Below, piece after piece: positions 1-64,000 of a DNA stretch of 64,000 bases (position 1 is its first letter; each line of letters opens with the position of its first letter). Origin of the DNA: Hymenobacter psoromatis (GTDB lineage Bacteria; Bacteroidota; Bacteroidia; Cytophagales; Hymenobacteraceae); contig NZ_JAIFAG010000001.1 of the NCBI RefSeq assembly GCF_020012125.1, positions 434,001 through 498,000 of the forward strand, in the 5' to 3' direction. The position numbers and the translations under genes are program-made. The notes under the pieces are model-generated. The model was not told where the DNA came from. It did no database searches and was given only the letters and a program-made list of their open reading frames with translations.

Positions 1-2
1 AG

Positions 3-569
3 TTAATTGTTTTGCAATGAATTAGGTAGGTTGCCTTCCCACGGCAGCATAGGCCGGTGCACCATATTCTTTAATTCGCTCAGCATGGCCTGCACGTTTT
101 CCTCCGTGTCGAGCGACTCGTAATACTGCTCACCGACCTGCACCACGGGTGCGAAGCCGCAGGCGGCCAGGCATTCCACTTCTTTCAAAGTGAAAAGCCC
201 ATCAGGGGAAGTTTCGCCCACTTTCGCGCCGGTAATGCGCTCTAGGTGCGCGGTCAACTCATCGGAGCCGCGCAACATGCAGGGGCCGGTGCGGCAAATT
301 TCCAACACGTGCTTACCCACCGGCTTGAGGTTGAACATCGTGTAGAACGTGCTCACCTCATACACCTCAATCGGCGTCAAATCCAGCGTTTCAGCCACCA
401 GGTCCTGCACCTCGGGGCTTACCCAGCCACCAAATTCTGCTTGCGCGATGTGCAGAATCGGTAGCAGCGTCGATTTCTTCCGGTCAGCGGGGTAGTGCGT
501 GAGCAGGCGTTTAATTTCGGCCTGTGCGGCGGGCGAAAATTGAGGCTTGATGGCGATATTCGGCTCCAT
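3..569 (-). CDS. nuoE: NADH-quinone oxidoreductase subunit E (24 kDa)
   Basis: This is the 24-kDa peripheral-arm subunit of respiratory complex I. It carries a [2Fe-2S] cluster next to the NADH-oxidising subunit NuoF. Four cysteines in the family spacing are visible: C92-x4-C97 in the CRTGPC segment and C133-x3-C137 in CLAAC. The thioredoxin-like fold is preceded by the usual helical N-terminus. The frame can be extended to a TTG at 584, but the ATG at 569 gives a normal N-terminus and leaves a 22-base gap after nuoD. The gene is complete at its stop (3-5), and nuoF is expected just beyond the left edge. It is the fifth gene of the nuoABCDE run. Identification is firm from motif and context. 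Confidence 0.95.
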   Translation of the reverse strand: MEPNIAIKPQFSPAAQAEIKRLLTHYPADRKKSTLLPILHIAQAEFGGWVSPEVQDLVAETLDLTPIEVYEVSTFYTMFNLKPVGKHVLEICRTGPCMLRGSDELTAHLERITGAKVGETSPDGLFTLKEVECLAACGFAPVVQVGEQYYESLDTEENVQAMLSELKNMVHRPMLPWEGNLPNSLQNN

Positions 570-591
570 ATCAGATACTTTCAACTAACAG

Positions 592-1854
592 CTAGGCGTC
601 CAACTCGCCGGCAATTACATTCATGGAAGACAAAATCACGATGGCATCCGAAAGACTCGTGCCCACTACCATCTCCGAATAGGCTTGGTAGTAGATAAAG
701 CACGGCCGCCGGAAATGCAGGCGGTAGGGCGTGCGCCCACCATCCGAAACGAGGTAAAAACCCAACTCGCCATTGCCGCCTTCCACCGAGTGGTAGACCT
801 CACCCACGGGCGCGTCAATCTCCCCCATGATGATTTTGAAGTGGTAAATCAGGGCCTCCATGTTCTTATACACCGCCTGCTTGGGGGGTAGGTAGTAGTG
901 GGGCGCATCGGCGTGGAACGGACCTTCGGGCAGCCGGTCAAGGGCCTGATTGATAATGCGCAGGCTCTGCCAGATTTCCTCATTGCGCACGATAAAGCGG
1001 TCGTAAGTGTCGCCATTGGTGCCTACCGGGATATCAAACTCGAAGTCTTCGTAGGAAGAATACGGGTTCATTACGCGCACGTCGTAATCAACGCCCGCGG
1101 CCCGGAGGTTGGGGCCAGTGAAGCCGTAGTTCAACGCCTTTTCCGCCGTAATCGGACCTACGTTCACCACGCGGTCCATGAAAATGCGGTTGCGATTGAA
1201 CATAGCTTCGAACTCCTTCATCACGGTCGGAAATTCCTTGAGCCACTTGCGCAGCTTCTCGATGGCCACGGGCGTAAAGTCGCGCTCCATGCCGCCTACC
1301 CGGCCCATATTGGTAGTCAGGCGTGAGCCGCAGACTTCCTCGTAAATCTCATAAATCTTCTCGCGCTCCTGAAACACGTAGAGGAAGCCCGTGAAGGCAC
1401 CCGTATCTACTCCCAGGATGGAGTTGCAGATAAGGTGGTCGGCGATACGGGCCAACTCCATCATAATCACGCGCATGTACTGCGCCCGTTTGGGCACCTG
1501 AATGCCCAGTAGCTTCTCTACCGTCAGGTGCCAGCCCATATTGTTAATGGGCGACGAGCAGTAGTTCATGCGGTCCGTCAGAGGCGTAATCTGATAGAAC
1601 GGCCGCCGCTCCGCGATTTTCTCAAATGCCCGGTGAATGTAGCCGATGGTGGGCACGCCCGAAATGATGCGCTCACCATCCATTTGCAGGATGTTCTGGA
1701 AGATGCCGTGCGTGGCGGGGTGGGTAGGACCCAGGTTGAGGGTCGTTAGCTCCTGCGAGAAGTCATTGAGCGTGGGCACAAGCTGTCCGCCCTGCTGCTC
1801 GCGCGCTTCCTCAACAATCTTGTGGGTGCCGGCCAGGGCGTCGTTTACTGCCAT
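592..1854 (-). CDS. nuoD: NADH-quinone oxidoreductase subunit D (49 kDa)
   Basis: This is the 49-kDa subunit of complex I (420 residues, normal length). It forms part of the quinone-binding cavity beside NuoB and descends from the large subunit of NiFe hydrogenases. The diagnostic GPTHPATHG segment lies at about residues 42-50, and the C-terminus shows the family pattern around the conserved DGG.TPYR. segment. It is a separate gene and not fused to nuoC, unlike in enterobacteria. It follows nuoC after a 122-base gap that contains an inverted repeat, which is unusual inside a nuo operon. Confidence 0.96.
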   Translation of the reverse strand: MAVNDALAGTHKIVEEAREQQGGQLVPTLNDFSQELTTLNLGPTHPATHGIFQNILQMDGERIISGVPTIGYIHRAFEKIAERRPFYQITPLTDRMNYCSSPINNMGWHLTVEKLLGIQVPKRAQYMRVIMMELARIADHLICNSILGVDTGAFTGFLYVFQEREKIYEIYEEVCGSRLTTNMGRVGGMERDFTPVAIEKLRKWLKEFPTVMKEFEAMFNRNRIFMDRVVNVGPITAEKALNYGFTGPNLRAAGVDYDVRVMNPYSSYEDFEFDIPVGTNGDTYDRFIVRNEEIWQSLRIINQALDRLPEGPFHADAPHYYLPPKQAVYKNMEALIYHFKIIMGEIDAPVGEVYHSVEGGNGELGFYLVSDGGRTPYRLHFRRPCFIYYQAYSEMVVGTSLSDAIVILSSMNVIAGELDA

Positions 1855-1864
1855 TGTGTGCTAT

Positions 1865-1965
1865 GTCATGCTGAGCTTGCGAAGCATCTTATCAGGTTCG
1901 CACTACTCGGATGATTAATTTCTGACGAGGAAGATGTGATAAGATGCTTTCCTGGTGAGCATAAC
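1865..1965. repeat. REP-like inverted repeat between nuoC and nuoD
   Basis: The arm at 1865-1894 (beginning GTCATGCTGAGCTTGCGAAG) pairs imperfectly with 1937-1965 (TGATAAGATGCTTT...GAGCATAAC). The spacer is about 42 bases and AT-rich. The element sits inside the nuo transcription unit. The arm sequence resembles, but is not the same as, the GTCATTGCGAGCG family found elsewhere in the window. Confidence 0.7.
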
Positions 1966-1976
1966 AATCTTAAAAA

Positions 1977-2546
1977 TTAACGACCGAAAAACAGGTCAGT
2001 TTTATCCTCGCGGGTGCCGTCTTCAAGCGGGTACTGCTTGCGCATGGGGTAGTAATCCATGTCCTCCACGTTCAGAATACGGCGCAGATTGGGGTGGCCG
2101 GTGAAGATGATGCCGTAGAAATCGTAGGCTTCGCGCTCCATCCAGTTGGCGGCGGCGTAGATGTCGGAGAGGGTAGGCACCACCGGGTCGGCCAGCGGAA
2201 AGAAGATTTTGATACGCACCCGAATATTATGCACCAAGCTGTGCAGGTGGTAAATCATCCCGAGTTCCTGGTTCAGGTTCTCAGGGTAATTAATCCCGCA
2301 CATCGTAGTCAGGAAGTGAAACTTCAGCGTTTCATCCTGCTGCAAGCCTTCCACAATGCGGTGAATGTGCTCGCGCTTGGTGGTGACCGTTAGCAAGCCA
2401 TACGGCTCGTGCACGTCCGTAAACGTGGCCTCGCCAAACAGGCTATGCAACAGGGCCAGCACCTGCGCGTTTTGTTGCGCGGTAGGGTCCTGCTCGGCGG
2501 CCAGCGCCTGGGCGGCGGTAGATTCTTCTTTGGTCGGGTCAGCCAT
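1977..2546 (-). CDS. nuoC: NADH-quinone oxidoreductase subunit C (30 kDa)
   Basis: This is the 30-kDa peripheral subunit of complex I (189 residues). The family signature is clear at about residues 137-158: EREAYDFYGIIFTGHPNLRR followed by IL. The C-terminus carries the usual YPMRKQYPLED segment. The N-terminal 25 residues are a charged, Ala/Gln-rich extension of no obvious function. It lies between nuoB (61-base gap) and nuoD on the same strand. NuoC scaffolds NuoD and NuoB near the quinone site. Confidence 0.95.
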   Translation of the reverse strand: MADPTKEESTAAQALAAEQDPTAQQNAQVLALLHSLFGEATFTDVHEPYGLLTVTTKREHIHRIVEGLQQDETLKFHFLTTMCGINYPENLNQELGMIYHLHSLVHNIRVRIKIFFPLADPVVPTLSDIYAAANWMEREAYDFYGIIFTGHPNLRRILNVEDMDYYPMRKQYPLEDGTREDKTDLFFGR

Positions 2547-2607
2547 TGGGCTTTTCTACTACTGGTCAAAAAAGGAGGTCATACTCATCTGGCCAACAGA
2601 CAACAAA

Positions 2608-3165
2608 TTATTTAATATTATAAGAAGCCAGCAGTGCTTGGTACTCAGGTGAGTTGCGGCGGCGGATGCTTTCATTTTTGGCCAAGTCCTGCACGCGCAT
2701 TAGGCCATCAAGCACTTGCTCGGGGCGGGGCGGGCAGCCGGGAATGTACACGTCAACCGGAATAATACGGTCAATGCCTTGCAGCACCGAGTAGCTGTCG
2801 AAAATGCCGCCCGAGCAGGCGCATGCACCCATTGCCAGCACCCAGCGGGGCTCAGCCATCTGCTCATACACCTGCTTCACGATGGGGGCCATTTTCTTGG
2901 CGATGGTGCCCATCACCATCAGCAGGTCGGCCTGGCGGGGTGAGAAGCTGGGGCGCTCGGAGCCAAAGCGCGAGATGTCGTAGTGCGAACCCATCGTGGC
3001 CATGAACTCGATGCCGCAGCAGGAGGTAGCAAAGGGCAAGGGCCAGAGTGAATTAGCGCGGGCAATGCCCACGACTTTTTCCAGCGAGGTAGCAAAAAAG
3101 CCCGCGCCCTCAACGCCCTCGGGGGCCGGCACGGATTTAATTTCGGGAACGCGGCTATCAACCAT
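2608..3165 (-). CDS. nuoB: NADH-quinone oxidoreductase subunit B (N2 cluster)
   Basis: This is the 20-kDa subunit that holds the terminal [4Fe-4S] cluster N2, which passes electrons to quinone. Ligand cysteines are visible as the tandem C49-C50 (ATSCCGIEF), C115 (MGACACSGG) and C144 (IPGCPPRPE). An extra cysteine follows at 117. The ATG at 3165 is preferred over an in-frame TTG two codons upstream. Length is 185 residues, normal for the family. Its upstream gap to nuoA contains a repetitive AT-rich stretch (3172-3279). Confidence 0.96.
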   Translation of the reverse strand: MVDSRVPEIKSVPAPEGVEGAGFFATSLEKVVGIARANSLWPLPFATSCCGIEFMATMGSHYDISRFGSERPSFSPRQADLLMVMGTIAKKMAPIVKQVYEQMAEPRWVLAMGACACSGGIFDSYSVLQGIDRIIPVDVYIPGCPPRPEQVLDGLMRVQDLAKNESIRRRNSPEYQALLASYNIK

Positions 3166-3171
3166 TTTCAA

Positions 3172-3279
3172 GTATCAATTAACAGTTATCAATTATCAAC
3201 TCAACTATCAATCAGTGAATTAGGTAAAGCCAATCCCGGCTTCGTTCGCTGACAACTGATACTTGATGACTGATAATTG
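3172..3279. repeat. ATCAATTATCAA-type repetitive spacer between nuoA and nuoB
   Basis: The spacer holds iterated ATCAATTATCAA-like words on one side. On the other side lies a partly complementary segment (GACAACTGATACTTGATGAC...). The two halves form an imperfect inverted repeat. Composition differs sharply from the GC-rich flanking genes. It lies within the operon, so any hairpin would be in the nuo mRNA. Confidence 0.55.
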
Positions 3280-3738
3280 TTAGGCGGCCTGCGCGGCGAT
3301 GGCGGGCTGCTTTTTCAACACCGGTTTCGCCGTGAAAGTTTGGTCCGGAACGGCCTCATTCCAACGCAGAATGCCTTTTTTGATGACGTAGCCGAAGCCT
3401 GCCATTAGCAGCGTCATGAAGATAATCATCTCCACAAAGCCGGCCGTACCGAGTTGCCGGAAATTCACAGCCCACGGATACATGAAAATTACCTCCACAT
3501 CGAACAGCACGAACAGAATGGCCGTGAGGAAATACTTGACCGAAATGGGCGTGCGGGCGTTGCCTACGCTCTCGATGCCGCATTCGAAGGAGGCATCCTT
3601 TACGCGGCTGTGGCGGTTGGGGCCCACCAAGTGCGAGACTATCATGGCGAAGGCCACGAAGGCCACCGCCAGCCCAAACTGAATGAGTATGGGCAGGTAG
3701 TCGCTGGGCTGGTAAGCGGAGTTAATGGCGAGAAGCAT
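3280..3738 (-). CDS. nuoA: NADH-quinone oxidoreductase subunit A
   Basis: This is a membrane subunit of complex I (152 residues). Three predicted transmembrane helices lie near residues 17-38, 68-88 and 98-119. The conserved first loop contains FECGIESVGNARTPISVKYF, and the acidic FDVEVIF motif follows at about 79-85. It is the first gene of the nuo run on the minus strand. A TACCTTTG box at 3782-3789 lies about 45 bases upstream of the ATG and probably drives the operon. The C-terminus has a short extra Lys/Ala-rich tail. Confidence 0.95.
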   Translation of the reverse strand: MLLAINSAYQPSDYLPILIQFGLAVAFVAFAMIVSHLVGPNRHSRVKDASFECGIESVGNARTPISVKYFLTAILFVLFDVEVIFMYPWAVNFRQLGTAGFVEMIIFMTLLMAGFGYVIKKGILRWNEAVPDQTFTAKPVLKKQPAIAAQAA

Positions 3739-3781
3739 AGGGGTCAGCTAGTTAGGTAGCGGGCGCGCGGGCGCGGACAGG

Positions 3782-3789
3782 CAAAGGTA
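3782..3789 (-). promoter_or_regulatory. -7 box (TACCTTTG) of the nuo operon
   Basis: On the minus strand the sequence reads TACCTTTG, a full match to the Bacteroidota -7 consensus TAnnTTTG, 43 bases before the nuoA ATG. No clear -33 TTTG was seen. Function is inferred from consensus and position. Confidence 0.6.
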
Positions 3790-3834
3790 CACCCGCGCCC
3801 GGCTGGACAAAAGCAAAAAGGGCACCGCGGCCGC

Positions 3835-4497
3835 TTAGCGCGGGGTTTCGGGGGTAGGAACCGCGCCGGGGTCCACGCTGGGCTGGCCGTTCAGGGCTCC
3901 TTCGAGGTTGCCGCCGTTGAAGTAATTCTCCGTGAAAATGCGGTAGCGGTCGAATACGGCGCGCACCGAGCGCACAAGCACATACTCGCCGCGCGGCCCC
4001 TCGGGCACAGTTACGCCCGAGGCGTAGCCATTCCAGATGGCGTTGTCGGTATGCGTGTCAATGAGCGTGACCATGAGCGTACCATCGAGCAGCAGTAGGC
4101 GGGTAGGCTGGTAGGTATGGCGCTGCTCGTCAGGGGTTTCTTCGTTCTCGGCATCATTGTCTTTCACCCACCGGGTAATGTCTTCCTGCACGAAGCCCGG
4201 AAAGCGCATGTCACCCTCGAAAAGCTTGAAGCTGACCATCAAATCAGGGTTGCGGCGCGCGAAATGGTAGCCTTGCAGGCGCATCCGCTGCTTCACGGCA
4301 TCGCGCAAAGACTCGCTGAGGCGAGTGCTGTCGGCGGTGAGGCCGTTGCCGCTCAAAAAGCCGTAGGTGCGGTAGTGCCGAAAGCGCCCCCGGTAGCTGT
4401 AGCTCGACTCGATGCGCGCCTCGCGGGAAGTGAAACAGCCCGACAGCAGCAGCAAGCCGAACAGGCAGATGAGTTGCAAAGTAACAGTTGGTTTCAT
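3835..4497 (-). CDS. DUF4136 domain-containing lipoprotein
   Basis: This is a probable outer-membrane or periplasmic lipoprotein of unknown function (220 residues). The signal peptide ends in a lipobox, LLSG-C21. The body has DUF4136 features: an early YRTYGFLSGN strand, a helix with LRDAVKQRMRLQGYH followed by NPDLMVSF, and a late GTLMVTLIDTHTDNAIWNG strand. The C-terminus is Pro-rich. It is convergent with the Uma2 gene downstream on the other strand and separate from the nuo operon. Confidence 0.8.
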   Translation of the reverse strand: MKPTVTLQLICLFGLLLLSGCFTSREARIESSYSYRGRFRHYRTYGFLSGNGLTADSTRLSESLRDAVKQRMRLQGYHFARRNPDLMVSFKLFEGDMRFPGFVQEDITRWVKDNDAENEETPDEQRHTYQPTRLLLLDGTLMVTLIDTHTDNAIWNGYASGVTVPEGPRGEYVLVRSVRAVFDRYRIFTENYFNGGNLEGALNGQPSVDPGAVPTPETPR

Positions 4498-4578
4498 GAG
4501 AGTAGGGTAGGGAATTCGTTGAACTCTCTAAGCTACACTCGGAAACCTGGTTTGCAACTAGGGCTCAGCTTATTGCCG

Positions 4579-4602
4579 CCTACCCCCCGCCGGCCGGGGT
4601 AG
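4579..4602. repeat. CCTACCCC ... GGGGTAGG hairpin upstream of the first Uma2 gene
   Basis: CCTACCCC and its exact complement GGGGTAGG face each other across an 8-base GC-rich spacer. They form a compact palindrome just before the -7 box of the Uma2 gene. It combines two copies of the word that recurs across the window. Confidence 0.6.
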
Positions 4603-4609
4603 GACGAGT

Positions 4610-4617
4610 TATATTTG
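4610..4617 (+). promoter_or_regulatory. -7 box (TATATTTG) of Uma2 gene 1
   Basis: TATATTTG matches the Bacteroidota -7 consensus and ends 23 bases before the ATG at 4641, implying a short leader. Confidence 0.55.
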
Positions 4618-4640
4618 GCTTTCCCAAAAAGGCCCGCCCA

Positions 4641-5246
4641 ATGGAACAGACCCTTGCCCGCCCGCTCCACTACTCGGCGGAAGAATATTTTGCCTTAGAA
4701 GAAAAAAGTCCGGTGCGCCACGAATTTTTCGAGGGCGAAGTCTTTGCGATGGCCGGTGCCAGCATTGCGCACAACACCATTGCTGGCAATGTGTACATGG
4801 CTTGCCGGCAGGCCCTGCGTGGCAAAAAATGCCGGGTGCAGATGGAAGCCGTGCGGCTGGCCGTAGAAGCAAATCGCTACTACGCCTACCCTGACGCGAT
4901 GGTAAGCTGCGACCCGCACGACCAGCACGAAAGCCAGCAGCTACGTAGTCCCATGCTTATCGTGGAGGTGCTTTCGCCCTCCACCGAAGCCTACGACCGG
5001 GGCCTGAAATTCAACCAGTACAAGAAGCTGCCGAGACTGCGCCATTACCTGTTAGTCTCGCAAAAAACCTGGCTGGTGGAGTGGTACCAACTCACCGAGC
5101 ACGGCGTGTGGGGGCACACTGCCCTGGCCGAAGCAGCCGATGCCATAGTGATTCCCGAATTGAATCTAACGCTGATGCTCGCTCAGATTTACGAGGAGGC
5201 AGGCATCGCGCCGATGAAAATCGGCTTTGCGGCGGAAGAGGAATAA
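4641..5246 (+). CDS. Uma2 family endonuclease-like protein
   Basis: This is a 201-residue Uma2-family (formerly DUF820) protein with a PD-(D/E)xK nuclease-like fold. Visible family landmarks are YSAEEYFALE (11-20), HEFFEGEVFAMAGASIAHN (27-45), YPDAMVSCD around D85, and LIVEVLSPST around E109 followed by YDRGLKF with K123. These are the usual candidate metal-site residues. Biological role is unknown for this family; it is often multicopy. A close paralogue lies at 5967-6578 across a phosphatase-like gene. Confidence 0.88.
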   Translation: MEQTLARPLHYSAEEYFALEEKSPVRHEFFEGEVFAMAGASIAHNTIAGNVYMACRQALRGKKCRVQMEAVRLAVEANRYYAYPDAMVSCDPHDQHESQQLRSPMLIVEVLSPSTEAYDRGLKFNQYKKLPRLRHYLLVSQKTWLVEWYQLTEHGVWGHTALAEAADAIVIPELNLTLMLAQIYEEAGIAPMKIGFAAEEE

Positions 5247-5259
5247 GTACGCGGCTTAC

Positions 5260-5841
5260 CTAACTGGGGCAGGTAACCGACGGATAAATGGCTTCCCGAC
5301 TTCTAATAAGCACGGGGCGTTTAGCCTTGCCTTTGGCCCCGCCGCCGCTGAAATCAATAATCCAGATGCTATCGAAATCGGCATCAGACCACTCTAACGG
5401 GCCTTTTATGCCCAGCTCTTTAGCGATTTCCGGGATGCTTTCGTGCTCCCATACCAGCAACGCTGTGCCCCGTTGGTACCGCAGCTCTTTGGCAATACCC
5501 TTAGTATTGTCAACATCGTAGTCGCTATTAATAACAAGGTTGCGCTGTACGGCATAAGGCGTAACCGTCTGAAACATGCGGGCCGTGCTGGTATTCTGGT
5601 CGTCAGTGCCGATGAGGGGCACGTAGGTGTAATCGGGGGGGGTAGGCATCAACTGATTGAGCACCGCCGGTAGGGCCAACGCCCGGTTGAGGCCGGCGCA
5701 GGAGAGGTTGTCACCTTCTTCAGGCTTCTCGCCGTGCCGGATAATAATGACTCGTAGCGTCGGTAGCTTAGGCGGGGCAAGCGGGCTGAGCAAATACAGT
5801 AGGTAGAGGCGGGCTTTATCGGTAGCGGTAAATTTGGGCAT
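5260..5841 (-). CDS. histidine phosphatase superfamily protein
   Basis: This is a 193-residue protein with the branch-2/PGM-like histidine phosphatase signature IIIRHGEKP. R35-H36 form the phosphorylated-histidine motif, R88 sits in the TSTARMFQT segment, and a second catalytic His is probable at H133 (LVWEHESI). There is no signal peptide, so it is probably cytoplasmic. The substrate cannot be told from sequence. The N-terminus has a short hydrophobic YLLYLLSPLAPP stretch. It lies convergent with Uma2 gene 1 (13-base gap). Confidence 0.82.
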   Translation of the reverse strand: MPKFTATDKARLYLLYLLSPLAPPKLPTLRVIIIRHGEKPEEGDNLSCAGLNRALALPAVLNQLMPTPPDYTYVPLIGTDDQNTSTARMFQTVTPYAVQRNLVINSDYDVDNTKGIAKELRYQRGTALLVWEHESIPEIAKELGIKGPLEWSDADFDSIWIIDFSGGGAKGKAKRPVLIRSREAIYPSVTCPS

Positions 5842-5953
5842 ACTGGCTGAATGGGGGGGGTAGGCAGCTAGGCCAGCTACCGTAGGGCTAGAATGTGGTA
5901 GCAGCCTTGGCCCGGTGGTTTGGTGTGGGCGATTATCTGCCGCCCGCCGCCGG

Positions 5954-5961
5954 TATCTTTG
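5954..5961 (+). promoter_or_regulatory. -7 box (TATCTTTG) of Uma2 gene 2
   Basis: TATCTTTG matches TAnnTTTG and ends only 5 bases before the ATG at 5967. If used, the transcript would be leaderless or nearly so. It also lies inside the longer reading frame that begins upstream, which argues for the 5967 start. Confidence 0.55.
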
Positions 5962-5966
5962 GTCTT

Positions 5967-6578
5967 ATGGCACAGGCAGAACTACAACAGCGCCGTTATA
6001 CGTCGGAAGAGTATTTCGCGCTGGAAGCAACCAGTGAAATTCGCCACGAGTTTTTTGAGGGCGAAGTATTTGCGATGGCGGGCGAGAGTATCGCTCACAA
6101 TATCATTGCCCAAAACTTTGTGCTGGGGTTGCGGCCCGCGTTGCGGGGCAAGAAATGTCAAGTGCTGCTGGAAACCGTTCAGCTGGCCGTCGAGCATGGT
6201 CGCCACTACACGTACCCCGATATTATGGTAAGCTGCGACCCGCGCGACCAGCTTGAAACCCGTCGGCAGCATCATCCGGCACTTATCGTAGAAGTGCTTT
6301 CGCCCTCCACAGCTGCCTACGACCGGGGTAAGAAATTCAAGCAGTACCAAAAGCTGCCCTCGTTGTGGCACTATATTTTAGTGGCGCAAACAACCTGGCG
6401 CGTCGAGTGGTACCGGCGCAACGAGGCCAGCGAGTGGGTTATTACAGTGCTCACTGAGCCGCAGGAGGTGCTGGCCATCACGGAATTGAACTTGCAGCTG
6501 ACGGTGGCCGAAGTATACGAGGAAACCGGCGTAGCGCAGCTGCGAGCGCACGGGCCGGGTGAAGGCGCGGAGGAGTAG
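5967..6578 (+). CDS. Uma2 family endonuclease-like protein (paralogue)
   Basis: This is a 203-residue Uma2-family protein closely similar to the product of 4641-5246. It shares YTSEEYFALE, HEFFEGEVFAMAGESIAHN, YPDIMVSCD (D85), LIVEVLSPST (E109) and the final tract with a conserved ELNL.L...VYEE pattern. The frame is open 24 codons further upstream, but alignment to the paralogue and the promoter box at 5954-5961 place the start at ATG 5967. The pair probably arose by duplication, with the phosphatase gene between them. Function is unknown. Confidence 0.88.
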   Translation: MAQAELQQRRYTSEEYFALEATSEIRHEFFEGEVFAMAGESIAHNIIAQNFVLGLRPALRGKKCQVLLETVQLAVEHGRHYTYPDIMVSCDPRDQLETRRQHHPALIVEVLSPSTAAYDRGKKFKQYQKLPSLWHYILVAQTTWRVEWYRRNEASEWVITVLTEPQEVLAITELNLQLTVAEVYEETGVAQLRAHGPGEGAEE

Positions 6579-6640
6579 GCAGGCGGGACTACACAAGGCG
6601 GGTAGGTGGTACTCATCCCAGAAATACAGCGGATGAGGAG

Positions 6641-7042
6641 CTAGCGTATTTTGTCTTCTAAAAACTGCAGATTATTTTTTATCAATGCGGCCAAGCAATC
6701 CTTCACGTCTTTCTCTGTCTGAGCATGGATTTCAGTTAAGTAATTGCTTTTCACCTTTTCACTTAATCCAAAGAAAGTTTTGACAAGCTTAGGCCTTTTA
6801 TAAAAAATGTACCACTCTATATTACTAATGATTGATAGGGAGAGGCCATTTTTGTTATCCATGTTTTCAACTTCCAGGGAAGGTGAATAATGAATTTCAT
6901 TTAAGGCTGTGGTTTTCATCTTGGCTAAGTATTCCTTCCAAGGAATATTCTCGAAAGTTTCCATTACTTTATGCTGGTCAATCTTTCCTAACTCAATAAT
7001 TTTTGGGTTAAACGGATTGCAGAAAGAAGCCCTGAAGTTCAT
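6641..7042 (-). CDS. hypothetical protein, AT-rich
   Basis: This is a 133-residue protein that I do not recognise. It starts at an ATG, has no signal peptide or membrane segment, and is rich in Lys, Asn and Ile. Aromatic segments NIPWKEYL (about 33-40) and NIEWYIFYKRP (about 74-84) suggest a small globular alpha/beta protein. Its composition is far more AT-rich than the flanking genes, which points to recent acquisition. It lies 75 bases downstream of the ABC exporter on the same strand and is convergent with Uma2 gene 2. Confidence 0.6.
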   Translation of the reverse strand: MNFRASFCNPFNPKIIELGKIDQHKVMETFENIPWKEYLAKMKTTALNEIHYSPSLEVENMDNKNGLSLSIISNIEWYIFYKRPKLVKTFFGLSEKVKSNYLTEIHAQTEKDVKDCLAALIKNNLQFLEDKIR

Positions 7043-7117
7043 TTTCGGTTTGGATATAATTGGCTACACCGTACTGCCGCAAGTTAGCCGCCCTACGCGC
7101 TTCCTCAAACCCGCCTC

Positions 7118-9007
7118 CTACCGGTACCCCGCCGCCTGCAAGGCGAACAGCTCCGCGTAGCGCCCGTCCTTGGCCAGCAGCTCCTCGTGCGAGCCGATTT
7201 CCTGTACGCGGCCGTTTTCGACCACCAGGATGCGGTCGGCCATGCGGACGGTGCTGAAGCGGTGGGAGATGAGCACGGCGGTTTTGCCCTGCGTCAACTC
7301 CTTGAAGCGCTGGAAGACTTCGTACTCGGCGCGGGCGTCGAGGGCGGCAGTGGGCTCGTCGAGGATGAGCAGTTGCGCCTCGCGCATGTAGGCGCGGCCG
7401 AGGGCGATTTTCTGCCACTCGCCGCCGCTCAGGTCAACGCCGCCGTTGAAGCGGCGGCCAATCATCTGGTCGTAGCCCAGGGGCAGCTTGGCAATGACGG
7501 TATCGGCCAGGCTCTGGCTGGCGGCCTGCTCGATGCGGGACTGGTTCTGGCGCTCCTCGATGCGGCCCACGGCCAGGTTCTGGCCGGCGGGCAGCTGGAA
7601 GCGCACGAAATCCTGGAAGATGACCCCGATTTCCTGGCGCAGCTCGGCCGGGTCGTACTCGCGCAGGTCGTGGCCGTCGAGCAGGATGCGGCCCTCGCTG
7701 GGGTCGTAGAGGCGGGCCAGCAGCTTGACGAGCGTGGTTTTGCCGGCCCCGTTTTCGCCCACCAGCGCCAGCTTTTCGCCGGCTTGCAGCTCGAAGCTCA
7801 GGTGGCGCAGCGCCCATTTCTCGGCATTCTTGTACTTAAAGCCCACGTCCTCAAACGTGAAGCCCTGCCGGATGGGCCGCGGGAACGGCCGCACCGCCTG
7901 GCCCAGGGTAGGGCGCACGATGCGCGGCTGAATCTGGAAAAAATCAAAGAAATCCTGCAAGTACAGCGCCCCGTCGGCCACCTGGCTGAAGCGGCTCAGG
8001 ATGCCTTCGAGCAAGCCCCGCAGCCGGGCAAACGAGCCGGCCAGAAACGTGAGCTGCCCAATGGAAATGGCCCCCGCCACGGCCTGCTGAATAATGTAGA
8101 GGTAGGCCCCATAGTAGCCCGCCGCGCCCACCGCCGCGAACACCGTGCCCCAGCCGGCGCGGCGCAGCGCCAGGGCCTTGTTCTGGGTATAAAACTGGTC
8201 GGAGAGGGTCGCGAAGCGGTCAATCAAAAAATCGGATAAGCCGAAGATTTTGACCTCCTTGGCCGTTTCGTCGCTGGCCCCGGTCTGGCGCAGGTAGTCC
8301 AGCTCGCGGCGCTCGGGCGTCCAGGAGTGCGAGAGCGAGTAGCTGCGCTCGTTGAAGTGGCTTTCGCCCAAGAAGGCGGGCACCACGGCCAGCAGCAGCA
8401 GCCCCAGCAGCCACGGCTGAAACGCCACCAGCCCGGCGGCCAGCAGCACCAGCGTCACGGCATCCTGGCCCTGGGCCAGCACCTGGCTCATGAGCACCGA
8501 GCGCGAGAGCGTCTGGCGGCGGGCGCGCTCCAGCTTGTCGTAAAAGTTGCTGTCCTCAAACTGGTCGAGGTCCAGCTCGGCGGCGTGGCGCATGAGGCGC
8601 ACCGACGAGGCATTGGCAAACAAGTCGCCGAGCAGCGAATCGAGCAGGGCCACGGCGCGGCCCAGCGCGTCGGCCAGCAGCACGAGGCCAAATTCCAGCG
8701 CCACCAGCCCGAACACGGGGGGTAGGGCGCGGGCGGCGGGCGGCAGTTTGGTCAGCTGCACGATATCGTCAATGATGAGCCGGCCCACGTAGAGCATGGC
8801 CAGGGGTAGGGCCGCCCGGATGAGCCGCAGCACGATGTTGCCCAGCGTGAGGGCCGGCGAAGTCTGCCAAATCAGCCGCAAAAAAGCCGGCAGGTGGCGC
8901 AGGGCCGACACCCGCTCGCGCACGCTCACGGCGGGCTTGTCGGGGCCGTGCCCGCCGCGGGGGTTTTTGGCGGAAATGCTTTGAAATAAATCAGATAGAA
9001 AACTCAT
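7118..9007 (-). CDS. ABC transporter, fused permease/ATP-binding exporter
   Basis: This is a 629-residue type-IV (MsbA-like) half-transporter expected to act as a homodimer in the inner membrane. The N-terminal part (about 55-340) has six hydrophobic segments. The C-terminal nucleotide-binding domain shows Walker A GENGAGKTT (417-425), Q-loop VIFQDF, signature LSGGE (526-530), Walker B LLILDE (546-551) and H-loop ISHRFS. All ATPase motifs are intact. The substrate is unknown. The gene is followed by an AT-rich orphan and preceded by a REP-like palindrome. Confidence 0.93.
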   Translation of the reverse strand: MSFLSDLFQSISAKNPRGGHGPDKPAVSVRERVSALRHLPAFLRLIWQTSPALTLGNIVLRLIRAALPLAMLYVGRLIIDDIVQLTKLPPAARALPPVFGLVALEFGLVLLADALGRAVALLDSLLGDLFANASSVRLMRHAAELDLDQFEDSNFYDKLERARRQTLSRSVLMSQVLAQGQDAVTLVLLAAGLVAFQPWLLGLLLLAVVPAFLGESHFNERSYSLSHSWTPERRELDYLRQTGASDETAKEVKIFGLSDFLIDRFATLSDQFYTQNKALALRRAGWGTVFAAVGAAGYYGAYLYIIQQAVAGAISIGQLTFLAGSFARLRGLLEGILSRFSQVADGALYLQDFFDFFQIQPRIVRPTLGQAVRPFPRPIRQGFTFEDVGFKYKNAEKWALRHLSFELQAGEKLALVGENGAGKTTLVKLLARLYDPSEGRILLDGHDLREYDPAELRQEIGVIFQDFVRFQLPAGQNLAVGRIEERQNQSRIEQAASQSLADTVIAKLPLGYDQMIGRRFNGGVDLSGGEWQKIALGRAYMREAQLLILDEPTAALDARAEYEVFQRFKELTQGKTAVLISHRFSTVRMADRILVVENGRVQEIGSHEELLAKDGRYAELFALQAAGYR

Positions 9008-9123
9008 AGGCGCTACTCAGGGCACATTTGGGGCCGGGGTGGGGGTAGGGGACTTTTTGGCAGGGTAGCCCGCCCGTCATTGCAAGCCAGCTCAAGAGTT
9101 GCACCCGAACGATAACAAACGTT

Positions 9124-9224
9124 TGTCATTACGAGCGCAGCGCGGCAATCGCCCCAGAACGATGAACGAATGAGCGGCGCGGGTGTCGTGCGGATGCGAT
9201 TGCCGCGCTGCGCTCGCAATGACA
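9124..9224. repeat. REP/MITE-like palindromic element, copy 1
   Basis: The left arm at 9124-9152 (TGTCATTACGAGCGCAGCGC...) pairs with 9196-9224, which reads ...GCGCTCGCAATGACA, with one mismatch. The core contains CAGAACGATGAACGAATGAG and GCGGCGCGGGTGTCGTG. Related copies lie at 20029-20137 (opposite orientation) and 37453-37551. The element lies between divergent ABC and MFS genes. No transposase is nearby. Confidence 0.85.
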
Positions 9225-9265
9225 GACGATTACATGCGAGTCTTACCAATAAGACGCCTACCCCC

Positions 9266-9273
9266 GACCTTTG
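9266..9273 (+). promoter_or_regulatory. -7-like box (GACCTTTG) of the MFS gene
   Basis: GACCTTTG is close to TAnnTTTG and precedes the MFS ATG at 9283 by 9 bases. It contains the TTG at 9271 that would otherwise be a possible upstream start, so the ATG is preferred. Confidence 0.4.
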
Positions 9274-9282
9274 CGCCCACTT

Positions 9283-10515
9283 ATGCTGGGTTCCTACTCC
9301 CGCGGCTTCTGGCTGATGTGCCTGTCGTCGTTCCTGTTTTTTCTGTCCTTTAATCTGCTGCTGCCCGAGTTGCCGCAGCACCTGGCCGACCTGGGCGGGG
9401 GCGAGTACAAGGGTTTCATTATCGCGCTGTTTACGCTCACGGCGGCTATTTCGCGGCCGTTTTCGGGCAAGCTCGCCGACACGGTGGGGCGTATTCCGGT
9501 GATGGTGTTTGGCTCGCTGGTGTGCTTTGTCTGCGGGTTTTTCTACCCCTGGGCGCTCACGGTGAGCGGGTTTTTGCTGCTGCGGCTGCTGCACGGCTTC
9601 AGCACGGGCTTCAAGCCCACGGCTACGGCCGCCTTTGTGGCCGATATTGTGCCCGCCGAAAAGCGGGGCGAGGCGATGGGGTTGCTCGGCGTGACGGGCA
9701 GCCTGGGCATGGCCGCCGGCCCGGCCCTGGGCTCGTGGGTGGCCGAGACGTTCTCCCTGAACGCCATGTTTTACCTGTCGAGCGCGGCGGCGCTGCTCTC
9801 GGTGCTGGTGCAGGGCACGCTCACCGAAACCCTACCCCGGCGGCAGCGCCGTAAGTTCAGCTTCTCTTTGTTAAAGCTCAAGCTCGACGAAATTCTGGAG
9901 CCGCGGGTGCTGCATCCGGCCCTGGTGACGCTGCTATGCCTGTTTCCCTACGGCGCGGTGCTCACCGTGATACCCGACCAGAGCCGGCTGCTGGGCCTGG
10001 CCGGGCCTACTAAGGGGCTGTTTTACATCTGCTACACGGTGGCCTCGCTGCTGGTGCGGCTGGTGCTGGGCAAGGCGTCAGACAAACACGGGCGGGTGCC
10101 GGTGCTGCGCTGGTCGGCGGGCGTGCTGGCGCTGGGGCTGGCGGTGCTGGTGTGGTCGCCGTCGGTACCGGTATTTCTATTGGGGGCGTTGATTTTTGGC
10201 CTCGGCACGGGCCTGAACTCGCCTACGCTCTACGCCTGGACCATTGACCTGAGCGACCCCACGCGCCGGGGTAGGGGCGTGGCCACCATGTACATAGCGC
10301 TTGAAGTAGGCATCGGGCTGGGAGCCGTGCTGGCGGGCTGGATTTTTGATAACCAACCCAGCCGCCTACCCTGGGTGCACGCCCTGAGCCTGGCCAGCGT
10401 ACTGGCGGCTATCGGCTATTTGCTGCTGGTGGTGCGCCCTACCCCCGCCCTGCCCGGCAGCGATGACCTGGCCGCCGCCGCGATGGCCGTGGCCGCGCCC
10501 GAGGAGGTGGTATAG
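9283..10515 (+). CDS. MFS transporter
   Basis: This is a 410-residue major facilitator with about twelve hydrophobic segments. The loop after helix 2 carries the MFS signature-like SGKLADTVGRIPVM, and the equivalent loop of the second half carries LGKASDKHGRVPVL. Helices 4-5 include RLLHGFSTGFKPTATAA and GLLGVTGSLGMAAGPALGSW, typical of drug/sugar efflux-type MFS. The substrate is unknown. The start is ATG 9283, because the upstream TTG falls in the promoter box. The C-terminus is an Ala-rich cytoplasmic tail. Confidence 0.9.
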   Translation: MLGSYSRGFWLMCLSSFLFFLSFNLLLPELPQHLADLGGGEYKGFIIALFTLTAAISRPFSGKLADTVGRIPVMVFGSLVCFVCGFFYPWALTVSGFLLLRLLHGFSTGFKPTATAAFVADIVPAEKRGEAMGLLGVTGSLGMAAGPALGSWVAETFSLNAMFYLSSAAALLSVLVQGTLTETLPRRQRRKFSFSLLKLKLDEILEPRVLHPALVTLLCLFPYGAVLTVIPDQSRLLGLAGPTKGLFYICYTVASLLVRLVLGKASDKHGRVPVLRWSAGVLALGLAVLVWSPSVPVFLLGALIFGLGTGLNSPTLYAWTIDLSDPTRRGRGVATMYIALEVGIGLGAVLAGWIFDNQPSRLPWVHALSLASVLAAIGYLLLVVRPTPALPGSDDLAAAAMAVAAPEEVV

Positions 10516-10620
10516 ACCGCCTGAAAAAAAGTTGGTAGACTATTTGCCGTTGCTTATTTTTACCTAGTTTTTGCGGGCTATATAGGCGCGCTTTTCTACT
10601 TCATTCCTTTTTTCTGATTT

Positions 10621-12702
10621 ATGAAGCAAACTTTACGTGCATTAGCGCCCGGCTCCGCGGCAGCGCTCCTTTTCTTGCTGAGCCCGGCCGGTAGCCATGC
10701 CCAGCAAGCTCCGGTGAGGCCGGTGGCAATAAAATTTGGTAAGCCCGAGCCGGCCGATTTTGAGGCCAAGAACTTCGTGGGCGACAGCGCCGCTGGGGCC
10801 GTGGTGCTCTACGACTACGGCTCGGCCCATTTCCGGCTCGATGGCCTCAGCTTTAAATTGGAGTCGGACCGCATTACGCGAATTAAGATTCTGAAAAAAT
10901 CGGGTTATGACGCGGCCACCATAGAGGTGCCGCTCTACCACCAAAACCAGTCGGAGGAAAAAATCGTGAGCCTCAAAGGCTTTACCTACAATGAGGTAGG
11001 CGGTAAGATTGAGAAGATAAAGCTCGAAACCAGCCAGGCCTTCACCGAGGAGCGCACCAAGAACGTGCGGGTGCGCAAGTTTACGCTGCCCAACGTGCGC
11101 GAGGGCGCGGTGATTGAGTACAGCTACACTGTGACGTCGGATTTTCTCTCGCAGTTTCAGGACTGGACTTTTCAGCGCGATATCCCGACGCGCTGGAGTG
11201 AGTTTCAGGCCATCATTCCGGAGTATTTTGACTACAAGATGCTGATGCAGGGCTACGAGCCGCTGGCGCTGCAAACCAAGGAGCAAAGTACTACCCAGTA
11301 CCTGGCCAGCGAGCGCGTGCAGGTGGCCGATGGCGCGACCCTGGGGGGCAACACGAGCCACTCGGCTACGCGCTCGGATGCGATTATGGCGCAAGCGACT
11401 ACCTACCACTGGGCCATGCAGAACGTGCCCGCCCTGCGCGACGAACCTTACATGACAACCATGCGCGACTACGTAGCGCGCATCAACTTTGAGCTGGCCG
11501 GCGAGCGGATGCCTGGCCAGGCCTACCACAACGTAGCCGGTACCTGGGGTAAGATTAACTCCGACCTGCTGAGCGACAGTGACTTTGGGGGCCAGCTAGA
11601 GCGGCTGGGCTTCCTGGAAGCCTCGTTGAAGCCTTTAGTAGCGCAATACCCCGACCCGGCGGCGCGGGCGGCCGCCGTGCGCGAGCTAATAGTGAAGGCC
11701 GTGAAGTACGACGGCACGAACCGGGTCTTTGCCAGTGGCCCGCTCAAGAAGAGCTACGAGCTGCACCGGGGCACGTCGGCCGACGTGAACCTGCTGCTCA
11801 TCGCGGCCCTGCGCCAGGCGGGGCTAGCCGTGCAGCCCGTGTTGCTGAGCACGCGCAACCACGGGCGCGTGAACCAGAATTTTCCGCTGCTTCAGCAGTT
11901 CAACTACGTGGTGGGCGTGCTGCCGCTGGCCGATGGCAAAGACCTGCTGCTCGATGCCACCGAGCCGCTGCTGCCCTGCGGCATGCTGCCCAGCCGCTGC
12001 CTGAGCCAGGCCGGCCGCCTGGTAGCCGCCCAGGAGGCCGAGGGCCGCTGGGTGAGCCTGGCCCCCGCCCAAAGCCACAACCACTTTCAGCAGGTGACCA
12101 TGACGGTGGATGAACAGGGCAATCTGAGCGGGCAGGTGCGCGACGAGCACGGCGGCTACTCGGGAGCCGCAGCCCGCGAGAAATTGCAGCAGCTGGGCGA
12201 GAAAAAGTACGTGACCGAACTGGCCGGCCAGCACCCCGGCTGGGAAGTGCCGAGCTATAAATTTAGCGAAGTAAACGAAGTGGGTAAGCCGCTGGCCCTT
12301 AGCTATGAACTGCGCCAGCCGGCTGCTACCCCCGGCGCGGCCCAGGAGCTGTACATCAATCCGCTGGAAGCCTTTGGCAGCCGCCAAAATCCGTTTCGGC
12401 ACGCTGACCGCACGTATCCCGTCGATTTTGGCGCGCCCACTCAAGAGGTTATCCTGCTGACCCTGACCCTACCCCCCGGCTACACGGCCGAGCTGCCCAA
12501 GCCGACCGTGCTGGAGCTGCCCGACCAGGGCGGGCGCTACATGTACGCGGCCAGCAGCCCCACACCGGGTACGGTGCAGCTGATGAGCCGCCTCAACCTG
12601 ACCAAGCCCGTGTACGGGGCTGAGGAATACGCTTCGCTGCGCGAGTTTTATCGCCTGGCCCTGGCCAAGCAGGCCGAAGCGTTGGTAATTAAGAAGAAGT
12701 AG
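10621..12702 (+). CDS. DUF3857 / transglutaminase-like exported protein (degenerate active site)
   Basis: This is a 693-residue protein with a signal peptide ending near SHAQ (about residue 28). The N-terminal DUF3857 region includes RITRIKILKKSGYD and VREGAVIEYSYTV, and a transglutaminase-like core follows. At the catalytic Cys position it has Ser386 (RGTSADVN), and the catalytic His is replaced by Tyr429 (FNYVV). It is therefore probably not an active transglutaminase. The same form recurs in the adjacent paralogue and, from memory, in many Bacteroidota homologues. The C-terminal beta-rich part ends in a Lys tail. It is probably periplasmic. The next gene starts 14 bases after the stop. Confidence 0.85.
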   Translation: MKQTLRALAPGSAAALLFLLSPAGSHAQQAPVRPVAIKFGKPEPADFEAKNFVGDSAAGAVVLYDYGSAHFRLDGLSFKLESDRITRIKILKKSGYDAATIEVPLYHQNQSEEKIVSLKGFTYNEVGGKIEKIKLETSQAFTEERTKNVRVRKFTLPNVREGAVIEYSYTVTSDFLSQFQDWTFQRDIPTRWSEFQAIIPEYFDYKMLMQGYEPLALQTKEQSTTQYLASERVQVADGATLGGNTSHSATRSDAIMAQATTYHWAMQNVPALRDEPYMTTMRDYVARINFELAGERMPGQAYHNVAGTWGKINSDLLSDSDFGGQLERLGFLEASLKPLVAQYPDPAARAAAVRELIVKAVKYDGTNRVFASGPLKKSYELHRGTSADVNLLLIAALRQAGLAVQPVLLSTRNHGRVNQNFPLLQQFNYVVGVLPLADGKDLLLDATEPLLPCGMLPSRCLSQAGRLVAAQEAEGRWVSLAPAQSHNHFQQVTMTVDEQGNLSGQVRDEHGGYSGAAAREKLQQLGEKKYVTELAGQHPGWEVPSYKFSEVNEVGKPLALSYELRQPAATPGAAQELYINPLEAFGSRQNPFRHADRTYPVDFGAPTQEVILLTLTLPPGYTAELPKPTVLELPDQGGRYMYAASSPTPGTVQLMSRLNLTKPVYGAEEYASLREFYRLALAKQAEALVIKKK

Positions 12703-12716
12703 CCGTGCTCCACACG

Positions 12717-14798
12717 ATGGTTTACCTGAGCTGGAAAAACTGCCGGCGGGCCGGGGCCGCGCTGCTGCTGGCCCTGGCGGCCGGCGGCGCGGCGGCCCAA
12801 ACGCTCATGCCCAGGACGCCGGCCCCGCTGCCCGTGCGCTTTGGCGAGCCCGAGGCCAAGGACTTTGAAGCTACCAACTTTGTGGCCGACAGCGGGGCGG
12901 CGGCCGTGGTGCTGTGCGACTACGGCACGGCGCGCTTCGCTAGCCCATCGGGCGAGATGAGCATTATTTCGGAGCGCACCACGCGCATCAAGATTCTCAA
13001 GAAAGCCGGCTACGACTACGCCACCGTGGAAATACCGCTCTACCACCGCGACCAGCAGAACGAGCGGCTGAGCAATTTGCGCGGCTTCACTTACGTGCGC
13101 GGGGCCGATGGCAAAATCAGCAAAACCAAGCTCGATGCCAACGCCACGTTTGAGGAAAAGCGCACCGATAATCTGAAGGTGCGCAAATTCACGCTGCCGG
13201 GCGTGCAGGAGGGCGCAGTGATTGAGTACGCCTACACGGTCACGTCCACGTTTTTCGATAATTACCAGGACTGGACCTTTCAGCGCGAGATTCCGACGCG
13301 GTGGAGCGAATACCGCACCAGCATTCCGCAGGTGTACAAGTATAAAGTGCTGTACCAGGGTTATTTACCGCTGGCCGTGAACGAGATGGGGATAGGCACG
13401 GTGAGCCTGTTGCTGAACCAGAAGGCAGATGCCGGGGCGGGGGCGGGGGCCGGGATGGGGGTAGGGAGCGTGGGCCTGAGCATCAGCACCGAGCAGCACC
13501 GCTGGGTAATCCGCAACGCGCCAGCCTTCCGGGACGAGCCCTACATGACGACCGCTAACGACTACCTGGCGCGCATGACCTTTGAGCTGGCTGGCATTCA
13601 GATGCCCGAGCAGGAGTATCGCGACCTGACCGATAGCTGGCCCAAGAAGAATAAGGCGCTGCTGGAAAATGAGTCGTTTGGTCTGGTGCTGAAGCGCGAT
13701 GGCTTTCTGGAAGCCACCATGAGGCCGCTGGCGGCGCAGTACCCGGCGGCGGCGGCGCGGGCGGCCGCCGTGCGCGAGCTGGTGATGCGGGCCGTGAAGT
13801 ACGACGGCTCGAACCGGCTCTTTGCCAGCGGCGCGCTCAAGAAGAGCTACGACCTGCACCGCGGCACGTCGGCCGATGTGAATTTGCTGCTCATCGCGGC
13901 CTTGCGCCAGGCCGGGCTAGCCGTGCAGCCGCTGCTGCTGAGCACCCGCGGCCACGGCCGCGTGAGCGAGGAATATCCGTTGTTAGAGCAATTTAACTAC
14001 GTGGTGGCACTGGTGGAAACGCCCGGCCAGCCCGACCTGCTGCTCGACGCTACCGAGCCGCTGCTGCCCGCCGGGATGCTGCCTCAGCGTTGCCTCAACC
14101 AAAGCGGCCACACCGTGCCCGACACTGGCGAGGGCCGCTGGGTGAGCCTGGTGCCTACCCCCCGTTACAATCACTACCAGGAAGTGAAGCTGACCCTGGA
14201 TGCCCAGGGTAACCTGAGCGGGCAGGTGCGCGACGAGCACGCCGGCTACGCCGGCCTCGAAGCCCGCGAGAAACTACAGCAGCTAGGCGAGAAAAAATAC
14301 GTGACGGAGCTGGCCGGCCAGCACTCCGGCTGGGAGGTGCCCAGCTATACTTTCAGCCAGACGAGCGAAGTGGATAAGTCGCTGGCCCTCAGCTACGAGT
14401 TTCGCCAGCCATCCGTCAGCCCCGGCGCGGCCCAGGAGTTATATGTTAATCCCCTGGAAGCCTTCGGCGAACGCCGCAACCCGTTTCGGCACGCCCAGCG
14501 CTTCTACCCCGTGGACATTGGCATGATGCAGCAGGAAATCATTTCTCTCACCCTGACCCTACCCCCCGGCTACGCGGCCGAGCTACCCCAGCCCGTGACG
14601 CTGGCGCTACCCAACCAGGGCGGGCGCTACGTGTACGCGGCCAGCAGCCCTACCCCCGGCACGGTGCGGCTGCTCAGTCGCCTCACCCTAGACAAGCCCG
14701 TGTACAGCGCCGACGAATACCACGCCCTGCGCGAGCTGTACCGCCAAATGCTGGCCAAGCAGGCGGAGGCGCTGGTGATTAAGAAAACGGGTTCCTAA
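12717..14798 (+). CDS. DUF3857 / transglutaminase-like exported protein (paralogue 2)
   Basis: This is a 693-residue paralogue of the preceding protein, similar along its entire length. The start is ATG 12717, giving a clean signal peptide (MVYLSWKNCRR, an Ala/Leu-rich core, AAAQ); a GTG at 12705 is also in frame. It again shows the degenerate active site, with Ser385 for Cys and Tyr428 for His. Gly/Ala-rich low complexity (AGAGAGMGVG, encoded by GGGGCGGGG repeats) is inserted near residue 240 and is absent from paralogue 1. It is probably co-transcribed with the gene 14 bases upstream. Confidence 0.85.
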   Translation: MVYLSWKNCRRAGAALLLALAAGGAAAQTLMPRTPAPLPVRFGEPEAKDFEATNFVADSGAAAVVLCDYGTARFASPSGEMSIISERTTRIKILKKAGYDYATVEIPLYHRDQQNERLSNLRGFTYVRGADGKISKTKLDANATFEEKRTDNLKVRKFTLPGVQEGAVIEYAYTVTSTFFDNYQDWTFQREIPTRWSEYRTSIPQVYKYKVLYQGYLPLAVNEMGIGTVSLLLNQKADAGAGAGAGMGVGSVGLSISTEQHRWVIRNAPAFRDEPYMTTANDYLARMTFELAGIQMPEQEYRDLTDSWPKKNKALLENESFGLVLKRDGFLEATMRPLAAQYPAAAARAAAVRELVMRAVKYDGSNRLFASGALKKSYDLHRGTSADVNLLLIAALRQAGLAVQPLLLSTRGHGRVSEEYPLLEQFNYVVALVETPGQPDLLLDATEPLLPAGMLPQRCLNQSGHTVPDTGEGRWVSLVPTPRYNHYQEVKLTLDAQGNLSGQVRDEHAGYAGLEAREKLQQLGEKKYVTELAGQHSGWEVPSYTFSQTSEVDKSLALSYEFRQPSVSPGAAQELYVNPLEAFGERRNPFRHAQRFYPVDIGMMQQEIISLTLTLPPGYAAELPQPVTLALPNQGGRYVYAASSPTPGTVRLLSRLTLDKPVYSADEYHALRELYRQMLAKQAEALVIKKTGS

Positions 14799-14816
14799 TT
14801 CCTGATTGAAGGAAGT

Positions 14817-14911
14817 TTGTCCTTGCGAGCCTGCGAAGCAATCTTTCCTAATCGACTGCAAACATCCCCGAGGCAGAAGGGAAAGATTGCTTCGCAGGCT
14901 CGCAAGGACAA
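14817..14911. repeat. 32-bp perfect inverted repeat (CCTTGCGAGCCTGCGAAGCA type)
   Basis: Arms 14817-14848 and 14880-14911 are exact complements over 32 bp with a 31-base spacer. The arm contains CCTTGCGAGCCTGCGAAGCA. It is a different subtype from the CATTGCGAGCG family but has the same layout. It lies between the second and third DUF3857 genes and could attenuate read-through. Confidence 0.9.
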
Positions 14912-14951
14912 CCAATTATAACAAGCCATTACCTACTACCCACTAATTACT

Positions 14952-16901
14952 ATGTTCCTCCCCATTTTCTCCTCGCTGGTACTGCTGGCCGCGCCTACCC
15001 CCAAGTATCCGGCCGATGCCATTGCGCCGGTACTGCGCGAGAACGCGCACGTGGTGGTACGCGCCTACGATGAGGTAGTGGTGGTGAAATCGGCCAGCCA
15101 ACTGGTCGAAACCGTGCATCAGGTAGTGACGATACTCGACCAGGCGGGCAATGACGATTATGGCAGGCTGGAGGTATACTACAACGCCCTGCGGCACCTC
15201 AACTACCTGCACGGGGCCGTGTACGATGCCCAGGGCCACCTGCTGCACCAGCTGCGCCCGGCTGAGGTGCACGACCAGGGGATGGGCAGCAACGGCGGCG
15301 ACCTGATGACCGATTTGCGCGTGCGCTACGCCGACCTGCGCCAGCCCGCCGTGCCATATACCGTGGAGTTTGACTACGAGGTAACCTCGGAAAACACGCT
15401 CTTCTACCCCAGCTGGCAGCCCCAGAGCGCCGAAAATGTGTCACTGGAAGGCGCGACGCTGCAAGTCACGACGCCCACCGCCCTACCCCTGCGCTACCAG
15501 GAGCAGCTGCTGCCGGCCGGTGCGGCCAGCGCGCCCGCCGTGGCCGGCAGCCAGACCACCTACCGCTGGCAGCTGCCCGCAGCCCCCGCCGTGGAGGAGG
15601 AGCCGCTGTCGCCGCCCCTGGCCACGCTATTGCCGGCCGTGCGCCTGGCCCCGGCTACCTTCGAGGTGCAGGGCCACGCCGGCTCGCTGGCCTCGTGGCA
15701 GAGCCTGGGGCAGTGGGTGTACCAGCTCGGGCAGGGCCGTGACGCCCTACCCCCCGCCCTCACCGCCAAGATGGCCCAGCTAATAGTAGTAGCCCCCGAT
15801 GCCCGCGAGCGGGCCCGCAAGGTGTATGAGTTTTTGCAGGGCTCGACGCGCTACATCTCGGTGCAGCTGGGCCTGGGCGGCTGGCAAACGGCCCCCGCCA
15901 GCAGCGTGGCCACGGGTGGCTACGGCGACTGCAAAGCCCTGAGCAACTACACCTGCGCCCTGCTGAAGGCGGCCGGTCTGCCCGCCTACGTGGCCCTGGT
16001 GAAGTCCGGCGACGACGCGCCCGACGTGCGCGCCACCTTCCCCAGCAGCCAGTTCGACCACGTCATCCTGTGCATGCCGCTGGCTGCCCACGGTGCCGTG
16101 CCCGCCGATACGGTGTGGCTGGAATGCACCAGCCAGACCGAGGCATTCGGCTACATGGGCTCCTTCACCGGCAACCGCCACGCGCTGCTGCTCACGCCCG
16201 AGGGCGGCCGCCTGGTGGCTACCCCCCGCTACGGCGCGCAGGCCAACCGCCAGCAGCGCCACACTGACCTCTGGCTCGATGCCACCGGCGCGGCCAAGGC
16301 GACAGTGCGCACCCGTCGCCTCGGGCTGGCCCAGGATATTTATTCCCAATTGCTGCACGACGTCGGCCCTGAGGACCAGAAAAAATACGTCGCCAACCAC
16401 CTGCGGCTGAACCAGTTCACCATCACCAGCCTGCGGCTGGCCGCCGCGCCCACGCCCGGCCCGGCCGCCCTGCCGGGGGTAGTGGAAGTGATGGGCCTGG
16501 ACCTGCCCAGCGTGGGCACCACCGCCGGCCGCCGCCTGCTGCTGGAGCCCAACCTGCTCGGCCGCCTGGCCGCCCTACCCCCCCAGGTGGGGCCGCGCAC
16601 CGCCCCGCTGGCCCTGCCCCCCGCCAGCCTCCACCAGGATACCGTGCGCCTGCACCTGCCCGCCGGCTTCCACGTGGAAAACCTGCCCCAGCCCACCCTG
16701 CTCACCTCGGCCTACGGCACCTATTCCAGCGCCTGCACCACCCTGCCCGACGGCACCCTCCAGTACGTGCGCCAGCTCGAAACCCGCCGCCCCGCCAGCG
16801 CCACCCTACCCCCCGCCAAGTACGCGGAGTACCAGGACTTCCGCCGCAAAATTAGCCAGGCCGACCACGCCCAGGTGGTGCTGGTGAAGACCGATGCGTA
16901 A
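14952..16901 (+). CDS. DUF3857 / transglutaminase domain protein (intact Cys-His)
   Basis: This is a 649-residue exported protein with a short hydrophobic signal (MFLPIFSSLVLLAAP). It has the same overall plan as the two genes upstream, but the transglutaminase-like core keeps the nucleophile Cys327 (GGYGDCKALS) and His370 (QFDHVIL). The third position lies in WLECTSQ, with Glu in place of the usual Asp. It is therefore a plausible active cysteine hydrolase or acyltransferase in the periplasm, though its substrate is unknown. It follows a 32-bp inverted repeat and may be transcribed separately. CTACCC codons are frequent. Confidence 0.85.
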   Translation: MFLPIFSSLVLLAAPTPKYPADAIAPVLRENAHVVVRAYDEVVVVKSASQLVETVHQVVTILDQAGNDDYGRLEVYYNALRHLNYLHGAVYDAQGHLLHQLRPAEVHDQGMGSNGGDLMTDLRVRYADLRQPAVPYTVEFDYEVTSENTLFYPSWQPQSAENVSLEGATLQVTTPTALPLRYQEQLLPAGAASAPAVAGSQTTYRWQLPAAPAVEEEPLSPPLATLLPAVRLAPATFEVQGHAGSLASWQSLGQWVYQLGQGRDALPPALTAKMAQLIVVAPDARERARKVYEFLQGSTRYISVQLGLGGWQTAPASSVATGGYGDCKALSNYTCALLKAAGLPAYVALVKSGDDAPDVRATFPSSQFDHVILCMPLAAHGAVPADTVWLECTSQTEAFGYMGSFTGNRHALLLTPEGGRLVATPRYGAQANRQQRHTDLWLDATGAAKATVRTRRLGLAQDIYSQLLHDVGPEDQKKYVANHLRLNQFTITSLRLAAAPTPGPAALPGVVEVMGLDLPSVGTTAGRRLLLEPNLLGRLAALPPQVGPRTAPLALPPASLHQDTVRLHLPAGFHVENLPQPTLLTSAYGTYSSACTTLPDGTLQYVRQLETRRPASATLPPAKYAEYQDFRRKISQADHAQVVLVKTDA

Positions 16902-17041
16902 GTGAATTAGCTAGAAGCTGGTAATTATATGGCGCACGTTGAAAAGTGAGAAATGGCCGTTGGAGCAGCAAGACCGTTTTCAGAACATTGTAATCTGCTT
17001 TTTTTACGTTCGTTGACCTACTTTTTTGTCAAAATCTAAAA

Positions 17042-17689
17042 TTATCTCATATTATTAAGTATTTTAACGACTCCTTCATATTCAGGTAAGTAGAATCCCT
17101 TTGACATTTGTTCGTAGTAGCTGCGGTATTTTTTTTCAAGTTGGCCATAATGAGGATTAGAAACTAGTTTAGCTAGAATAAGTCCCACACTGCCTTGATT
17201 AATCCAGGGAAAAAGGCTCTTTCTATCTTTGATATTGACCTCTTTCTCAATTTCTTTCAAACTATTATATTGCTGAAAAAACGGAATGGCTACCTGCCTA
17301 AACAAGGCTACTAACCCCTGAAAAGTAGGGCTAAGGTCTGCCTCCTTATTTAGTTGAAAGCGATAGTCGTGGCCATCCTTAATAAAGTCCGCTATTGGAA
17401 GACCAATTGTTGCAGTGGTCTTGTGGTACTTAGCCTCGAAATAGGACGCTTGGTGGTATAAATTCTCTACTACATTCTTCCGTATCAGTAGCCCTGGATT
17501 TATTTCCCATCCTTCGCTGCGCACTAAAAAAACCAAGTGAAGTTTTTGCCACCCATCTGGTACCCTTTTAGTAAATTCTGCTTTCGCTTTATTGAGTGCG
17601 AATCCATAAGGCTCAAATTCTGCCTTTAGAAGTGTCAATAGGGTATTACGCAGGTCTCGGTTAGTCATCGTACTGAGATGTTTATTCAT
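17042..17689 (-). CDS. hypothetical protein, weakly DUF4304-like
   Basis: This is a 215-residue soluble protein with no signal peptide. The N-terminal part (LLKAEFEPYGFALNKAKAEFTKRVPDG, then KLHLVFLVRSEGWEINPGLLIR) resembles the layout of DUF4304-type proteins, but the match is by eye only. The start is ATG 17689, with an alternative ATG at 17668. The gene is clearly more AT-rich than its neighbours, like the orphan at 6641-7042, which suggests acquisition. Intergenic stretches on both sides (140 and 172 bases) show no recognisable elements. Confidence 0.6.
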   Translation of the reverse strand: MNKHLSTMTNRDLRNTLLTLLKAEFEPYGFALNKAKAEFTKRVPDGWQKLHLVFLVRSEGWEINPGLLIRKNVVENLYHQASYFEAKYHKTTATIGLPIADFIKDGHDYRFQLNKEADLSPTFQGLVALFRQVAIPFFQQYNSLKEIEKEVNIKDRKSLFPWINQGSVGLILAKLVSNPHYGQLEKKYRSYYEQMSKGFYLPEYEGVVKILNNMR

Positions 17690-17861
17690 TTCTAAAGTGC
17701 CCTGCTAGGCATAGAAGTCGGACCGGCCGGAAACTGCCACTTTTCCAAGAGTAGTGGGGTAAGACATGCTATGTTGATTGACTTTTCTTAGTAAAAGTAT
17801 GTGTAGCATCTAAGCGTGGTATTAAAACGCTCACAACTGGCCCCTACCCCCACACCAACCT

Positions 17862-19994
17862 TCAGAGCCGGTACCGCACCTGCGCCGTCACCTCCGAGCG
17901 CGCATTGCCCTTGATTTCTTCCAGCCCCGAGCCCACGGTAGCCTGGTGGCGGTAGCGGGTTTCGGCGTAGCGCAGCCAGAGGGTGAAGTGTTGGTTGAGC
18001 GTGGCTTGCAGCAGGGCGTAGGCCCGCGTGCCCTGGCCGTAGAGGGCGGGTAGCGACACGGCGTAGAGCACGTCCTGCTCAAAGATGTACTGCCGGGTGT
18101 CGTAGTCGTCGGTGTCGAAGATGGCGTAGCGGGCGCTCAGGCGCACGCGGCGGGCCAGCGCCACGCTGGCATCCTGGCTGAGCACCGTGCCGCGCCGCCA
18201 GGGTAAGCCGTCATCGGCGCGCAAGTAGCTGCCTTGCAGGCGGGTGCGCAGGCCCAGGCGGGGGGTAGGCTGCACGTCGGCATAGAGCAGCAGCGAGTGG
18301 CGCAGCTGCTGGCCGGGCAGTGGCACCGGGCGGCCGGTGGTGCTGGTGGGCAGGTCCAGGGGCTTGAGGCGGGCGCGGTACTGCACGTAGAGCAGGCCGG
18401 TTTTGGTGGGCGCGAAAGCCAGCCGCAGCAGCGCGTCCTGGCCCTGGCTGGGCGCGCTCACCCGGTAGCGCAGCCAGGCAAACCGAAACTGGTCGAAGTA
18501 CGCCGAGATTTCCCAGCGGGGTAGGGGCCTGACTTTCAGCCCCAAATACAAGCCGCTCTCATTAATATTCCGGGTATTCTCGCCAAACGCATTGCCGTAA
18601 AACGTGTGAAAATCCGCGTCGTAGTGCCGCAGCAGCACGGCCGCGTCCACGTGCGGCCCCAGGCTGGCCAGCACGCCGTTCACCAGGCCCAGGCCGCCGC
18701 CGCGGCTGCGCCCGCCCTCGCCGAAGAGCAGCAGATTGCGCCAACCGTAGCTGTAGTGCGCGCCCAGCGCCAGGTTGTCGCGGCCCCGGAATTCGTACCG
18801 ATTATACGGCTCCGGCCGCTTCTGAAAGGCCGTGCCGTAGTGCGTACCCACGGCCGTAACGCCCAGCAGCAGGTTGCCATCGTGACTGCGGTAGCCAAGG
18901 TGGCCGCCGCCCACGGTTTCGGTCAGGCGCTGGCGGTTGGCGATTTCGGTGGCCGTGCGGTGCAGGCCGATCAGCAGCAGGCTGCTGCTGAACTCGTCGA
19001 ACTGCGCCAGCGAATCGGTGGCCAATTGGGCATTGGCATCAATGTTTTTGCGCGAGGCGAAGGCCGTGGCCTCCCAGCGCGGCGCGAGCTGATAGGTGGC
19101 CGCCGCGCCCCGAAAAAACGTGTTTTCGAGTAGCGCCGCGTAGGGCCGCACGCCCAGCGAGGCCCGGCGCAGGGTCGTTATCGTCTCGGCCCCCTTGCCC
19201 GCTGTTAGCCCCGACGACAGCAGCAGCCCCTGCCCAAATTGCAGCTGGTAGTCGCCCAGCGCCAGCGTTTTCAGCCTACCCTGCTCGTAGAGCACGACGT
19301 GCGCCGACAAAAAATCGGGCCCGAACTGGCGCTGCGCCGGCCGCCAGGCCACGGGCTCGCCCGCGTCTTTCTCCAGCGTGAAGCCCAGGCTGAAATCGTG
19401 GGCGTGGCTCACCCGGTAGCGCAGCGCCACGGCATCGGGCGAGCCCAGGTAGCGCAGCGTGGGCCGGCCCCGGAAGGTATCGGCGGCGGTGTATCCCTTG
19501 CGCTGTTGCAGAATGCGCTCGTAGCGCAATAGCACGGCGTTATTCTCTTCGTTCTTAATGCGTTGCCAAAGCGGGCCGCGCGCCAGATTAGGACTCAGGC
19601 CGGCCACCGTCACGAAGGGCGCGACCCGCTCAATAGTCCGCACGTCCCAGCCCGGCACGGCTTGCAGCTCATACACGCTCAGCAGCGGGCCGGTGGCGCG
19701 GCGGTGCGCCAGCAGTGCCGCCACCTGCGCCTCGCGCAGCAGAGGTAGGGCGCGCAGCTCCTCCGGGCTGGCCGCGTTGAGGTTGAGCGGCGACTGGTAC
19801 AGGCTCAGCAGCGTGCCGTACAGGTTTTCGTAGGGAATCTGGTCCGATTGAATTTCGGCGAAAAGCTCCTGCGCCAGCCGGTCAAATTCGGGGGCGCGGC
19901 GCGGAAATTCCTGCGCGGCGGCGCGGCCCGCCAGCAGTGAGAGAATTAAAAATGATAAATGATAAATTAAAAATCGAGGTAGTAGTTTTTTCAT
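17862..19994 (-). CDS. helix-hairpin-helix domain / outer-membrane beta-barrel protein
   Basis: This is a 710-residue exported protein. After a signal peptide (MKKLLPRFLIYHLSFLILSL...AAAQ) comes a helix-hairpin-helix region of the ComEA type: LNLNAASPEELRALPLL, then VYELQAVPGWDVRTIERV. Some 550 residues of alternating-polarity beta strands follow, ending in an aromatic/Arg pattern (TAQVRYRL) typical of outer-membrane barrels. This layout is seen in Bacteroidota; its role is unknown. The frame is open 25 codons further upstream, but those codons are translated from a REP palindrome, so ATG 19994 is the true start. The signal-peptide core is itself encoded by a repeat-like word. Confidence 0.8.
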   Translation of the reverse strand: MKKLLPRFLIYHLSFLILSLLAGRAAAQEFPRRAPEFDRLAQELFAEIQSDQIPYENLYGTLLSLYQSPLNLNAASPEELRALPLLREAQVAALLAHRRATGPLLSVYELQAVPGWDVRTIERVAPFVTVAGLSPNLARGPLWQRIKNEENNAVLLRYERILQQRKGYTAADTFRGRPTLRYLGSPDAVALRYRVSHAHDFSLGFTLEKDAGEPVAWRPAQRQFGPDFLSAHVVLYEQGRLKTLALGDYQLQFGQGLLLSSGLTAGKGAETITTLRRASLGVRPYAALLENTFFRGAAATYQLAPRWEATAFASRKNIDANAQLATDSLAQFDEFSSSLLLIGLHRTATEIANRQRLTETVGGGHLGYRSHDGNLLLGVTAVGTHYGTAFQKRPEPYNRYEFRGRDNLALGAHYSYGWRNLLLFGEGGRSRGGGLGLVNGVLASLGPHVDAAVLLRHYDADFHTFYGNAFGENTRNINESGLYLGLKVRPLPRWEISAYFDQFRFAWLRYRVSAPSQGQDALLRLAFAPTKTGLLYVQYRARLKPLDLPTSTTGRPVPLPGQQLRHSLLLYADVQPTPRLGLRTRLQGSYLRADDGLPWRRGTVLSQDASVALARRVRLSARYAIFDTDDYDTRQYIFEQDVLYAVSLPALYGQGTRAYALLQATLNQHFTLWLRYAETRYRHQATVGSGLEEIKGNARSEVTAQVRYRL

Positions 19995-20028
19995 GGATAG
20001 CGCCTGCTTTTGAGACTCACAAAAAAAT

Positions 20029-20137
20029 CGATTGTCATTGCGAGCGCAGCGCGGCAATCGCACCCGCACGACACCCGCGCCGGTCGTTCGTCCATCGTTC
20101 GGGTGCGATTGCCGCGCTGCGCTCGCAATGACAATCG
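20029..20137. repeat. REP/MITE-like palindromic element, copy 2
   Basis: Arms 20029-20065 and 20101-20137 are exact complements over 37 bp. The core (CCGCACGACACCCGCGCCG...) is the reverse complement of the core in copy 1. The element separates the barrel protein from the PorV-like gene on the same strand and overlaps the spurious N-terminal extension of the former. Confidence 0.9.
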
Positions 20138-20142
20138 GGGCT

Positions 20143-21030
20143 TTAATTCTTAATTGCCTCCCTCTCCCCCCACTGCCAGCCCACGCTGAAATACTGGCTC
20201 AGGCCCAGTACGTTATGCCAGCCGGCGGCGTAGTCGAGTTGCCAGTCGCCGGCGTGCAGGCCCACGCCGGCGGTGCTTTGCTGGCTCAGGCTGGCGTAGC
20301 CCAGGCGCAGGGCCACGGCGGGGGTAGGGCCGTACTCGATGCCGGCCTTCAGGCCCGCGTCGCGCTCCACGTCCTTTTCGACTTCGGCTAGCAGGAGTAC
20401 CTGCGCGCCGGGGCGGTAGGCCAGGCCGGCGCGCAGCACGGTAGGCACGCGCTCATCCTGGTAGTCAGCTAGTTTAGCTTGGGTGAGGTTGTATAAATAC
20501 ACGCCCAGCGTGAGCTGCCGGGGCAGAATGTCGGCCTGCCCGCCCAGCGAGGCCACCACCGCGCGGCGGCTGCCCAGGTCCTGAAAGCTGATTTGCAGCG
20601 CGTCGAGCCGGCCGCCCACGCTCACCACGCCCAGCCGGTAGCCGTAGGCCGCGCCCACCCGCGTTTCATTGTATAAAATGCCGCCAAATCGTTGAGCTTC
20701 AAGGCCTAGCACGCCCCGGCCGGCGCGGGCGGGCAGGCCGCCCGCCGCCGGTTCTACCACGCCCAGCGGCAGGGCCAGGGCCACGGCCGCCAGGTTGAGG
20801 CTCGGGATGAGGTAGCGGTTCTCGAAATACGCGCCCGCCGCGGGCTGGGTGAGGCTGCCCAGGCCGGCCGCGTTGTTGGCCACGGCCCACACCTCGCCGC
20901 CCAGCGTGGCCGAGGCGTTGCCCAGCGCCTGCGCCCGCCCGCCGTGCCCGGCCGGGCCGTTGCCCTGCGCCCGCAGGGGTAGGCGAATAAAAAGTAAGCC
21001 AGTTAAGAGAAAGAGTAAGTATTTCACCAT
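20143..21030 (-). CDS. PorV/PorQ-like outer-membrane beta-barrel protein
   Basis: This is a 295-residue protein with a signal peptide (MVKYLLFLLTGLLFIRLPLR-AQ). Its N-terminal segment, AQALGNASATLGGEVWAVANNAAGLG, is typical of the PorV/PorQ (UPF0164-like) family of outer-membrane barrels. The rest is alternating beta strands ending in YFSVGWQWG. PorV-family proteins include T9SS shuttle factors, but this member cannot be assigned to PorV or PorQ proper. ATG 21030 gives a proper signal peptide; a TTG at 21051 is the alternative. It is followed by the REP element and the HhH/barrel gene. Confidence 0.75.
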   Translation of the reverse strand: MVKYLLFLLTGLLFIRLPLRAQGNGPAGHGGRAQALGNASATLGGEVWAVANNAAGLGSLTQPAAGAYFENRYLIPSLNLAAVALALPLGVVEPAAGGLPARAGRGVLGLEAQRFGGILYNETRVGAAYGYRLGVVSVGGRLDALQISFQDLGSRRAVVASLGGQADILPRQLTLGVYLYNLTQAKLADYQDERVPTVLRAGLAYRPGAQVLLLAEVEKDVERDAGLKAGIEYGPTPAVALRLGYASLSQQSTAGVGLHAGDWQLDYAAGWHNVLGLSQYFSVGWQWGEREAIKN

Positions 21031-21128
21031 AAGTACCGTTGAGGTAAGCAAAGCCGAAATATACTCTAAAATTCAGCCAATACTCATCTTCTGGCTGAGC
21101 TGCTACCAGGCAACGGTGCGCCGGCCGC

Positions 21129-21136
21129 GAACTTTG
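21129..21136 (+). promoter_or_regulatory. -7-like box (GAACTTTG) of yidD
   Basis: GAACTTTG lies 25 bases before the yidD ATG and matches the CTTTG(C) half of the Bacteroidota -7 box. The same octamer precedes prmA. It is a weak match at the first base. Confidence 0.35.
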
Positions 21137-21161
21137 CTTCTCCGCCGGGTCTTCTTTGCTT

Positions 21162-21374
21162 ATGCTTCGCCGCTTATTGCTGCTGCTGGTGCGCTTCTAT
21201 CAGCTTTTTATTTCGCCGCTTACCCCGCCGAGCTGCCGCTACGTACCCACCTGCTCGGCCTACGCGGCCGAGGCTATTGGGCGCTACGGGGCCTGGCGGG
21301 GGGGTAGGCTGGCGCTGCGCCGCATTGGGCGCTGCCACCCCTGGGGCGGCTCGGGCCACGACCCGGTGCCGTAG
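21162..21374 (+). CDS. yidD: membrane protein insertion efficiency factor YidD
   Basis: This is a small (70-residue) basic peripheral membrane protein of the YidD family, which assists YidC-mediated insertion of inner-membrane proteins. The whole family signature is present: [19 protein letters not shown], then [10 protein letters not shown], and [18 protein letters not shown] at the C-terminus. An N-terminal amphipathic, Leu-rich helix precedes it. The start is ATG 21162; an in-frame TTG lies two codons upstream. It stands alone, with no rnpA or yidC beside it. Confidence 0.93.
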
Positions 21375-21560
21375 GAAGGGTAGAGGACGGGTTCAGCAGC
21401 GGGAAGAACAAAAAATGCGCCCGTGCTATCCAGCTTGCGCCAAGCAGGCGGGTAGCGCAAACCGGGAACTCGCGCCAGAAAATAATTTGGGCTAAATTGT
21501 TCAGCTTAGCTGCACATTTACTGAGCGGTAGCGTCTTTCGCCACCCGCGCCACCCGCCCC

Positions 21561-22139
21561 ATGACCGACCAATACAGCGCGCAGCTTTGGGAAGCTTTTA
21601 AAGGCGGCGATGCCGAGGCCCTAGCGGCGCTATTTGAGGCGTATTACCCGGCCTTATTCAGCTACGGCCTCAAGCTGACCGGTGACGAGGAGCTGGTGAA
21701 AGACTGCATCCAGAACCTCTTCCAGAAGCTGTGGCGGCGGCGGTCCGGAGTGCGGGCCGTGCTGGTCGTGAAAGCTTACTTATTCAAAGCCCTGCGCCGC
21801 CACCTCGGCGACGAAACCAAGCTGCTGCGGCAGCACCGGCACCTGCTGCCCGCCTACACCGACTCGTTTGAAGTTACCTACTCGCACGAGGAGTTTCTCA
21901 TTGCCCGGCAGCACGATGCCGAGCAGAGCGCCCGGCTGCTAACGGCGCTCAACCGCCTCTCCAAGCGGCAGCGCGAAGCCCTATACCTCAAGTTCTTCGA
22001 CGGCTTTTCCTACGAGCGCATTGCCGAGGTAATGTCGCTGAATACCCAATCAGTTCGCAACCTGATTTTTAACGCTTTGCAAGTGTTGAGGCGCGTTCTG
22101 GTGGTATCGCTGGCTTTGCTGTGCCTGCTGGTTGGCTAG
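21561..22139 (+). CDS. ECF RNA polymerase sigma factor (PUL-associated)
   Basis: This is a 192-residue sigma-70 family ECF factor. Region 2 covers about residues 10-95 (ALFEAYYPALFSYGLKL, DCIQNLFQKLW). Region 4 covers about 125-180 with the helix-turn-helix LSKRQREALYLKFFDGFSYE and SLNTQSVRNLIFNALQVLRR. The C-terminus is unusually hydrophobic (VLVVSLALLCLLVG), as in other Bacteroidota FecI-like factors. A fecR gene follows and then susC with an STN domain, so it probably responds to transport of the locus substrate. Confidence 0.93.
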   Translation: MTDQYSAQLWEAFKGGDAEALAALFEAYYPALFSYGLKLTGDEELVKDCIQNLFQKLWRRRSGVRAVLVVKAYLFKALRRHLGDETKLLRQHRHLLPAYTDSFEVTYSHEEFLIARQHDAEQSARLLTALNRLSKRQREALYLKFFDGFSYERIAEVMSLNTQSVRNLIFNALQVLRRVLVVSLALLCLLVG

Positions 22140-22349
22140 CGTGGGGCTACCGTCGCTCTCCTCACCCCTTTTGGAGGGGGTAGGGCGAGCCAGGAAGGGG
22201 AAGCAAAGCCATGCCTAAAGTGTCGCGATAAGCTTTACAAGGCGGCCCTGAAAAATAGTTTCAAAAAAAAGAGTCCGGGATGAGTATAAATGGCTAGGCG
22301 GGCCGTGATGGAGGTGAACCCAGCCGGCCAGGCTATTCTTCCGCGACTT

Positions 22350-23432
22350 ATGCCGTACTCCGCTTACTCCCTGGAAGATTTTCTGGCCGACGAGTCCTTC
22401 CAGGATTTTGTGTGGGGACGCGACCCCGAAGCGGTGCAGTTTTGGCAGCAGTGGCGCGCCGACCACCCGGCCCAAGCGGCTGATTTTGAAGAAGCTGTGG
22501 CCACGCTGCAGCAGCTGGCCGGAGCCCCGCGGCCCCTGCGCGCCGGGTTGCTGGCGGCCGAGCTAACCAAGCTGCGGCACTACCTCCACGCCGACGACCG
22601 GCCGCGCGCGCGGCCGGCTTTGCGTGGCGGGCGGCGCGCCCGGCGCGCGCCCTACTGGCTGGCCCTGGTGGCCGTGCTGGCCGTGGTGGGGCTGCTGCTG
22701 ACGGGCCGTGGCCGGTGGCCGGGACAAGCGCCAGTGGCGCTTGCCCCGGCCACGTATGCCCGCTACGCTACCCGGCCGGGCGAGCAGCGCCGCCTCACCC
22801 TGCCCGACGGCTCCCGCATCGTGCTGAGCGGCAGCACCGAACTGCGCCTGGCCGCTGCCTGGCAGCCCGGCCAGGCCCGCGAAGTGTGGCTCACGGGCGA
22901 TGCGTATTTCGACGTGCGGCACACGGCTCCGGCCCAGCTCAAAGCCGTGGCGGCGGCTCCGGCCAGCGTGAAGTTCACGGTGCACGCGGGGCCGCTCGAT
23001 ATTGCGGTGCTGGGCACGCGGTTCACGGTATTCAGCCGGGCCCAGCGGGCGGAGGTGGTGCTCAGTGCCGGGCAGGTGCAACTGAGCTTGCCCCGCGGCC
23101 CGGTGAAGCCGGTGCTGATGCGGCCCGGCGAGCTGGTGACCTACAACGCGGCTACCCCCGATGCCCCGCTTACGAAGCGGCCGGTGCAGGCGGCCCTCTA
23201 CTCGGCCTGGACCAGCGGGCAGCTGGACTTTACCGACACGCCGGTGGCCGACATCATCGCGGCCCTGCAAGACACCTATGGCCTCCAGATTACGGTGCGC
23301 GACCCCGCCTTGCTGCGCCAGAAGCTGAGTGGCTCGCTCCCCGGCCGCGACCTCGATGGCCTGCTCACTGCCTTTGGTAAGTCGCTGGATGTCAGCGTGC
23401 GCCGCCAGGGTAGTCACGTTTGGCTCTACTAG
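22350..23432 (+). CDS. FecR family anti-sigma/regulator
   Basis: This is a 360-residue inner-membrane regulator. Cytoplasmic N-terminal residues 1-100 (YSLEDFLADESFQDFVWG) contact the sigma factor. One transmembrane helix lies at about 101-118. The periplasmic FecR domain follows (RRLTLPDGSRIVLSGSTELR, EVWLTGDAYFDV, LGTRFTVF). The C-terminal DUF4974 domain (LDFTDTPVADIIAALQDTYG) is secretin-like and contacts the STN domain of the TonB-dependent partner. The ATG at 22350 gives the family N-terminus; an ATG at 22290 is in frame. It is placed between its sigma factor and susC. Confidence 0.92.
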   Translation: MPYSAYSLEDFLADESFQDFVWGRDPEAVQFWQQWRADHPAQAADFEEAVATLQQLAGAPRPLRAGLLAAELTKLRHYLHADDRPRARPALRGGRRARRAPYWLALVAVLAVVGLLLTGRGRWPGQAPVALAPATYARYATRPGEQRRLTLPDGSRIVLSGSTELRLAAAWQPGQAREVWLTGDAYFDVRHTAPAQLKAVAAAPASVKFTVHAGPLDIAVLGTRFTVFSRAQRAEVVLSAGQVQLSLPRGPVKPVLMRPGELVTYNAATPDAPLTKRPVQAALYSAWTSGQLDFTDTPVADIIAALQDTYGLQITVRDPALLRQKLSGSLPGRDLDGLLTAFGKSLDVSVRRQGSHVWLY

Positions 23433-23532
23433 CGGCCGGGCGCGTGGCGCGGCGTTACCTCTCCTGTTGCGGTGGCCGCCTGCGGCGGCCGGCCAGCTTC
23501 TTCCTTTTCCCACCCTTGCCATTCTCCCACTC

Positions 23533-26500
23533 ATGGCACACGCTACTCACTTACTGAAAGTACTGCCGCTTTTGCTCCTTGGCGGCCGGCCAGCGCAGGC
23601 CCAGGCGCAGCTGGAAGCGGCGCTCACTAGGGCCGGGCAGGCCGCCGAGCCCCGCGCCAGCAGCCGGCGCGATGAGCGCGGCACCTCGCTGGAAAGTATT
23701 CTGCAAGAGATGAAAACCGCCCACCATGCGCTGTTTCTCTACCGCAGCGAGGTGGTGAAGGATAAGTTCGTGAACCGGGAAGCGCTGAAATTCAGCACCT
23801 GGGAAGAAGAGCTGACGTACGTAATAACGGTGTGCGGCCTGCGCGTGGAAAAGAGCGGGCGCAACCTCTACATCATCTCGGCTCCCAAAAAAGCCGGGGC
23901 CGCGCTGCCGGGGCCGGGCGGCGCGGGCGAGGCCAGCCTACCCGGCCGGGCAGCTACTACCGCGCCGACTGCGGCCGTCCCCGTAACGGGCCACGTAACC
24001 GGCCCCGACCAGGCGGCCATTCCGGGCGCAACGGTGGTGGTGAAGGGCACCACCAACGGCACAACGGCCGACGCGAGCGGCAACTTTACCCTCACCCTGA
24101 CCGAGGCGGAGGCCACGCTAGTGGTGTCGGCTATTGGCTACGTGACGCAGGAAATTGCGCTGCAAGGGCGCACCCAGCTGGCCGTGGTGCTGCAAGTCGA
24201 TGCCAAATCGCTGGACGAGGTGCTGGTGACGGGCTATACCACCCAGCGCAAGGCCGACCTGACCGGGGCCGTGTCGCAGATAAAGCAGAGCGACATCAAG
24301 GACCTGCCGGTGACCAACGTAGCCCAGATTATGCAGGGCAAGGCGGCGGGCGTGGCCATTACGGCCGCTACCGGCGCGCCGGGCGAGGCTATTTCGGTGC
24401 GTATCCGGGGGGTAGGGACCATCAACGATAATGACCCGCTCTACATCATTGACGGGGTGCCGACCAAGGACGGTATCAACCAGATTTCGCCCGCCGACAT
24501 TGTGAGCATCAACATTTTGAAGGATGCTTCTTCGGCGGCCATCTACGGGGCACGGGCCTCCAACGGGGTCGTCATCGTGACGACCAAGCGCGGCCAGAGC
24601 GGCAAGGCGCGGCTGAGCGTGAGCGCCTATTCCGGGGTGCAAACGGCGGCCAATCTCATCAAGATGGCCAATACCGCCCAGTACGTGGCGGCCTACAACG
24701 TGGCGGCCCAGAACGACGGGCGCGACCAGTTTCCGGCGGCCGCCGTGCCTACCCTGCCCGATGTCAACTGGCTCAAGGAAGTGCTTAAGCCCGCCCAGCA
24801 GCACAGCGTGCAGCTCGACGTGAGCGGTGGCAATGACAACTCGCAGTATATCGTGTCGGGGAGCTACCTCAACCAGGATGGCCTCATCCAAAACTCGTCC
24901 TACGACCGCTACAACCTGCGCACGGCAGTGAGCAGTGCCCTGTCGAAATACGTGAAAATTGGCACCAATGCCAACCTCTCGTATGCCAAAACCCGGCAGG
25001 TGGGCACTTCCGGCGATGGTTTCGGGGCCGGCAACCCAGGGGCTAGCGTGGTGCGCTACGCCCTGTTTCGGACCCCGGCTACCCCCGTCTACAACGACCA
25101 GGGTCAGCTGGTGGACCTGCCCATGCTGGACGGCAAAAGCGCGGCGGCCTACCTGGGCGACGGCATCAACCCGGTGGCGCTGGCCGACGCGGCCGACCGC
25201 AACTTCAACGCCTACGCCCTGCTGGGCGACGCCTACCTAGAGGTGACCCCCACGGCGCACCTGCGCCTGCGCTCCGACTACGGCGTGACGTTCAATATCA
25301 CCGACTACAAGCAGTTTTTCAAGACCTTCGGCATTGACCGCAACTTCAACTCGCCGCCGCAATTGGCGCAGTCGAGCACCAAGCAGTTCAACTATAACTG
25401 GACCAACACGGCCGTGTATGACCTGCCGCTGGGCAAGCACAGCGTGAGCGTGCTGCTGGGCTCAGAGGCCATTCACAACGACGCGCAGGCCATCTCGGCC
25501 TCGCGCACGGGCTACGTCAACCAAGCCCCCGACTTTCAGTACCTGGACAGCGGCACCGGCATCTCGCTCAACGGTGGCGGCGAGGCGCATTCGGCGCTGC
25601 TGTCGGGCTTCGGGCGGCTGAGCTACGACTACGACGGCGGGCGCTACCTGGCCAGCCTCAACTTCCGGCGCGATGGCTCCTCGCAGCTCTCGCCGGGCCG
25701 GCGGGCCGAAAGCTTCTACTCGGGCTCGGTGGGCTGGAACCTGGCGCAGGAGACTTTTATGCAGCGTTTTACGTTTCTAAATCTGCTCAAGGTGCGGGCC
25801 AGCGTGGGGCAGCTTGGCAATTCGGCCATTGGCAATTATCCCTACGCCTCGCTCATCGGCAATGCCGGCTACTACCCCTTCGGCGGGGCCTCTACCCAGA
25901 GCCTGAGCATCGTGACGACCGGCAACCCCAACGTGCGCTGGGAAACCAGCACTCAATCCGATGCCGGCCTCGACGTGGGGCTGCTGAAGGGTGCGTTGCA
26001 GCTCACGGTCGATTATTTTATCAAGAATACGTCCGATGTGCTGCTGTTTTTGCCGCAGCCGCCCAGCGGCGGGGCCGTGGGTAGCCCGGCCGTGAACACC
26101 GGCAAAATCCGCAACAACGGCCTGGAGCTGGAGCTGAGCTACCGCACCACCGCCGGCAAGGACTGGAGCTACGGGCTGAGCGGCAACTTTGCTACCCTGC
26201 ACAACGAGGTGCGGTCGTTGGGTGAAGCGCCGCCCATCGTGGGCGGCCGCATCGACAACAATTACTACGCCACCCTTACCGACGTGGGCCACCCCATCGG
26301 CGCGTTCTACCTGCTGCAAACGGAGGGTATTTTTCAGAACGCGCAGGAGGTGTTTACCCACGCCTACCAGGGGCCGGGCATTCAGCCGGGCGACGTGAAG
26401 TTTCGGGATATCAGCGGCCCCGACGGGGTGCCGGACGGCGTAATCGACGGCCGCGACCGCACCTTTGTGGGCAGTCCCATTCCGAAGTTTACCTACGGCT

Positions 26501-26997
26501 TCACGGGTAATGTGCGCTACAAAAGCCTGGACCTGAGCATCTTCTTTCAGGGCGTGCAGGGCAATAAGCTCTACAACCAGGTCAACACCGACATCGAGGG
26601 CTTCTACCGGGCCTTCAACCTCACCGAGCGGGCGGCCACCAACTACTGGACCGGCGAGGGCAGCACCAACGAGTTTCCGCGCTTGTCCTGGACCGGGGCC
26701 ACCAACAACAAGCAGCCCTCGACCCGCTTTCTGGAAGATGGCTCTTATCTGCGCCTGAAGAACTTGCAAGTCGGCTACACCCTCGGCGACCAGCTGCTGA
26801 GCCCGCTCCACATTGCCTCGGTGCGGGTGTACGCCAGTATCCAGAATCTGCTAACGTTCACCAAGTACACGGGCCTCGACCCCGAGCAGGGCACTAATAG
26901 CAACTCGCTCGGCGACGGCGTGCGGGCCACCGGCATCGACTTCGGTACCTATCCCTCGGCGCGCACCTTCACGGTGGGTATCAACGCGGGTTTTTGA
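23533..26997 (+). CDS. SusC/RagA-family TonB-dependent transporter with STN domain
   Basis: This is a 1154-residue outer-membrane transporter. Domains in order are a signal peptide (to about AQAQ), an STN domain (SLESILQEMKTAHHALFLY...) for signalling to FecR, a carboxypeptidase-regulatory-like beta sandwich (VTGHVTGPDQAAIPGATVVV), the plug, and a 22-strand barrel. The SusC signatures are IIDGVPTK, IVSINILKDASSAAIYGARA and NGVVIVTTKRGQSG. The end matches the family (FTVGINAGF). The start is ATG 23533; the upstream open frame overlaps fecR and lacks a signal peptide. It imports oligosaccharides with the SusD product encoded 68 bases downstream. Confidence 0.95.
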   Translation: MAHATHLLKVLPLLLLGGRPAQAQAQLEAALTRAGQAAEPRASSRRDERGTSLESILQEMKTAHHALFLYRSEVVKDKFVNREALKFSTWEEELTYVITVCGLRVEKSGRNLYIISAPKKAGAALPGPGGAGEASLPGRAATTAPTAAVPVTGHVTGPDQAAIPGATVVVKGTTNGTTADASGNFTLTLTEAEATLVVSAIGYVTQEIALQGRTQLAVVLQVDAKSLDEVLVTGYTTQRKADLTGAVSQIKQSDIKDLPVTNVAQIMQGKAAGVAITAATGAPGEAISVRIRGVGTINDNDPLYIIDGVPTKDGINQISPADIVSINILKDASSAAIYGARASNGVVIVTTKRGQSGKARLSVSAYSGVQTAANLIKMANTAQYVAAYNVAAQNDGRDQFPAAAVPTLPDVNWLKEVLKPAQQHSVQLDVSGGNDNSQYIVSGSYLNQDGLIQNSSYDRYNLRTAVSSALSKYVKIGTNANLSYAKTRQVGTSGDGFGAGNPGASVVRYALFRTPATPVYNDQGQLVDLPMLDGKSAAAYLGDGINPVALADAADRNFNAYALLGDAYLEVTPTAHLRLRSDYGVTFNITDYKQFFKTFGIDRNFNSPPQLAQSSTKQFNYNWTNTAVYDLPLGKHSVSVLLGSEAIHNDAQAISASRTGYVNQAPDFQYLDSGTGISLNGGGEAHSALLSGFGRLSYDYDGGRYLASLNFRRDGSSQLSPGRRAESFYSGSVGWNLAQETFMQRFTFLNLLKVRASVGQLGNSAIGNYPYASLIGNAGYYPFGGASTQSLSIVTTGNPNVRWETSTQSDAGLDVGLLKGALQLTVDYFIKNTSDVLLFLPQPPSGGAVGSPAVNTGKIRNNGLELELSYRTTAGKDWSYGLSGNFATLHNEVRSLGEAPPIVGGRIDNNYYATLTDVGHPIGAFYLLQTEGIFQNAQEVFTHAYQGPGIQPGDVKFRDISGPDGVPDGVIDGRDRTFVGSPIPKFTYGFTGNVRYKSLDLSIFFQGVQGNKLYNQVNTDIEGFYRAFNLTERAATNYWTGEGSTNEFPRLSWTGATNNKQPSTRFLEDGSYLRLKNLQVGYTLGDQLLSPLHIASVRVYASIQNLLTFTKYTGLDPEQGTNSNSLGDGVRATGIDFGTYPSARTFTVGINAGF

Positions 26998-27065
26998 GAA
27001 AAAAGCAAAGCGGCGCGGGCCGGCGACGGCCGGCGCGGGCGCTGAAATTTCCCCCTTTCTGACTT

Positions 27066-28568
27066 ATGAAAACTCCCTATCTTGCGTTGGGCCTGGCGGG
27101 TGGCCTGCTGCTGGCCGCGGCCGGGTGCAAAAACTTTCTGGAGCAGCCGGTACTGGGGCAGTACGCGGCCGGGCAGTTTTTTACGTCCGACACCAACGCC
27201 ATCCTGGCCGTGAACGCGGCCTACGTCCCGCTCTCGTTCCGCGACGCTTCTTCCAACGTGCTGTGGGTGCTGGGCGACCTGGCCTCGGACGATGCCCTGA
27301 AGGGCAGCAACCCCGGCGACCAGGCCGACTTTCAGAGCGTGCAGGATTTTAACACCACGCCTATCAACGCGGCCGTGGAGGCGCAGTGGAAGCGCGACTA
27401 CGACGGGGTATTCAAGTGCAACGTGGTGCTCGACGGCCTGCCCGCCACCAACACCAGCGTGAGCCCGGTGGTGCTGGCCCAAGCCGTGGGGCAGGCCCAG
27501 TTTCTGCGGGCCTGGTACTATTTTCAGCTCACGACCATCTACGGCGATATTCCGCTGCACCTGACGGTGGAAACGCCCGAGGCGCTGCAAAGCCCGGTGG
27601 TGCCGCAGGCCCAGATTTTTGCGCAGGTGGAGGCCGACTGCCAGGCCGCTGCCGCCGCCCTACCCCCCACCTGGACGGGCACCGACGTGGGGCGCGCCAC
27701 CAAGGGTGCGGCCCTGGCGCTGCTGGCCAAAACGTACTTGTATGAGAAGAAATGGGTGATGGCCGCCCAAACCGCGCAGCAGGTAGATGGGCTGGGCTAC
27801 AAGCTGTTGCCAGTATTTGCCGACAACTTTCGGGCGGCTACCAAGAACAACACCGAAGCCGTGTTTGCGGTGCAGCACACCAGCAACCTGAGCCCCGGCC
27901 AGGGCAATAGCCTCAACCAGTGGTTTGCCCCGCGCGTGCAGAACGGCTACGGCTTTTACTACCCTACCCCCAGCCTGGCAGCCAGCTTCGAGCAGTCGCC
28001 GGCCGGGGTGGTAGACCCACGCCTCGACTACACGCTGGGCCGCAAGGGCCAGGACTTCTTTGGCGTGCCCTTCGACACGACCTGGACCACGACGGGCTAC
28101 TTGTCGAAGAAGCACTTGCAGCCGCTGACCGAAGTGCCGGCCGCTACCAAGGGCGATGGCAACCTCAACTTCCAGGCCATCCGCTACGCCGAGGTGCTGC
28201 TGATAGAGGCCGAGGCCCTGAACGAAGCCGGCAACGGGGCGGCCGCCCTGGCACCCCTCAATCAGGTGCGCAAGCGGGCCCGCGAAAGCTACCTCTACGA
28301 CGCTACCCTGCCGGGCGCGGGCACCGTGCCGCCGGGCCTGCTACCCGACATCACCACCACCGACCAGAGCCAGCTGCGCGACCTCATCCGGCAGGAGCGG
28401 CGCGTAGAATTGGCTACCGAGTTTCAGCGCTTTTTCGACATCATCCGCTACGGGCAGGCCTACGCGACCCAGGCCCTGCGCGGCAAGCCCAATTTCAACT
28501 ACACCAAAAACCGGTTTTTCCCCATTCCGCAGAGCGAGCGGGATACCAATAAAAAGCTGGGTATCTGA
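27066..28568 (+). CDS. SusD/RagB-family nutrient-binding lipoprotein
   Basis: This is a 500-residue surface lipoprotein that caps the SusC channel and binds the incoming glycan. The lipobox ends at C21 (LLAAAGC), followed by the usual KNFLEQPVLGQY start. TPR-like helices include AQFLRAWYYFQLTTIYGDIPL and AALALLAKTYLYEKKWVMAA. The C-terminal SusD segment is IRYAEVLLIEAEALNEAGNG, then LRDLIRQERRVELATEFQRF, then FFPIPQSERDTN. It is paired with susC and co-transcribed. Confidence 0.95.
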   Translation: MKTPYLALGLAGGLLLAAAGCKNFLEQPVLGQYAAGQFFTSDTNAILAVNAAYVPLSFRDASSNVLWVLGDLASDDALKGSNPGDQADFQSVQDFNTTPINAAVEAQWKRDYDGVFKCNVVLDGLPATNTSVSPVVLAQAVGQAQFLRAWYYFQLTTIYGDIPLHLTVETPEALQSPVVPQAQIFAQVEADCQAAAAALPPTWTGTDVGRATKGAALALLAKTYLYEKKWVMAAQTAQQVDGLGYKLLPVFADNFRAATKNNTEAVFAVQHTSNLSPGQGNSLNQWFAPRVQNGYGFYYPTPSLAASFEQSPAGVVDPRLDYTLGRKGQDFFGVPFDTTWTTTGYLSKKHLQPLTEVPAATKGDGNLNFQAIRYAEVLLIEAEALNEAGNGAAALAPLNQVRKRARESYLYDATLPGAGTVPPGLLPDITTTDQSQLRDLIRQERRVELATEFQRFFDIIRYGQAYATQALRGKPNFNYTKNRFFPIPQSERDTNKKLGI

Positions 28569-28612
28569 GCTTTTAGTCTTTTAACTTCCATTTTTCCCAC
28601 CCTTCTTTTCCC

Positions 28613-29692
28613 ATGAAAAAGCAAAGATTTTACCTGCTCCTGCTGTCGCTGCTGACGTTGGGCACGCTGAGCGTCATCTCCTCGTGCTCTAAAAACAGTG
28701 ACCCGGTGGCCCCGGTCGTGGTCATTAATAAAACCCAGCTCACGGCCACGATTGACTCGGTGAATGCCATCTACAATGCCGCTGCGGAGGGTACCAAGCC
28801 CGGCTCCTACGCCGTCGGCTCGAAGGCAACCCTGAAAACGTCGATTGACCTGGCCACGACTACTAAGAACGACGCGGCCGCCACCCAGGCGGCCGTGAAT
28901 ACGGCGCTGGCCAACCTGCGCCGGGCCGCCGTGGCCTTCCAAAATAGCCTCATTCAGGAAGTGTCGGCGGCTAACCTGGTGGCGCAGTGGAAGTTTAATG
29001 GCAACGCCAACGACGCGACGGCCAACGGCAACAACGGCACGCTCAAAACCGGCCCCAACGGCCCGGCCACCGCGCCCGGCGACGGCGGGGTGTTGCCGAT
29101 GCTGGTGCCCGACCGCTTCGGGGTAGCCAACCAGGCGTACGATTTTGAGAATGGGGCTTACATTGAGGTGCCGTACAAGGTGGCGCTCAACCCGCAGGCC
29201 GTTACGGTGAGCGTGTGGTGCAAGCGCACCGACAGCCACGCCGACAACTATATGGTGTCGCTGAACCGGTGGACGGGATATAAGTTTCAATTACAGTCTT
29301 TTAGCAAGCCCTTCCTGACCGTGACCACCACCGTGGCTACCGCCGATAAGGACGACGACTCGGGCATCGTGCCCCTCAATACCTGGACCCACGTGGTGGC
29401 TTCCTACGTCGATGGCACCATGAAATTCTACATCGGCGGCAAGCTGATAAAAACCTATACCGACGTGATGGGAGCCATGAAAGTAGTGCCCCAGCCCGTG
29501 AACCTGTGCCTGGGCCAGCAGCTGCCCAAGGATATCTACAACAGCGTGCCCACCGGGGGCCAGGCCGCCGACTATTTTCAGTACTACGGCGCGGCCTTTT
29601 TCGTGGGCCAGCTCGACGATATCCGCATTTACAACCGCGCCCTGACCGATGCGGAGGTCAGCTCCATTTACACCATCGAGAGTACGCAGTAA
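28613..29692 (+). CDS. LamG-like (concanavalin A-like) lipoprotein
   Basis: This is a 359-residue probable surface lipoprotein with a lipobox ending at C25 (LSVISSC). An alpha-helical FIVAR/DUF-like segment follows (TATIDSVNAIYNAAAEGTK ... AVNTALANLRRAAVAFQNSL), and then a LamG/laminin-type jelly roll (LVAQWKFNGNANDATANGNN to YNRALTDAEVSSIY). It probably binds carbohydrate as an accessory glycan-binding protein of the PUL, in the position usually occupied by SusE/F-like proteins. It starts 44 bases after susD. Confidence 0.85.
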   Translation: MKKQRFYLLLLSLLTLGTLSVISSCSKNSDPVAPVVVINKTQLTATIDSVNAIYNAAAEGTKPGSYAVGSKATLKTSIDLATTTKNDAAATQAAVNTALANLRRAAVAFQNSLIQEVSAANLVAQWKFNGNANDATANGNNGTLKTGPNGPATAPGDGGVLPMLVPDRFGVANQAYDFENGAYIEVPYKVALNPQAVTVSVWCKRTDSHADNYMVSLNRWTGYKFQLQSFSKPFLTVTTTVATADKDDDSGIVPLNTWTHVVASYVDGTMKFYIGGKLIKTYTDVMGAMKVVPQPVNLCLGQQLPKDIYNSVPTGGQAADYFQYYGAAFFVGQLDDIRIYNRALTDAEVSSIYTIESTQ

Positions 29693-29702
29693 GCCCCGCC
29701 CT

Positions 29703-29740
29703 ACCCCCCTCCTTACCCCTCAGTCGGGGTAGGAGGGGGT
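29703..29740. terminator. C/G-rich stem-loop after the LamG gene
   Basis: ACCCCCCTCCTTACCCC pairs with GGGGTAGGAGGGGGT across a short loop with two bulged bases. It has no U-tract, so its terminator status is uncertain. It is built from the GGGGTAGG word. Confidence 0.4.
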
Positions 29741-29788
29741 GAATGCGGCCGGATAGTTTTTCTCCCTGATTTAGCCCTCCCCACCCGA

Positions 29789-30979
29789 ATGCGGATGCCC
29801 ACCCACCACGCGCGAAACTTAGCTGCGGCCGCTACCCTGGCCCTGGCGGCCCTGCTGGGCTGCACCAAGGCAGATAGCTCGCAGGCCACTGCCGCCGTTA
29901 CCTCCACCAGTTGGCCGCTCCTCGGCTTCGTAAAGGCCGACAGCCTTAACCCCATCATGGGTCCCAGCGCGGTCGGGGTTTTCCTCGACCCCATCTTGAA
30001 ACAGCCCGTGCACTGGGAGGAAAAGGACGTGTTTAACCCCGCCGTGGTGGTGAAGGACAACAAAGTGTACATGCTGTACCGGGCCGAAAACCTGGTGGGC
30101 ACGATTGGTAAAGCCTCGCGTATTGGCCTGGCCGTCAGCACCGATGGGCTGCACTTCGTTCGCCAGCTGCAGCCGGTGCTCTACCCCGATAACGATGCCC
30201 AGAAGAAGTATGAGTGGCCCGGTGGCACCGAGGACCCGCGCGTGGTGGAAGGCGACGACCACCGCTACTACATGACCTACACGGCCTACGATGGCACCCT
30301 GGCCCGCCTGCACGTAGCTACCTCACCCGACCTGGTGCACTGGACCAAGTACGGTAATGCATTTGCCCAAGCCTACGGAGGTAAGTACCTGGATAAGTGG
30401 AGCAAATCGGGCTCCATCGTGTCGCGCTACGAAGACGACGGCCGCATTGTAGCCGCCAAAATCAACGGCAAGTACTGGATGTACTGGGGCGATGCCCAAA
30501 TCTGGCTAGCTACCTCCGACGACCTTATTCACTGGACACCGGTGGAGATGGCCGCCGGCGAAAAGCCGCCCGTGCCCCTGCGCGCCCAGGCCCTGACCAT
30601 GCCTGATTTGAAGATTATGCTGCCTACCCGCGCCGGCAAGTTCGATAGCGACCTGGTGGAGTCGGGCCCGCCGGCTATGCTCACCGACCAGGGCATCCGG
30701 CTGGTATACAACAGCCGCAACGACCCCGCCTTCGGCGATAAAACCCTGCCTCTGGGCACCTACACTGCCAGCCAGGCGCTGTTTGACCAAAACGACCCGA
30801 CCCACTTGCTCCAGCGCCTCGACACGTATTTCATCCGCCCCGAGCGCCCCTACGAAACCACGGGCCAGGTCAACCAGGTGGTTTTTCTGGAGGGGCTGGC
30901 GCGCTTCCAGGGCCGGTGGCTGCTCTACTACGGCACCGCCGACTCCAAGATTGCGGTGGCCGCCCGGCCAGTGGAGTAG
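29789..30979 (+). CDS. GH130-like beta-mannoside phosphorylase/hydrolase lipoprotein
   Basis: This is a 396-residue five-bladed beta-propeller enzyme. It is exported as a lipoprotein (lipobox LLG-C25). GH130-type landmarks are KDVFNPAVVVKDNKVYMLYR, SRIGLAVSTDGLHF and GGTEDPRVVEGDDHRYYMTY, followed by ATSPDLVHWTKYG. GH130 enzymes act on beta-mannosides, by phosphorolysis or hydrolysis. A surface or periplasmic lipoprotein form suggests hydrolysis rather than phosphorolysis, but that is inference. It closes the sigma/FecR/SusC/SusD locus. An ATG two codons in is an alternative start. GH43/GH117-like propellers are the alternative assignment. Confidence 0.75.
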   Translation: MRMPTHHARNLAAAATLALAALLGCTKADSSQATAAVTSTSWPLLGFVKADSLNPIMGPSAVGVFLDPILKQPVHWEEKDVFNPAVVVKDNKVYMLYRAENLVGTIGKASRIGLAVSTDGLHFVRQLQPVLYPDNDAQKKYEWPGGTEDPRVVEGDDHRYYMTYTAYDGTLARLHVATSPDLVHWTKYGNAFAQAYGGKYLDKWSKSGSIVSRYEDDGRIVAAKINGKYWMYWGDAQIWLATSDDLIHWTPVEMAAGEKPPVPLRAQALTMPDLKIMLPTRAGKFDSDLVESGPPAMLTDQGIRLVYNSRNDPAFGDKTLPLGTYTASQALFDQNDPTHLLQRLDTYFIRPERPYETTGQVNQVVFLEGLARFQGRWLLYYGTADSKIAVAARPVE

Positions 30980-31041
30980 GGGAGGGAAAGCCGCGGTATC
31001 GTTTCGTGGGTGGAAAGCGCCGCTGCTTATTCCATCATCTT

Positions 31042-31079
31042 AAAAAAGTGCGTCCGGCCTACGCCGGGCGCGCTTTTTT
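31042..31079. terminator. bidirectional Rho-independent terminator
   Basis: AAAAAAGTGCGTCCGGC pairs with GCCGGGCGCGCTTTTTT (17 bp with two G-U-type mismatches, loop CTAC), giving a U-tract on either strand. It ends the GH130 transcription unit. Confidence 0.8.
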
Positions 31080-31128
31080 GCGGCCCTCAGTCAGCCGCTC
31101 CGCCACGTCGGCGCGTACAAGGCTGCGT

Positions 31129-32040
31129 ATGAAACTTCCGCTGCTCCTGCTCCTACCCCTCTGCCTTTCCTCCGCCTGCTCCTCGGCTGCCGACAATGCG
31201 GGTAGCGCCGGCCAGCCCCAGGATATTACTCAAACGCACCCCGGTAAAAAGGGTAAAAAGGGCCACAAAAAGCACGAAGAAGAAGCCGAAAACCTGCCCA
31301 GCGGCCTGCGTCGGGTAGGCCGCCTCACCGATGGCATCCGGGAAAGCTCGGGGCTGTGCGCCGCGCCCGAGGTAGGCACGTACCTCACCTTCGGCGACGA
31401 TGGCAACCCGCCCACCGTGTGGCGCGTGGATGCTACCGGCCAGCAGGTGGGCGAGTTCACGCTGGGCGCGCCCAACCACGACTGGGAAAGCCTAAGCCGC
31501 GACCCTAGCGGCAACTACTACATGGGCGACTGCGGCAACAACAACAACGACCGCCAGAACCTGGCCATCCTGCGCTTCCGGCCCGAGACCCCCGCCCAAG
31601 TCGGCAAAATCAACTTCAAATACCCTGACCAAATCGAGTTTCCGCCCAGCAAGAAGGGCCGCAACTTCGACTGCGAAGCCAGCCTCTGGCACGCCGGGCA
31701 GGTTTATTTATTCACCAAAGACCGGGGCCAGTCGAGTACCTGCAAGGTATACACTGTGCCCGACCAGCCCGGCAGCTACACCGCTAAGCTCGTGACCAAG
31801 CTCGTTATTCCGGGCCAGGTCACCGACGCTACCCTCTCGCCCGATGGCCGCCGCCTCGTGCTGCTGGCCCGCCAGGAATTGTTCATTCTGAGTGGTAATT
31901 CCTGGGAGGAAATCCTGAAAGCTACCCCCCGCCACATCAGCCTCGAAGGCGCGGGCCAGACTGAAGGCGTGGCATTTAAGGATGCCAACACGCTGCTCAT
32001 CACCACCGAGCAGGGCGACGTGTATGAGCTAGGGATTTAA
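31129..32040 (+). CDS. beta-propeller lipoprotein of unknown function
   Basis: This is a 303-residue lipoprotein (lipobox LCLSSA-C17). A Lys/His-rich linker (about 35-50: GKKGKKGHKKHEEE) is followed by a propeller-like domain with the recognisable motif NHDWESLSRDPSGNYYMGDC and then GNNNNDRQNLAILR, seen in Bacteroidota proteins of unknown role. Later strands read VTDATLSPDGRRLVLLAR and GVAFKDANTLLITTEQGDV. The start is ATG 31129, after the terminator; the upstream open frame overlaps the GH130 gene. Its stop codon overlaps the stop of lgt by three bases, tail to tail. Confidence 0.8.
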   Translation: MKLPLLLLLPLCLSSACSSAADNAGSAGQPQDITQTHPGKKGKKGHKKHEEEAENLPSGLRRVGRLTDGIRESSGLCAAPEVGTYLTFGDDGNPPTVWRVDATGQQVGEFTLGAPNHDWESLSRDPSGNYYMGDCGNNNNDRQNLAILRFRPETPAQVGKINFKYPDQIEFPPSKKGRNFDCEASLWHAGQVYLFTKDRGQSSTCKVYTVPDQPGSYTAKLVTKLVIPGQVTDATLSPDGRRLVLLARQELFILSGNSWEEILKATPRHISLEGAGQTEGVAFKDANTLLITTEQGDVYELGI

Positions 32041-33035
32041 CCCTTAACTTTTAGTGCTGCCTCTTCCTCGGCCAAGTCGCGCGGGGCGTAGCCGTAGGGA
32101 TTTTTCGGGTCTTTGCCGGCGCGCAGCAGCACCCACAAGCCAATGAGAATAAACGGGATACTCAGCAGCTGCCCAATGTTGAGGTGGTACTGCGCGATGA
32201 TGCCCGTTTCCTGCGACACCTGATTTTCTTTCAAATACTCCACCAAAATGCGGAAGGTGAAAAGCAGCACCACGAACAGCCCGAAGAGTAGGCCGCGGGG
32301 CGTGCGCGCCCGGTACTTATTCCACAGACTATAGAGCAGCACGAACAGGAATACGCAGAACAGCGACTCGTAAATCTGGGTAGGGTGGCGCGGTACGGCC
32401 ATCTCCATTGTGGGGGCAGGGGCGGTGCCGACGGGCAAAACCTCGGTGTGCTCCTCGCCACTGGCCAGGCGGCTGCGCTGCACCAGCGCCGCGCCGGGGG
32501 GTAGGGGCGTGACGGGCGCTTGCAGGTGCTCGGTATCGAGCGGAAACACGAAGGCCCAGGGCATATCGGTGGGCTTGCCCACAATTTCGGAGTTCATCAA
32601 ATTGCCCAGCCGGATGCAGGCTCCGGCGATGGCTACCACAATCACAATGCGGTCGAGCACCCAGAGATAATCAAACTTATTGCGCACGCTAAAAACGTAC
32701 ACCGCCAGCAAAATGCCAATCGTGGCCCCGTGCGAGGCCAGCCCGCCGTGCCAGATTTTGAGAATCTCCCACGGATGCGCGCTGTACGAAGGCCAGTCGT
32801 AGAAGAAAACGTGGCCCAGCCGTGCCCCTAGCACCGTGGCCACCACCATGTAAAACGTGAGGACATCGACCCAGTAGGGCCGCACGTCCTCTTTCTTAAA
32901 CATGTCGGTGATGACAAACGAGCTGATAACGAAGCCCGCCGCAAACAGCACCCCGTACCAGCGCAGCAGCAGCGGCCCCAGGTGGGCAATGATGGGGTCG
33001 GCGGTCCAGGTAATATAAGCGAGCGAGGCGGTCAT
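32037..33035 (-). CDS. lgt: prolipoprotein diacylglyceryl transferase
   Basis: Lgt transfers diacylglycerol from phosphatidylglycerol to the lipobox cysteine of prelipoproteins. The 332-residue membrane protein has about seven hydrophobic segments and the family motifs HGGLASHGATIGILLAVY, IRLGNLMNSEIVG and PRHPTQIYESLF. A hydrophilic insertion of about 45 residues lies before the PRHPTQ motif. ATG 33035 is the start, because the upstream TTG lies in a TACCTTTG promoter box (33057-33064). The gene is convergent with a lipoprotein gene, and the two stop codons share three bases. Confidence 0.95.
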   Translation of the reverse strand: MTASLAYITWTADPIIAHLGPLLLRWYGVLFAAGFVISSFVITDMFKKEDVRPYWVDVLTFYMVVATVLGARLGHVFFYDWPSYSAHPWEILKIWHGGLASHGATIGILLAVYVFSVRNKFDYLWVLDRIVIVVAIAGACIRLGNLMNSEIVGKPTDMPWAFVFPLDTEHLQAPVTPLPPGAALVQRSRLASGEEHTEVLPVGTAPAPTMEMAVPRHPTQIYESLFCVFLFVLLYSLWNKYRARTPRGLLFGLFVVLLFTFRILVEYLKENQVSQETGIIAQYHLNIGQLLSIPFILIGLWVLLRAGKDPKNPYGYAPRDLAEEEAALKVKG

Positions 33036-33056
33036 GAACAAAGAAGAAAGAGGGGT

Positions 33057-33064
33057 CAAAGGTA
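33057..33064 (-). promoter_or_regulatory. -7 box (TACCTTTG) of lgt
   Basis: The minus strand reads TACCTTTG, an exact TAnnTTTG match 21 bases before the lgt ATG. Confidence 0.6.
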
Positions 33065-33146
33065 CTGGTCATCGCCGGCATCCCATTTCGCCAGGCGGCT
33101 GGCCTATGCTAGCCTGCCAGGGGTAGGAACGCGCTGATTGACCGAA

Positions 33147-33455
33147 TTAGCGGGGTAGCAGCGGGGCAGGTTGGCTGAGCTGATAGGTATTGTGCTGATT
33201 GTTTGCCAGTAGCGGGCGCGAGGCTACGTCATCTCCGCTTACCGCTAATCCCAACGCCCCGAGTAGCGCTACGTAGGCCGGGCGGCGCACCCAGTCCGGC
33301 AGCCAGGGGCTTTTTAGCGCCGCGCTTGCCGCGAGCCGGGCGTGCACGCGGGCATAAAAAAACGGTCGGGGCTGGGCTTTAGGCTGGTGCCGAAGCTGAC
33401 GCAGCAGCGCCTCCCATTCCTCATCGGAGCCGGGGCGAACGGGGGAGTTAGACAT
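33147..33455 (-). CDS. small membrane protein, probable anti-sigma partner
   Basis: This is a 102-residue protein. A soluble N-terminus (EEWEALLRQLRHQPKAQPRP) is followed by one probable transmembrane segment (YVALLGALGLAVSG, about 65-78) and a short Gln/Asn/Pro-rich tail. No zinc anti-sigma HxxxCxxC motif is present. The ATG lies inside the last codons of the ECF sigma gene (ATGTCTAA overlap, 8 bases), which implies translational coupling and an anti-sigma role. No domain was recognised, so the function rests on context. Confidence 0.65.
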   Translation of the reverse strand: MSNSPVRPGSDEEWEALLRQLRHQPKAQPRPFFYARVHARLAASAALKSPWLPDWVRRPAYVALLGALGLAVSGDDVASRPLLANNQHNTYQLSQPAPLLPR

Positions 33456-34086
33456 GGGTAGCAGGGGGTTGAAGGTATCGCCGCAACGTCTGCCGTGCCC
33501 GAAACAGGAGGGATTCGACCGCCGAAACTGTGGTATCGAGCACGGCGGCTATTTCCTGGTAGCTAAGCTCCTGCTCGTGGCGCAGAGTGAAAGCCACCTG
33601 TTGGGGGCCGGGCAGGCGGCCAATGTGGTGCAGCAATAAAGCCAGCTGCTGCTGGCCTTCTAGCAGCGCCAGCGGGTGCGCGTGGTCGGGCGGCTCGTGC
33701 AGCACTTGGTTGTCAAAGCCCAGCAGGCTGGTGAAATAAGCAAAGCGCTTGCGGGCCTTCCCGCGGCGGCGGTGCTGCAAGGCCCGCGACGTGGCCAGCC
33801 GGTAGAGCCAGGTGCTCAAGCTAGCCTCGCCCCGAAACTGCGCTACCGTTTGGTATACTTCCACAAACACCTCCTGCGCCACATCCTCAGCCTCCTCCGC
33901 CGACCGCAGCAGGGAATAAACCGTGGCATAAATCCGGTCCTTGTAGCGCGCTACCAGGGTGCGAAATGCCGCCTCGCTACCTTCGCGGAGCTGCGCCACT
34001 AGCTCGGCATCGGCCACAGCGGCGTGCCCATCGGAATGGTAAGCTGGCGGCGTGGGGGTATCAAGTAGCGAGAGGCTAAGCGCCAT
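33448..34086 (-). CDS. ECF RNA polymerase sigma factor
   Basis: This is a 212-residue ECF sigma-70 factor. Region 2 shows FRTLVARYKDRIYATVYSLL, then EEAEDVAQEVFVEVYQ and STWLYRLATSRALQHRRR. Region 4 shows LPGPQQVAFTLRHEQELSYQ, then EIAAVLDTTVSAVESLLFRA. It is followed by an overlapping small membrane protein that is probably its anti-sigma. It is not linked to a fecR or susC gene, so it belongs to a different regulatory class from the factor at 21.6 kb. The upstream region has a nested palindrome (34122-34169). Confidence 0.92.
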   Translation of the reverse strand: MALSLSLLDTPTPPAYHSDGHAAVADAELVAQLREGSEAAFRTLVARYKDRIYATVYSLLRSAEEAEDVAQEVFVEVYQTVAQFRGEASLSTWLYRLATSRALQHRRRGKARKRFAYFTSLLGFDNQVLHEPPDHAHPLALLEGQQQLALLLHHIGRLPGPQQVAFTLRHEQELSYQEIAAVLDTTVSAVESLLFRARQTLRRYLQPPATHV

Positions 34087-34121
34087 AAAACCAAAGCGGC
34101 AAGTCCGATTGAAGGAGTGCG

Positions 34122-34169
34122 TAGCACCTGCCGCTAGTAGCGGCGGGCGTTACGGAAGCTTAGGTGCTA
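34122..34169. promoter_or_regulatory. nested palindrome upstream of the ECF sigma gene
   Basis: GCCGCTAGTAGCGGC (34130-34144) is a perfect palindrome around one central base. It is flanked by TAGCACCT (34122-34129) and AGGTGCTA (34162-34169). It lies 36-83 bases upstream of the sigma ATG. It may be an operator or a structured leader. The rest of this 260-base gap is AT-rich, without other recognisable features. Confidence 0.45.
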
Positions 34170-34346
34170 ATAGGCTAAATTACTTGCGCGGCTTCGGATT
34201 ATTAATGAGTAAAGTGCTGACTAACAATTCGTATTATTTACAGTGCCAGCAATTTTGGCCTGCTACTGCCGCGTCTGTAGGGAATCAAAATATCTGCTAA
34301 TTAAAGTAATTACGAGCGCAAAATTATTCTCTTCAGATTAGAGCTT

Positions 34347-34754
34347 TTACGCTAACGGTTGGGCCAGTACCCGGCTATCGGCGTAAATCTTGGCGATGAA
34401 GGGCCGGGTCGTATGCTTAGCAAATGCCTGCATCGCGGGCAGCGCTTTTATGATGCAATTAGCTATTCGCTGGCCATTCAGCTTCTTGGCAACCAGTACA
34501 AAACTGCCTACCCCGCTGCTCAGGAGGGCAGCTTTCTCCAGGTTATTGTAACTGATATTCTGGTCCAGCGTCAGCACCAGCCAACCCGCTCGCCCGGCGT
34601 GGGCCAGCCACTCCGTATCGGGCGTGGCTTGTGGAAAGATATCGTCGTGCCGCACAAAATTAACGCCAAGCTCGCGGAGCGCACTCATTAGCAAGTGCAC
34701 CGAGGCACCTCGGTCCAGAAATAGCGTAAACTCAGGCAGCTGCTCCAAGCTCAT
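34347..34754 (-). CDS. PIN-like domain toxin of a DUF433/PIN pair
   Basis: This is a 135-residue PIN-like protein (VapC45/DUF5615 type). Features are FTLFLDRGASVHLLMSALRE with the first acidic residue, TPDTEWLAHAGRAGWLVLTL with a following DQ, and TTRPFIAKIYADS near the end. Such proteins are putative RNases. The start is ATG 34754, which lies inside the last 23 bases of the upstream DUF433 gene. The pair has the order and overlap typical of toxin-antitoxin operons. Activity is inferred from family. Confidence 0.8.
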   Translation of the reverse strand: MSLEQLPEFTLFLDRGASVHLLMSALRELGVNFVRHDDIFPQATPDTEWLAHAGRAGWLVLTLDQNISYNNLEKAALLSSGVGSFVLVAKKLNGQRIANCIIKALPAMQAFAKHTTRPFIAKIYADSRVLAQPLA

Positions 34755-35427
34755 AGCGCAAAGCCTCCTCAATAGCCGCTTCCGTTAGGTTGTAGTCGGC
34801 CACTAAATCGCGGATGGAATCGCCAGCCCGGTAGCGCGAAACAACAATATCAACCGCGATGCCGGAAGTGGCCAGTACCGGCCTTCCAAACGAAATGGTA
34901 GGGTCTACCGCTATCAGCATGGGGGATTGGCTAACGTCAGCCGCGGTTTCCGCATCGGCCCGGTAGAGGGGGTAGAGGCGAAGTGGAAAACCAGTCGCGT
35001 CGCGCTCAATCCGCTGTAAATAAGCGGCTACCAATTCCCGAATAGCTACCTGCCCGTGCCGCGAAGCATTGATAAGCACGTCTAACTCGCGGATGAATAA
35101 GTCAACGCCATCGGTTTCAAACTGCTGCTCGGCCAGGGGGTAGTCAGTACCCGCGCTCCTGCGCACGAACTGCACCGCTTGGCGAACTTTGCCCAGCGGC
35201 ACGCGGTGCAAGCGCCGAATGGCAGCCAGCACGTGCAGCTCCACCAGGTTTAGAAAGGATAAGCCGGCTTTGCCCGGCTGCCGCACCAGTAGGCCCGTCT
35301 CAGCCGCCGCCCACCGGGCCGTAGTTTTCAGCGGAAGCCCCGTTAAATGCGCGGCCTGCTGCACCGTGTACAGCGGCAGCCGGTAAGCGGCTTGGCTGGC
35401 ATACAGTTCTTGAAGCGCGTCAGACAT
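34732..35427 (-). CDS. DUF433 domain antitoxin-like protein with MerR-like HTH
   Basis: This is a 231-residue protein. The N-terminus (YTVQQAAHLTGLPLKTTARW, about 15-34) looks like a MerR-type helix-turn-helix. The C-terminal DUF433 domain reads VDPTISFGRPVLATSGIAVD, then YRAGDSIRDLVADYNLTEAA and IEEALRYE. DUF433 proteins are frequent partners of PIN-like toxins and are thought to act as antitoxin and autorepressor. ATG 35427 is preferred to a TTG five codons upstream. It overlaps the toxin gene by 23 bases. Confidence 0.82.
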   Translation of the reverse strand: MSDALQELYASQAAYRLPLYTVQQAAHLTGLPLKTTARWAAAETGLLVRQPGKAGLSFLNLVELHVLAAIRRLHRVPLGKVRQAVQFVRRSAGTDYPLAEQQFETDGVDLFIRELDVLINASRHGQVAIRELVAAYLQRIERDATGFPLRLYPLYRADAETAADVSQSPMLIAVDPTISFGRPVLATSGIAVDIVVSRYRAGDSIRDLVADYNLTEAAIEEALRYELGAAA

Positions 35428-35497
35428 GGGGGTGAGGAGCAACGGGGCGTGAATGTACGAGTTTAACGCGCTTTTTTGCCAAAGGCGTCAGCCCGTG

Positions 35498-37414
35498 CTA
35501 CAACCCCGCCAGCTCCTCCCCAAAGCCGCCGCTGAGGATGGGGAAGCGCAGCCACGAGCGCGGGTCCACGTTGTAGTCATCGAGGTGGAAGCTAGGCGCG
35601 TAGCGCTCGCGCTTCCATTGGTTGCGGCTCCAGAGGGTGTAGAAGCGCCGCACGTAGGTGCGCAGCTGGTCGGGGTCGGCGTGGGGGTCTTCGGCCACGA
35701 GCTGGGCCAGCACGGCGGCGGGGGCCAGGCGGTCGTAGAAGGCTAGGCGCTCAATGCGGTTAAGCAGGGGGTAGGGCATGAGGTCGCGCTCGTCGGTCTG
35801 GTTATCGGCCAGCGGGCGCAGCTCGGCGGTGGGTTGCAGGGCATTCACGTGGCGCAGGGCGGCGTAGCCCAGCTCGGTTTCGGCCCAGCACAACCACTTC
35901 TTCACGAAGTACTTATCCACGCCCGCAATGGGCGAGATGCTGCCCGCCGTGTCGCCGTCCATCGTGCAGTAGCCCACGCTGGCCTCCGAGCGGTTACTCG
36001 TGGTGAGCAGCAGGCAGTTCTGTACGTTGGCCAGCAGCCAGATGCCGGGCGCGCGTACCCGCGCCTGAATATTTTGCAGCGCCAGGTCGTCGGTTTGCCA
36101 AGTCAATTCGCGGCCCAGCGCGCCCTCAATCTTGCCCACGTAGCCGCGCACCTCGTCGTCAATCGTCCAGTCAAAAAACCGCGCCCCAATGCTTTCCGCT
36201 AATTCTTTAGCCGAATTAAACGTATCGTCGGAGGAATTGACCGTGCCCTGGTAGGCGCAGGTCAGCAGGTGGTTGACCAACTCCTGATTGGCCGTAAGGG
36301 AGGGGGTAGGGGCCACTGGCTCCACTACCACTTGCTCCGCCGGGCCGCCCGCGCCGGTCTGCACCACGTCTTTTTTGGCCTCGTCGAAGGCCCCGCTACG
36401 GCGCTTAAATTCTTCCACGCCCAGCTCTTCCACGCCCAGGCGCACCATTTCGGCCACGCCCACGGCGCAGAAGCACGAATCTGCCCCGCCGCTCAAACTC
36501 AGCACGAAGCCGCGGCTGCGCGCCTTGCGCAGGTAATCGAACAAACCCAGGCTCATGGCCTGGTTCAGCTCGCGGTACTCGTCGGGCTCGGGCAGCGGTA
36601 CGATGACATCGGCCACTGCGAGGGGGGTAGCAAAATCCACATCGGCCCACTCTAGGTCCACGGCCTTGAAGCTCAAGAGCTGGTTGCGCTTGAGCAAATG
36701 GCCGTTGCGGGCAATCAGAATCTCGCCGTCATAAATAATGCGGCCCGCCTCGTTTCCTAGCAAATTGGCGTAGAGGTAGGTGCAGGCAAACTTACGCGAA
36801 GCGTTAAGCACCAGCTTATAGCGCAAATCCGTTTTGCTCATCGCAAAGTGACTGGCCGAGGGATTAATAATCAAATCGACCTTGCCCGCCAGGCGGCAGG
36901 CGGGCCGCACGTCGTCCGCCCGCCAGGCATCCTCGCAGATTTCAAACCCAAACCGCACGCCCAAATGCTCAAACGTGAGGTCGCCCAGCGGCCAGCTTTC
37001 GCCCTCCAACGTTACCGTCGTCGTCTCGCCTGCCGGCCACGGCGCAAAAAAGCGCGTTTCGTAATGCACCCCGTCATTGGCCAGAAACTGCTTGGCTGCG
37101 AAGCCTAGAATCTGCCCGTCGCGCAGCACGGCGGCCGTGTTATACGTGCGGTGCGCCAGCCGCACCGGCAGCCCCACCACCACGCAAATACCCTCCGTCA
37201 GCGGCCGGATTTTTTGCAAATGCGCCAGCGCCGAGGCCGGCAGCCAGTCGCTCAGAAATAAATCCTCGCAGTTGTAGCCCGTCAGGCACAGCTCGGGCAA
37301 GCACAGCAGCCCTACCCCCTCGCTTTTGGCCTGCTCAATGGCGGTGCTGATATTCTGAATATTATGCGCCCAATCGAAAGGAATCTGGTTGAGAGCGGCT
37401 CCGGCGATACGCAT
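35498..37414 (-). CDS. nadE: glutamine-dependent NAD+ synthase
   Basis: NadE makes NAD+ from nicotinic acid adenine dinucleotide, ATP and glutamine. The 638-residue protein has an N-terminal nitrilase/CN-hydrolase glutaminase domain with the triad E41 (PELCLTGY), K108 (AAKQFLANDG) and C160 (FEICEDAW). The C-terminal synthetase domain has the ATP-pyrophosphatase loop LSGGADS (307-313) and TTSNRSEASVGYCTMDGDTA. All key residues are present. A Pro/Glu-rich insert lies just after the P-loop region. It is preceded by a REP-like element. Confidence 0.95.
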   Translation of the reverse strand: MRIAGAALNQIPFDWAHNIQNISTAIEQAKSEGVGLLCLPELCLTGYNCEDLFLSDWLPASALAHLQKIRPLTEGICVVVGLPVRLAHRTYNTAAVLRDGQILGFAAKQFLANDGVHYETRFFAPWPAGETTTVTLEGESWPLGDLTFEHLGVRFGFEICEDAWRADDVRPACRLAGKVDLIINPSASHFAMSKTDLRYKLVLNASRKFACTYLYANLLGNEAGRIIYDGEILIARNGHLLKRNQLLSFKAVDLEWADVDFATPLAVADVIVPLPEPDEYRELNQAMSLGLFDYLRKARSRGFVLSLSGGADSCFCAVGVAEMVRLGVEELGVEEFKRRSGAFDEAKKDVVQTGAGGPAEQVVVEPVAPTPSLTANQELVNHLLTCAYQGTVNSSDDTFNSAKELAESIGARFFDWTIDDEVRGYVGKIEGALGRELTWQTDDLALQNIQARVRAPGIWLLANVQNCLLLTTSNRSEASVGYCTMDGDTAGSISPIAGVDKYFVKKWLCWAETELGYAALRHVNALQPTAELRPLADNQTDERDLMPYPLLNRIERLAFYDRLAPAAVLAQLVAEDPHADPDQLRTYVRRFYTLWSRNQWKRERYAPSFHLDDYNVDPRSWLRFPILSGGFGEELAGL

Positions 37415-37452
37415 GGGTAAAGAGGGGTAGGGACCTAAATCATTTTTCGTCC

Positions 37453-37551
37453 GTCATTGCGAGCAAAGCGAAGCAATCGCACCAGAACGATAGTAGAACA
37501 ATCGGCGCGGGTTTCGTTCTGATGCGATTGCTTCGCTTTGCTCGCAATAAC
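37453..37551. repeat. REP/MITE-like palindromic element, copy 3
   Basis: The left arm GTCATTGCGAGCAAAGCGAA (37453-) pairs with the right arm ending at 37551, with one mismatch over 29 bp. The core (CCAGAACGATAGTAGAACAA, then TCGGCGCGGGTTTCGTTCTG) matches the core of copy 1 in the same orientation. Arms have AGC where copy 1 has GCGC, with compensating changes on both sides. It lies between rnc and nadE. Confidence 0.88.
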
Positions 37552-37569
37552 AGCCGCCCCTTTGTCAGT

Positions 37570-38304
37570 TCACGCCCCCAGCGCAACTAAGGCCCGCTCG
37601 GCGGCCAGCTGTTCGGCCTGCTTTTTATTGAGGCCCATGCCAGTGGCCACTACCTCATCGCCCAGCAGCACGGTAGCCGTAAACTCCATGACGCCGCCCG
37701 GCCGGGGCTCGCCGCTGATTTCGTAGCGCACCTCCTTACCCCGCCGCTGCGCCCACTCAATGAGCTTGCTTTTATAGTTGGAAGTCGTGGTAGTTAGTTT
37801 ATTAACGTCCACGAAGGGCTTTATCAAGCCCTTGAGCACAAACTTGCGGGCGGCCTTGTAGCCCAAATCCAGGTACACCGCGCCCACCAGCGCCTCCAGC
37901 GCGTTGCCATTCACGGAGCGTGAGCGGGCCACCCGGCTCTGCGCCGAATCGAGCTGCACCAGCTTGTCGAGGCCCATTTTGAGGGCGATGGCGTTCAGGC
38001 TTTCGCGGTTGACGATGCGCGAGCGCGTCTCGGTCAGGAAACCCTCCTGCTCGTGAGGAAATTTTTTAAATAAATACTCGGCTACCACCGTGCCCAGCAC
38101 GGCATCGCCCAGAAATTCCAGCCGCTCGTTGCTTTGGTGGCGGCCCGCCCCCGGCTCGGCCCGCACCACCGACGAGTGCGTGAACGCCAACTGGTAGAGC
38201 CGGGTATTATCCGGGTTTTGGCCGATGACGATAGCCACGGCCTGCCGAAACTGCTTGTCGCTGCCCAGCAGCCGCCTGAACAAGCCAAAGAGGGGTAGGG
38301 GCAT
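37570..38304 (-). CDS. rnc: ribonuclease III
   Basis: RNase III cleaves double-stranded RNA and processes rRNA. The 244-residue protein has the catalytic domain with the signature SNERLEFLGDAVLGTVVAEY and a second acidic cluster near NALEALVGAVYLDLGY. The C-terminal dsRNA-binding domain starts at about YKSKLIEWAQRRGKEVRYEI and ends in NKKQAEQLAAERALVALGA. It lies downstream of fabF on the same strand (68-base gap). The acpP-fabF-rnc order is widespread in Bacteroidota and other phyla. Confidence 0.96.
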   Translation of the reverse strand: MPLPLFGLFRRLLGSDKQFRQAVAIVIGQNPDNTRLYQLAFTHSSVVRAEPGAGRHQSNERLEFLGDAVLGTVVAEYLFKKFPHEQEGFLTETRSRIVNRESLNAIALKMGLDKLVQLDSAQSRVARSRSVNGNALEALVGAVYLDLGYKAARKFVLKGLIKPFVDVNKLTTTTSNYKSKLIEWAQRRGKEVRYEISGEPRPGGVMEFTATVLLGDEVVATGMGLNKKQAEQLAAERALVALGA

Positions 38305-38372
38305 TAGAAAATAACCGTTGGCAATTAGCTTCTTAATAGAGTAAAAAAGAACGTCATGCTCATCTGGCTTTA

Positions 38373-39626
38373 CTACTCGCTCAGCTTACGAAAAATAACC
38401 GACGTATTGTGCCCGCCGAAGCCAAACGTATTGCTCATGGCTACCCGCACGTTGCGTTTCTGCGCCACATTGGGCGTAAAATTCAGGGCCTGATTGATTT
38501 CCGGGTCGGGCGTGTGCAAGTTGATGGTGGGCGGCACTAGGCCGTACTGCATGGCCAGAATACTCGCCACTGCCTCAATGCCGCCCGCGCCGCCCAGTAG
38601 ATGGCCGGTCATGCTCTTGGTAGAGGAAATATTGAGCTTGGTGGCGTGCTCGCCGAATACGGTTTCGATGGCCTTAATCTCGGCCCCGTCGCCGAGCGGC
38701 GTGCTCGTGCCGTGGGTGTTGATGTAGTCCACGTCCTCGGGCTGAATGCCAGCATCGCGCAGGGCGTTGCGCATCACCAGCACCACGCCCGAGCCGCTGG
38801 GGTCGGGAGCCGTGATGTGGTAGGCATCCGACGACATGCCGCCGCCGATAACCTCGCAGTAGATTTTTACCCCGCGGGCTTTGGCGTGCTCGTATTCTTC
38901 GAGTACCAGCGCGCCCGCGCCTTCGCCCAGCACGAAGCCATCGCGGTCCTTGTCGTAGGGCCGCGAGGCGGTGGCCGGGTCGTCGTTGCGCTCACTCATG
39001 GCCTTGAGCGCGTTGAAGCCGCCTACCCCCGATTCGGTGATGGCCGCCTCCGAGCCGCCGGTGACAATGGCATCGGCCAGCCCAAGGCGGATATTATTGA
39101 AGGCGGCAATGAGCGCGTCATTAGACGAGGCGCAGGCCGAGGTGGTGACGAAATTGGGGCCGCGAAAGCCGTTCTTAATGGAAATATTGCCCGACGACGA
39201 GTCGGCAATCATGCGTGGGATGAAGAAGGGCGAGTAGCGGGGCGTGCCATCGCCGCGCTCAAACTGGAAGCATTCTTCCTGCAACGACTTCAGCCCCCCA
39301 ATGCCCGAGCCCCAGATAACGCCCACGCGGTCCTTATCTACCCCGCCCGTCAGTAGGCCCGCGTCGGCGATGGCCTCGTCGGCAGCAATGACGGCGAACT
39401 GCGTGAATAGGTCCATCTTACGGCCTTCCTTGCGGTCGAAGTAGGCGTCCGGGTTGTAGTCTTTAACCTCGCAGGCGAAGCGGGTTTTAAACTTAGCCGC
39501 ATCGAAGCGGGTGATGGGCGCGGCCCCACTCACGCCGTTTTTGAGCCCCTCCCAGTAGGTGGGGGCGGTACTGCCCAGCGGGGTAATGGCCCCCAGGCCG
39601 GTTACGACAACGCGGCGAACATTCAT
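38373..39626 (-). CDS. fabF: 3-oxoacyl-ACP synthase II
   Basis: FabF condenses malonyl-ACP with acyl-ACP in fatty acid elongation. The 417-residue protein has the Cys-His-His triad of the family: C165 (TTSACASSND), H305 (INTHGTSTPLGD) and H342 (KSMTGHLLGGAGG). The length is normal. The ATG directly abuts one arm of a 55-bp inverted repeat that fills the gap to acpP. It follows acpP and precedes rnc, a classic cluster. Confidence 0.97.
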   Translation of the reverse strand: MNVRRVVVTGLGAITPLGSTAPTYWEGLKNGVSGAAPITRFDAAKFKTRFACEVKDYNPDAYFDRKEGRKMDLFTQFAVIAADEAIADAGLLTGGVDKDRVGVIWGSGIGGLKSLQEECFQFERGDGTPRYSPFFIPRMIADSSSGNISIKNGFRGPNFVTTSACASSNDALIAAFNNIRLGLADAIVTGGSEAAITESGVGGFNALKAMSERNDDPATASRPYDKDRDGFVLGEGAGALVLEEYEHAKARGVKIYCEVIGGGMSSDAYHITAPDPSGSGVVLVMRNALRDAGIQPEDVDYINTHGTSTPLGDGAEIKAIETVFGEHATKLNISSTKSMTGHLLGGAGGIEAVASILAMQYGLVPPTINLHTPDPEINQALNFTPNVAQKRNVRVAMSNTFGFGGHNTSVIFRKLSE

Positions 39627-39861
39627 CGCAGATTCAAACTGGTTAAACGAATAAAACGGATACGCCGCTCCGCGGCTGACTAGCTAAGCGGGCGGACGAG
39701 CAGTTGGGCAGCCTGCGGCTGGCCCAAAATGCCAAAACCGGCCGGCAGCTAGCCGGCCGGTTCACAAACACAAACTCAGAAATTCAAACGCCTGCCTCCA
39801 AAAAACAGTTAGCCGCGGAGCGGCGTATCCGTTTAATCAGTTTAATCCGTTTGAATCTGCG
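39627..39861. repeat. 55-bp imperfect inverted repeat filling the acpP-fabF gap
   Basis: Arm 39627-39681 (CGCAGATTCAAACTGG... to GCCGCTCCGCGGCTGACT) pairs with 39807-39861 with few mismatches. It fills almost the whole gap. The arms contain the GTTTAATCAGTTTAATCCGT-type word. A terminator-like hairpin (39734-39762) sits in the 125-base spacer. Confidence 0.85.
39734..39762 (-). terminator. terminator after acpP
   Basis: On the minus strand AACCGGCCGGC and GCCGGCCGGTT (11 bp) enclose a TAGCT loop and are followed by TTTT-type bases (AAAA at 39734-39737 on plus). It could partly uncouple fabF from acpP. Confidence 0.65.
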
Positions 39862-39863
39862 GT

Positions 39864-40100
39864 CTATTTGGCGTGTTCTTCGAGGTAGCTCACCGCCTGG
39901 CCCACGGTCTGGATGTTCTCGGCCTGGTCGTCGGGGATGCTGACGTTGAATTCTTTCTCGAATTCCATAATCAGCTCCACGGTGTCGAGTGAATCGGCAC
40001 CCAGGTCGTTGGTGAAGCTGGCTTCCGGGGTTACTTCCGAGGCTTCAACACCCAGCTTATCGATAATGATGGCTTTTACTTTTTCGGCGATTTCAGACAT
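39864..40100 (-). CDS. acpP: acyl carrier protein
   Basis: This is a 78-residue acidic acyl carrier protein. The phosphopantetheine attachment serine is S37 in the [16 protein letters not shown] motif. The start is ATG 40100 ([18 protein letters not shown]); an upstream open frame is not supported. It is the acyl carrier for fatty acid synthesis and is placed directly upstream of fabF. A perfect 16-bp palindrome lies 32-47 bases upstream and overlaps a TTACTTTG -7-like box, suggesting regulated expression. Confidence 0.97.
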
Positions 40101-40131
40101 TGCAGTCGTGGTTAAGGGGAAACTTGCCTGC

Positions 40132-40147
40132 AAAGTAACGTTACTTT
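40132..40147. promoter_or_regulatory. 16-bp palindrome over the acpP promoter region
   Basis: AAAGTAACGTTACTTT is a perfect palindrome. Its half TTACTTTG(C) on the minus strand resembles the -7 box of acpP. The position suggests an operator, but the binding protein is unknown. Confidence 0.5.
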
Positions 40148-40238
40148 TTCCAACTGCCCAGCGAATTGCCTTCAGCGAGGGCGTACAATATTTTGGCCTA
40201 CCCCCCTCGGCGCGTCCCATGTGCCCGGCCGAAAGCAG

Positions 40239-40246
40239 TAGCTTTG
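40239..40246 (+). promoter_or_regulatory. -7 box (TAGCTTTG) of the IPExxxVDY gene
   Basis: TAGCTTTG matches TAnnTTTG and ends 17 bases before the ATG at 40264. Confidence 0.6.
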
Positions 40247-40263
40247 CACTTCGCCGCTGACTC

Positions 40264-40692
40264 ATGAAAACCCTAACGCTAGAGGCCGAGTACGACTGCG
40301 ACTTCGCATTATACGGCCTGGTTTCCGGCACCCGCGATTACACGCTGGCCTGGAGCCTCAACCGCGGCCTGCGCCTGCGCCTGCTGCGCCAGCCCGACTA
40401 TGTGCTGAACTTAGTGCAGCAGGGCGCGCTAGCCTTCAGCTATTACCTCTACGGCACGGATGTCCTTACCTTGCGGCTGCTGCGCAACCGGGCGGCCTTG
40501 CCTTCGGTGCTGGCCAAGCCGTATCTGGCCCCCGATATTCGGGAGTACGACTACTTGCTGCAAGTGTGTGGTGGGGCCGACGAGCTAGCTGGCACCGAGC
40601 TGCTCGACCGCCTCACGGCCCTACCGGTGGTGCAGTACGCCAGCGAGCTGGACCCCTACGAACTGAAATACAAAGAGAACCTGATTTTTTGA
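40264..40692 (+). CDS. IPExxxVDY family protein
   Basis: This is a 142-residue soluble protein of the Bacteroidota-specific IPExxxVDY family of unknown function. Family features are the N-terminal [20 protein letters not shown], a version of the name motif ([14 protein letters not shown]), and the C-terminal [10 protein letters not shown]. It lies divergent from acpP and 96 bases upstream of pyk, an arrangement consistent with a core-genome cluster. Confidence 0.85.
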
Positions 40693-40788
40693 CCCGCGCG
40701 CCCTCCTGCCCACCCGCCCTAGACGTTCTACCTCACTTTATTCAGAAAAAAGCTACTAGCCACTCGGTATTAGCCATCAGCTACTAAA

Positions 40789-42227
<1,439 letters not shown>

Positions 42228-42231
<4 letters not shown>

Positions 42232-42416
42232 ACCACTAATTAGCACGAATTTTAGCAGATTTTACGGATTTTGTGAACGATTCGCAATGGCTCTTTCGCT
42301 TAGCCACAGATAGTTCATTAAGCAAAAAAGGCCGCCCAAGTGGGCGGCCTTTTAGTTGTTGCGAATCGTCCACAAAATCTGTGAAATCTGTGAAATTCGT
42401 GCTAATCAATGGTCTA
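42228..42416. repeat. 60-bp inverted repeat between pyk and the T9SS cargo gene
   Basis: Arm 42228-42287 (TTAGACCACTAATTAGCACG... to GATTCGCAA) pairs with 42359-42416 with few mismatches. Both arms include the stop codon of the adjacent gene (TAG of pyk, TGA of the minus-strand gene). A terminator hairpin sits in the spacer. Confidence 0.88.
42326..42353. terminator. bidirectional terminator between convergent genes
   Basis: AAAAGGCCGCCCA pairs with TGGGCGGCCTTTT (13 bp, very small loop), with U-tracts for both directions. It serves pyk and the convergent T9SS gene. Confidence 0.85.
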
Positions 42417-43920
42417 GTTTCCAGGTTAAGGGCAGCATATTAGGTATGAATAGCTGCACGAGGTAGAGGCCGGCGGGGATGGTAGCTACGGGGAGGGGTA
42501 GGGCCGTTTGGCCGGCCGATACCGGCACGCTCCATACGCGGCGGCCCAGCGCATCGGTGAGGGTCAGCGTGGTGCCCGCCGGCGCGGGCGCGGCCAGCGT
42601 GAGGATAGCCGCCTCCGCGGCCGGATTGGGCGCGAGGGTGGCCGCCGCGGCGGCCAGTGCGGCGCGGGTTGGCAGCAGGCTGGCGTAGTCGGCTGGCTGG
42701 CCGCAGCTTACCGCACCCCGGCGGTAGTAAGCCAACACATTTTCGTAATAATCAATAAAGTAAGTGGGCCCTACCCCCAGCGTCGGCCCGAAGGTTTGGC
42801 CTACTGCCAGAAAATCAAGCCCCGGCAGGTATTGGCTCGCGTCGGCGTTAGAGGCGTAGACTTTCAGGAAAGGTAGCATCTCAGGTTCGGCCAGGCACGA
42901 GCTAGGGCCGGTTTGCAAGGCGTAGCCCCGGCCCATCAGCAAGGTGCCTGAAGTAGGAGCGGTATCTGGTCGGTATTCGCCCGCGAGGAGTCCCAAGAAC
43001 GGCCACTGCGGCGAAGCGCCCGTGCGCAGTGAAAAGGCCCAGCGCCCCTGCTTCACCGGGCTAAGCGTCGTAACCAGCGGGCCGATGCAGCTAGGCGCGA
43101 GGGTATTCGTCACGCGGTCCTGCTCACTGTGAGTAAAAATCAGACTATCAGTCGTTTGTTGGCGGCTGAGAATGCGCCGCAGCCGGTAGCCGTGCTGGCA
43201 TTGCAGCGCCGCGAATACGGGAGGCGACAACTCGTAGCCTACCTCATCGCCCGCGCTCAGCGCGAACAGCACGCGCGGGTCATAAGGACCCAGGCCCGGT
43301 TGCGGCGGGCCGTATTGCTGCCAGGCGGGGGGTAGGGGGCCGCTGGCCGGCAGCGCCAGCCACGGCGGCCCTTGCAGCAGGCCGTGCAATCGGCTCAGCC
43401 GTAGCACCTGCCCGTTGCTGAGCGTGATGGTGGCTACCGAATCGGGGGTAGCGCCGGCCGGGTCCGCCACCCGGCTCGTGAGCGTGGCCGTGAGGGCCGG
43501 CTGCGTGCTGGCGGCCCAGGTGCTGCCCACGGCGGCGCGGGGCCGCAGTAGCAGCGCTACCGGTGCGGCCGGCCCACCCAGCGCTGGCTCAGCATCGGCT
43601 TCGAGGTAGTAGTCGGCGGTGCCGGGGTGCCAGCGCAGGCGCGCGCCCAGTAGGTTGTTGCGGCTCTTGCGGAGGGGGTAGGTGCTGCCTGGCACGGGCC
43701 GCAGCAGTCGGTTGAAGGCATACACCGAGTCGCCGGCCGGGGTGACGTAGGCCGAATCGACGCGCAGCGTGTGCACCGCCGTAGAGGGGGTAGGGTCGCT
43801 GGCCGCGAAGCTATAAACGAAGCCCGGCCGAAACGGCCGCCACGTCGGGGCTTGGCCGTACGCTCGAAAGCCACCCAGTTGGCTCAGTAGTAAGAGAAGT
43901 AGCAGGTAGCCGTGCCGCAT
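42406..43920 (-). CDS. exported protein with T9SS-type C-terminal sorting domain
   Basis: This is a 504-residue secreted protein of unknown enzymatic role. The signal peptide (MRHGYLLLLLLLSQ...YGQ) starts at ATG 43920; a TTG lies four codons upstream. The last 80 residues form a type A T9SS sorting domain: APNPAAEAAILTLAAPAPAG, LTLTDALGRRVWSVPV, then LPVATIPAGLYLVQLF. The middle has no recognised domain and reads as beta-rich with several Cys. Export to the surface by T9SS is inferred; no core T9SS gene is in the window. Confidence 0.82.
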   Translation of the reverse strand: MRHGYLLLLLLLSQLGGFRAYGQAPTWRPFRPGFVYSFAASDPTPSTAVHTLRVDSAYVTPAGDSVYAFNRLLRPVPGSTYPLRKSRNNLLGARLRWHPGTADYYLEADAEPALGGPAAPVALLLRPRAAVGSTWAASTQPALTATLTSRVADPAGATPDSVATITLSNGQVLRLSRLHGLLQGPPWLALPASGPLPPAWQQYGPPQPGLGPYDPRVLFALSAGDEVGYELSPPVFAALQCQHGYRLRRILSRQQTTDSLIFTHSEQDRVTNTLAPSCIGPLVTTLSPVKQGRWAFSLRTGASPQWPFLGLLAGEYRPDTAPTSGTLLMGRGYALQTGPSSCLAEPEMLPFLKVYASNADASQYLPGLDFLAVGQTFGPTLGVGPTYFIDYYENVLAYYRRGAVSCGQPADYASLLPTRAALAAAAATLAPNPAAEAAILTLAAPAPAGTTLTLTDALGRRVWSVPVSAGQTALPLPVATIPAGLYLVQLFIPNMLPLTWKLDH

Positions 43921-43991
43921 CGCGCTTATCAATTAAGAGGTGAATAGCGCAGGCAAAATACCGAAGAATATTCTTAATTCAACCTTCACGC

Positions 43992-44023
43992 AAAAAGCCC
44001 TGCCGGGGAGGGCAGGGCTTTTT
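43992..44023 (-). terminator. terminator after rpsT
   Basis: AAAAAGCCCTGCC pairs with GGCAGGGCTTTTT (13 bp, 6-base loop). It is downstream of rpsT on the minus strand and before the start of the T9SS cargo gene. Confidence 0.85.
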
Positions 44024-44087
44024 GGTAAGAAGCGCGGGACCGAACGGTGGGGCGGCAGAGTCCGGCCCCGCTAGAACTCGTCTCGCG

Positions 44088-44339
44088 CTAAAGCGCGTTG
44101 ACGAGTTTTGTCAGCTTGCTTTTGTTATTGGCAGCTTTGTTTTTGTGGATGATGTTCTTCTTGGCCAAGCGGTCCAGCATCGACGACACTTTGCGGAGTA
44201 GCTCCTGCGCGGCCGTTTTATCGGTGGTGCCACGCAGCTTCTTGATGGCCGTGCGGGTAGACTTGTGTTGGTAGCGGTTTAGTACGCGCTTCGCTTCGTT
44301 GCTACGGATGCGCTTAATAGCCGACTTGTGATTTGCCAT
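44088..44339 (-). CDS. rpsT: 30S ribosomal protein S20
   Basis: This is the 83-residue S20 protein of the small ribosomal subunit. It is Lys/Arg-rich throughout, with the family pattern MANHKSAIKRIRSNEAKRVL at the start and KKNIIHKNKAANNKSKLTKL at the end. The start is ATG 44339. A TACCTTTG -7 box at 44400-44407 gives a leader of about 55 bases, long enough for S20 autoregulation. A terminator follows. Confidence 0.97.
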   Translation of the reverse strand: MANHKSAIKRIRSNEAKRVLNRYQHKSTRTAIKKLRGTTDKTAAQELLRKVSSMLDRLAKKNIIHKNKAANNKSKLTKLVNAL

Positions 44340-44399
44340 GACAAAAAAGATTCTATAACTGGAACGACCGATGGGCCGTGGGTTTTCGCTTTGGGAGGG

Positions 44400-44407
44400 C
44401 AAAGGTA
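44400..44407 (-). promoter_or_regulatory. -7 box (TACCTTTG) of rpsT
   Basis: The minus strand reads TACCTTTGC, an exact TAnnTTTG match 60 bases before the rpsT ATG, with an AT-rich stretch upstream. Confidence 0.6.
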
Positions 44408-44582
44408 GGAAAATATTCTCACATTTACCAGCACTGGCGCTATAAAATTTTGGCTCAATGTGCAGATGTCCCAGTATTTTTCCGCCAAAGTTTGCCACGA
44501 CACCGCAGTGACTCACGGTAAATCCTGCGCTGCCTATCAAACCATTACTTACCAATCAGTAGCCCTTAATCGTTAAAATTAT

Positions 44583-45557
44583 ATGCCTTTGCTACCTTCT
44601 CTTGGTTACCACCCGGCGGCTTGGCTAGCCAACGGCCACCTGCAAACCATCGCGGCCAGCGTGCTACGCCGGGTGCCGGAGGTGCGCTACCGGCGCGAGC
44701 GCCTAGAGCTGTCCGACGGCGATTTTCTGGACCTCGACTGGTCGTGGGCCGGGCCTGCGCCGGGCGGGCGGCTAGGCATTGTTTCGCACGGGCTGGAAGG
44801 CAGCAGCGAGCGGCCTTACGTGCGCGGCATGGTGCGCGCGCTCAACCAGGCGGGCTTCGACGCGCTGGCCTGGAACTACCGCGGCTGCGGCGGCGAAACC
44901 AACCGCCTGCTGCGCGCCTACCACCTCGGCGATACCGACGACCTAGCCACTGTTATCAGTCATACTATCAATGAGAAAGACTACCCGGAAATTTACCTGA
45001 CCGGTTTTTCAGCGGGCGGCAACGTGACGCTGAAATACTTGGGCGAAGACCCGGCGCGGGTGCCGCCGCAGGTGCGGCGAGCGGCTGTATTCTCGGTACC
45101 AACCGACCTCAAGGCCAGCTCACTGCACATCAGTCGCTGGCAGAATAAAGTGTATTTGCGGCGCTTCATGCACTCACTGCGCGAGAAAATGCGGGCTAAA
45201 GCCGCATACCTGCCCGGCCAGCTCGACCTGACTGCCCTTGACGAGTTGCGCGACTTCCCGCAGTTCGACGCGCGCTACACGGCTCCGCTGCACGGCTTTG
45301 TCTCGGCTGATGACTACTACGAGCGGGCGGCTTCGGGGCGCTATCTGGCGGGTATTCGGGTGCCCACGCTGCTGGTTAACGCCCTGAATGACCCCTTCCT
45401 ACCCCCCAGTTGCTACCCCCGCGAGGCGGCCCGCGCCAACCCGTGCTTCTACCTCGAAACGCCTGCTGCGGGCGGCCACGTGGGCTTCAACGATAACGGC
45501 CCGGCTGGCTCGTATTATTCCGAGCGCCGGGCCGTGGAGTTCTTTAGCGGTAAGTAA
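44583..45557 (+). CDS. YheT-like alpha/beta hydrolase
   Basis: This is a 324-residue alpha/beta hydrolase of the YheT/ABHD1-3 family. Features are the N-terminal ANGHLQTI motif, HGLEGSSERPYVRGMV after the oxyanion region, NYRGCGGETNR, and the nucleophile elbow GFSAGGN with S143. Asp (NALNDPFLP) and His (GGHVGF) complete a triad. Substrate is unknown; family members act on lipids or short esters. The last two codons and the stop lie in a 34-bp perfect inverted repeat. Confidence 0.9.
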   Translation: MPLLPSLGYHPAAWLANGHLQTIAASVLRRVPEVRYRRERLELSDGDFLDLDWSWAGPAPGGRLGIVSHGLEGSSERPYVRGMVRALNQAGFDALAWNYRGCGGETNRLLRAYHLGDTDDLATVISHTINEKDYPEIYLTGFSAGGNVTLKYLGEDPARVPPQVRRAAVFSVPTDLKASSLHISRWQNKVYLRRFMHSLREKMRAKAAYLPGQLDLTALDELRDFPQFDARYTAPLHGFVSADDYYERAASGRYLAGIRVPTLLVNALNDPFLPPSCYPREAARANPCFYLETPAAGGHVGFNDNGPAGSYYSERRAVEFFSGK

Positions 45558-45630
45558 GCAGATGAGAGCCGTTTTGTCATTGCCGCGTTGCGCTCGCAAT
45601 GACAAAACGGCTCTCATCTGCTTACTTACC
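45549..45630. repeat. 34-bp perfect inverted repeat overlapping a stop codon
   Basis: Arms 45549-45582 and 45597-45630 are exact complements over 34 bp, with a 14-base loop (CCGCGTTGCGCTCG). The left arm includes GGT AAG TAA, the end of the hydrolase gene. The inner part CATTG...GCGCTCGCAATG is a shortened form of the REP arm. It lies between convergent genes. Confidence 0.92.
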
Positions 45631-45637
45631 TACTCAT

Positions 45638-45946
45638 TTACTGAGGAGGCGATGTTGCCTCGATGGCCGTGAAAGCTTCCAGGATTTTATAGGTGTGCGA
45701 GGCTCCCTGGGGCACGAGGTAGGATGCGCCGGGCTCCAGCGGGGTTACTTTGCCTTCGAGATGCAGCTCGGCGCGGCCTTTTAGCACGTAACCGACCGTT
45801 TCATAGGGGCGGCTGCTGAGGGGCTTGGACTCGCCGGGCTGCTCGTTTTCCCAGAGGCGGAGCGAGACATGTTGGCCGGCGGCAAGGTGCTTGGCCCCAT
45901 CGGCATCGGGGGTGGCGGTATTGGCGTTGATGTTGGGAGTAGACAT
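45638..45946 (-). CDS. cupin domain-containing protein
   Basis: This is a 102-residue single-domain cupin. The beta-barrel core shows YVLKGRAELHLEGKVTPLEP and ASYLVPQGASHTYKI; the His in the second motif is present. Substrate and metal use cannot be told. It ends near a 34-bp inverted repeat and is convergent with the YheT-like gene. Confidence 0.85.
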   Translation of the reverse strand: MSTPNINANTATPDADGAKHLAAGQHVSLRLWENEQPGESKPLSSRPYETVGYVLKGRAELHLEGKVTPLEPGASYLVPQGASHTYKILEAFTAIEATSPPQ

Positions 45947-46166
45947 AGTTAGGAAAATGTAAAAACGGCGCGGGTATTCCGCATCGGCAAAAAGTAAGGA
46001 TAGGCCAGCGGCCGGCTCCCGGCTTGGCTAAACGGCGGGGCCGGGCCGGCGGTTGTGTCGCGGCCAGCCCAAAACCTTCGGTAAGCTCGTCGGGTTAAGA
46101 GACCCAAGCCGCTCGTGCCCTCCGGCGCGGCGCGCTTATTTTTCCGCCTACCCCCATGATTCTGCC

Positions 46167-47009
46167 GTGTCTGCTATCGCCCTCGAAACGTTTGCTGAGC
46201 AATTGGCGCGGGCGCACGCGGCCGTGCCCACCGCCTTACCGGGGCCGGCGTTCTGCGCGCTAGCCGAGCAGGTGCTGGCGGTGCTCTTCCCGGAGCGCGC
46301 CGCCCGGCCGCTGGCCGGCACCGATGCCGTAGCCGCTACTCTCTACCACTTGCAAGTCGAGCTGGCTGCCCTGCTAAGCGAGGTACCTGGCCTGCCTACC
46401 CCGCCCGCGCCGTTGGCCGCTGGCCTGTTTGGCGGCTTGCCCGCGCTGCGCGCCGCCCTACTGCTCGACGCCCAGGCCACGCTGGCCGCCGACCCCGCCG
46501 CCCAGGATTTGGCCGAGATTCTGAGTACTTATCCCGGCTTCTACGCCACGGCCCTGCACCGGCTGGCCCACGCCCTGCACCAGCGCGACGTGCCGCGCCT
46601 ACCCCGCCTGCTGAGCGAGTATGCCCACCAGCGCACGGGCGTTGACATTCATCCGGGGGCGCGCATTGGGCCGGCGTTTTGCATCGACCACGGCACGGGC
46701 ATCGTTATCGGCGAAACGGCCGTAATTGGGGCGCATGTGCAGCTCTACCAGGGCGTTACGCTCGGCGCGCTCAGCGTGACGAAAGCGTTGCAGGGCCTCA
46801 AGCGCCACCCCACCATCGAGGACCACGTGGTGGTTTATGCCAACGCGACCATTCTGGGGGGTAGCACCGTTATCGGCCCGCACAGCGTTATCGGCGGCAA
46901 CGTGTGGCTGACCGAGAGCGTACCCTCGCACTCGCGGGTGTATCACCGCGCCCAGCTCCGCATGGCCCGCCAGGATGACCCCGCCGGCGAGCTGATGTTC
47001 TCCATTTAA
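46167..47009 (+). CDS. cysE: serine O-acetyltransferase
   Basis: This enzyme acetylates serine to O-acetylserine, the precursor used by the cysteine synthase 93 bases downstream. The left-handed beta-helix (hexapeptide repeats) is clear: GVDIHPGARIGPAFCIDHGT, GIVIGETAVIGAHVQLYQGV, then VVVYANATILGGSTVIGPHS. It resembles EpsC-type SATs, with an Ala-rich helical N-terminal domain. The frame is open to a TTG at 46053; GTG 46167 (VSAIALETF) is the more likely start because the upstream stretch looks non-coding. Start confidence is low; function confidence is high. Confidence 0.85.
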   Translation: MSAIALETFAEQLARAHAAVPTALPGPAFCALAEQVLAVLFPERAARPLAGTDAVAATLYHLQVELAALLSEVPGLPTPPAPLAAGLFGGLPALRAALLLDAQATLAADPAAQDLAEILSTYPGFYATALHRLAHALHQRDVPRLPRLLSEYAHQRTGVDIHPGARIGPAFCIDHGTGIVIGETAVIGAHVQLYQGVTLGALSVTKALQGLKRHPTIEDHVVVYANATILGGSTVIGPHSVIGGNVWLTESVPSHSRVYHRAQLRMARQDDPAGELMFSI

Positions 47010-47102
47010 AAATGGTTTAACGGCTGGGTAGCTTGTCAAGTTGGTTTTAACGAGCAATTCACCCAGCTAATAGTCCAACAGTCCACCCATCTAATTTTAC
47101 CC

Positions 47103-48029
47103 ATGAAAGCCAATTCCATTCTCGACGTTATCGGCCACACGCCGCTGGTTAAACTCACTAAATTATTCGCCGCCGAGCGCCCCGACGTGGAGGTGTGGAT
47201 GAAGCTGGAGCGCCAGAATCCGGGCGGCTCCATCAAGGACCGCATTGCGCTCCGCATGATTGAGCAGGCCGAAAAAGACGGAATTCTGACCAAGGACAGC
47301 CACATTATCGAGCCTACCTCGGGCAACACGGGGGTAGGGCTGGCGCTGGTGGCCGCCGTGAAGGGCTACCGCCTCACGCTGGTGATGCCCGAGAGCATGA
47401 GCATCGAGCGCCGCCGCCTGATGCAGGCTTATGGGGCCAGCCTGGAGCTGACTCCCCGCGAGGGCGGCATGAAAGGAGCCATCGCCAAGGCCCAGGAAAT
47501 GGTGGACAACACGCCGGGAGCCTGGATGCCCATGCAGTTCTCCAACCCCGCCAATATTCAGGCGCACATCGATACCACGGCGCAGGAAATTTTGGCCGAT
47601 GCGCCGGAGGGCGGCTTCGACATGCACATCACGGGGGTGGGCACGGGCGGCCACATCACGGGCGTCACGCAGGTGCTGAAGCCGCTTTTTCCGAAGATGA
47701 AAACCTACGCCGTGGAGCCGGAAGCTTCGCCCGTTATCAGTGGCGGCGCGCCGGGGCCGCACCCGCTGCAAGGCATTGGCGCGGGCTTCATCCCGGAGAA
47801 TCTACACGTCGATTTGCTCGACGGCACCATTCAGGTAACCCGCGACGAAGCCTTTGAGATGACGCGCCGGGCAGCCAAGGAAGAAGGTATTTTGTGCGGT
47901 ATCTCATCGGGCGCGTCGCTGGCCGCCGTGGCCAAAAAGCTGGCCGAGGTGCCCCAGGGCGGCAAGGTGCTCACTTTCTGCTACGATACCGGTGAGCGGT
48001 ATTTGTCGGTCGAGGGGCTATTCGTATAG
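47103..48029 (+). CDS. cysK: cysteine synthase (O-acetylserine sulfhydrylase)
   Basis: This is a 308-residue PLP enzyme that makes cysteine from O-acetylserine and sulfide. The PLP lysine is K45 in NPGGSIKDR. The substrate loop is PTSGNTG (71-77), and the phosphate-binding [10 protein letters not shown] segment is present. The length is typical of CysK, though CysM cannot be excluded. It follows the serine acetyltransferase in the same direction, so the pair forms a cysteine biosynthesis unit. Confidence 0.93.
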
Positions 48030-48119
48030 CATACGTTTCAGCGTGTGCGAGTTGGCATTTGAATAAGCCGGTAACTTCCGGCCCGGATGCTACCCCGCAC
48101 ACGCTAAAGCGTATGCTAC
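48024..48119. repeat. inverted repeat between cysK and the TspO-like gene
   Basis: The left arm 48024-48049 (GTATAGCATACG, then TTTCAGCGTGTGCG) pairs with 48096-48119 with two or three mismatches. The left arm includes the cysK stop codon, and the right arm ends three bases before the next ATG. It would form a hairpin in the leader of the downstream gene. Confidence 0.75.
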
Positions 48120-48122
48120 TTC

Positions 48123-48941
48123 ATGGAAAACCTCGAAACTCCGGCTGGCCGCTTCTGGCGCTGGCTGCTGCCCGTGGCGGTAGTGGCCTGTCTCTACGTC
48201 AACTACGTTTACAACGCCCACCCGCCGGCCGGCGCGCTCTCCAACGGAGCCATGTCGGCGCGGCACCCTACCCTGCTCACGCCGGCGGGTTATGCCTTTA
48301 GCATCTGGGGCATCATTTTCACGGGGCTCGTGGGGTATGCCGTCTGGCAATGGCTGCCCGCGCAGCGCGGCGCGGCCCTCCCCACGCAACTCAACAGCCT
48401 GCTGACGTGCGCCGTGCTGATGACCACCGCCTGGACGCTGGTGTTTAGCTACGGTCTCATCGGCCTCAGCCTCACCGTGATGCTGTTTATTTTGCTGCTG
48501 CTGGCCCAGGCTTACGGGCGGGCGCGCCGGCTGGTGCGGCTGCTGTACGCGCCCGCCTGGCCAGTGTGGTTTCTGAGCCTGTACCTGGGCTGGATAACGC
48601 TGGCGGCGGTACTCAATTTCATCTTCGGCCTGCGCGATGGTTTCGGCGCGCACGGCTGGCAGTGGTCAACCCAAAGCAGCCTGCTGGGTTGCTACGCGCT
48701 CCTCATAGTGGCGGCCGGGCTGGGCGTGGCGCTGGCCTGGCACTTCCGCGATGCGCTCCTACCCCTGCCCATTGCCTGGGGCCTGGTGGGCACCTGGGTA
48801 GCCCAACAAACGGCCGCGCCCGACCTGGCCCGCACGGCATTAGGGGCAGCCGTGGCCCTGCTGGTGGGCGCGGTGCTGGCCGGCTGGCCCCGTCAGCGGC
48901 CGCCGGTGGCGCAGCCAGATGCGGCGGCCTTGGCCGGGTAG
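48123..48941 (+). CDS. TspO/MBR-like tryptophan-rich membrane protein
   Basis: This is a 272-residue integral membrane protein with about seven to eight hydrophobic segments. Segments rich in Trp, such as LLTPAGYAFSIWGIIF, match the conserved part of TspO/MBR-related tryptophan-rich sensory proteins, but the protein is longer than classic TspO (about 160 residues). Ligand and role are unknown. It starts immediately after an inverted repeat and is followed 76 bases later by tpiA. Confidence 0.72.
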   Translation: MENLETPAGRFWRWLLPVAVVACLYVNYVYNAHPPAGALSNGAMSARHPTLLTPAGYAFSIWGIIFTGLVGYAVWQWLPAQRGAALPTQLNSLLTCAVLMTTAWTLVFSYGLIGLSLTVMLFILLLLAQAYGRARRLVRLLYAPAWPVWFLSLYLGWITLAAVLNFIFGLRDGFGAHGWQWSTQSSLLGCYALLIVAAGLGVALAWHFRDALLPLPIAWGLVGTWVAQQTAAPDLARTALGAAVALLVGAVLAGWPRQRPPVAQPDAAALAG

Positions 48942-48964
48942 GAGGGGGTAGGGGCGGGTAGCGT

Positions 48965-48972
48965 TACTTTTG
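48965..48972 (+). promoter_or_regulatory. -7 box (TACTTTTG) of tpiA
   Basis: TACTTTTG matches TAnnTTTG, 45 bases before the tpiA ATG. It overlaps a possible TTG start (48970), which argues for the ATG at 49018. Confidence 0.55.
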
Positions 48973-49017
48973 CGGCGGCCCGCGGTGGGCCGCCTTTCTC
49001 GCTTTAGCCCTACCCCG

Positions 49018-49779
49018 ATGCGCCAGAATTTTGTTGCCGGCAACTGGAAAATGAACCTCACCCTGCCCGAAGCGCGGGCCCTGACCACTGACATCGTGCG
49101 GCTGCTGGCCGATGAGCTGCCCGGTGCCCGGCCCCAGCTCGTACTTTGCCCGCCCTTTCCGCTGCTGCTGGCCGTGGGCGAGGTGCTGGGTCAAAGCGGC
49201 CCGGCCCTGGGCGCGCAGAACTTCCACCAGATGGAAAGCGGGGCCTACACCGGCGAAGTCTCGGCCAAGCAACTGCACTCGGTAGGCTGCCAGTACGTGA
49301 TTCTGGGCCACTCGGAGCGCCGCCAGCACTTCCGCGAAGACAATGCGCTACTGGCGCAAAAGCTCAAAACCGCGCTGGCGGCCGGCCTCCAGGTGATTTT
49401 TTGCGTGGGCGAAAGCCTGGCAACCCGCGAAGCCGACGAAACCTTCGACTTCATCGGGCAGCAGCTGGCCGAAGGCTTGTTTGGACTGAGCGACGCCGAG
49501 ATGGAGCAGGTCGTGATTGCCTACGAGCCCATCTGGGCCATTGGCACGGGGCGCACAGCCAGCAGCGCGCAGGCGCAGGAGGTGCACGCCTTCATCCGGC
49601 AGCAGGTGGCGGCGGCCTACGACGCGGGCATCGCGGCCAACACCACGATTTTATACGGCGGCTCGTGCAACGCCCAGAACGCCCGCGAGCTCTTCTCCCA
49701 GCCCGACGTAGACGGCGGCCTCATCGGCGGCGCGTCGCTCAAGGCGCGCGATTTTGTAGATATCAGTAAGTCGTTCTAA
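49018..49779 (+). CDS. tpiA: triose-phosphate isomerase
   Basis: This enzyme interconverts dihydroxyacetone phosphate and glyceraldehyde 3-phosphate. The 253-residue TIM barrel has K11 (AGNWKMN), H98 (ILGHSERR) and E170 (IAYEPIWAIGTG), plus the phosphate-binding YGGSCNAQNA and GGLIGGASL. The start is ATG 49018, giving the family MRQNFVAGNWKMN. The -7 box lies upstream. The length is normal. Confidence 0.97.
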   Translation: MRQNFVAGNWKMNLTLPEARALTTDIVRLLADELPGARPQLVLCPPFPLLLAVGEVLGQSGPALGAQNFHQMESGAYTGEVSAKQLHSVGCQYVILGHSERRQHFREDNALLAQKLKTALAAGLQVIFCVGESLATREADETFDFIGQQLAEGLFGLSDAEMEQVVIAYEPIWAIGTGRTASSAQAQEVHAFIRQQVAAAYDAGIAANTTILYGGSCNAQNARELFSQPDVDGGLIGGASLKARDFVDISKSF

Positions 49780-49880
49780 CCCAGTTGTTGGGGTAGGGCG
49801 GCCGCAATTCAGGCAGCATTTTTGTTGGCTGCGCCATCTGCTTCCGAGCATCTTTCCTCACCTTCAACTCCCGAGCGGCC

Positions 49881-50249
49881 ATGCTTTCCTTCCTGCTTTC
49901 GCTAGTGCTTTTGCTAGCTCCGCCCGCCGCGCGGGGGGTAGGGGCGGCCCCGCACCCGCTGGGTACCGTGGAGCCCTGCAAGATTTTTGGCTCCGTGTAC
50001 CTGGAGTACGACCCGCACCGGGCCAACGCCTGCTTTGCCGTGGTCTACATCGAGCCCGAAAAAGCCTTTGCTGACGTGCTGATATTCAACGAAACCAACA
50101 AGCTTTTCGCCGACAAAGCCGGCCTCTGGTGTCCGTCCGAGAACCGCGAGTTTGCCGACTATGTGCTCTACGTCACCACCGACCGCAGCCGCGCCGACTT
50201 CGCCATTCACTACACTACCGTGCGCTCGTTCGCGGGCTGTAGGCAGTAG
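49881..50249 (+). CDS. DUF6150-like exported protein
   Basis: This is a 122-residue protein with an N-terminal signal-like hydrophobic segment (MLSFLLSLVLLLAPPAARG). The mature part has the strand pattern of DUF6150 proteins: CKIFGSVYLEYDPHRANACF, FADVLIFNETNKLFADKAG, YVTTDRSRADFAIHY and a final SFAGC. Four cysteines may form disulfides. Function is unknown. It is convergent with the OmpA-domain gene across a perfect inverted repeat. Confidence 0.7.
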   Translation: MLSFLLSLVLLLAPPAARGVGAAPHPLGTVEPCKIFGSVYLEYDPHRANACFAVVYIEPEKAFADVLIFNETNKLFADKAGLWCPSENREFADYVLYVTTDRSRADFAIHYTTVRSFAGCRQ

Positions 50250-50260
50250 GGCGCAGGGAG

Positions 50261-50340
50261 AATTGAGAATTAAAAATGATAAATTAAAAATGAAGGAGTC
50301 ACTAACCTCATTTTTAATTTATCATTTTTAATTCTCAATT
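50261..50340. repeat. 33-bp perfect AT-rich inverted repeat
   Basis: Arms 50261-50293 (AATTGAGAATTAAAAATGAT...) and 50308-50340 are exact complements over 33 bp with a 14-base loop. It lies between convergent genes and could terminate both. A related word occurs in the signal-peptide region of the gene at 17862-19994. Confidence 0.92.
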
Positions 50341-50344
50341 TTCC

Positions 50345-50671
50345 TCACTGCCGCACCAGTTCCACGCGGCGGTTTTGGGCGCGGCCGGCTTCGGTATCAT
50401 TGTCGGCCAGCGGCCGGGTTTGGCCGAAGCCGCTGGCGCTCAGGCGGCTGGGGGCGGTGCCCTGGGTCGTGAGGGCGGCCACCACGGCGCGGGCACGGTC
50501 CTCGCTCAGCTGCTGGTTGTGGGCGGGCGTGCTCGTGTTGTCGGTATGGCCCTGCACGGCCAGGCGCAGGCCGGGGCTTTGCTGAAGCAGCGTCAGCACC
50601 TCGGCCAGCACGGGTTGGGCATCGGGCCGCAGGGTGGCTTTATCCGGATCGAAATTCAGATAAAGGGCCAC
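50345..50671 (-). CDS. OmpA C-terminal peptidoglycan-binding domain (3' part of split gene)
   Basis: This frame encodes 108 residues of an OmpA/Pal-type peptidoglycan-binding domain: YLNFDPDKATLRPDAQPVLA, VQGHTDNTSTPAHNQQLSED, RARAVVAAL and GFGQTRPLADNDTEAGRAQN. It has no signal peptide of its own, and the only early start is a GTG. The frame stays open to about 50698, where a -1 shift in the A9 tract would join it to the upstream lipoprotein, giving the expected LKKKLATEGHVALYLNFD sequence. It is therefore almost certainly the C-terminal half of that protein. Confidence 0.75.
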   Translation of the reverse strand: MALYLNFDPDKATLRPDAQPVLAEVLTLLQQSPGLRLAVQGHTDNTSTPAHNQQLSEDRARAVVAALTTQGTAPSRLSASGFGQTRPLADNDTEAGRAQNRRVELVRQ

Positions 50672-50685
50672 GTGGCCCTCCGTCG

Positions 50686-51390
50686 CTAGTTTTTTTTTAG
50701 CTCGGCGGCGGGCGTCACCGTTAGCTTCTGAGGCATAGCGGCCCGCTCCACCACGTTGAGCGTATAGCTATAGTGGTCGGGTACTAGCTGCACCCATACT
50801 TCCTTGTCTTTTTGCCGGATGAGGTAGGTGTCCGCCGACTTGCCGGCATCCAGGCCGTGATACTTACTGTAGTCGTCGCCGACCTTATCCCGCGCTTCAC
50901 CGGGAATTTCGCCCGACCATACCTTGACTCCGCCCAAGGTTTTCACCAGGTTTTCGTAGTTGCGCTCCATCATGAGCTCCGAGGTTTCCTTCTGCTGATT
51001 AATCGACACATATTGGCGCCGTAGCACGTGTCCCTCCACGGGGAGCATCTGCTTGCCATCATACACGTAGAGACGGTCAAACTCATAGTCCGTGCTGTCG
51101 GAGGGCACGTTCAGGTGGTAGCCGGGCAGCTTGGCGAGGTAGGGAAAGCTGCCCATATTGGCCGTCGAAACCGGCACCGAACTCAGGTCAAACGTTGCGT
51201 CGGTGGCCGGAGTGGCGGCCGGCGTGGTGGCGGCTACCCCGGCGGCGGGCACGGGGGTAGGGGTGCCGCTACCGGCGGTGGGCAGGGTGGCAGCCGTGGT
51301 TTGCTCGGCGGCTTTGTCCTTATTGCCGCAGGCGCTGAGGCCGCCGGCTAGTAGCAGCGCGGCCAGAAGGGGTAGGCGAGATGTCATCAT
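50686..51390 (-). CDS. OmpA-family lipoprotein, N-terminal part (ends at an A9 tract)
   Basis: This is a 234-residue lipoprotein. The lipobox ends at C21 (LAGGLSAC), followed by an Ala/Thr/Pro-rich linker and a domain (YLAKLPGYHLNVPSDSTDYE ... DTYLIRQKDKEVWVQLVPDH) that ends VTPAAELKKN at a stop just after nine A. In related OmpA-family proteins this region continues directly into the OmpA domain found in the -1 frame. The full-length product would be about 350 residues, anchored in the outer membrane and binding peptidoglycan. Confidence 0.82.
   Translation of the reverse strand: MMTSRLPLLAALLLAGGLSACGNKDKAAEQTTAATLPTAGSGTPTPVPAAGVAATTPAATPATDATFDLSSVPVSTANMGSFPYLAKLPGYHLNVPSDSTDYEFDRLYVYDGKQMLPVEGHVLRRQYVSINQQKETSELMMERNYENLVKTLGGVKVWSGEIPGEARDKVGDDYSKYHGLDAGKSADTYLIRQKDKEVWVQLVPDHYSYTLNVVERAAMPQKLTVTPAAELKKN
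50690..50698 (-). other. A9 homopolymer at the junction of the split OmpA-family gene
   Basis: Nine consecutive A residues on the coding (minus) strand follow CT and precede CTAG. In the zero frame the stop comes right after. In the -1 frame (equivalent to ten A) translation continues into the OmpA domain. It is consistent with slippage or with a sequencing error. Confidence 0.8.
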
Positions 51391-51509
51391 GAGAAAAGAA
51401 GAACAGTGAGGGGAGTTTTCGCTTGCAAATAAAGGGGTTAGCGCACGGGTAGCAGGCTTTGGGTAAGAGAATGTAGTGGCCCGGCCCGGCCTGGCGGCCG
51501 GTTATCGGC

Positions 51510-51517
51510 GAACTTTG
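51510..51517 (+). promoter_or_regulatory. -7-like box (GAACTTTG) of prmA
   Basis: GAACTTTG lies 46 bases before the prmA ATG. It is identical to the octamer upstream of yidD. It is a near match to TAnnTTTG. Confidence 0.35.
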
Positions 51518-51562
51518 GGGGCATTCTGCTTTTTTATCGCTCGCCCTACCCCCCGCATTACA

Positions 51563-52393
51563 ATGGATTTTATTGAACTGACCGTGCAGGCCCCGCCCGA
51601 GCTGGCCGACATCCTGGTGGCCGAGCTGGGCGAAGTCGGCTTCGACACCTTCGAGGACAACGACGCCGGCTTCTGCGCCTACACCACCGAAGAAGCGTTT
51701 GACCGCGACGCGGTGGCCGAGATTATGAGCCGCTACCAAGGCATCGGTGAGCTGGAGTTTTCGGACCGCGTGATAACCCGGCAGAACTGGAATGCCGAGT
51801 GGGAAAAAAACTTTCAGCCCCTCGTTATCGCCGGGCGCGTATCGGTGCGCGCCCCGTTTCACCCCCGGCCGGCCGGCGTGGAGTACGATATGGAGATAAT
51901 GCCGCGCATGTCGTTCGGCACCGGCCACCACGAAACCACGGCCCTCATGATTGAGAATCAGCTCGACCTGGACCACCAGGGTAAGCGCGTGCTGGACATG
52001 GGCTGCGGCACGGGCATCCTGGCCATTATGGCCGAAAAACTGGGGGCGCGCCAGGTGCTGGCCATCGATGTGGAGCCCTGGACCGTGGAAAACGCCCGCG
52101 ATAACGCCCAGGAAAACCATTGCCGCACCATCGAGTGCCGCCTCGGCGGGGCCGAATTGCTGGCCGACGAGGTGCCCTTCGATATTATTTTGGCTAACAT
52201 CAACCGCAACGTTTTGCTGGAAGATATGGCCGCCTACGTGCGGCTGCTACCTAGCGGGAACCCAATTTTATTCAGTGGGTTTTACGAGGAAGATTTACCT
52301 AAAATAACTGTCGAAGCCACGCGTTTAGGGCTGGTTTATAACCGCCACCGGACCCTGCGTAGCTGGGTTTCAGTAATTTTCACGAAATTGTAG
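51563..52393 (+). CDS. prmA: ribosomal protein L11 methyltransferase
   Basis: PrmA trimethylates ribosomal protein L11 using S-adenosylmethionine. The 276-residue protein has the N-terminal L11-recognition domain and the SAM-binding core: FGTGHHETTALMIE, VLDMGCGTGILAIMAEKLGA and IILANINRNVLLEDM. The start is ATG 51563 (MDFIELTV); the upstream extension to 51476 is not supported. The stop is followed by a 14-bp palindrome and the giant gene. Confidence 0.94.
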   Translation: MDFIELTVQAPPELADILVAELGEVGFDTFEDNDAGFCAYTTEEAFDRDAVAEIMSRYQGIGELEFSDRVITRQNWNAEWEKNFQPLVIAGRVSVRAPFHPRPAGVEYDMEIMPRMSFGTGHHETTALMIENQLDLDHQGKRVLDMGCGTGILAIMAEKLGARQVLAIDVEPWTVENARDNAQENHCRTIECRLGGAELLADEVPFDIILANINRNVLLEDMAAYVRLLPSGNPILFSGFYEEDLPKITVEATRLGLVYNRHRTLRSWVSVIFTKL

Positions 52394-52422
52394 GCCGCTT
52401 CGGTATTGCTGGGGCTTTTTCG

Positions 52423-52436
52423 CCAGATTAATCTGG
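52423..52436. promoter_or_regulatory. 14-bp palindrome before the giant gene
   Basis: CCAGATTAATCTGG is a perfect palindrome followed by TTTT, 17 bases before the ATG at 52453. It may be a small terminator for prmA or an operator for the downstream gene. Confidence 0.4.
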
Positions 52437-52452
52437 TTTTAGTCCTATTTTT

Positions 52453-55400
52453 ATGAAGCGTCTATTTATTATTTTTTCCTGTTTATCGCTATCCCTACCC
52501 CCCCTGTGGGCCCAAACCGCTAAGCCAGTTGCCCCGCCTGCCCCGGCCGGGCGCGTGGCTGGCGAGGTGCGCCCGGCCCAGGTGGCGGTAGCCCGCTTCA
52601 CGGGCCACCTCTCGCCCGACCCGGCGCAGTTCATCATCGACGTGCGAACGATGATGCTGGCCACAAATAATGCCGGGGCCAAGGCCCTCGGCGACCAGTT
52701 GCGGCAGCTCTGGGGCAGCAACCAGCTCACGGCCAGCCAGCAGACGACCATCGCGGCGCTCTCGCAAAAAATGCTGGATAAGAAGTTGCGGCCTATTCCG
52801 CACCTCACGGCGTTTTTTAGCGCGCTGGTGGGCGGCAAAACCAAGGCTGGCCTCAGCGACGCGCAAATGGACCAGTACTTGGCTACCCTGGGGCAGTCGG
52901 TAGCCCAGGACCCGGCCGCCGCCGTGGACAAGTACCTGATGGCTACCGCGCAGGTGCTAAACGGCGGCTACGTGTACCACTCGGGCTTCAACACGCTGCG
53001 GACGACCGGCGGGCAGCTGTCGTTCGCGTACAAAGCCGCCGCCGCGCCCGACCCCAACGCCTCGTTTGATACGTCGGCCGCGCCGGCCCCGGCCGCCAAG
53101 CCGGCCGCCCTACCCCCCGCCAAAGCGGCCAAGCCCGCCGCCAAGCCGAAGCCCAAACCAGTAGCCAAAAAGAAGCGCGCCAGCGACGGTTGGGACGCGC
53201 CCGACCTGTGGAGTACCGGTAGCAAGGCCGGCAAGGACGATGGCTGGGGCCCGCCCATCGGCAGCGCGCCCAAGAAAAAAGCCGCCAGCGATGGCTGGGG
53301 TGCCCCCGCCAATGATGGCTGGGGCGCGTCCGCGAAGAAGAAAACGCCGGCCAAGGTCGTGGCCAAAGGGCCCGGCAAGCCGGCCGCCCGGCCCGTGGCT
53401 GCCAAGCCCGCTACCCCCGCCGTGAGCACCAGCGACTTCGACCAGCCCTTCGTGCCCTCGGCGGCGGCGGCCTACGATGCCTACTACCCCCCCGCCGTGA
53501 GCGGGCCGGTTATCGAGCTGAAAGATGCCGACCTAGTGCTGAGCACCAAGGGCGATTCTATTGTATTGCACCACGTGAGCGGCACCGTGGCCCCCGGCAG
53601 CAGCCGGCTGGTAGCCACCAGCGCGCAGCTCGACTGGACCATCAAGGGTAACCCCGTGTCGGCCGCGCTGGCGGGTTTCGACTTTGATTTGAGCAAGCCC
53701 GAATTCACGGCCCAGCCCGTGACGCTGACCTACGCGGCCCTGCTCGAAGCGCCCGTGAAGGGCGCGCTCAGCTACAAGAGCGTGCGCCGCAAGCCGGGCG
53801 CGACGGAGAGCAGCTACCCCCGCTTTATTTCGCTCACCAATGATGCCCGCATCAAGGACCTGGGGCCGGGTATTACGTACCGGGGCGGCGTGTCCATCGC
53901 GGGTAGCCAATTGCTGTCGGCGGCGCTCGATGGCTCGTTTTCGCACCTGAGCGTGCGCCAAGAGCAAATGCTGCGCTTCCGGGCCGCCTCGCGCAAGTTT
54001 GAGCTGAGCGACTCGGTGATTGCGGCCGGCCGGGCGGGCATCGCCCTGTATACCAGCACCGGCGACTCCATTACCCACCCTGGGGTAGAGCTGAAATATT
54101 TGAAGGGCAAGGAGCAGCTGAAGCTGCTGTACGAGAAGGGCTTGTACCGCAACGCGCCGTACTCCGACTCCTACCACCAGGTGGATATCCGGGCCCAGAT
54201 GCTGGTCTGGAACCTGCGTGAGCCCAAGATGGAGTTCAGCATCATCACGACGCCGACCCAGGTTTCGGCCGATTTTGAGAGCAAGAATTTCTTTTCCGAT
54301 ACCCGCTACCAGCAGCTCAAAACCATCAACCGCCTGCACCCACTGCAAATGCTGCTGGGCTACAGCATCACCCACGGCCACGGCAGCGTGCTGAACCTGC
54401 ACGACGTGGCCGAGGCTACCCACACCTCGGAAGCCAACCTGCGCTCGGCGGCGGAGGGCCTGGCCCGCGAGGGCTACGTAGACATCAACCAGCAGACCGG
54501 GGAGGTAATTCTGCTGCGCAAGGGCCGGCACTACGTGGGCGCGGCCCGCGATAAAAAGGACTTCGACCACATTGATATCAAGTCGCTGACCGGCTCGGGC
54601 CGCAGCGCTACCCTCGATTTGGCTTCCAACCAGCTCCAGCTGCGCGGGGTAAAGCAGTTCAGCTTCTCCGATGACTCTTCGTCGGTGGTGGTGCAGCCCG
54701 ATAGCGGCGTGGTGCGGCTGCTGCGCAACCGCGACCTGAGCTTTGGCGGGCGGGTGAAGACGACGATTTACGGCTTCAAGGGCCGGGATTTTCACTTCGA
54801 CTATGATGGCTATTACATTGATATGCCGCAGATTGACTCGCTTACCATTCGGCGGCGCAACAACAAGAAGGCCCGCAACTCCACCACCGCCGACGGGGTA
54901 GCGCTCACGGCCAAATTCACGCTCACCAACAAGAATAAATTTCAAACCGGCCGGCTGTACCTGAATGAGCCGACCAACCGCTCGGGCCGCAAAAAGATGC
55001 CTAAGTATCCGTCGTTTACCTCCACTTCGGGTGCCTTCGTGTACTTCAACAAGCCCGACGTGCTGGGCGGCGTGTACGACTCGACCACCTACTTCGACGT
55101 GCCGCCGTTCAGCTTCGATTCGATGGGTACCGGGCGCTCCACGGGGCGCTTCATCGGCACATTTCACAGCCCGGCGCTGCCCCCGATTAAAACCGCCCTC
55201 ACGACCCAGGAAGACGGCTCGATGGGCTTTAAGCATATCGTGCCGGCCGGGGGCTACCCCCTCTACGGCGGCAAGGGCCACCTCTCGGGCGGGGCTAAGG
55301 TGGAGCTGAACGGGCAGGGCTTGCAGTCGAACGGCACCGTGACCTACCTCATGGCGAAGCTCGAAAGCGACCGCTTCGTGATGTACAACGACTCGCTGAC

Positions 55401-58062
55401 CGGCGAGGGCAAGGCCGGTTCCATCGCGGCCAGCGCCACCTCACCCAAGGTGAGCCTACCCCCCGGCTACCTCATCAACTGGGGCGCGCGCACCGACTCC
55501 TTGCATTTGCGCACGCCGGCCAGCGGCACCCCGGCCAAACTTTACGCCGACCACACCTTCAAGGGCTCGCTGCTGGTGACGCCCGCCCTGGTGGGCGGCT
55601 CCGGCCGCCTGGATGGGCCGCAGAGCTACGTGCGCTCCGAGGAGCTGGTTTTTAAGAGCGACTCCTACACCGGCCAGAAGGCGCTACTGAGCATTAAGTC
55701 GGCGCAGGCGGGCAAGCCCGCGCTGGTAGCCAGCGACGTGGGCTTTCGCTACGATTTGAAGCAGGGCTTCGCCGAATTCAAGCGCGAGGACGGCAGCAAG
55801 GCCGATATCGACCTGCCGTACAGTGCGTTCCGTAGCTCGCTGAGCGAGGGCCGCTGGGACTTTAAGCGCAAACGCGTACAGCTGCGGGCCGCCGGGGCCG
55901 ACTCGGCGCGCTCGTACTTTACCTCCACCATGCCCGAGCAGCTGGGCCTCAAGTTTAAGGCCACGGCCGCGACGTATGACCTGGCCAAGTACAAGCTGCA
56001 AGCCCGCGGCGTGCCCTACGTGGCCATCGCCGACTCGTGGGTGCTGCCCGATTCGGGCCGGCTGGCGGTGCTGCCGGGCGGGCGCTTTCAGGAAATTCAG
56101 CGGGCGCGCATCCTCATGGATTCGGTCACCAAGTTTCACCAGCTCTACCTGGGCAAGCTCGTGCTGAAGTCGCGGCTCGAATTCACGGGCCAGGCCAAGT
56201 ACACGTTTAAGTACGCCAACGGGGATTCTACTTCCATCACATTCAGCGACTTCCGGCCCGACTCGGCGGCCTTTCACCCTGCGGTGACGGCCAACCGCAA
56301 GCGCGGCCTGCTGGCGATGGCTAGCCGCAAACCCATCGATATATCCGGGCCTCCCCCCGGCGTGAGCCTGACCGGCGGGGCCAAGGTGGCGGCCGACGAC
56401 CACTTCAACCTGGCCCCGCGCCTGGGCTACCGGGGCGAGGTAACGCTGAACTCGCAGCGGCGCGGCCTGGCCTTTGAGGGCGACGTGCGGCTGAATTTCA
56501 GCAAGAATAAGACGGCCTCGGAGTGGGTAGCCATGCGCGATACCGTGAACCCTAAGAACATCAATATCAACCTGAAGGAAGCCAAGGGGGAGGACGGCGA
56601 GCCGCTGCTGGCGGGCCTGTTCTGGGGTGACGATAAGCCCGGCCTCTACCCCCTGTATTTCGGCCGGCCCTCGTTCCCGACCGACCTGCCGATTTTCAAG
56701 GTAGACGGGATGCTGCACTACGACACCAAGGCGGGCATCTACACGCTGGCCCGCCAGGACCTGGCCGACCCTAACCAGTACGAGGGCGCGACCCTGACTT
56801 ACAACGAGACAACCGACCACCTGACCTGGCGCGGCCCCATGACCTTCACCAACCCCAGCAAGAACTTCACCCTGGCCGGGGCCGGCGTGGGCGTGGCCGC
56901 GCCCGACTCCGGTGCCTACCGGGTGCGTACGCTGCTGACTTTCGAGGCCACTATGCCGGCCAAGAGCGTGGAAACGCTGGCCGCCAACCTGGCCAAGCTC
57001 ACGAAGTCGTCCACGGATGCCATCGGCAACTCGCCCGACGACGTGTACAACGTGGCGCAGATTGGCGGCAACCCGGCCGGCCGCAACTTTGCCGACCACA
57101 AGATGGGTGCGGCCCCCGACGCGCTGCAAAAGCTCTCGCCCAAATTTCTGCGCACCCTGGTGCTGAACCGCGCCGACCTGCGCTGGAATGCCCAGGAGCG
57201 GGCCTGGTACTCGGTGGGCCCGCTGGGGGTAGGCGGCGTGGGCAAGCAGCCCTTCAACGCCCTAATGAACGGCCTGCTCGAAATCAAGCGCGTGGACGGG
57301 CAGGACTACGTGGAGCTGTACCTGGAGCCCTCGCCGGGCGCGTTCTATTACTTCCGCTACGATAAAAACGTGCTCGTTACGCAGTCTCTGGACGAGAAGT
57401 ATAACTATACCATCAGCTCCAAGGCCAAGTACGACTACAACACGGCCACCGAGTACGGCGTGTTTCTGGGCGATTTGGACGAGGTAGAAGCCTTCCGCAC
57501 CCGCTTCCGTAAGACGTATTTAGGCGAGTCGGCCAAAGATGCCCTGGCCCGCCGCAAGGCCACGGCCGCCGCCGAAGAGCAGATTGCGCAGGAGAAAGCT
57601 GCCGCCGAGGAAGCCGCCCTGGCCGCCATCGAGGCCAAGAAAAACCGCCGTAAGAAGCCCGGCGAGGCCGCCGACGATGCCGCCAACACCGACGCCGGCC
57701 TGGGTGAGCCGCCGGTGGAGGCGAGCCGCAAGAAAAAGAAGAAGGATAATGACCCCTTCGGCGACGGCGTGATTGAGTCGCCCCCGGTGGAGCCGGCCAA
57801 GAAGGGCAAGGAAAAAGCGCCTACCCCCGCCCCGGCCGCCGAGCCCGCTACTAAGGCGAAGAAAGAAAAGGCCAAGCCCACCGACCCGGCCGCCGACCCC
57901 AATGCTGAGCCGACTGCCGAACCCGCCAAAAAGGCGAAGAAGGAAAAGGCCAAGCCCACCGAGCCGGCCGCGGACCCCAATGCCGAGCCTGCGCCCGACC
58001 CGGATAAGAAGTCGAAGAAGAAAAAGAAGAAGGGCGAGGAAGACCCCTTCGGTGATTCGTAA
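52453..58062 (+). CDS. giant exported protein of unknown function (1869 residues)
   Basis: This is the largest gene in the window. A signal peptide (to about WAQ, residue 21) is followed by a helical region (about 45-190). A low-complexity Ala/Pro/Lys linker (about 200-330) carries four DGW motifs at D245, D263, D280 and D288. About 1300 residues of beta-rich sequence follow, with strands such as DLSFGGRVKTTIYGFKGRDF and GFRYDLKQGFAEFKREDG. The tail (about 1690-1869) is strongly charged and Lys-rich, with repeats of PAKKAKKEKAKPT-type and two DPFGD motifs. No domain was recognised. It may be a periplasmic or outer-membrane structural protein. A strong terminator follows. Confidence 0.8.
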   Translation: MKRLFIIFSCLSLSLPPLWAQTAKPVAPPAPAGRVAGEVRPAQVAVARFTGHLSPDPAQFIIDVRTMMLATNNAGAKALGDQLRQLWGSNQLTASQQTTIAALSQKMLDKKLRPIPHLTAFFSALVGGKTKAGLSDAQMDQYLATLGQSVAQDPAAAVDKYLMATAQVLNGGYVYHSGFNTLRTTGGQLSFAYKAAAAPDPNASFDTSAAPAPAAKPAALPPAKAAKPAAKPKPKPVAKKKRASDGWDAPDLWSTGSKAGKDDGWGPPIGSAPKKKAASDGWGAPANDGWGASAKKKTPAKVVAKGPGKPAARPVAAKPATPAVSTSDFDQPFVPSAAAAYDAYYPPAVSGPVIELKDADLVLSTKGDSIVLHHVSGTVAPGSSRLVATSAQLDWTIKGNPVSAALAGFDFDLSKPEFTAQPVTLTYAALLEAPVKGALSYKSVRRKPGATESSYPRFISLTNDARIKDLGPGITYRGGVSIAGSQLLSAALDGSFSHLSVRQEQMLRFRAASRKFELSDSVIAAGRAGIALYTSTGDSITHPGVELKYLKGKEQLKLLYEKGLYRNAPYSDSYHQVDIRAQMLVWNLREPKMEFSIITTPTQVSADFESKNFFSDTRYQQLKTINRLHPLQMLLGYSITHGHGSVLNLHDVAEATHTSEANLRSAAEGLAREGYVDINQQTGEVILLRKGRHYVGAARDKKDFDHIDIKSLTGSGRSATLDLASNQLQLRGVKQFSFSDDSSSVVVQPDSGVVRLLRNRDLSFGGRVKTTIYGFKGRDFHFDYDGYYIDMPQIDSLTIRRRNNKKARNSTTADGVALTAKFTLTNKNKFQTGRLYLNEPTNRSGRKKMPKYPSFTSTSGAFVYFNKPDVLGGVYDSTTYFDVPPFSFDSMGTGRSTGRFIGTFHSPALPPIKTALTTQEDGSMGFKHIVPAGGYPLYGGKGHLSGGAKVELNGQGLQSNGTVTYLMAKLESDRFVMYNDSLTGEGKAGSIAASATSPKVSLPPGYLINWGARTDSLHLRTPASGTPAKLYADHTFKGSLLVTPALVGGSGRLDGPQSYVRSEELVFKSDSYTGQKALLSIKSAQAGKPALVASDVGFRYDLKQGFAEFKREDGSKADIDLPYSAFRSSLSEGRWDFKRKRVQLRAAGADSARSYFTSTMPEQLGLKFKATAATYDLAKYKLQARGVPYVAIADSWVLPDSGRLAVLPGGRFQEIQRARILMDSVTKFHQLYLGKLVLKSRLEFTGQAKYTFKYANGDSTSITFSDFRPDSAAFHPAVTANRKRGLLAMASRKPIDISGPPPGVSLTGGAKVAADDHFNLAPRLGYRGEVTLNSQRRGLAFEGDVRLNFSKNKTASEWVAMRDTVNPKNININLKEAKGEDGEPLLAGLFWGDDKPGLYPLYFGRPSFPTDLPIFKVDGMLHYDTKAGIYTLARQDLADPNQYEGATLTYNETTDHLTWRGPMTFTNPSKNFTLAGAGVGVAAPDSGAYRVRTLLTFEATMPAKSVETLAANLAKLTKSSTDAIGNSPDDVYNVAQIGGNPAGRNFADHKMGAAPDALQKLSPKFLRTLVLNRADLRWNAQERAWYSVGPLGVGGVGKQPFNALMNGLLEIKRVDGQDYVELYLEPSPGAFYYFRYDKNVLVTQSLDEKYNYTISSKAKYDYNTATEYGVFLGDLDEVEAFRTRFRKTYLGESAKDALARRKATAAAEEQIAQEKAAAEEAALAAIEAKKNRRKKPGEAADDAANTDAGLGEPPVEASRKKKKKDNDPFGDGVIESPPVEPAKKGKEKAPTPAPAAEPATKAKKEKAKPTDPAADPNAEPTAEPAKKAKKEKAKPTEPAADPNAEPAPDPDKKSKKKKKKGEEDPFGDS

Positions 58063-58104
58063 AAAAGTAAGCCGCCCCGGAGCCATCCGGGGCGGCTTAC
58101 TTTT
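58063..58104. terminator. strong bidirectional terminator
   Basis: AAAAGTAAGCCGCCCCGGA pairs exactly with TCCGGGGCGGCTTACTTTT (19 bp) around a GCCA loop. It begins right after the stop of the giant gene and ends 6 bases before plsY. Confidence 0.92.
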
Positions 58105-58110
58105 ACGCTC

Positions 58111-58749
58111 ATGCTGTGGATACTTTTGGCGCTGCTCACCGCCTACCTGCTGGGCTCCATTCCGACGGCGCTGTGGGTGGGCCGGGCGTTTTTCAACCTG
58201 AACGACATTCGCGAGCACGGCTCCGGCAACGCCGGGGCCACCAATACCTTCCGGGTGCTGGGCAAGAAAGCCGGCAGCTTCGTGCTGCTCGTAGATGCGC
58301 TAAAGGGCTTCGCGGCGGCTTATTTTCTGCCTGATATGTTGCTGACCCAGGGCGTTATCGCCCCCGAAAACCTGTTTTACTACCGCCTGGCCTGCGGGGT
58401 GCTGGCGGTGGTGGGGCACATTTATCCGGTGTTCGCGCAGTTTCGGGGCGGCAAGGGGGTAGCCACTATCTTGGGGATGATGCTGGCCATCGCGCCGGCC
58501 ACGGTGGGCGTGGCGCTGCTGATATTTCTGGCGGTGCTGGGCACCACGCGCTACGTGTCGCTCAGCAGCATGACGGCCGGTGGGGCCTTCGCGCTCTTGC
58601 AGCTCCTACCCCCCTTCCGGCCCGCCAACCCGCTGCAAGTGTGGTTCGGCTTTTTGCTGGCCGCCATGCTCATCTACACCCACCGGGCCAACATCGGCCG
58701 CCTGCGTGCCGGCACCGAGAGCCGCGTGCCGCTGTGGGGCAAGCGCTGA
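58111..58749 (+). CDS. plsY: glycerol-3-phosphate acyltransferase PlsY
   Basis: PlsY transfers the acyl group from acyl-phosphate to glycerol-3-phosphate, the first step of phospholipid synthesis. The 212-residue integral membrane protein has about five hydrophobic segments and the three conserved loops: SIPTALWVGR, then HGSGNAGATNTFRVLGKKAG, and FRGGKGVATILG. The start ATG follows the terminator closely. The GNAT gene starts 8 bases after its stop. Confidence 0.95.
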   Translation: MLWILLALLTAYLLGSIPTALWVGRAFFNLNDIREHGSGNAGATNTFRVLGKKAGSFVLLVDALKGFAAAYFLPDMLLTQGVIAPENLFYYRLACGVLAVVGHIYPVFAQFRGGKGVATILGMMLAIAPATVGVALLIFLAVLGTTRYVSLSSMTAGGAFALLQLLPPFRPANPLQVWFGFLLAAMLIYTHRANIGRLRAGTESRVPLWGKR

Positions 58750-58757
58750 ACCCGGCC

Positions 58758-59324
58758 ATGCCGCCTACCCCCTTCCCCAGCCTCGAAGCCCCACGCCTGC
58801 GGCTGCGCGCCTTCGCCCCGACCGACGTGTCGACCATCGTAACGCTGGCTAATGACTACGAGGTGGCCAAAAACACGCTCAACATTCCGCATCCCTACCA
58901 CGAGGAAGATGCCCGGCAGTGGGTACAGCACACGCGGGAGAGTTTTCAGCAACAAGCGGCCTACACCTTTGCCCTGGAGCTGCGCGCCACCGGCGAGTTC
59001 ATCGGCGGCATTGGTCTCAACCTGGAACCGCGCTTCGACCGGGCCGAGGCGGGCTACTGGCTGGGCCGGCCGTACTGGGGTAGGGGGCTGGCCACCGAGG
59101 CGCTGGGCGCGCTGCTGCGCTTCGGCTTTGCGGAGCTGGGGCTGAATAAAATCTATGCCACGCACTTCGCCGAAAATCTTGCTTCAGGCCGCGTAATGCT
59201 CAAAAACGGGATGGTGAAGGAAGGCGAGCTGGCGCAGCATACCAAGCGCGACGGCCGCTACCACGACCTCTGGCAATATCGGCTGCTGCGGGCGGAGTAC
59301 GTGGGCCGCGCGTCAGCACGATAG
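58758..59324 (+). CDS. GNAT family N-acetyltransferase (RimJ/RimL-like)
   Basis: This is a 188-residue GNAT acetyltransferase. It has the RimJ/RimL opening (LEAPRLRLRAFAPTDVSTIV) and the acetyl-CoA-binding segment YWLGRPYWGRGLATEALGAL. Further downstream come IYATHFAENLASGRVMLKNG and the terminal HDLWQYRLLR. The start is ATG 58758, 8 bases after plsY; an upstream overlapping frame is not supported. Its target, probably a protein N-terminus or amine, is unknown. Confidence 0.92.
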   Translation: MPPTPFPSLEAPRLRLRAFAPTDVSTIVTLANDYEVAKNTLNIPHPYHEEDARQWVQHTRESFQQQAAYTFALELRATGEFIGGIGLNLEPRFDRAEAGYWLGRPYWGRGLATEALGALLRFGFAELGLNKIYATHFAENLASGRVMLKNGMVKEGELAQHTKRDGRYHDLWQYRLLRAEYVGRASAR

Positions 59325-59420
59325 CACATAAGGCAGATTCATTTGCACGGGAAAAAGAAGCGCTGGTCGCTTGGAAGGGGCGGTTGAGCGTAAGCCATGC
59401 CTTGCTCATGACCAGCGGCC

Positions 59421-59428
59421 TACTTTTG
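59421..59428 (+). promoter_or_regulatory. -7 box (TACTTTTG) of the dipeptidase gene
   Basis: TACTTTTG matches TAnnTTTG and precedes the ATG at 59456 by 27 bases. It supports that ATG over upstream in-frame ones. Confidence 0.55.
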
Positions 59429-59455
59429 CGCTCCCCTTTATCCCCGTTCCACCTT

Positions 59456-60826
59456 ATGACTACCCCCGCTTACCTTACCCAGCACCAAAATCGCTTTCTC
59501 GAAGAGCTAATGGACTGGCTCCGTATCCCGTCCGTATCGGCCGACCCGAAGTTTCACGGCGACGTGCTGCGCGCCGCTGACTTTCTGAAAGCCAGGCTCG
59601 AAGAAGCCGGCGCGGCCAACGTAGAGCTGTGCTCCACGGCCGGCAACCCCATCGTGTACGGCGAGTATTTCGTGGGCCCCGACCGGCCCACCGTGCTTGT
59701 ATACGGGCACTACGACGTGCAGCCCGCCGACCCCTACGAGCTATGGAATTCGCCGCCCTTCGAGCCGGTCATTCAGGATGGAAACATCTATGCCCGCGGT
59801 GCCTGCGACGACAAAGGCCAGGTGTACATGCACGTGAAGGCCCTGGAAATGATGCTGCGCGACGGCGGCGCGGGCGTTCCTTGCAACCTCAAATTCATGT
59901 TTGAGGGCGAGGAGGAAGTAGGCTCCGACAACCTGGGCATCTTTGTGAAAGCCAACCAGGAAAAGCTTAAAGCCGATGTCATTCTCATCTCCGACACCGG
60001 TATTTTAGCCAACGATGTGCCTAGCATTGAGGTGGGCCTGCGCGGCCTTAGCTACCACGAGGTGGAAGTGACCGGCCCCAACCGCGACCTGCACTCCGGC
60101 CTCTATGGCGGCGCGGTGTTGAACCCCATCAACGCGCTCTGCGATATGATTAGCAGCCTGCACGATGCGGACTGCCATATCACCATCCCCGGCTTTTATG
60201 ATAACGTGGCTGAGCTGAGCCCCGCCGAGCGTGCCGAGCTGGCCCAGGCCCCGTTTTCCGAAGCCGACTTCAAGCAGAGCATCGGCCTGCCCGCCGCCGT
60301 AGGCGAAAAAGGATTTACTACCCCCGAGCGCACCAGCATCCGGCCCACGCTCGACGTGAACGGCATCTGGGGCGGCTACATCGGCGAGGGTGCCAAAACG
60401 GTGATTCCCGGCAAGGCGTTCGCCAAAATCTCGATGCGCCTGGTGCCGCACCAGACCAGCGACGAGATTACGGCGCTCTTCCAGAAGCACTTCGCCAGCA
60501 TTGCCCCGGCCGGCGTCACCGTCCAGGTGCGGCCCCACCACGGCGGCGAGCCCGTGGTGACGCCCACCGACTCGGCCGCTTACCGCGCCGCCGCCAAGGC
60601 CCTCACTACTACCTTTGGCAAGGCACCGGTGCCCACCCGCGGCGGCGGCTCCATCCCCATCGTGGCCATGTTTAAGAGCGAATTGGGCCTCGATTCGGTG
60701 CTGCTCGGCTTCGGGCTGGATAGCGACGCCATCCACTCGCCCAACGAACACTTCGGCGTGTTCAACTTCCTGAAAGGCATCGAAACCATCCCCGAATTCT
60801 ACAAAGAATACGCGGCGGCGCGGTAA
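59456..60826 (+). CDS. M20 family dipeptidase
   Basis: This is a 456-residue M20/M25/M40 metallopeptidase of the carnosinase/dipeptidase type with two zinc ions. Visible ligands are H85 and D87 (VYGHYDVQP), the bridging D118 (GACDDKGQ), and the catalytic E152 region (FEGEEEVGSDN). The dimerisation domain and late metal ligand region are present. The start is ATG 59456, supported by the -7 box; the upstream frame includes a signal-like but non-conserved segment. No signal peptide, so it is probably cytoplasmic. A terminator follows. Confidence 0.92.
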   Translation: MTTPAYLTQHQNRFLEELMDWLRIPSVSADPKFHGDVLRAADFLKARLEEAGAANVELCSTAGNPIVYGEYFVGPDRPTVLVYGHYDVQPADPYELWNSPPFEPVIQDGNIYARGACDDKGQVYMHVKALEMMLRDGGAGVPCNLKFMFEGEEEVGSDNLGIFVKANQEKLKADVILISDTGILANDVPSIEVGLRGLSYHEVEVTGPNRDLHSGLYGGAVLNPINALCDMISSLHDADCHITIPGFYDNVAELSPAERAELAQAPFSEADFKQSIGLPAAVGEKGFTTPERTSIRPTLDVNGIWGGYIGEGAKTVIPGKAFAKISMRLVPHQTSDEITALFQKHFASIAPAGVTVQVRPHHGGEPVVTPTDSAAYRAAAKALTTTFGKAPVPTRGGGSIPIVAMFKSELGLDSVLLGFGLDSDAIHSPNEHFGVFNFLKGIETIPEFYKEYAAAR

Positions 60827-60850
60827 GTTTCGCGCCGCCCTACCCCCGCT

Positions 60851-60886
60851 AAAAAGCCCGGCCGTTGTATAGCGGCCGGGCTTTTT
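60851..60886. terminator. bidirectional terminator between convergent genes
   Basis: AAAAAGCCCGGCCG pairs exactly with CGGCCGGGCTTTTT (14 bp, 8-base loop). It serves the dipeptidase on plus and the first barrel gene on minus. Confidence 0.9.
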
Positions 60887-60910
60887 GAGGGGGGTAGGGA
60901 GCTGCCGCGC

Positions 60911-61516
60911 TTAGTTGAACGAGTACGTAGCGTAGAGCTGAAAGGCGCTGTTGCGCGTGCGCTGCTGGACCGTAACTGGCCCAACAAGGTAATTCTTATA
61001 CACGTTAGTAAACTCGCCGTTATAGCGCAGCCCTACCCCCAGGCCGTGCTTGAGCTGGTAGCCCAGGCCGCCTAAGTAGCCAAAATCAATGGTTTTGAAG
61101 CTATTAGTTGCGTCAGCAGAGGTATTGCCCACTTCACTTTTAGCGGCGACCAGAAAGCCTACCTGTGGCCCGGCCTCGAAAAAAAAGCCGTCGGTGTTGA
61201 CGTGAAAGGCCAGCGGCACGTCGATGTAGTGCAGGCGCAGGCTTACGTCGCTGTTGTTGCCCAGATGCGCGCCCTTCTGCGAGTAAATAATTTCGGGCTG
61301 AAAGGCAAAGAGCCGAGCAAAGCCAATATTGGCGAATACGCCGGCATTAAAGCCGAAGCGGCTACTGAAGACGCTGGCATCCTTGCCCACTAGGTCAGTG
61401 AGCGACGCGCCGGCCTTGAGGCCCAGCGACACGTTGCCGCCGCGCCCGCGGTACTGCGCGTGAGCGACCGTGCTAGCGCCCAGGGCCAGGGCGAGGAATA
61501 GAACTACTTTTTTCAT
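60911..61516 (-). CDS. PorT-like outer-membrane beta-barrel protein 1
   Basis: This is a 201-residue protein with a signal peptide (MKKVVLFLALALGASTVAHA). The PorT/OmpW-like eight-stranded barrel pattern is clear: GLKAGASLTDLVG, FGFNAGVFANIGFARLFAFQ, EIIYSQKGAHLG, YIDVPLAFHVNTDGFFFEAG, then FQLYATYSFN ending in aromatic Asn. It is one of three similar genes in a row, each with its own terminator. Role unknown. Confidence 0.88.
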   Translation of the reverse strand: MKKVVLFLALALGASTVAHAQYRGRGGNVSLGLKAGASLTDLVGKDASVFSSRFGFNAGVFANIGFARLFAFQPEIIYSQKGAHLGNNSDVSLRLHYIDVPLAFHVNTDGFFFEAGPQVGFLVAAKSEVGNTSADATNSFKTIDFGYLGGLGYQLKHGLGVGLRYNGEFTNVYKNYLVGPVTVQQRTRNSAFQLYATYSFN

Positions 61517-61573
61517 AAAAAGGGAAGCGAACTAGGTTGACCGGGCAAAGCTACGGCTCCTCTCGGTGCGGGG

Positions 61574-61619
61574 AGCAGCAAAAAGCCGGCCCCCGCAAGG
61601 GAGCCGGCTTTTTGCTGCT
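61574..61619 (-). terminator. terminator after barrel gene 2
   Basis: AGCAGCAAAAAGCCGGC pairs exactly with GCCGGCTTTTTGCTGCT (17 bp, 12-base loop), downstream of the gene at 61634-62242. Confidence 0.9.
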
Positions 61620-61633
61620 AGGCATAGTGACTA

Positions 61634-62242
61634 TTACTTGCCGCCAAACATATAGGTCAGGTACAGTTGAAAAGCACCGTTGCGAACGGCATCGCTGTTG
61701 CTCGTATTTCCTTTGCTGATGTCGGTGAAACCCCCATTATAGCGCAGGCCAATGCCTGGGCCACTTGCAACCTGGTAACCCAAGCCAGCCGCATAGCCAA
61801 AGTCTACGCTTTTTATCTGGTCTTTAACGTCTTGGGATATTGATTGACCACTGACATCGACGGAAGCGTTAGCCGATGCCAAAAAGCCAATTTGTGGGCC
61901 AAGCTCAAAAAATAATCCCCCCGCGTTGATGTGCGCCAAAACTGGTACGTCAATGTAATTAAGCTTAAGCTTGCCGGTGTAATTGCTTCCGGTAGAATTA
62001 TCGGTAACCTTAGACCCTTTCATTGAAAACAATACTTCCGGCTGCACCGAGAAAGCATCGTTTACGGCAAAATTGGCGACCAAGCCACCATTGAAACCAA
62101 ACTTGTAATCGGCTCCGTCTGACCCTTTACCGGTAAAATTAGTTAGCGACGCCCCGGCTTTAATACCAAAATGAGCGCTCTGTGCCTGTGCGGTACCAGC
62201 TAACCCAACGGCCAATCCTAATAGTAAAAAAACTTTTTTCAT
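61634..62242 (-). CDS. PorT-like outer-membrane beta-barrel protein 2
   Basis: This is a 202-residue paralogue of the neighbouring barrels, with a signal peptide (MKKVFLLLGLAVGLAGTAQA) at ATG 62242; an in-frame start 18 codons upstream lacks support. It shares GIKAGASLTNFTG, FGFNGGLVANFAVND, QPEVLFSMKGSKV, YIDVPVLAHINAGGLFFELG and a C-terminal FQLYLTYMFGGK. It is more AT-rich than the other two copies. Confidence 0.88.
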   Translation of the reverse strand: MKKVFLLLGLAVGLAGTAQAQSAHFGIKAGASLTNFTGKGSDGADYKFGFNGGLVANFAVNDAFSVQPEVLFSMKGSKVTDNSTGSNYTGKLKLNYIDVPVLAHINAGGLFFELGPQIGFLASANASVDVSGQSISQDVKDQIKSVDFGYAAGLGYQVASGPGIGLRYNGGFTDISKGNTSNSDAVRNGAFQLYLTYMFGGK

Positions 62243-62350
62243 AAATGAGTTGAAAAAATGAAATGTGTGTGAATTGCTTAGCAAAGCTATTGCCAAAAAC
62301 CTGATGATTCACTTTTTAGTAAAATAGTATAATAAAATACCAAAAAATGA

Positions 62351-62384
62351 AAAAAGCCAGCTTCCACCAGGAAGCTGGCTTTTT
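62351..62384 (-). terminator. terminator after barrel gene 3
   Basis: AAAAAGCCAGCTTCC pairs exactly with GGAAGCTGGCTTTTT (15 bp, ACCA loop), just downstream of the gene at 62403-63104. Confidence 0.9.
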
Positions 62385-62402
62385 GAAAAGTCGGACAGAA
62401 AT

Positions 62403-63104
62403 CTAGCTTTTACCGCCAAACAGGTAGTGCACCTGTAACTGGAATACCCCGTTGTGGAAGTTGTTGCTGCCCTGAAGCGGGGCGCTACCGGTGCCGAAGC
62501 CATCCTTATATACATTCGAGAAGTCGCCGGTGTAGCGCAGGCCCAGGCCCAGGCCGCTGGTGAGCTGGTAGCCGATGCCGCCCACGTAGCCGACGCCTAC
62601 CGGCACGAGACGGTCGCGGGTGTTGAATACCGTCACTTCGTTCGGGCTACCCGCTTTGTCGCCCTGCGGGCGGAAAAACTCGCGGTCGCCGAGCGCAAAG
62701 CTAGCCTGCGGGCCCAGCTCGAAGAACAAGCCCTTGCCTTCCTCACCGGTGGTTACTTTGAACAGTACCGGCACGTCAATATAAGATAGGGTAGAGCGGT
62801 ACTGCTGGCCGTTGTAGGGGGCCAGCGAGTTGCCGGCGGAGTAGTTGGCCTGGTTAATAAAAGCGCCCTTCTGCGAGTACAGGCCCTCAATCTGAAGCGA
62901 GGTCATGTCCGAGAGACCATAATTGACGAGTACGCCGGCCGCGAAGCCCGGCTTGAAGCCCGTGTTGGAGCCGGTGTCGCCGCCGCCCGTGTAGGAGCTG
63001 AGGTTGAAGCCGCCTTTGACACCATATTTTAAAACGCCGCTTTGGGCGTGAGCAGCATCGGCCAAGCCGGTAAACAGAGCGAGGGAAAGCAGTAATTTTT
63101 TCAT
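62403..63104 (-). CDS. PorT-like outer-membrane beta-barrel protein 3
   Basis: This is a 233-residue member of the same family with a signal peptide (MKKLLLSLALFTGLADAAHA). It shares GVKGGFNLSSYTGGG, FKPGFAAGVLVNYGL, QIEGLYSQKGAFIN, YIDVPVLFKV, LFFELGPQAS and a final FQLQVHYLFGGKS. It is somewhat longer due to a loop around EFFRPQGDKAGSPNEV. It is the most upstream of the three barrels. Confidence 0.88.
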   Translation of the reverse strand: MKKLLLSLALFTGLADAAHAQSGVLKYGVKGGFNLSSYTGGGDTGSNTGFKPGFAAGVLVNYGLSDMTSLQIEGLYSQKGAFINQANYSAGNSLAPYNGQQYRSTLSYIDVPVLFKVTTGEEGKGLFFELGPQASFALGDREFFRPQGDKAGSPNEVTVFNTRDRLVPVGVGYVGGIGYQLTSGLGLGLRYTGDFSNVYKDGFGTGSAPLQGSNNFHNGVFQLQVHYLFGGKS

Positions 63105-63266
63105 GACAGAAAAATGGATTTATTCGCTCCTGGCCAGTTGAATGATAGAATAATGGGAGGAAACAGCCAGGATTTCGCCTTATACTAGCCAGGGTCGCGG
63201 GGGTTACAAAATGAATAAAATTCGGGCTTTTAATGGGAGCGCTTGCGAGGGCTCCGAAGCGGGGCG

Positions 63267-63274
63267 TAGCTTTG
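63267..63274 (+). promoter_or_regulatory. -7 box (TAGCTTTG) of the PagL-like gene
   Basis: TAGCTTTG is an exact TAnnTTTG match 19 bases before the GTG at 63294, supporting that start. Confidence 0.6.
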
Positions 63275-63293
63275 GAATTGGTTTGTGCAAGGC

Positions 63294-64000
63294 GTGATAC
63301 TTCGGTTTAAAGGGCGTTTGCAGCGCGTTAGTTTTTACTTAGTTATCGCCGCCTGGTGGAGCGGCGGCCTGCCGGGCCGGGCCCAAACCCTACCCCCCGC
63401 CGACTCGGTGAAAAGCGCGGCTCCGGCCAGTAAAATTATTTTTGGTGCCTATGCGCAGGGGGCCATCATTATCAGCCACACGCCGCCGGTGGCGCACCTG
63501 GTAGCCTCGCACCCCACGGGCTTTGAGCTGAACGCGCAGCACCAGACCACCGGGGCCGCGCCCTGGCACGGCTGGTATAAGTACCCCAAAGTGGGCCTGG
63601 CCCTGATTTACTACGACTTTCACAACCCTATCCTGGGCCAGAGCTACGCGGCCTCGGTGTATCTCAGCAAGGCCATCAGCCGCACGGCCCGCCACGACCT
63701 GAGCTTTCGGCTGGGTACGGGGCTGGCGTATTTTCCTCAGCACTACGACCTGTATACCAACCGGAAGAACAACTTCGTCAGCTCGGCGCTGAATGCCACG
63801 CTGCAATTCCGGCTGGAGTACGACCTGGCCTTGAGCCCGCACCTGGGCCTGCTGCTGGGGCTGGGCCTCAACCACTACTCCAACGGGGCCACGGCCAAGC
63901 CCAACTTTGGCATCAACCTGCCTACCCTGCTGCTGGGCTTCAACTACCACCAGTTGCGGCCGGTGCCCACGGCCCCGGCCCTGGCCCCCGACCCGGCCGA
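63294..64000 (+). CDS. PagL-like acyloxyacyl hydrolase (lipid A 3-O-deacylase family), 3'-truncated
   Basis: The reading frame is open to the window edge; 235 codons are visible. The GTG start gives a signal peptide (MILRFKGRLQRVSFYLVIAA...GRAQ). The beta-barrel body includes KVGLALIYYDFHNPILGQSY, RHDLSFRLGTGLAYF and LQFRLEYDLALSPHLGLLLG. The PagL-type active-site stretch LNHYSNGATAKPNFGINLPT carries the His-x-Ser pair. PagL-family enzymes remove an acyl chain from lipid A in the outer membrane. The activity here is inferred from motif. Confidence 0.78.
   Translation, partial: MILRFKGRLQRVSFYLVIAAWWSGGLPGRAQTLPPADSVKSAAPASKIIFGAYAQGAIIISHTPPVAHLVASHPTGFELNAQHQTTGAAPWHGWYKYPKVGLALIYYDFHNPILGQSYAASVYLSKAISRTARHDLSFRLGTGLAYFPQHYDLYTNRKNNFVSSALNATLQFRLEYDLALSPHLGLLLGLGLNHYSNGATAKPNFGINLPTLLLGFNYHQLRPVPTAPALAPDPA

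Follow-up and report, generated by a model that had tools for sequence, protein, structure and literature searches.

A lipoprotein gene of Hymenobacter psoromatis is probably recoded at a conserved run of nine adenines (A9), in the main by slippage of RNA polymerase, such that two lipoproteins would arise from one gene. The gene occupies positions 50345–51390 on the minus strand of the window, the whole stretch of 64,000 nucleotides that was analysed. Its frame stops directly behind A9 and continues in the −1 frame into a wall-binding domain.

Architecture of the split lipoprotein gene

The locus comprises the following features:

50686–51390, minus strand: lipoprotein ORF in the zero frame, 234 residues (short product), ending in E-L-K-K-N-stop (ORF reading, orthologues)
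51328–51390, minus strand: signal peptide and lipobox L-S-A-C (direct sequence reading), with Cys21 as the putatively lipidated residue
50719–51201, minus strand: N-terminal folded domain with a predicted DcrB/PsbP/PA1624-like fold and no Pfam family (AlphaFold2, VIA-align)
50690–50698, minus strand: A9 slippery tract, its first A in codon position 3 (CT A AAA AAA AA C)
50686–50688, minus strand: zero-frame TAG stop, one base past A9; its bases fall within CTA GCG (Leu-Ala) of the −1 frame
50345–50689, minus strand: −1 extension of 114 residues, a complete OmpA peptidoglycan-binding domain (Pfam PF00691, motifs)

The zero frame ends in GAG CTA AAA AAA AAC TAG, with the C at 50689 and the stop at 50688–50686, which confirms the position of the tract and the frame end reported in the first-pass annotation. 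The −1 frame reads CTA (50689–50687) GCG ACG GAG and onward to a TGA at 50345–50347. The OmpA domain that had been recognized in this frame is indeed complete, matching PF00691 with 86.5 bits (cut-off 27.2) over model positions 2–98 of 98. It carries the GHTD and LSxxRA motifs; we take the Asp of GxTD and the Arg of LSxxRA to be the peptidoglycan-contact (diaminopimelate-binding) residues of the OmpA domain. The genome holds 20 other OmpA-domain matches, 19 of them above the family cut-off, and in none of the 21 matches, counting the window gene, does a stop fall within the matched stretch. Moreover, A9C is rare, with 11 occurrences in the whole 5.15-Mb genome, and among these 11 sites, as read, the two-frame layout is evident only in the lipoprotein gene and in dnaX. 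The arrangement of A9, split frame and OmpA domain is far beyond chance.

A cysteine is located at or adjoining the Cys21 position in the aligned orthologues. The AlphaFold2 model of the N-terminal domain (mean pLDDT 91, pTM 0.84) is aligned by VIA-align most closely with PA1624 (6td9; Z 11.4, rmsd 3.1, 125 residues), and also with DcrB (6e8a; Z 8.8). Foldseek with this model returned nothing at E<=0.001, and searches of Pfam, NCBIfam and PDB sequences with the domain gave no consistent or significant family. The DcrB/PsbP/Mog1-like fold is a prediction from the model. PA1624 is a periplasmic protein whose function is likewise unassigned. The predicted products fit the gene anatomy and agree with the earlier proposal of a short wall-free and a long wall-anchored protein; we infer an outer membrane lipoprotein in two forms, one free and one gripping peptidoglycan.

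The order prmA, lipoprotein gene, small gene, tpiA is kept in most relatives examined, and the prmA/tpiA neighbourhood provides no functional hint for the lipoprotein. Directly past the gene, a long A+T-rich inverted repeat (50258–50342, arms of ~29 nt, GAGAATTAAAAATGATAAATTAAAAATGA) sits between convergent genes and may be a terminator or a small repeat element. A palindrome just downstream (GGGCCACGTGGCCC) was considered as a stem for −1 frameshifting and rejected, as it is not kept in orthologues.

Conservation of A9 among orthologues

Orthologues were searched in 120 genomes of the genus Hymenobacter and in genomes of the family, and every locus was oriented. Class A has 39 members, with the window's own counted and a sister genus contributing two; the N-parts of the class are mostly ~50–60% identical to the window gene. 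Exactly nine A's from codon position 3, followed by (C/T)TAG and by OmpA in the −1 frame, are found in 33 of the 39, the base after A9 being C in 32 and T in one. None of the 39 is at A10, the in-frame state, and the split state of the DNA is therefore kept. The recurrence of the same split and the same A9 supports the slippage switch suggested in the first-pass annotation; that the polymerase rather than the ribosome is the site of the slip, we infer from the arguments given below.

The remaining members depart from A9 in different ways. Three carry A8 (G074, G092, and G035) and need a different slip from the A9 forms; they may be real or assembly errors. One gene (G018) is clearly decayed, and in two metagenome genomes (G094 and G093) lipoprotein and OmpA are fused in frame, which indicates that some lineages can do without the short form. 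By maximum likelihood, the A8, fused, and decayed members fall on different branches scattered among A9 forms; A9 is the presumed ancestral state of class A. Almost two thirds of the searched Hymenobacter genomes are without any relative of the lipoprotein gene, which is therefore not essential to the genus. The closest relative (G078, 89% identical) has an additional TAG in the N-domain, ~34 codons ahead of the short-frame stop.

Selection at the junction and on both halves

In 33 of 33 A9 orthologues, A is the third base of all five codons for the Leu-Lys-Lys-Lys-Leu stretch of the shifted product. By comparison, only 7.5% of the Leu codons and 45% of the Lys codons in the rest of these genes have a third-position A, figures in which the 33 related sequences are treated as independent. 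As the A9 forms are spread over the tree, inheritance alone is an unlikely cause of the invariant third positions. The codon before the tract alternates between CTA, TTA, and ATA (Leu or Ile) with a constant last A, while behind the tract stands either CTA or TTA, always followed by a codon that starts with G, whereby the zero-frame TAG is preserved.

Across 11 pairs, dN/dS of the OmpA half is 0.06–0.26, and all 39 class A members retain the GxTD and LSxxRA motifs. Judged from these alignments, both halves of the gene are under purifying selection. A frame transition at one place in many orthologues, conservation of the slippery sequence beyond codon usage, and a selected extension are the marks of a recoding gene, and at the level of sequence all three are found here. 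In most pairs tested, the OmpA part has diverged less at synonymous sites than the N-domain (e.g. 0.37 versus 0.71), whereas one pair shows the reverse and another about equal values; gene conversion and RNA constraint are possible reasons.

Fused relatives and the register of the shift

Fused relatives define the register of the productive event. Class B consists of 14 fused paralogues with a single open frame, whose N-part is 36–43% identical to that of the window gene; four genes from a further genus of the family likewise have one uninterrupted frame. Class B shares domain order and junction length with the window gene and differs from it in having one frame, a codon before the A's that ends in G or C, and no conserved A9. 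A paralogue junction such as ELKKALDANGHVALYINFD aligns gap-free with the shifted product ELKKKLDTEGHVALYLNFD, and the fused paralogues (ELKKALD..GHVALYINFD) have the length of the shifted product (ELKKKLD..GHVALYLNFD), whereas loss of two A's would result in a product one residue short. Since the paralogues match the register of the shifted product, the productive event is the gain of one A or a −1 shift. The N-domain is also found by itself in other parts of the order, in a protein of 213–227 residues, and no OmpA motif was found in any frame at these loci. As both architectures exist as ordinary genes, a functional short product is plausible.

Proposed mechanism and alternatives

On a transcript with nine A's, the ribosome would stop at TAG and release the 234-residue lipoprotein, composed of lipobox, flexible linker, and DcrB/PsbP-like domain, without the wall-binding part. 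If the polymerase slips in A9 and adds one A (10 A's), translation would pass through ...E-L-K-K-K-L-A-T-E-G... into the OmpA domain, and the shifted frame would give a 348-residue lipoprotein with the diaminopimelate-binding residues. The slip would occur mainly at the polymerase, both products would presumably reach the outer membrane, and the ratio of short to long form would set the amount of protein anchored to the wall.

A run of nine A's with conserved length in homologues is regarded as most likely for transcriptional slippage, and nine is the threshold for a slippage homopolymer (PMC1088944). The homopolymer expected of slippage genes, about nine or more A or T of conserved length, is present as A9 in 33 of the 39 orthologues. 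A nine-A cassette of the same phasing led to 40% frameshifting in E. coli (PMC3711429), a figure from a protein-ratio assay that does not separate polymerase from ribosome. From the sequences, we would rank transcription clearly above translation as the site of the slip.

Programmed −1 ribosomal frameshifting, in which the transcript always has A9 and the ribosome slips by −1 at one of two heptamers, A_AAA_AAA or A_AAA_AAC, ahead of TAG, is the strongest alternative, and we consider it unlikely. Both heptamers are in frame, and a ribosomal shift would therefore yield the identical product. All 33 A9 orthologues call for a −1 shift, and constant direction is a ribosomal sign in PMC3711429. Further, folding of the downstream 70 nt is somewhat more stable than that of shuffled sequences (mean z −1.09, with 12 of 33 below −1.5) and stronger than in class B paralogues (−0.19), consistent with a possible weak stimulatory structure downstream of A9. 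However, this region contains no covarying pairs and no consensus RNA structure, and each heptamer needs only six or seven A's, whereas all nine are invariant. Moreover, the three A8 orthologues need the other direction, which is associated with transcriptional realignment in PMC3711429, although they may be assembly errors.

Polymerase slippage also accounts for the locus better than a change in the DNA itself. With phase variation, the tract would change length in replication and cells would switch between short and long product. The A8 tracts in three scattered orthologues demonstrate that the length can change, but a phase-variable gene should be ON in some genomes and none of the 39 is at A10, so that the phase-variable length change raised in the first-pass annotation is very improbable. 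In addition, the dnaX tract of one A8 genome (G092) is short too (A8), hinting at homopolymer errors in this assembly. Even less probable are two separate proteins, with the OmpA part made by re-initiation past TAG. The window does have a GTG in the −1 frame soon after the stop, but 18 of the 33 A9 orthologues have no ATG, GTG, or TTG between tract and domain, the OmpA product, made with no signal peptide, could not enter the periplasm, and the invariant A9 would be left unexplained. An assembly error or strain-specific pseudogene, for which the decayed G018 and the extra TAG in the N-domain of G078 could be cited, has a negligible probability and is refuted as a general explanation by 33 genomes of many laboratories that share the identical split, and by the purifying selection on both halves; likewise, the lost base once considered for the window is rejected because two genera, represented by independent assemblies, conserve both the split frame and A9.

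To our knowledge, conserved slippage sites in chromosomal non-mobile genes are few, and we know of little on polymerase versus ribosome slippage in Bacteroidota. The A9 split falls exactly between the periplasmic and the wall-binding domain, and the desired share of a wall-tethered outer membrane lipoprotein therefore becomes testable. Together with dnaX in the same genus, the lipoprotein gene forms a natural pair in which slippage by the polymerase and by the ribosome can be compared for this phylum. The locus is also a warning for annotation, as automatic pipelines tend to call such genes broken or two separate ORFs.

The dnaX cassette and known slippage systems

The pattern A9YTAG occurs at 111 sites over the genus compared to 27 for the reversed control (hand count). 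Among 30 loci read, 19 are dnaX, seven the window lipoprotein, and four other genes. In the window genome, dnaX (contig C1, ~3055328, outside the window) has an in-frame A10 followed by CTAG. One additional A leads to KKKN and in nearly all cases to an immediate stop, corresponding to a gamma-like short form. The tract is A10 in 27 of 29 loci read across the genus, and A10 dnaX genes are also reported in PMC3711429. By its layout, the A10-CTAG of Hymenobacter is the Thermus-type arrangement, and by analogy this suggests that polymerase slippage at A9–A10 is productive in these cells. Tentatively, one A(9/10)-CTAG cassette may serve two unrelated genes, with slippage setting a fixed, perhaps growth- or temperature-dependent ratio of wall-anchored to wall-free lipoprotein and thereby coupling outer membrane tethering to the polymerase.

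Two variations of dnaX were observed. The tract is A11 in G115 and G004 and A8 in G092. With these lengths, the zero frame runs into a stop and long tau would require slippage; these are real swaps or homopolymer assembly errors. In many Hymenobacter (e.g. G003 and G087), the dnaX match breaks near residue 67 with ~90 extra bases, a ~30-residue insertion in the ATPase domain in one lineage group.

In the open-access literature, we found no paper on programmed frameshifting or slippage in Hymenobacter, and the main text of PMC3711429 mentions neither Hymenobacter nor OmpA nor peptidoglycan. The magnesium chelatase fs-gene cluster (GeneTack) is similar in its two adjacent ORFs, −1 direction, poly-A of the same phasing, nine-A cassette with 40% frameshifting in E. 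coli, and fused homologues (PMC3711429), but belongs to another protein family. In Thermus thermophilus dnaX, slippage at A9 makes both products; like the window gene, it has nine coding-strand A's, a stop close by, and a short and a long product (PMC1088944). It is a different protein, however, and its zero frame encodes the long product and slippage the short one, the reverse of the lipoprotein. In Shigella mxiE and in orfA-orfB of IS elements, slippage joins two ORFs into a longer protein (PMC1088944), as proposed here, but these are a regulator with a U run and transposases, whereas the window gene encodes an envelope lipoprotein with a wall-binding domain. Thus, the lipoprotein appears to be a new gene in the known slippage class of Thermus dnaX, mxiE, and IS elements.
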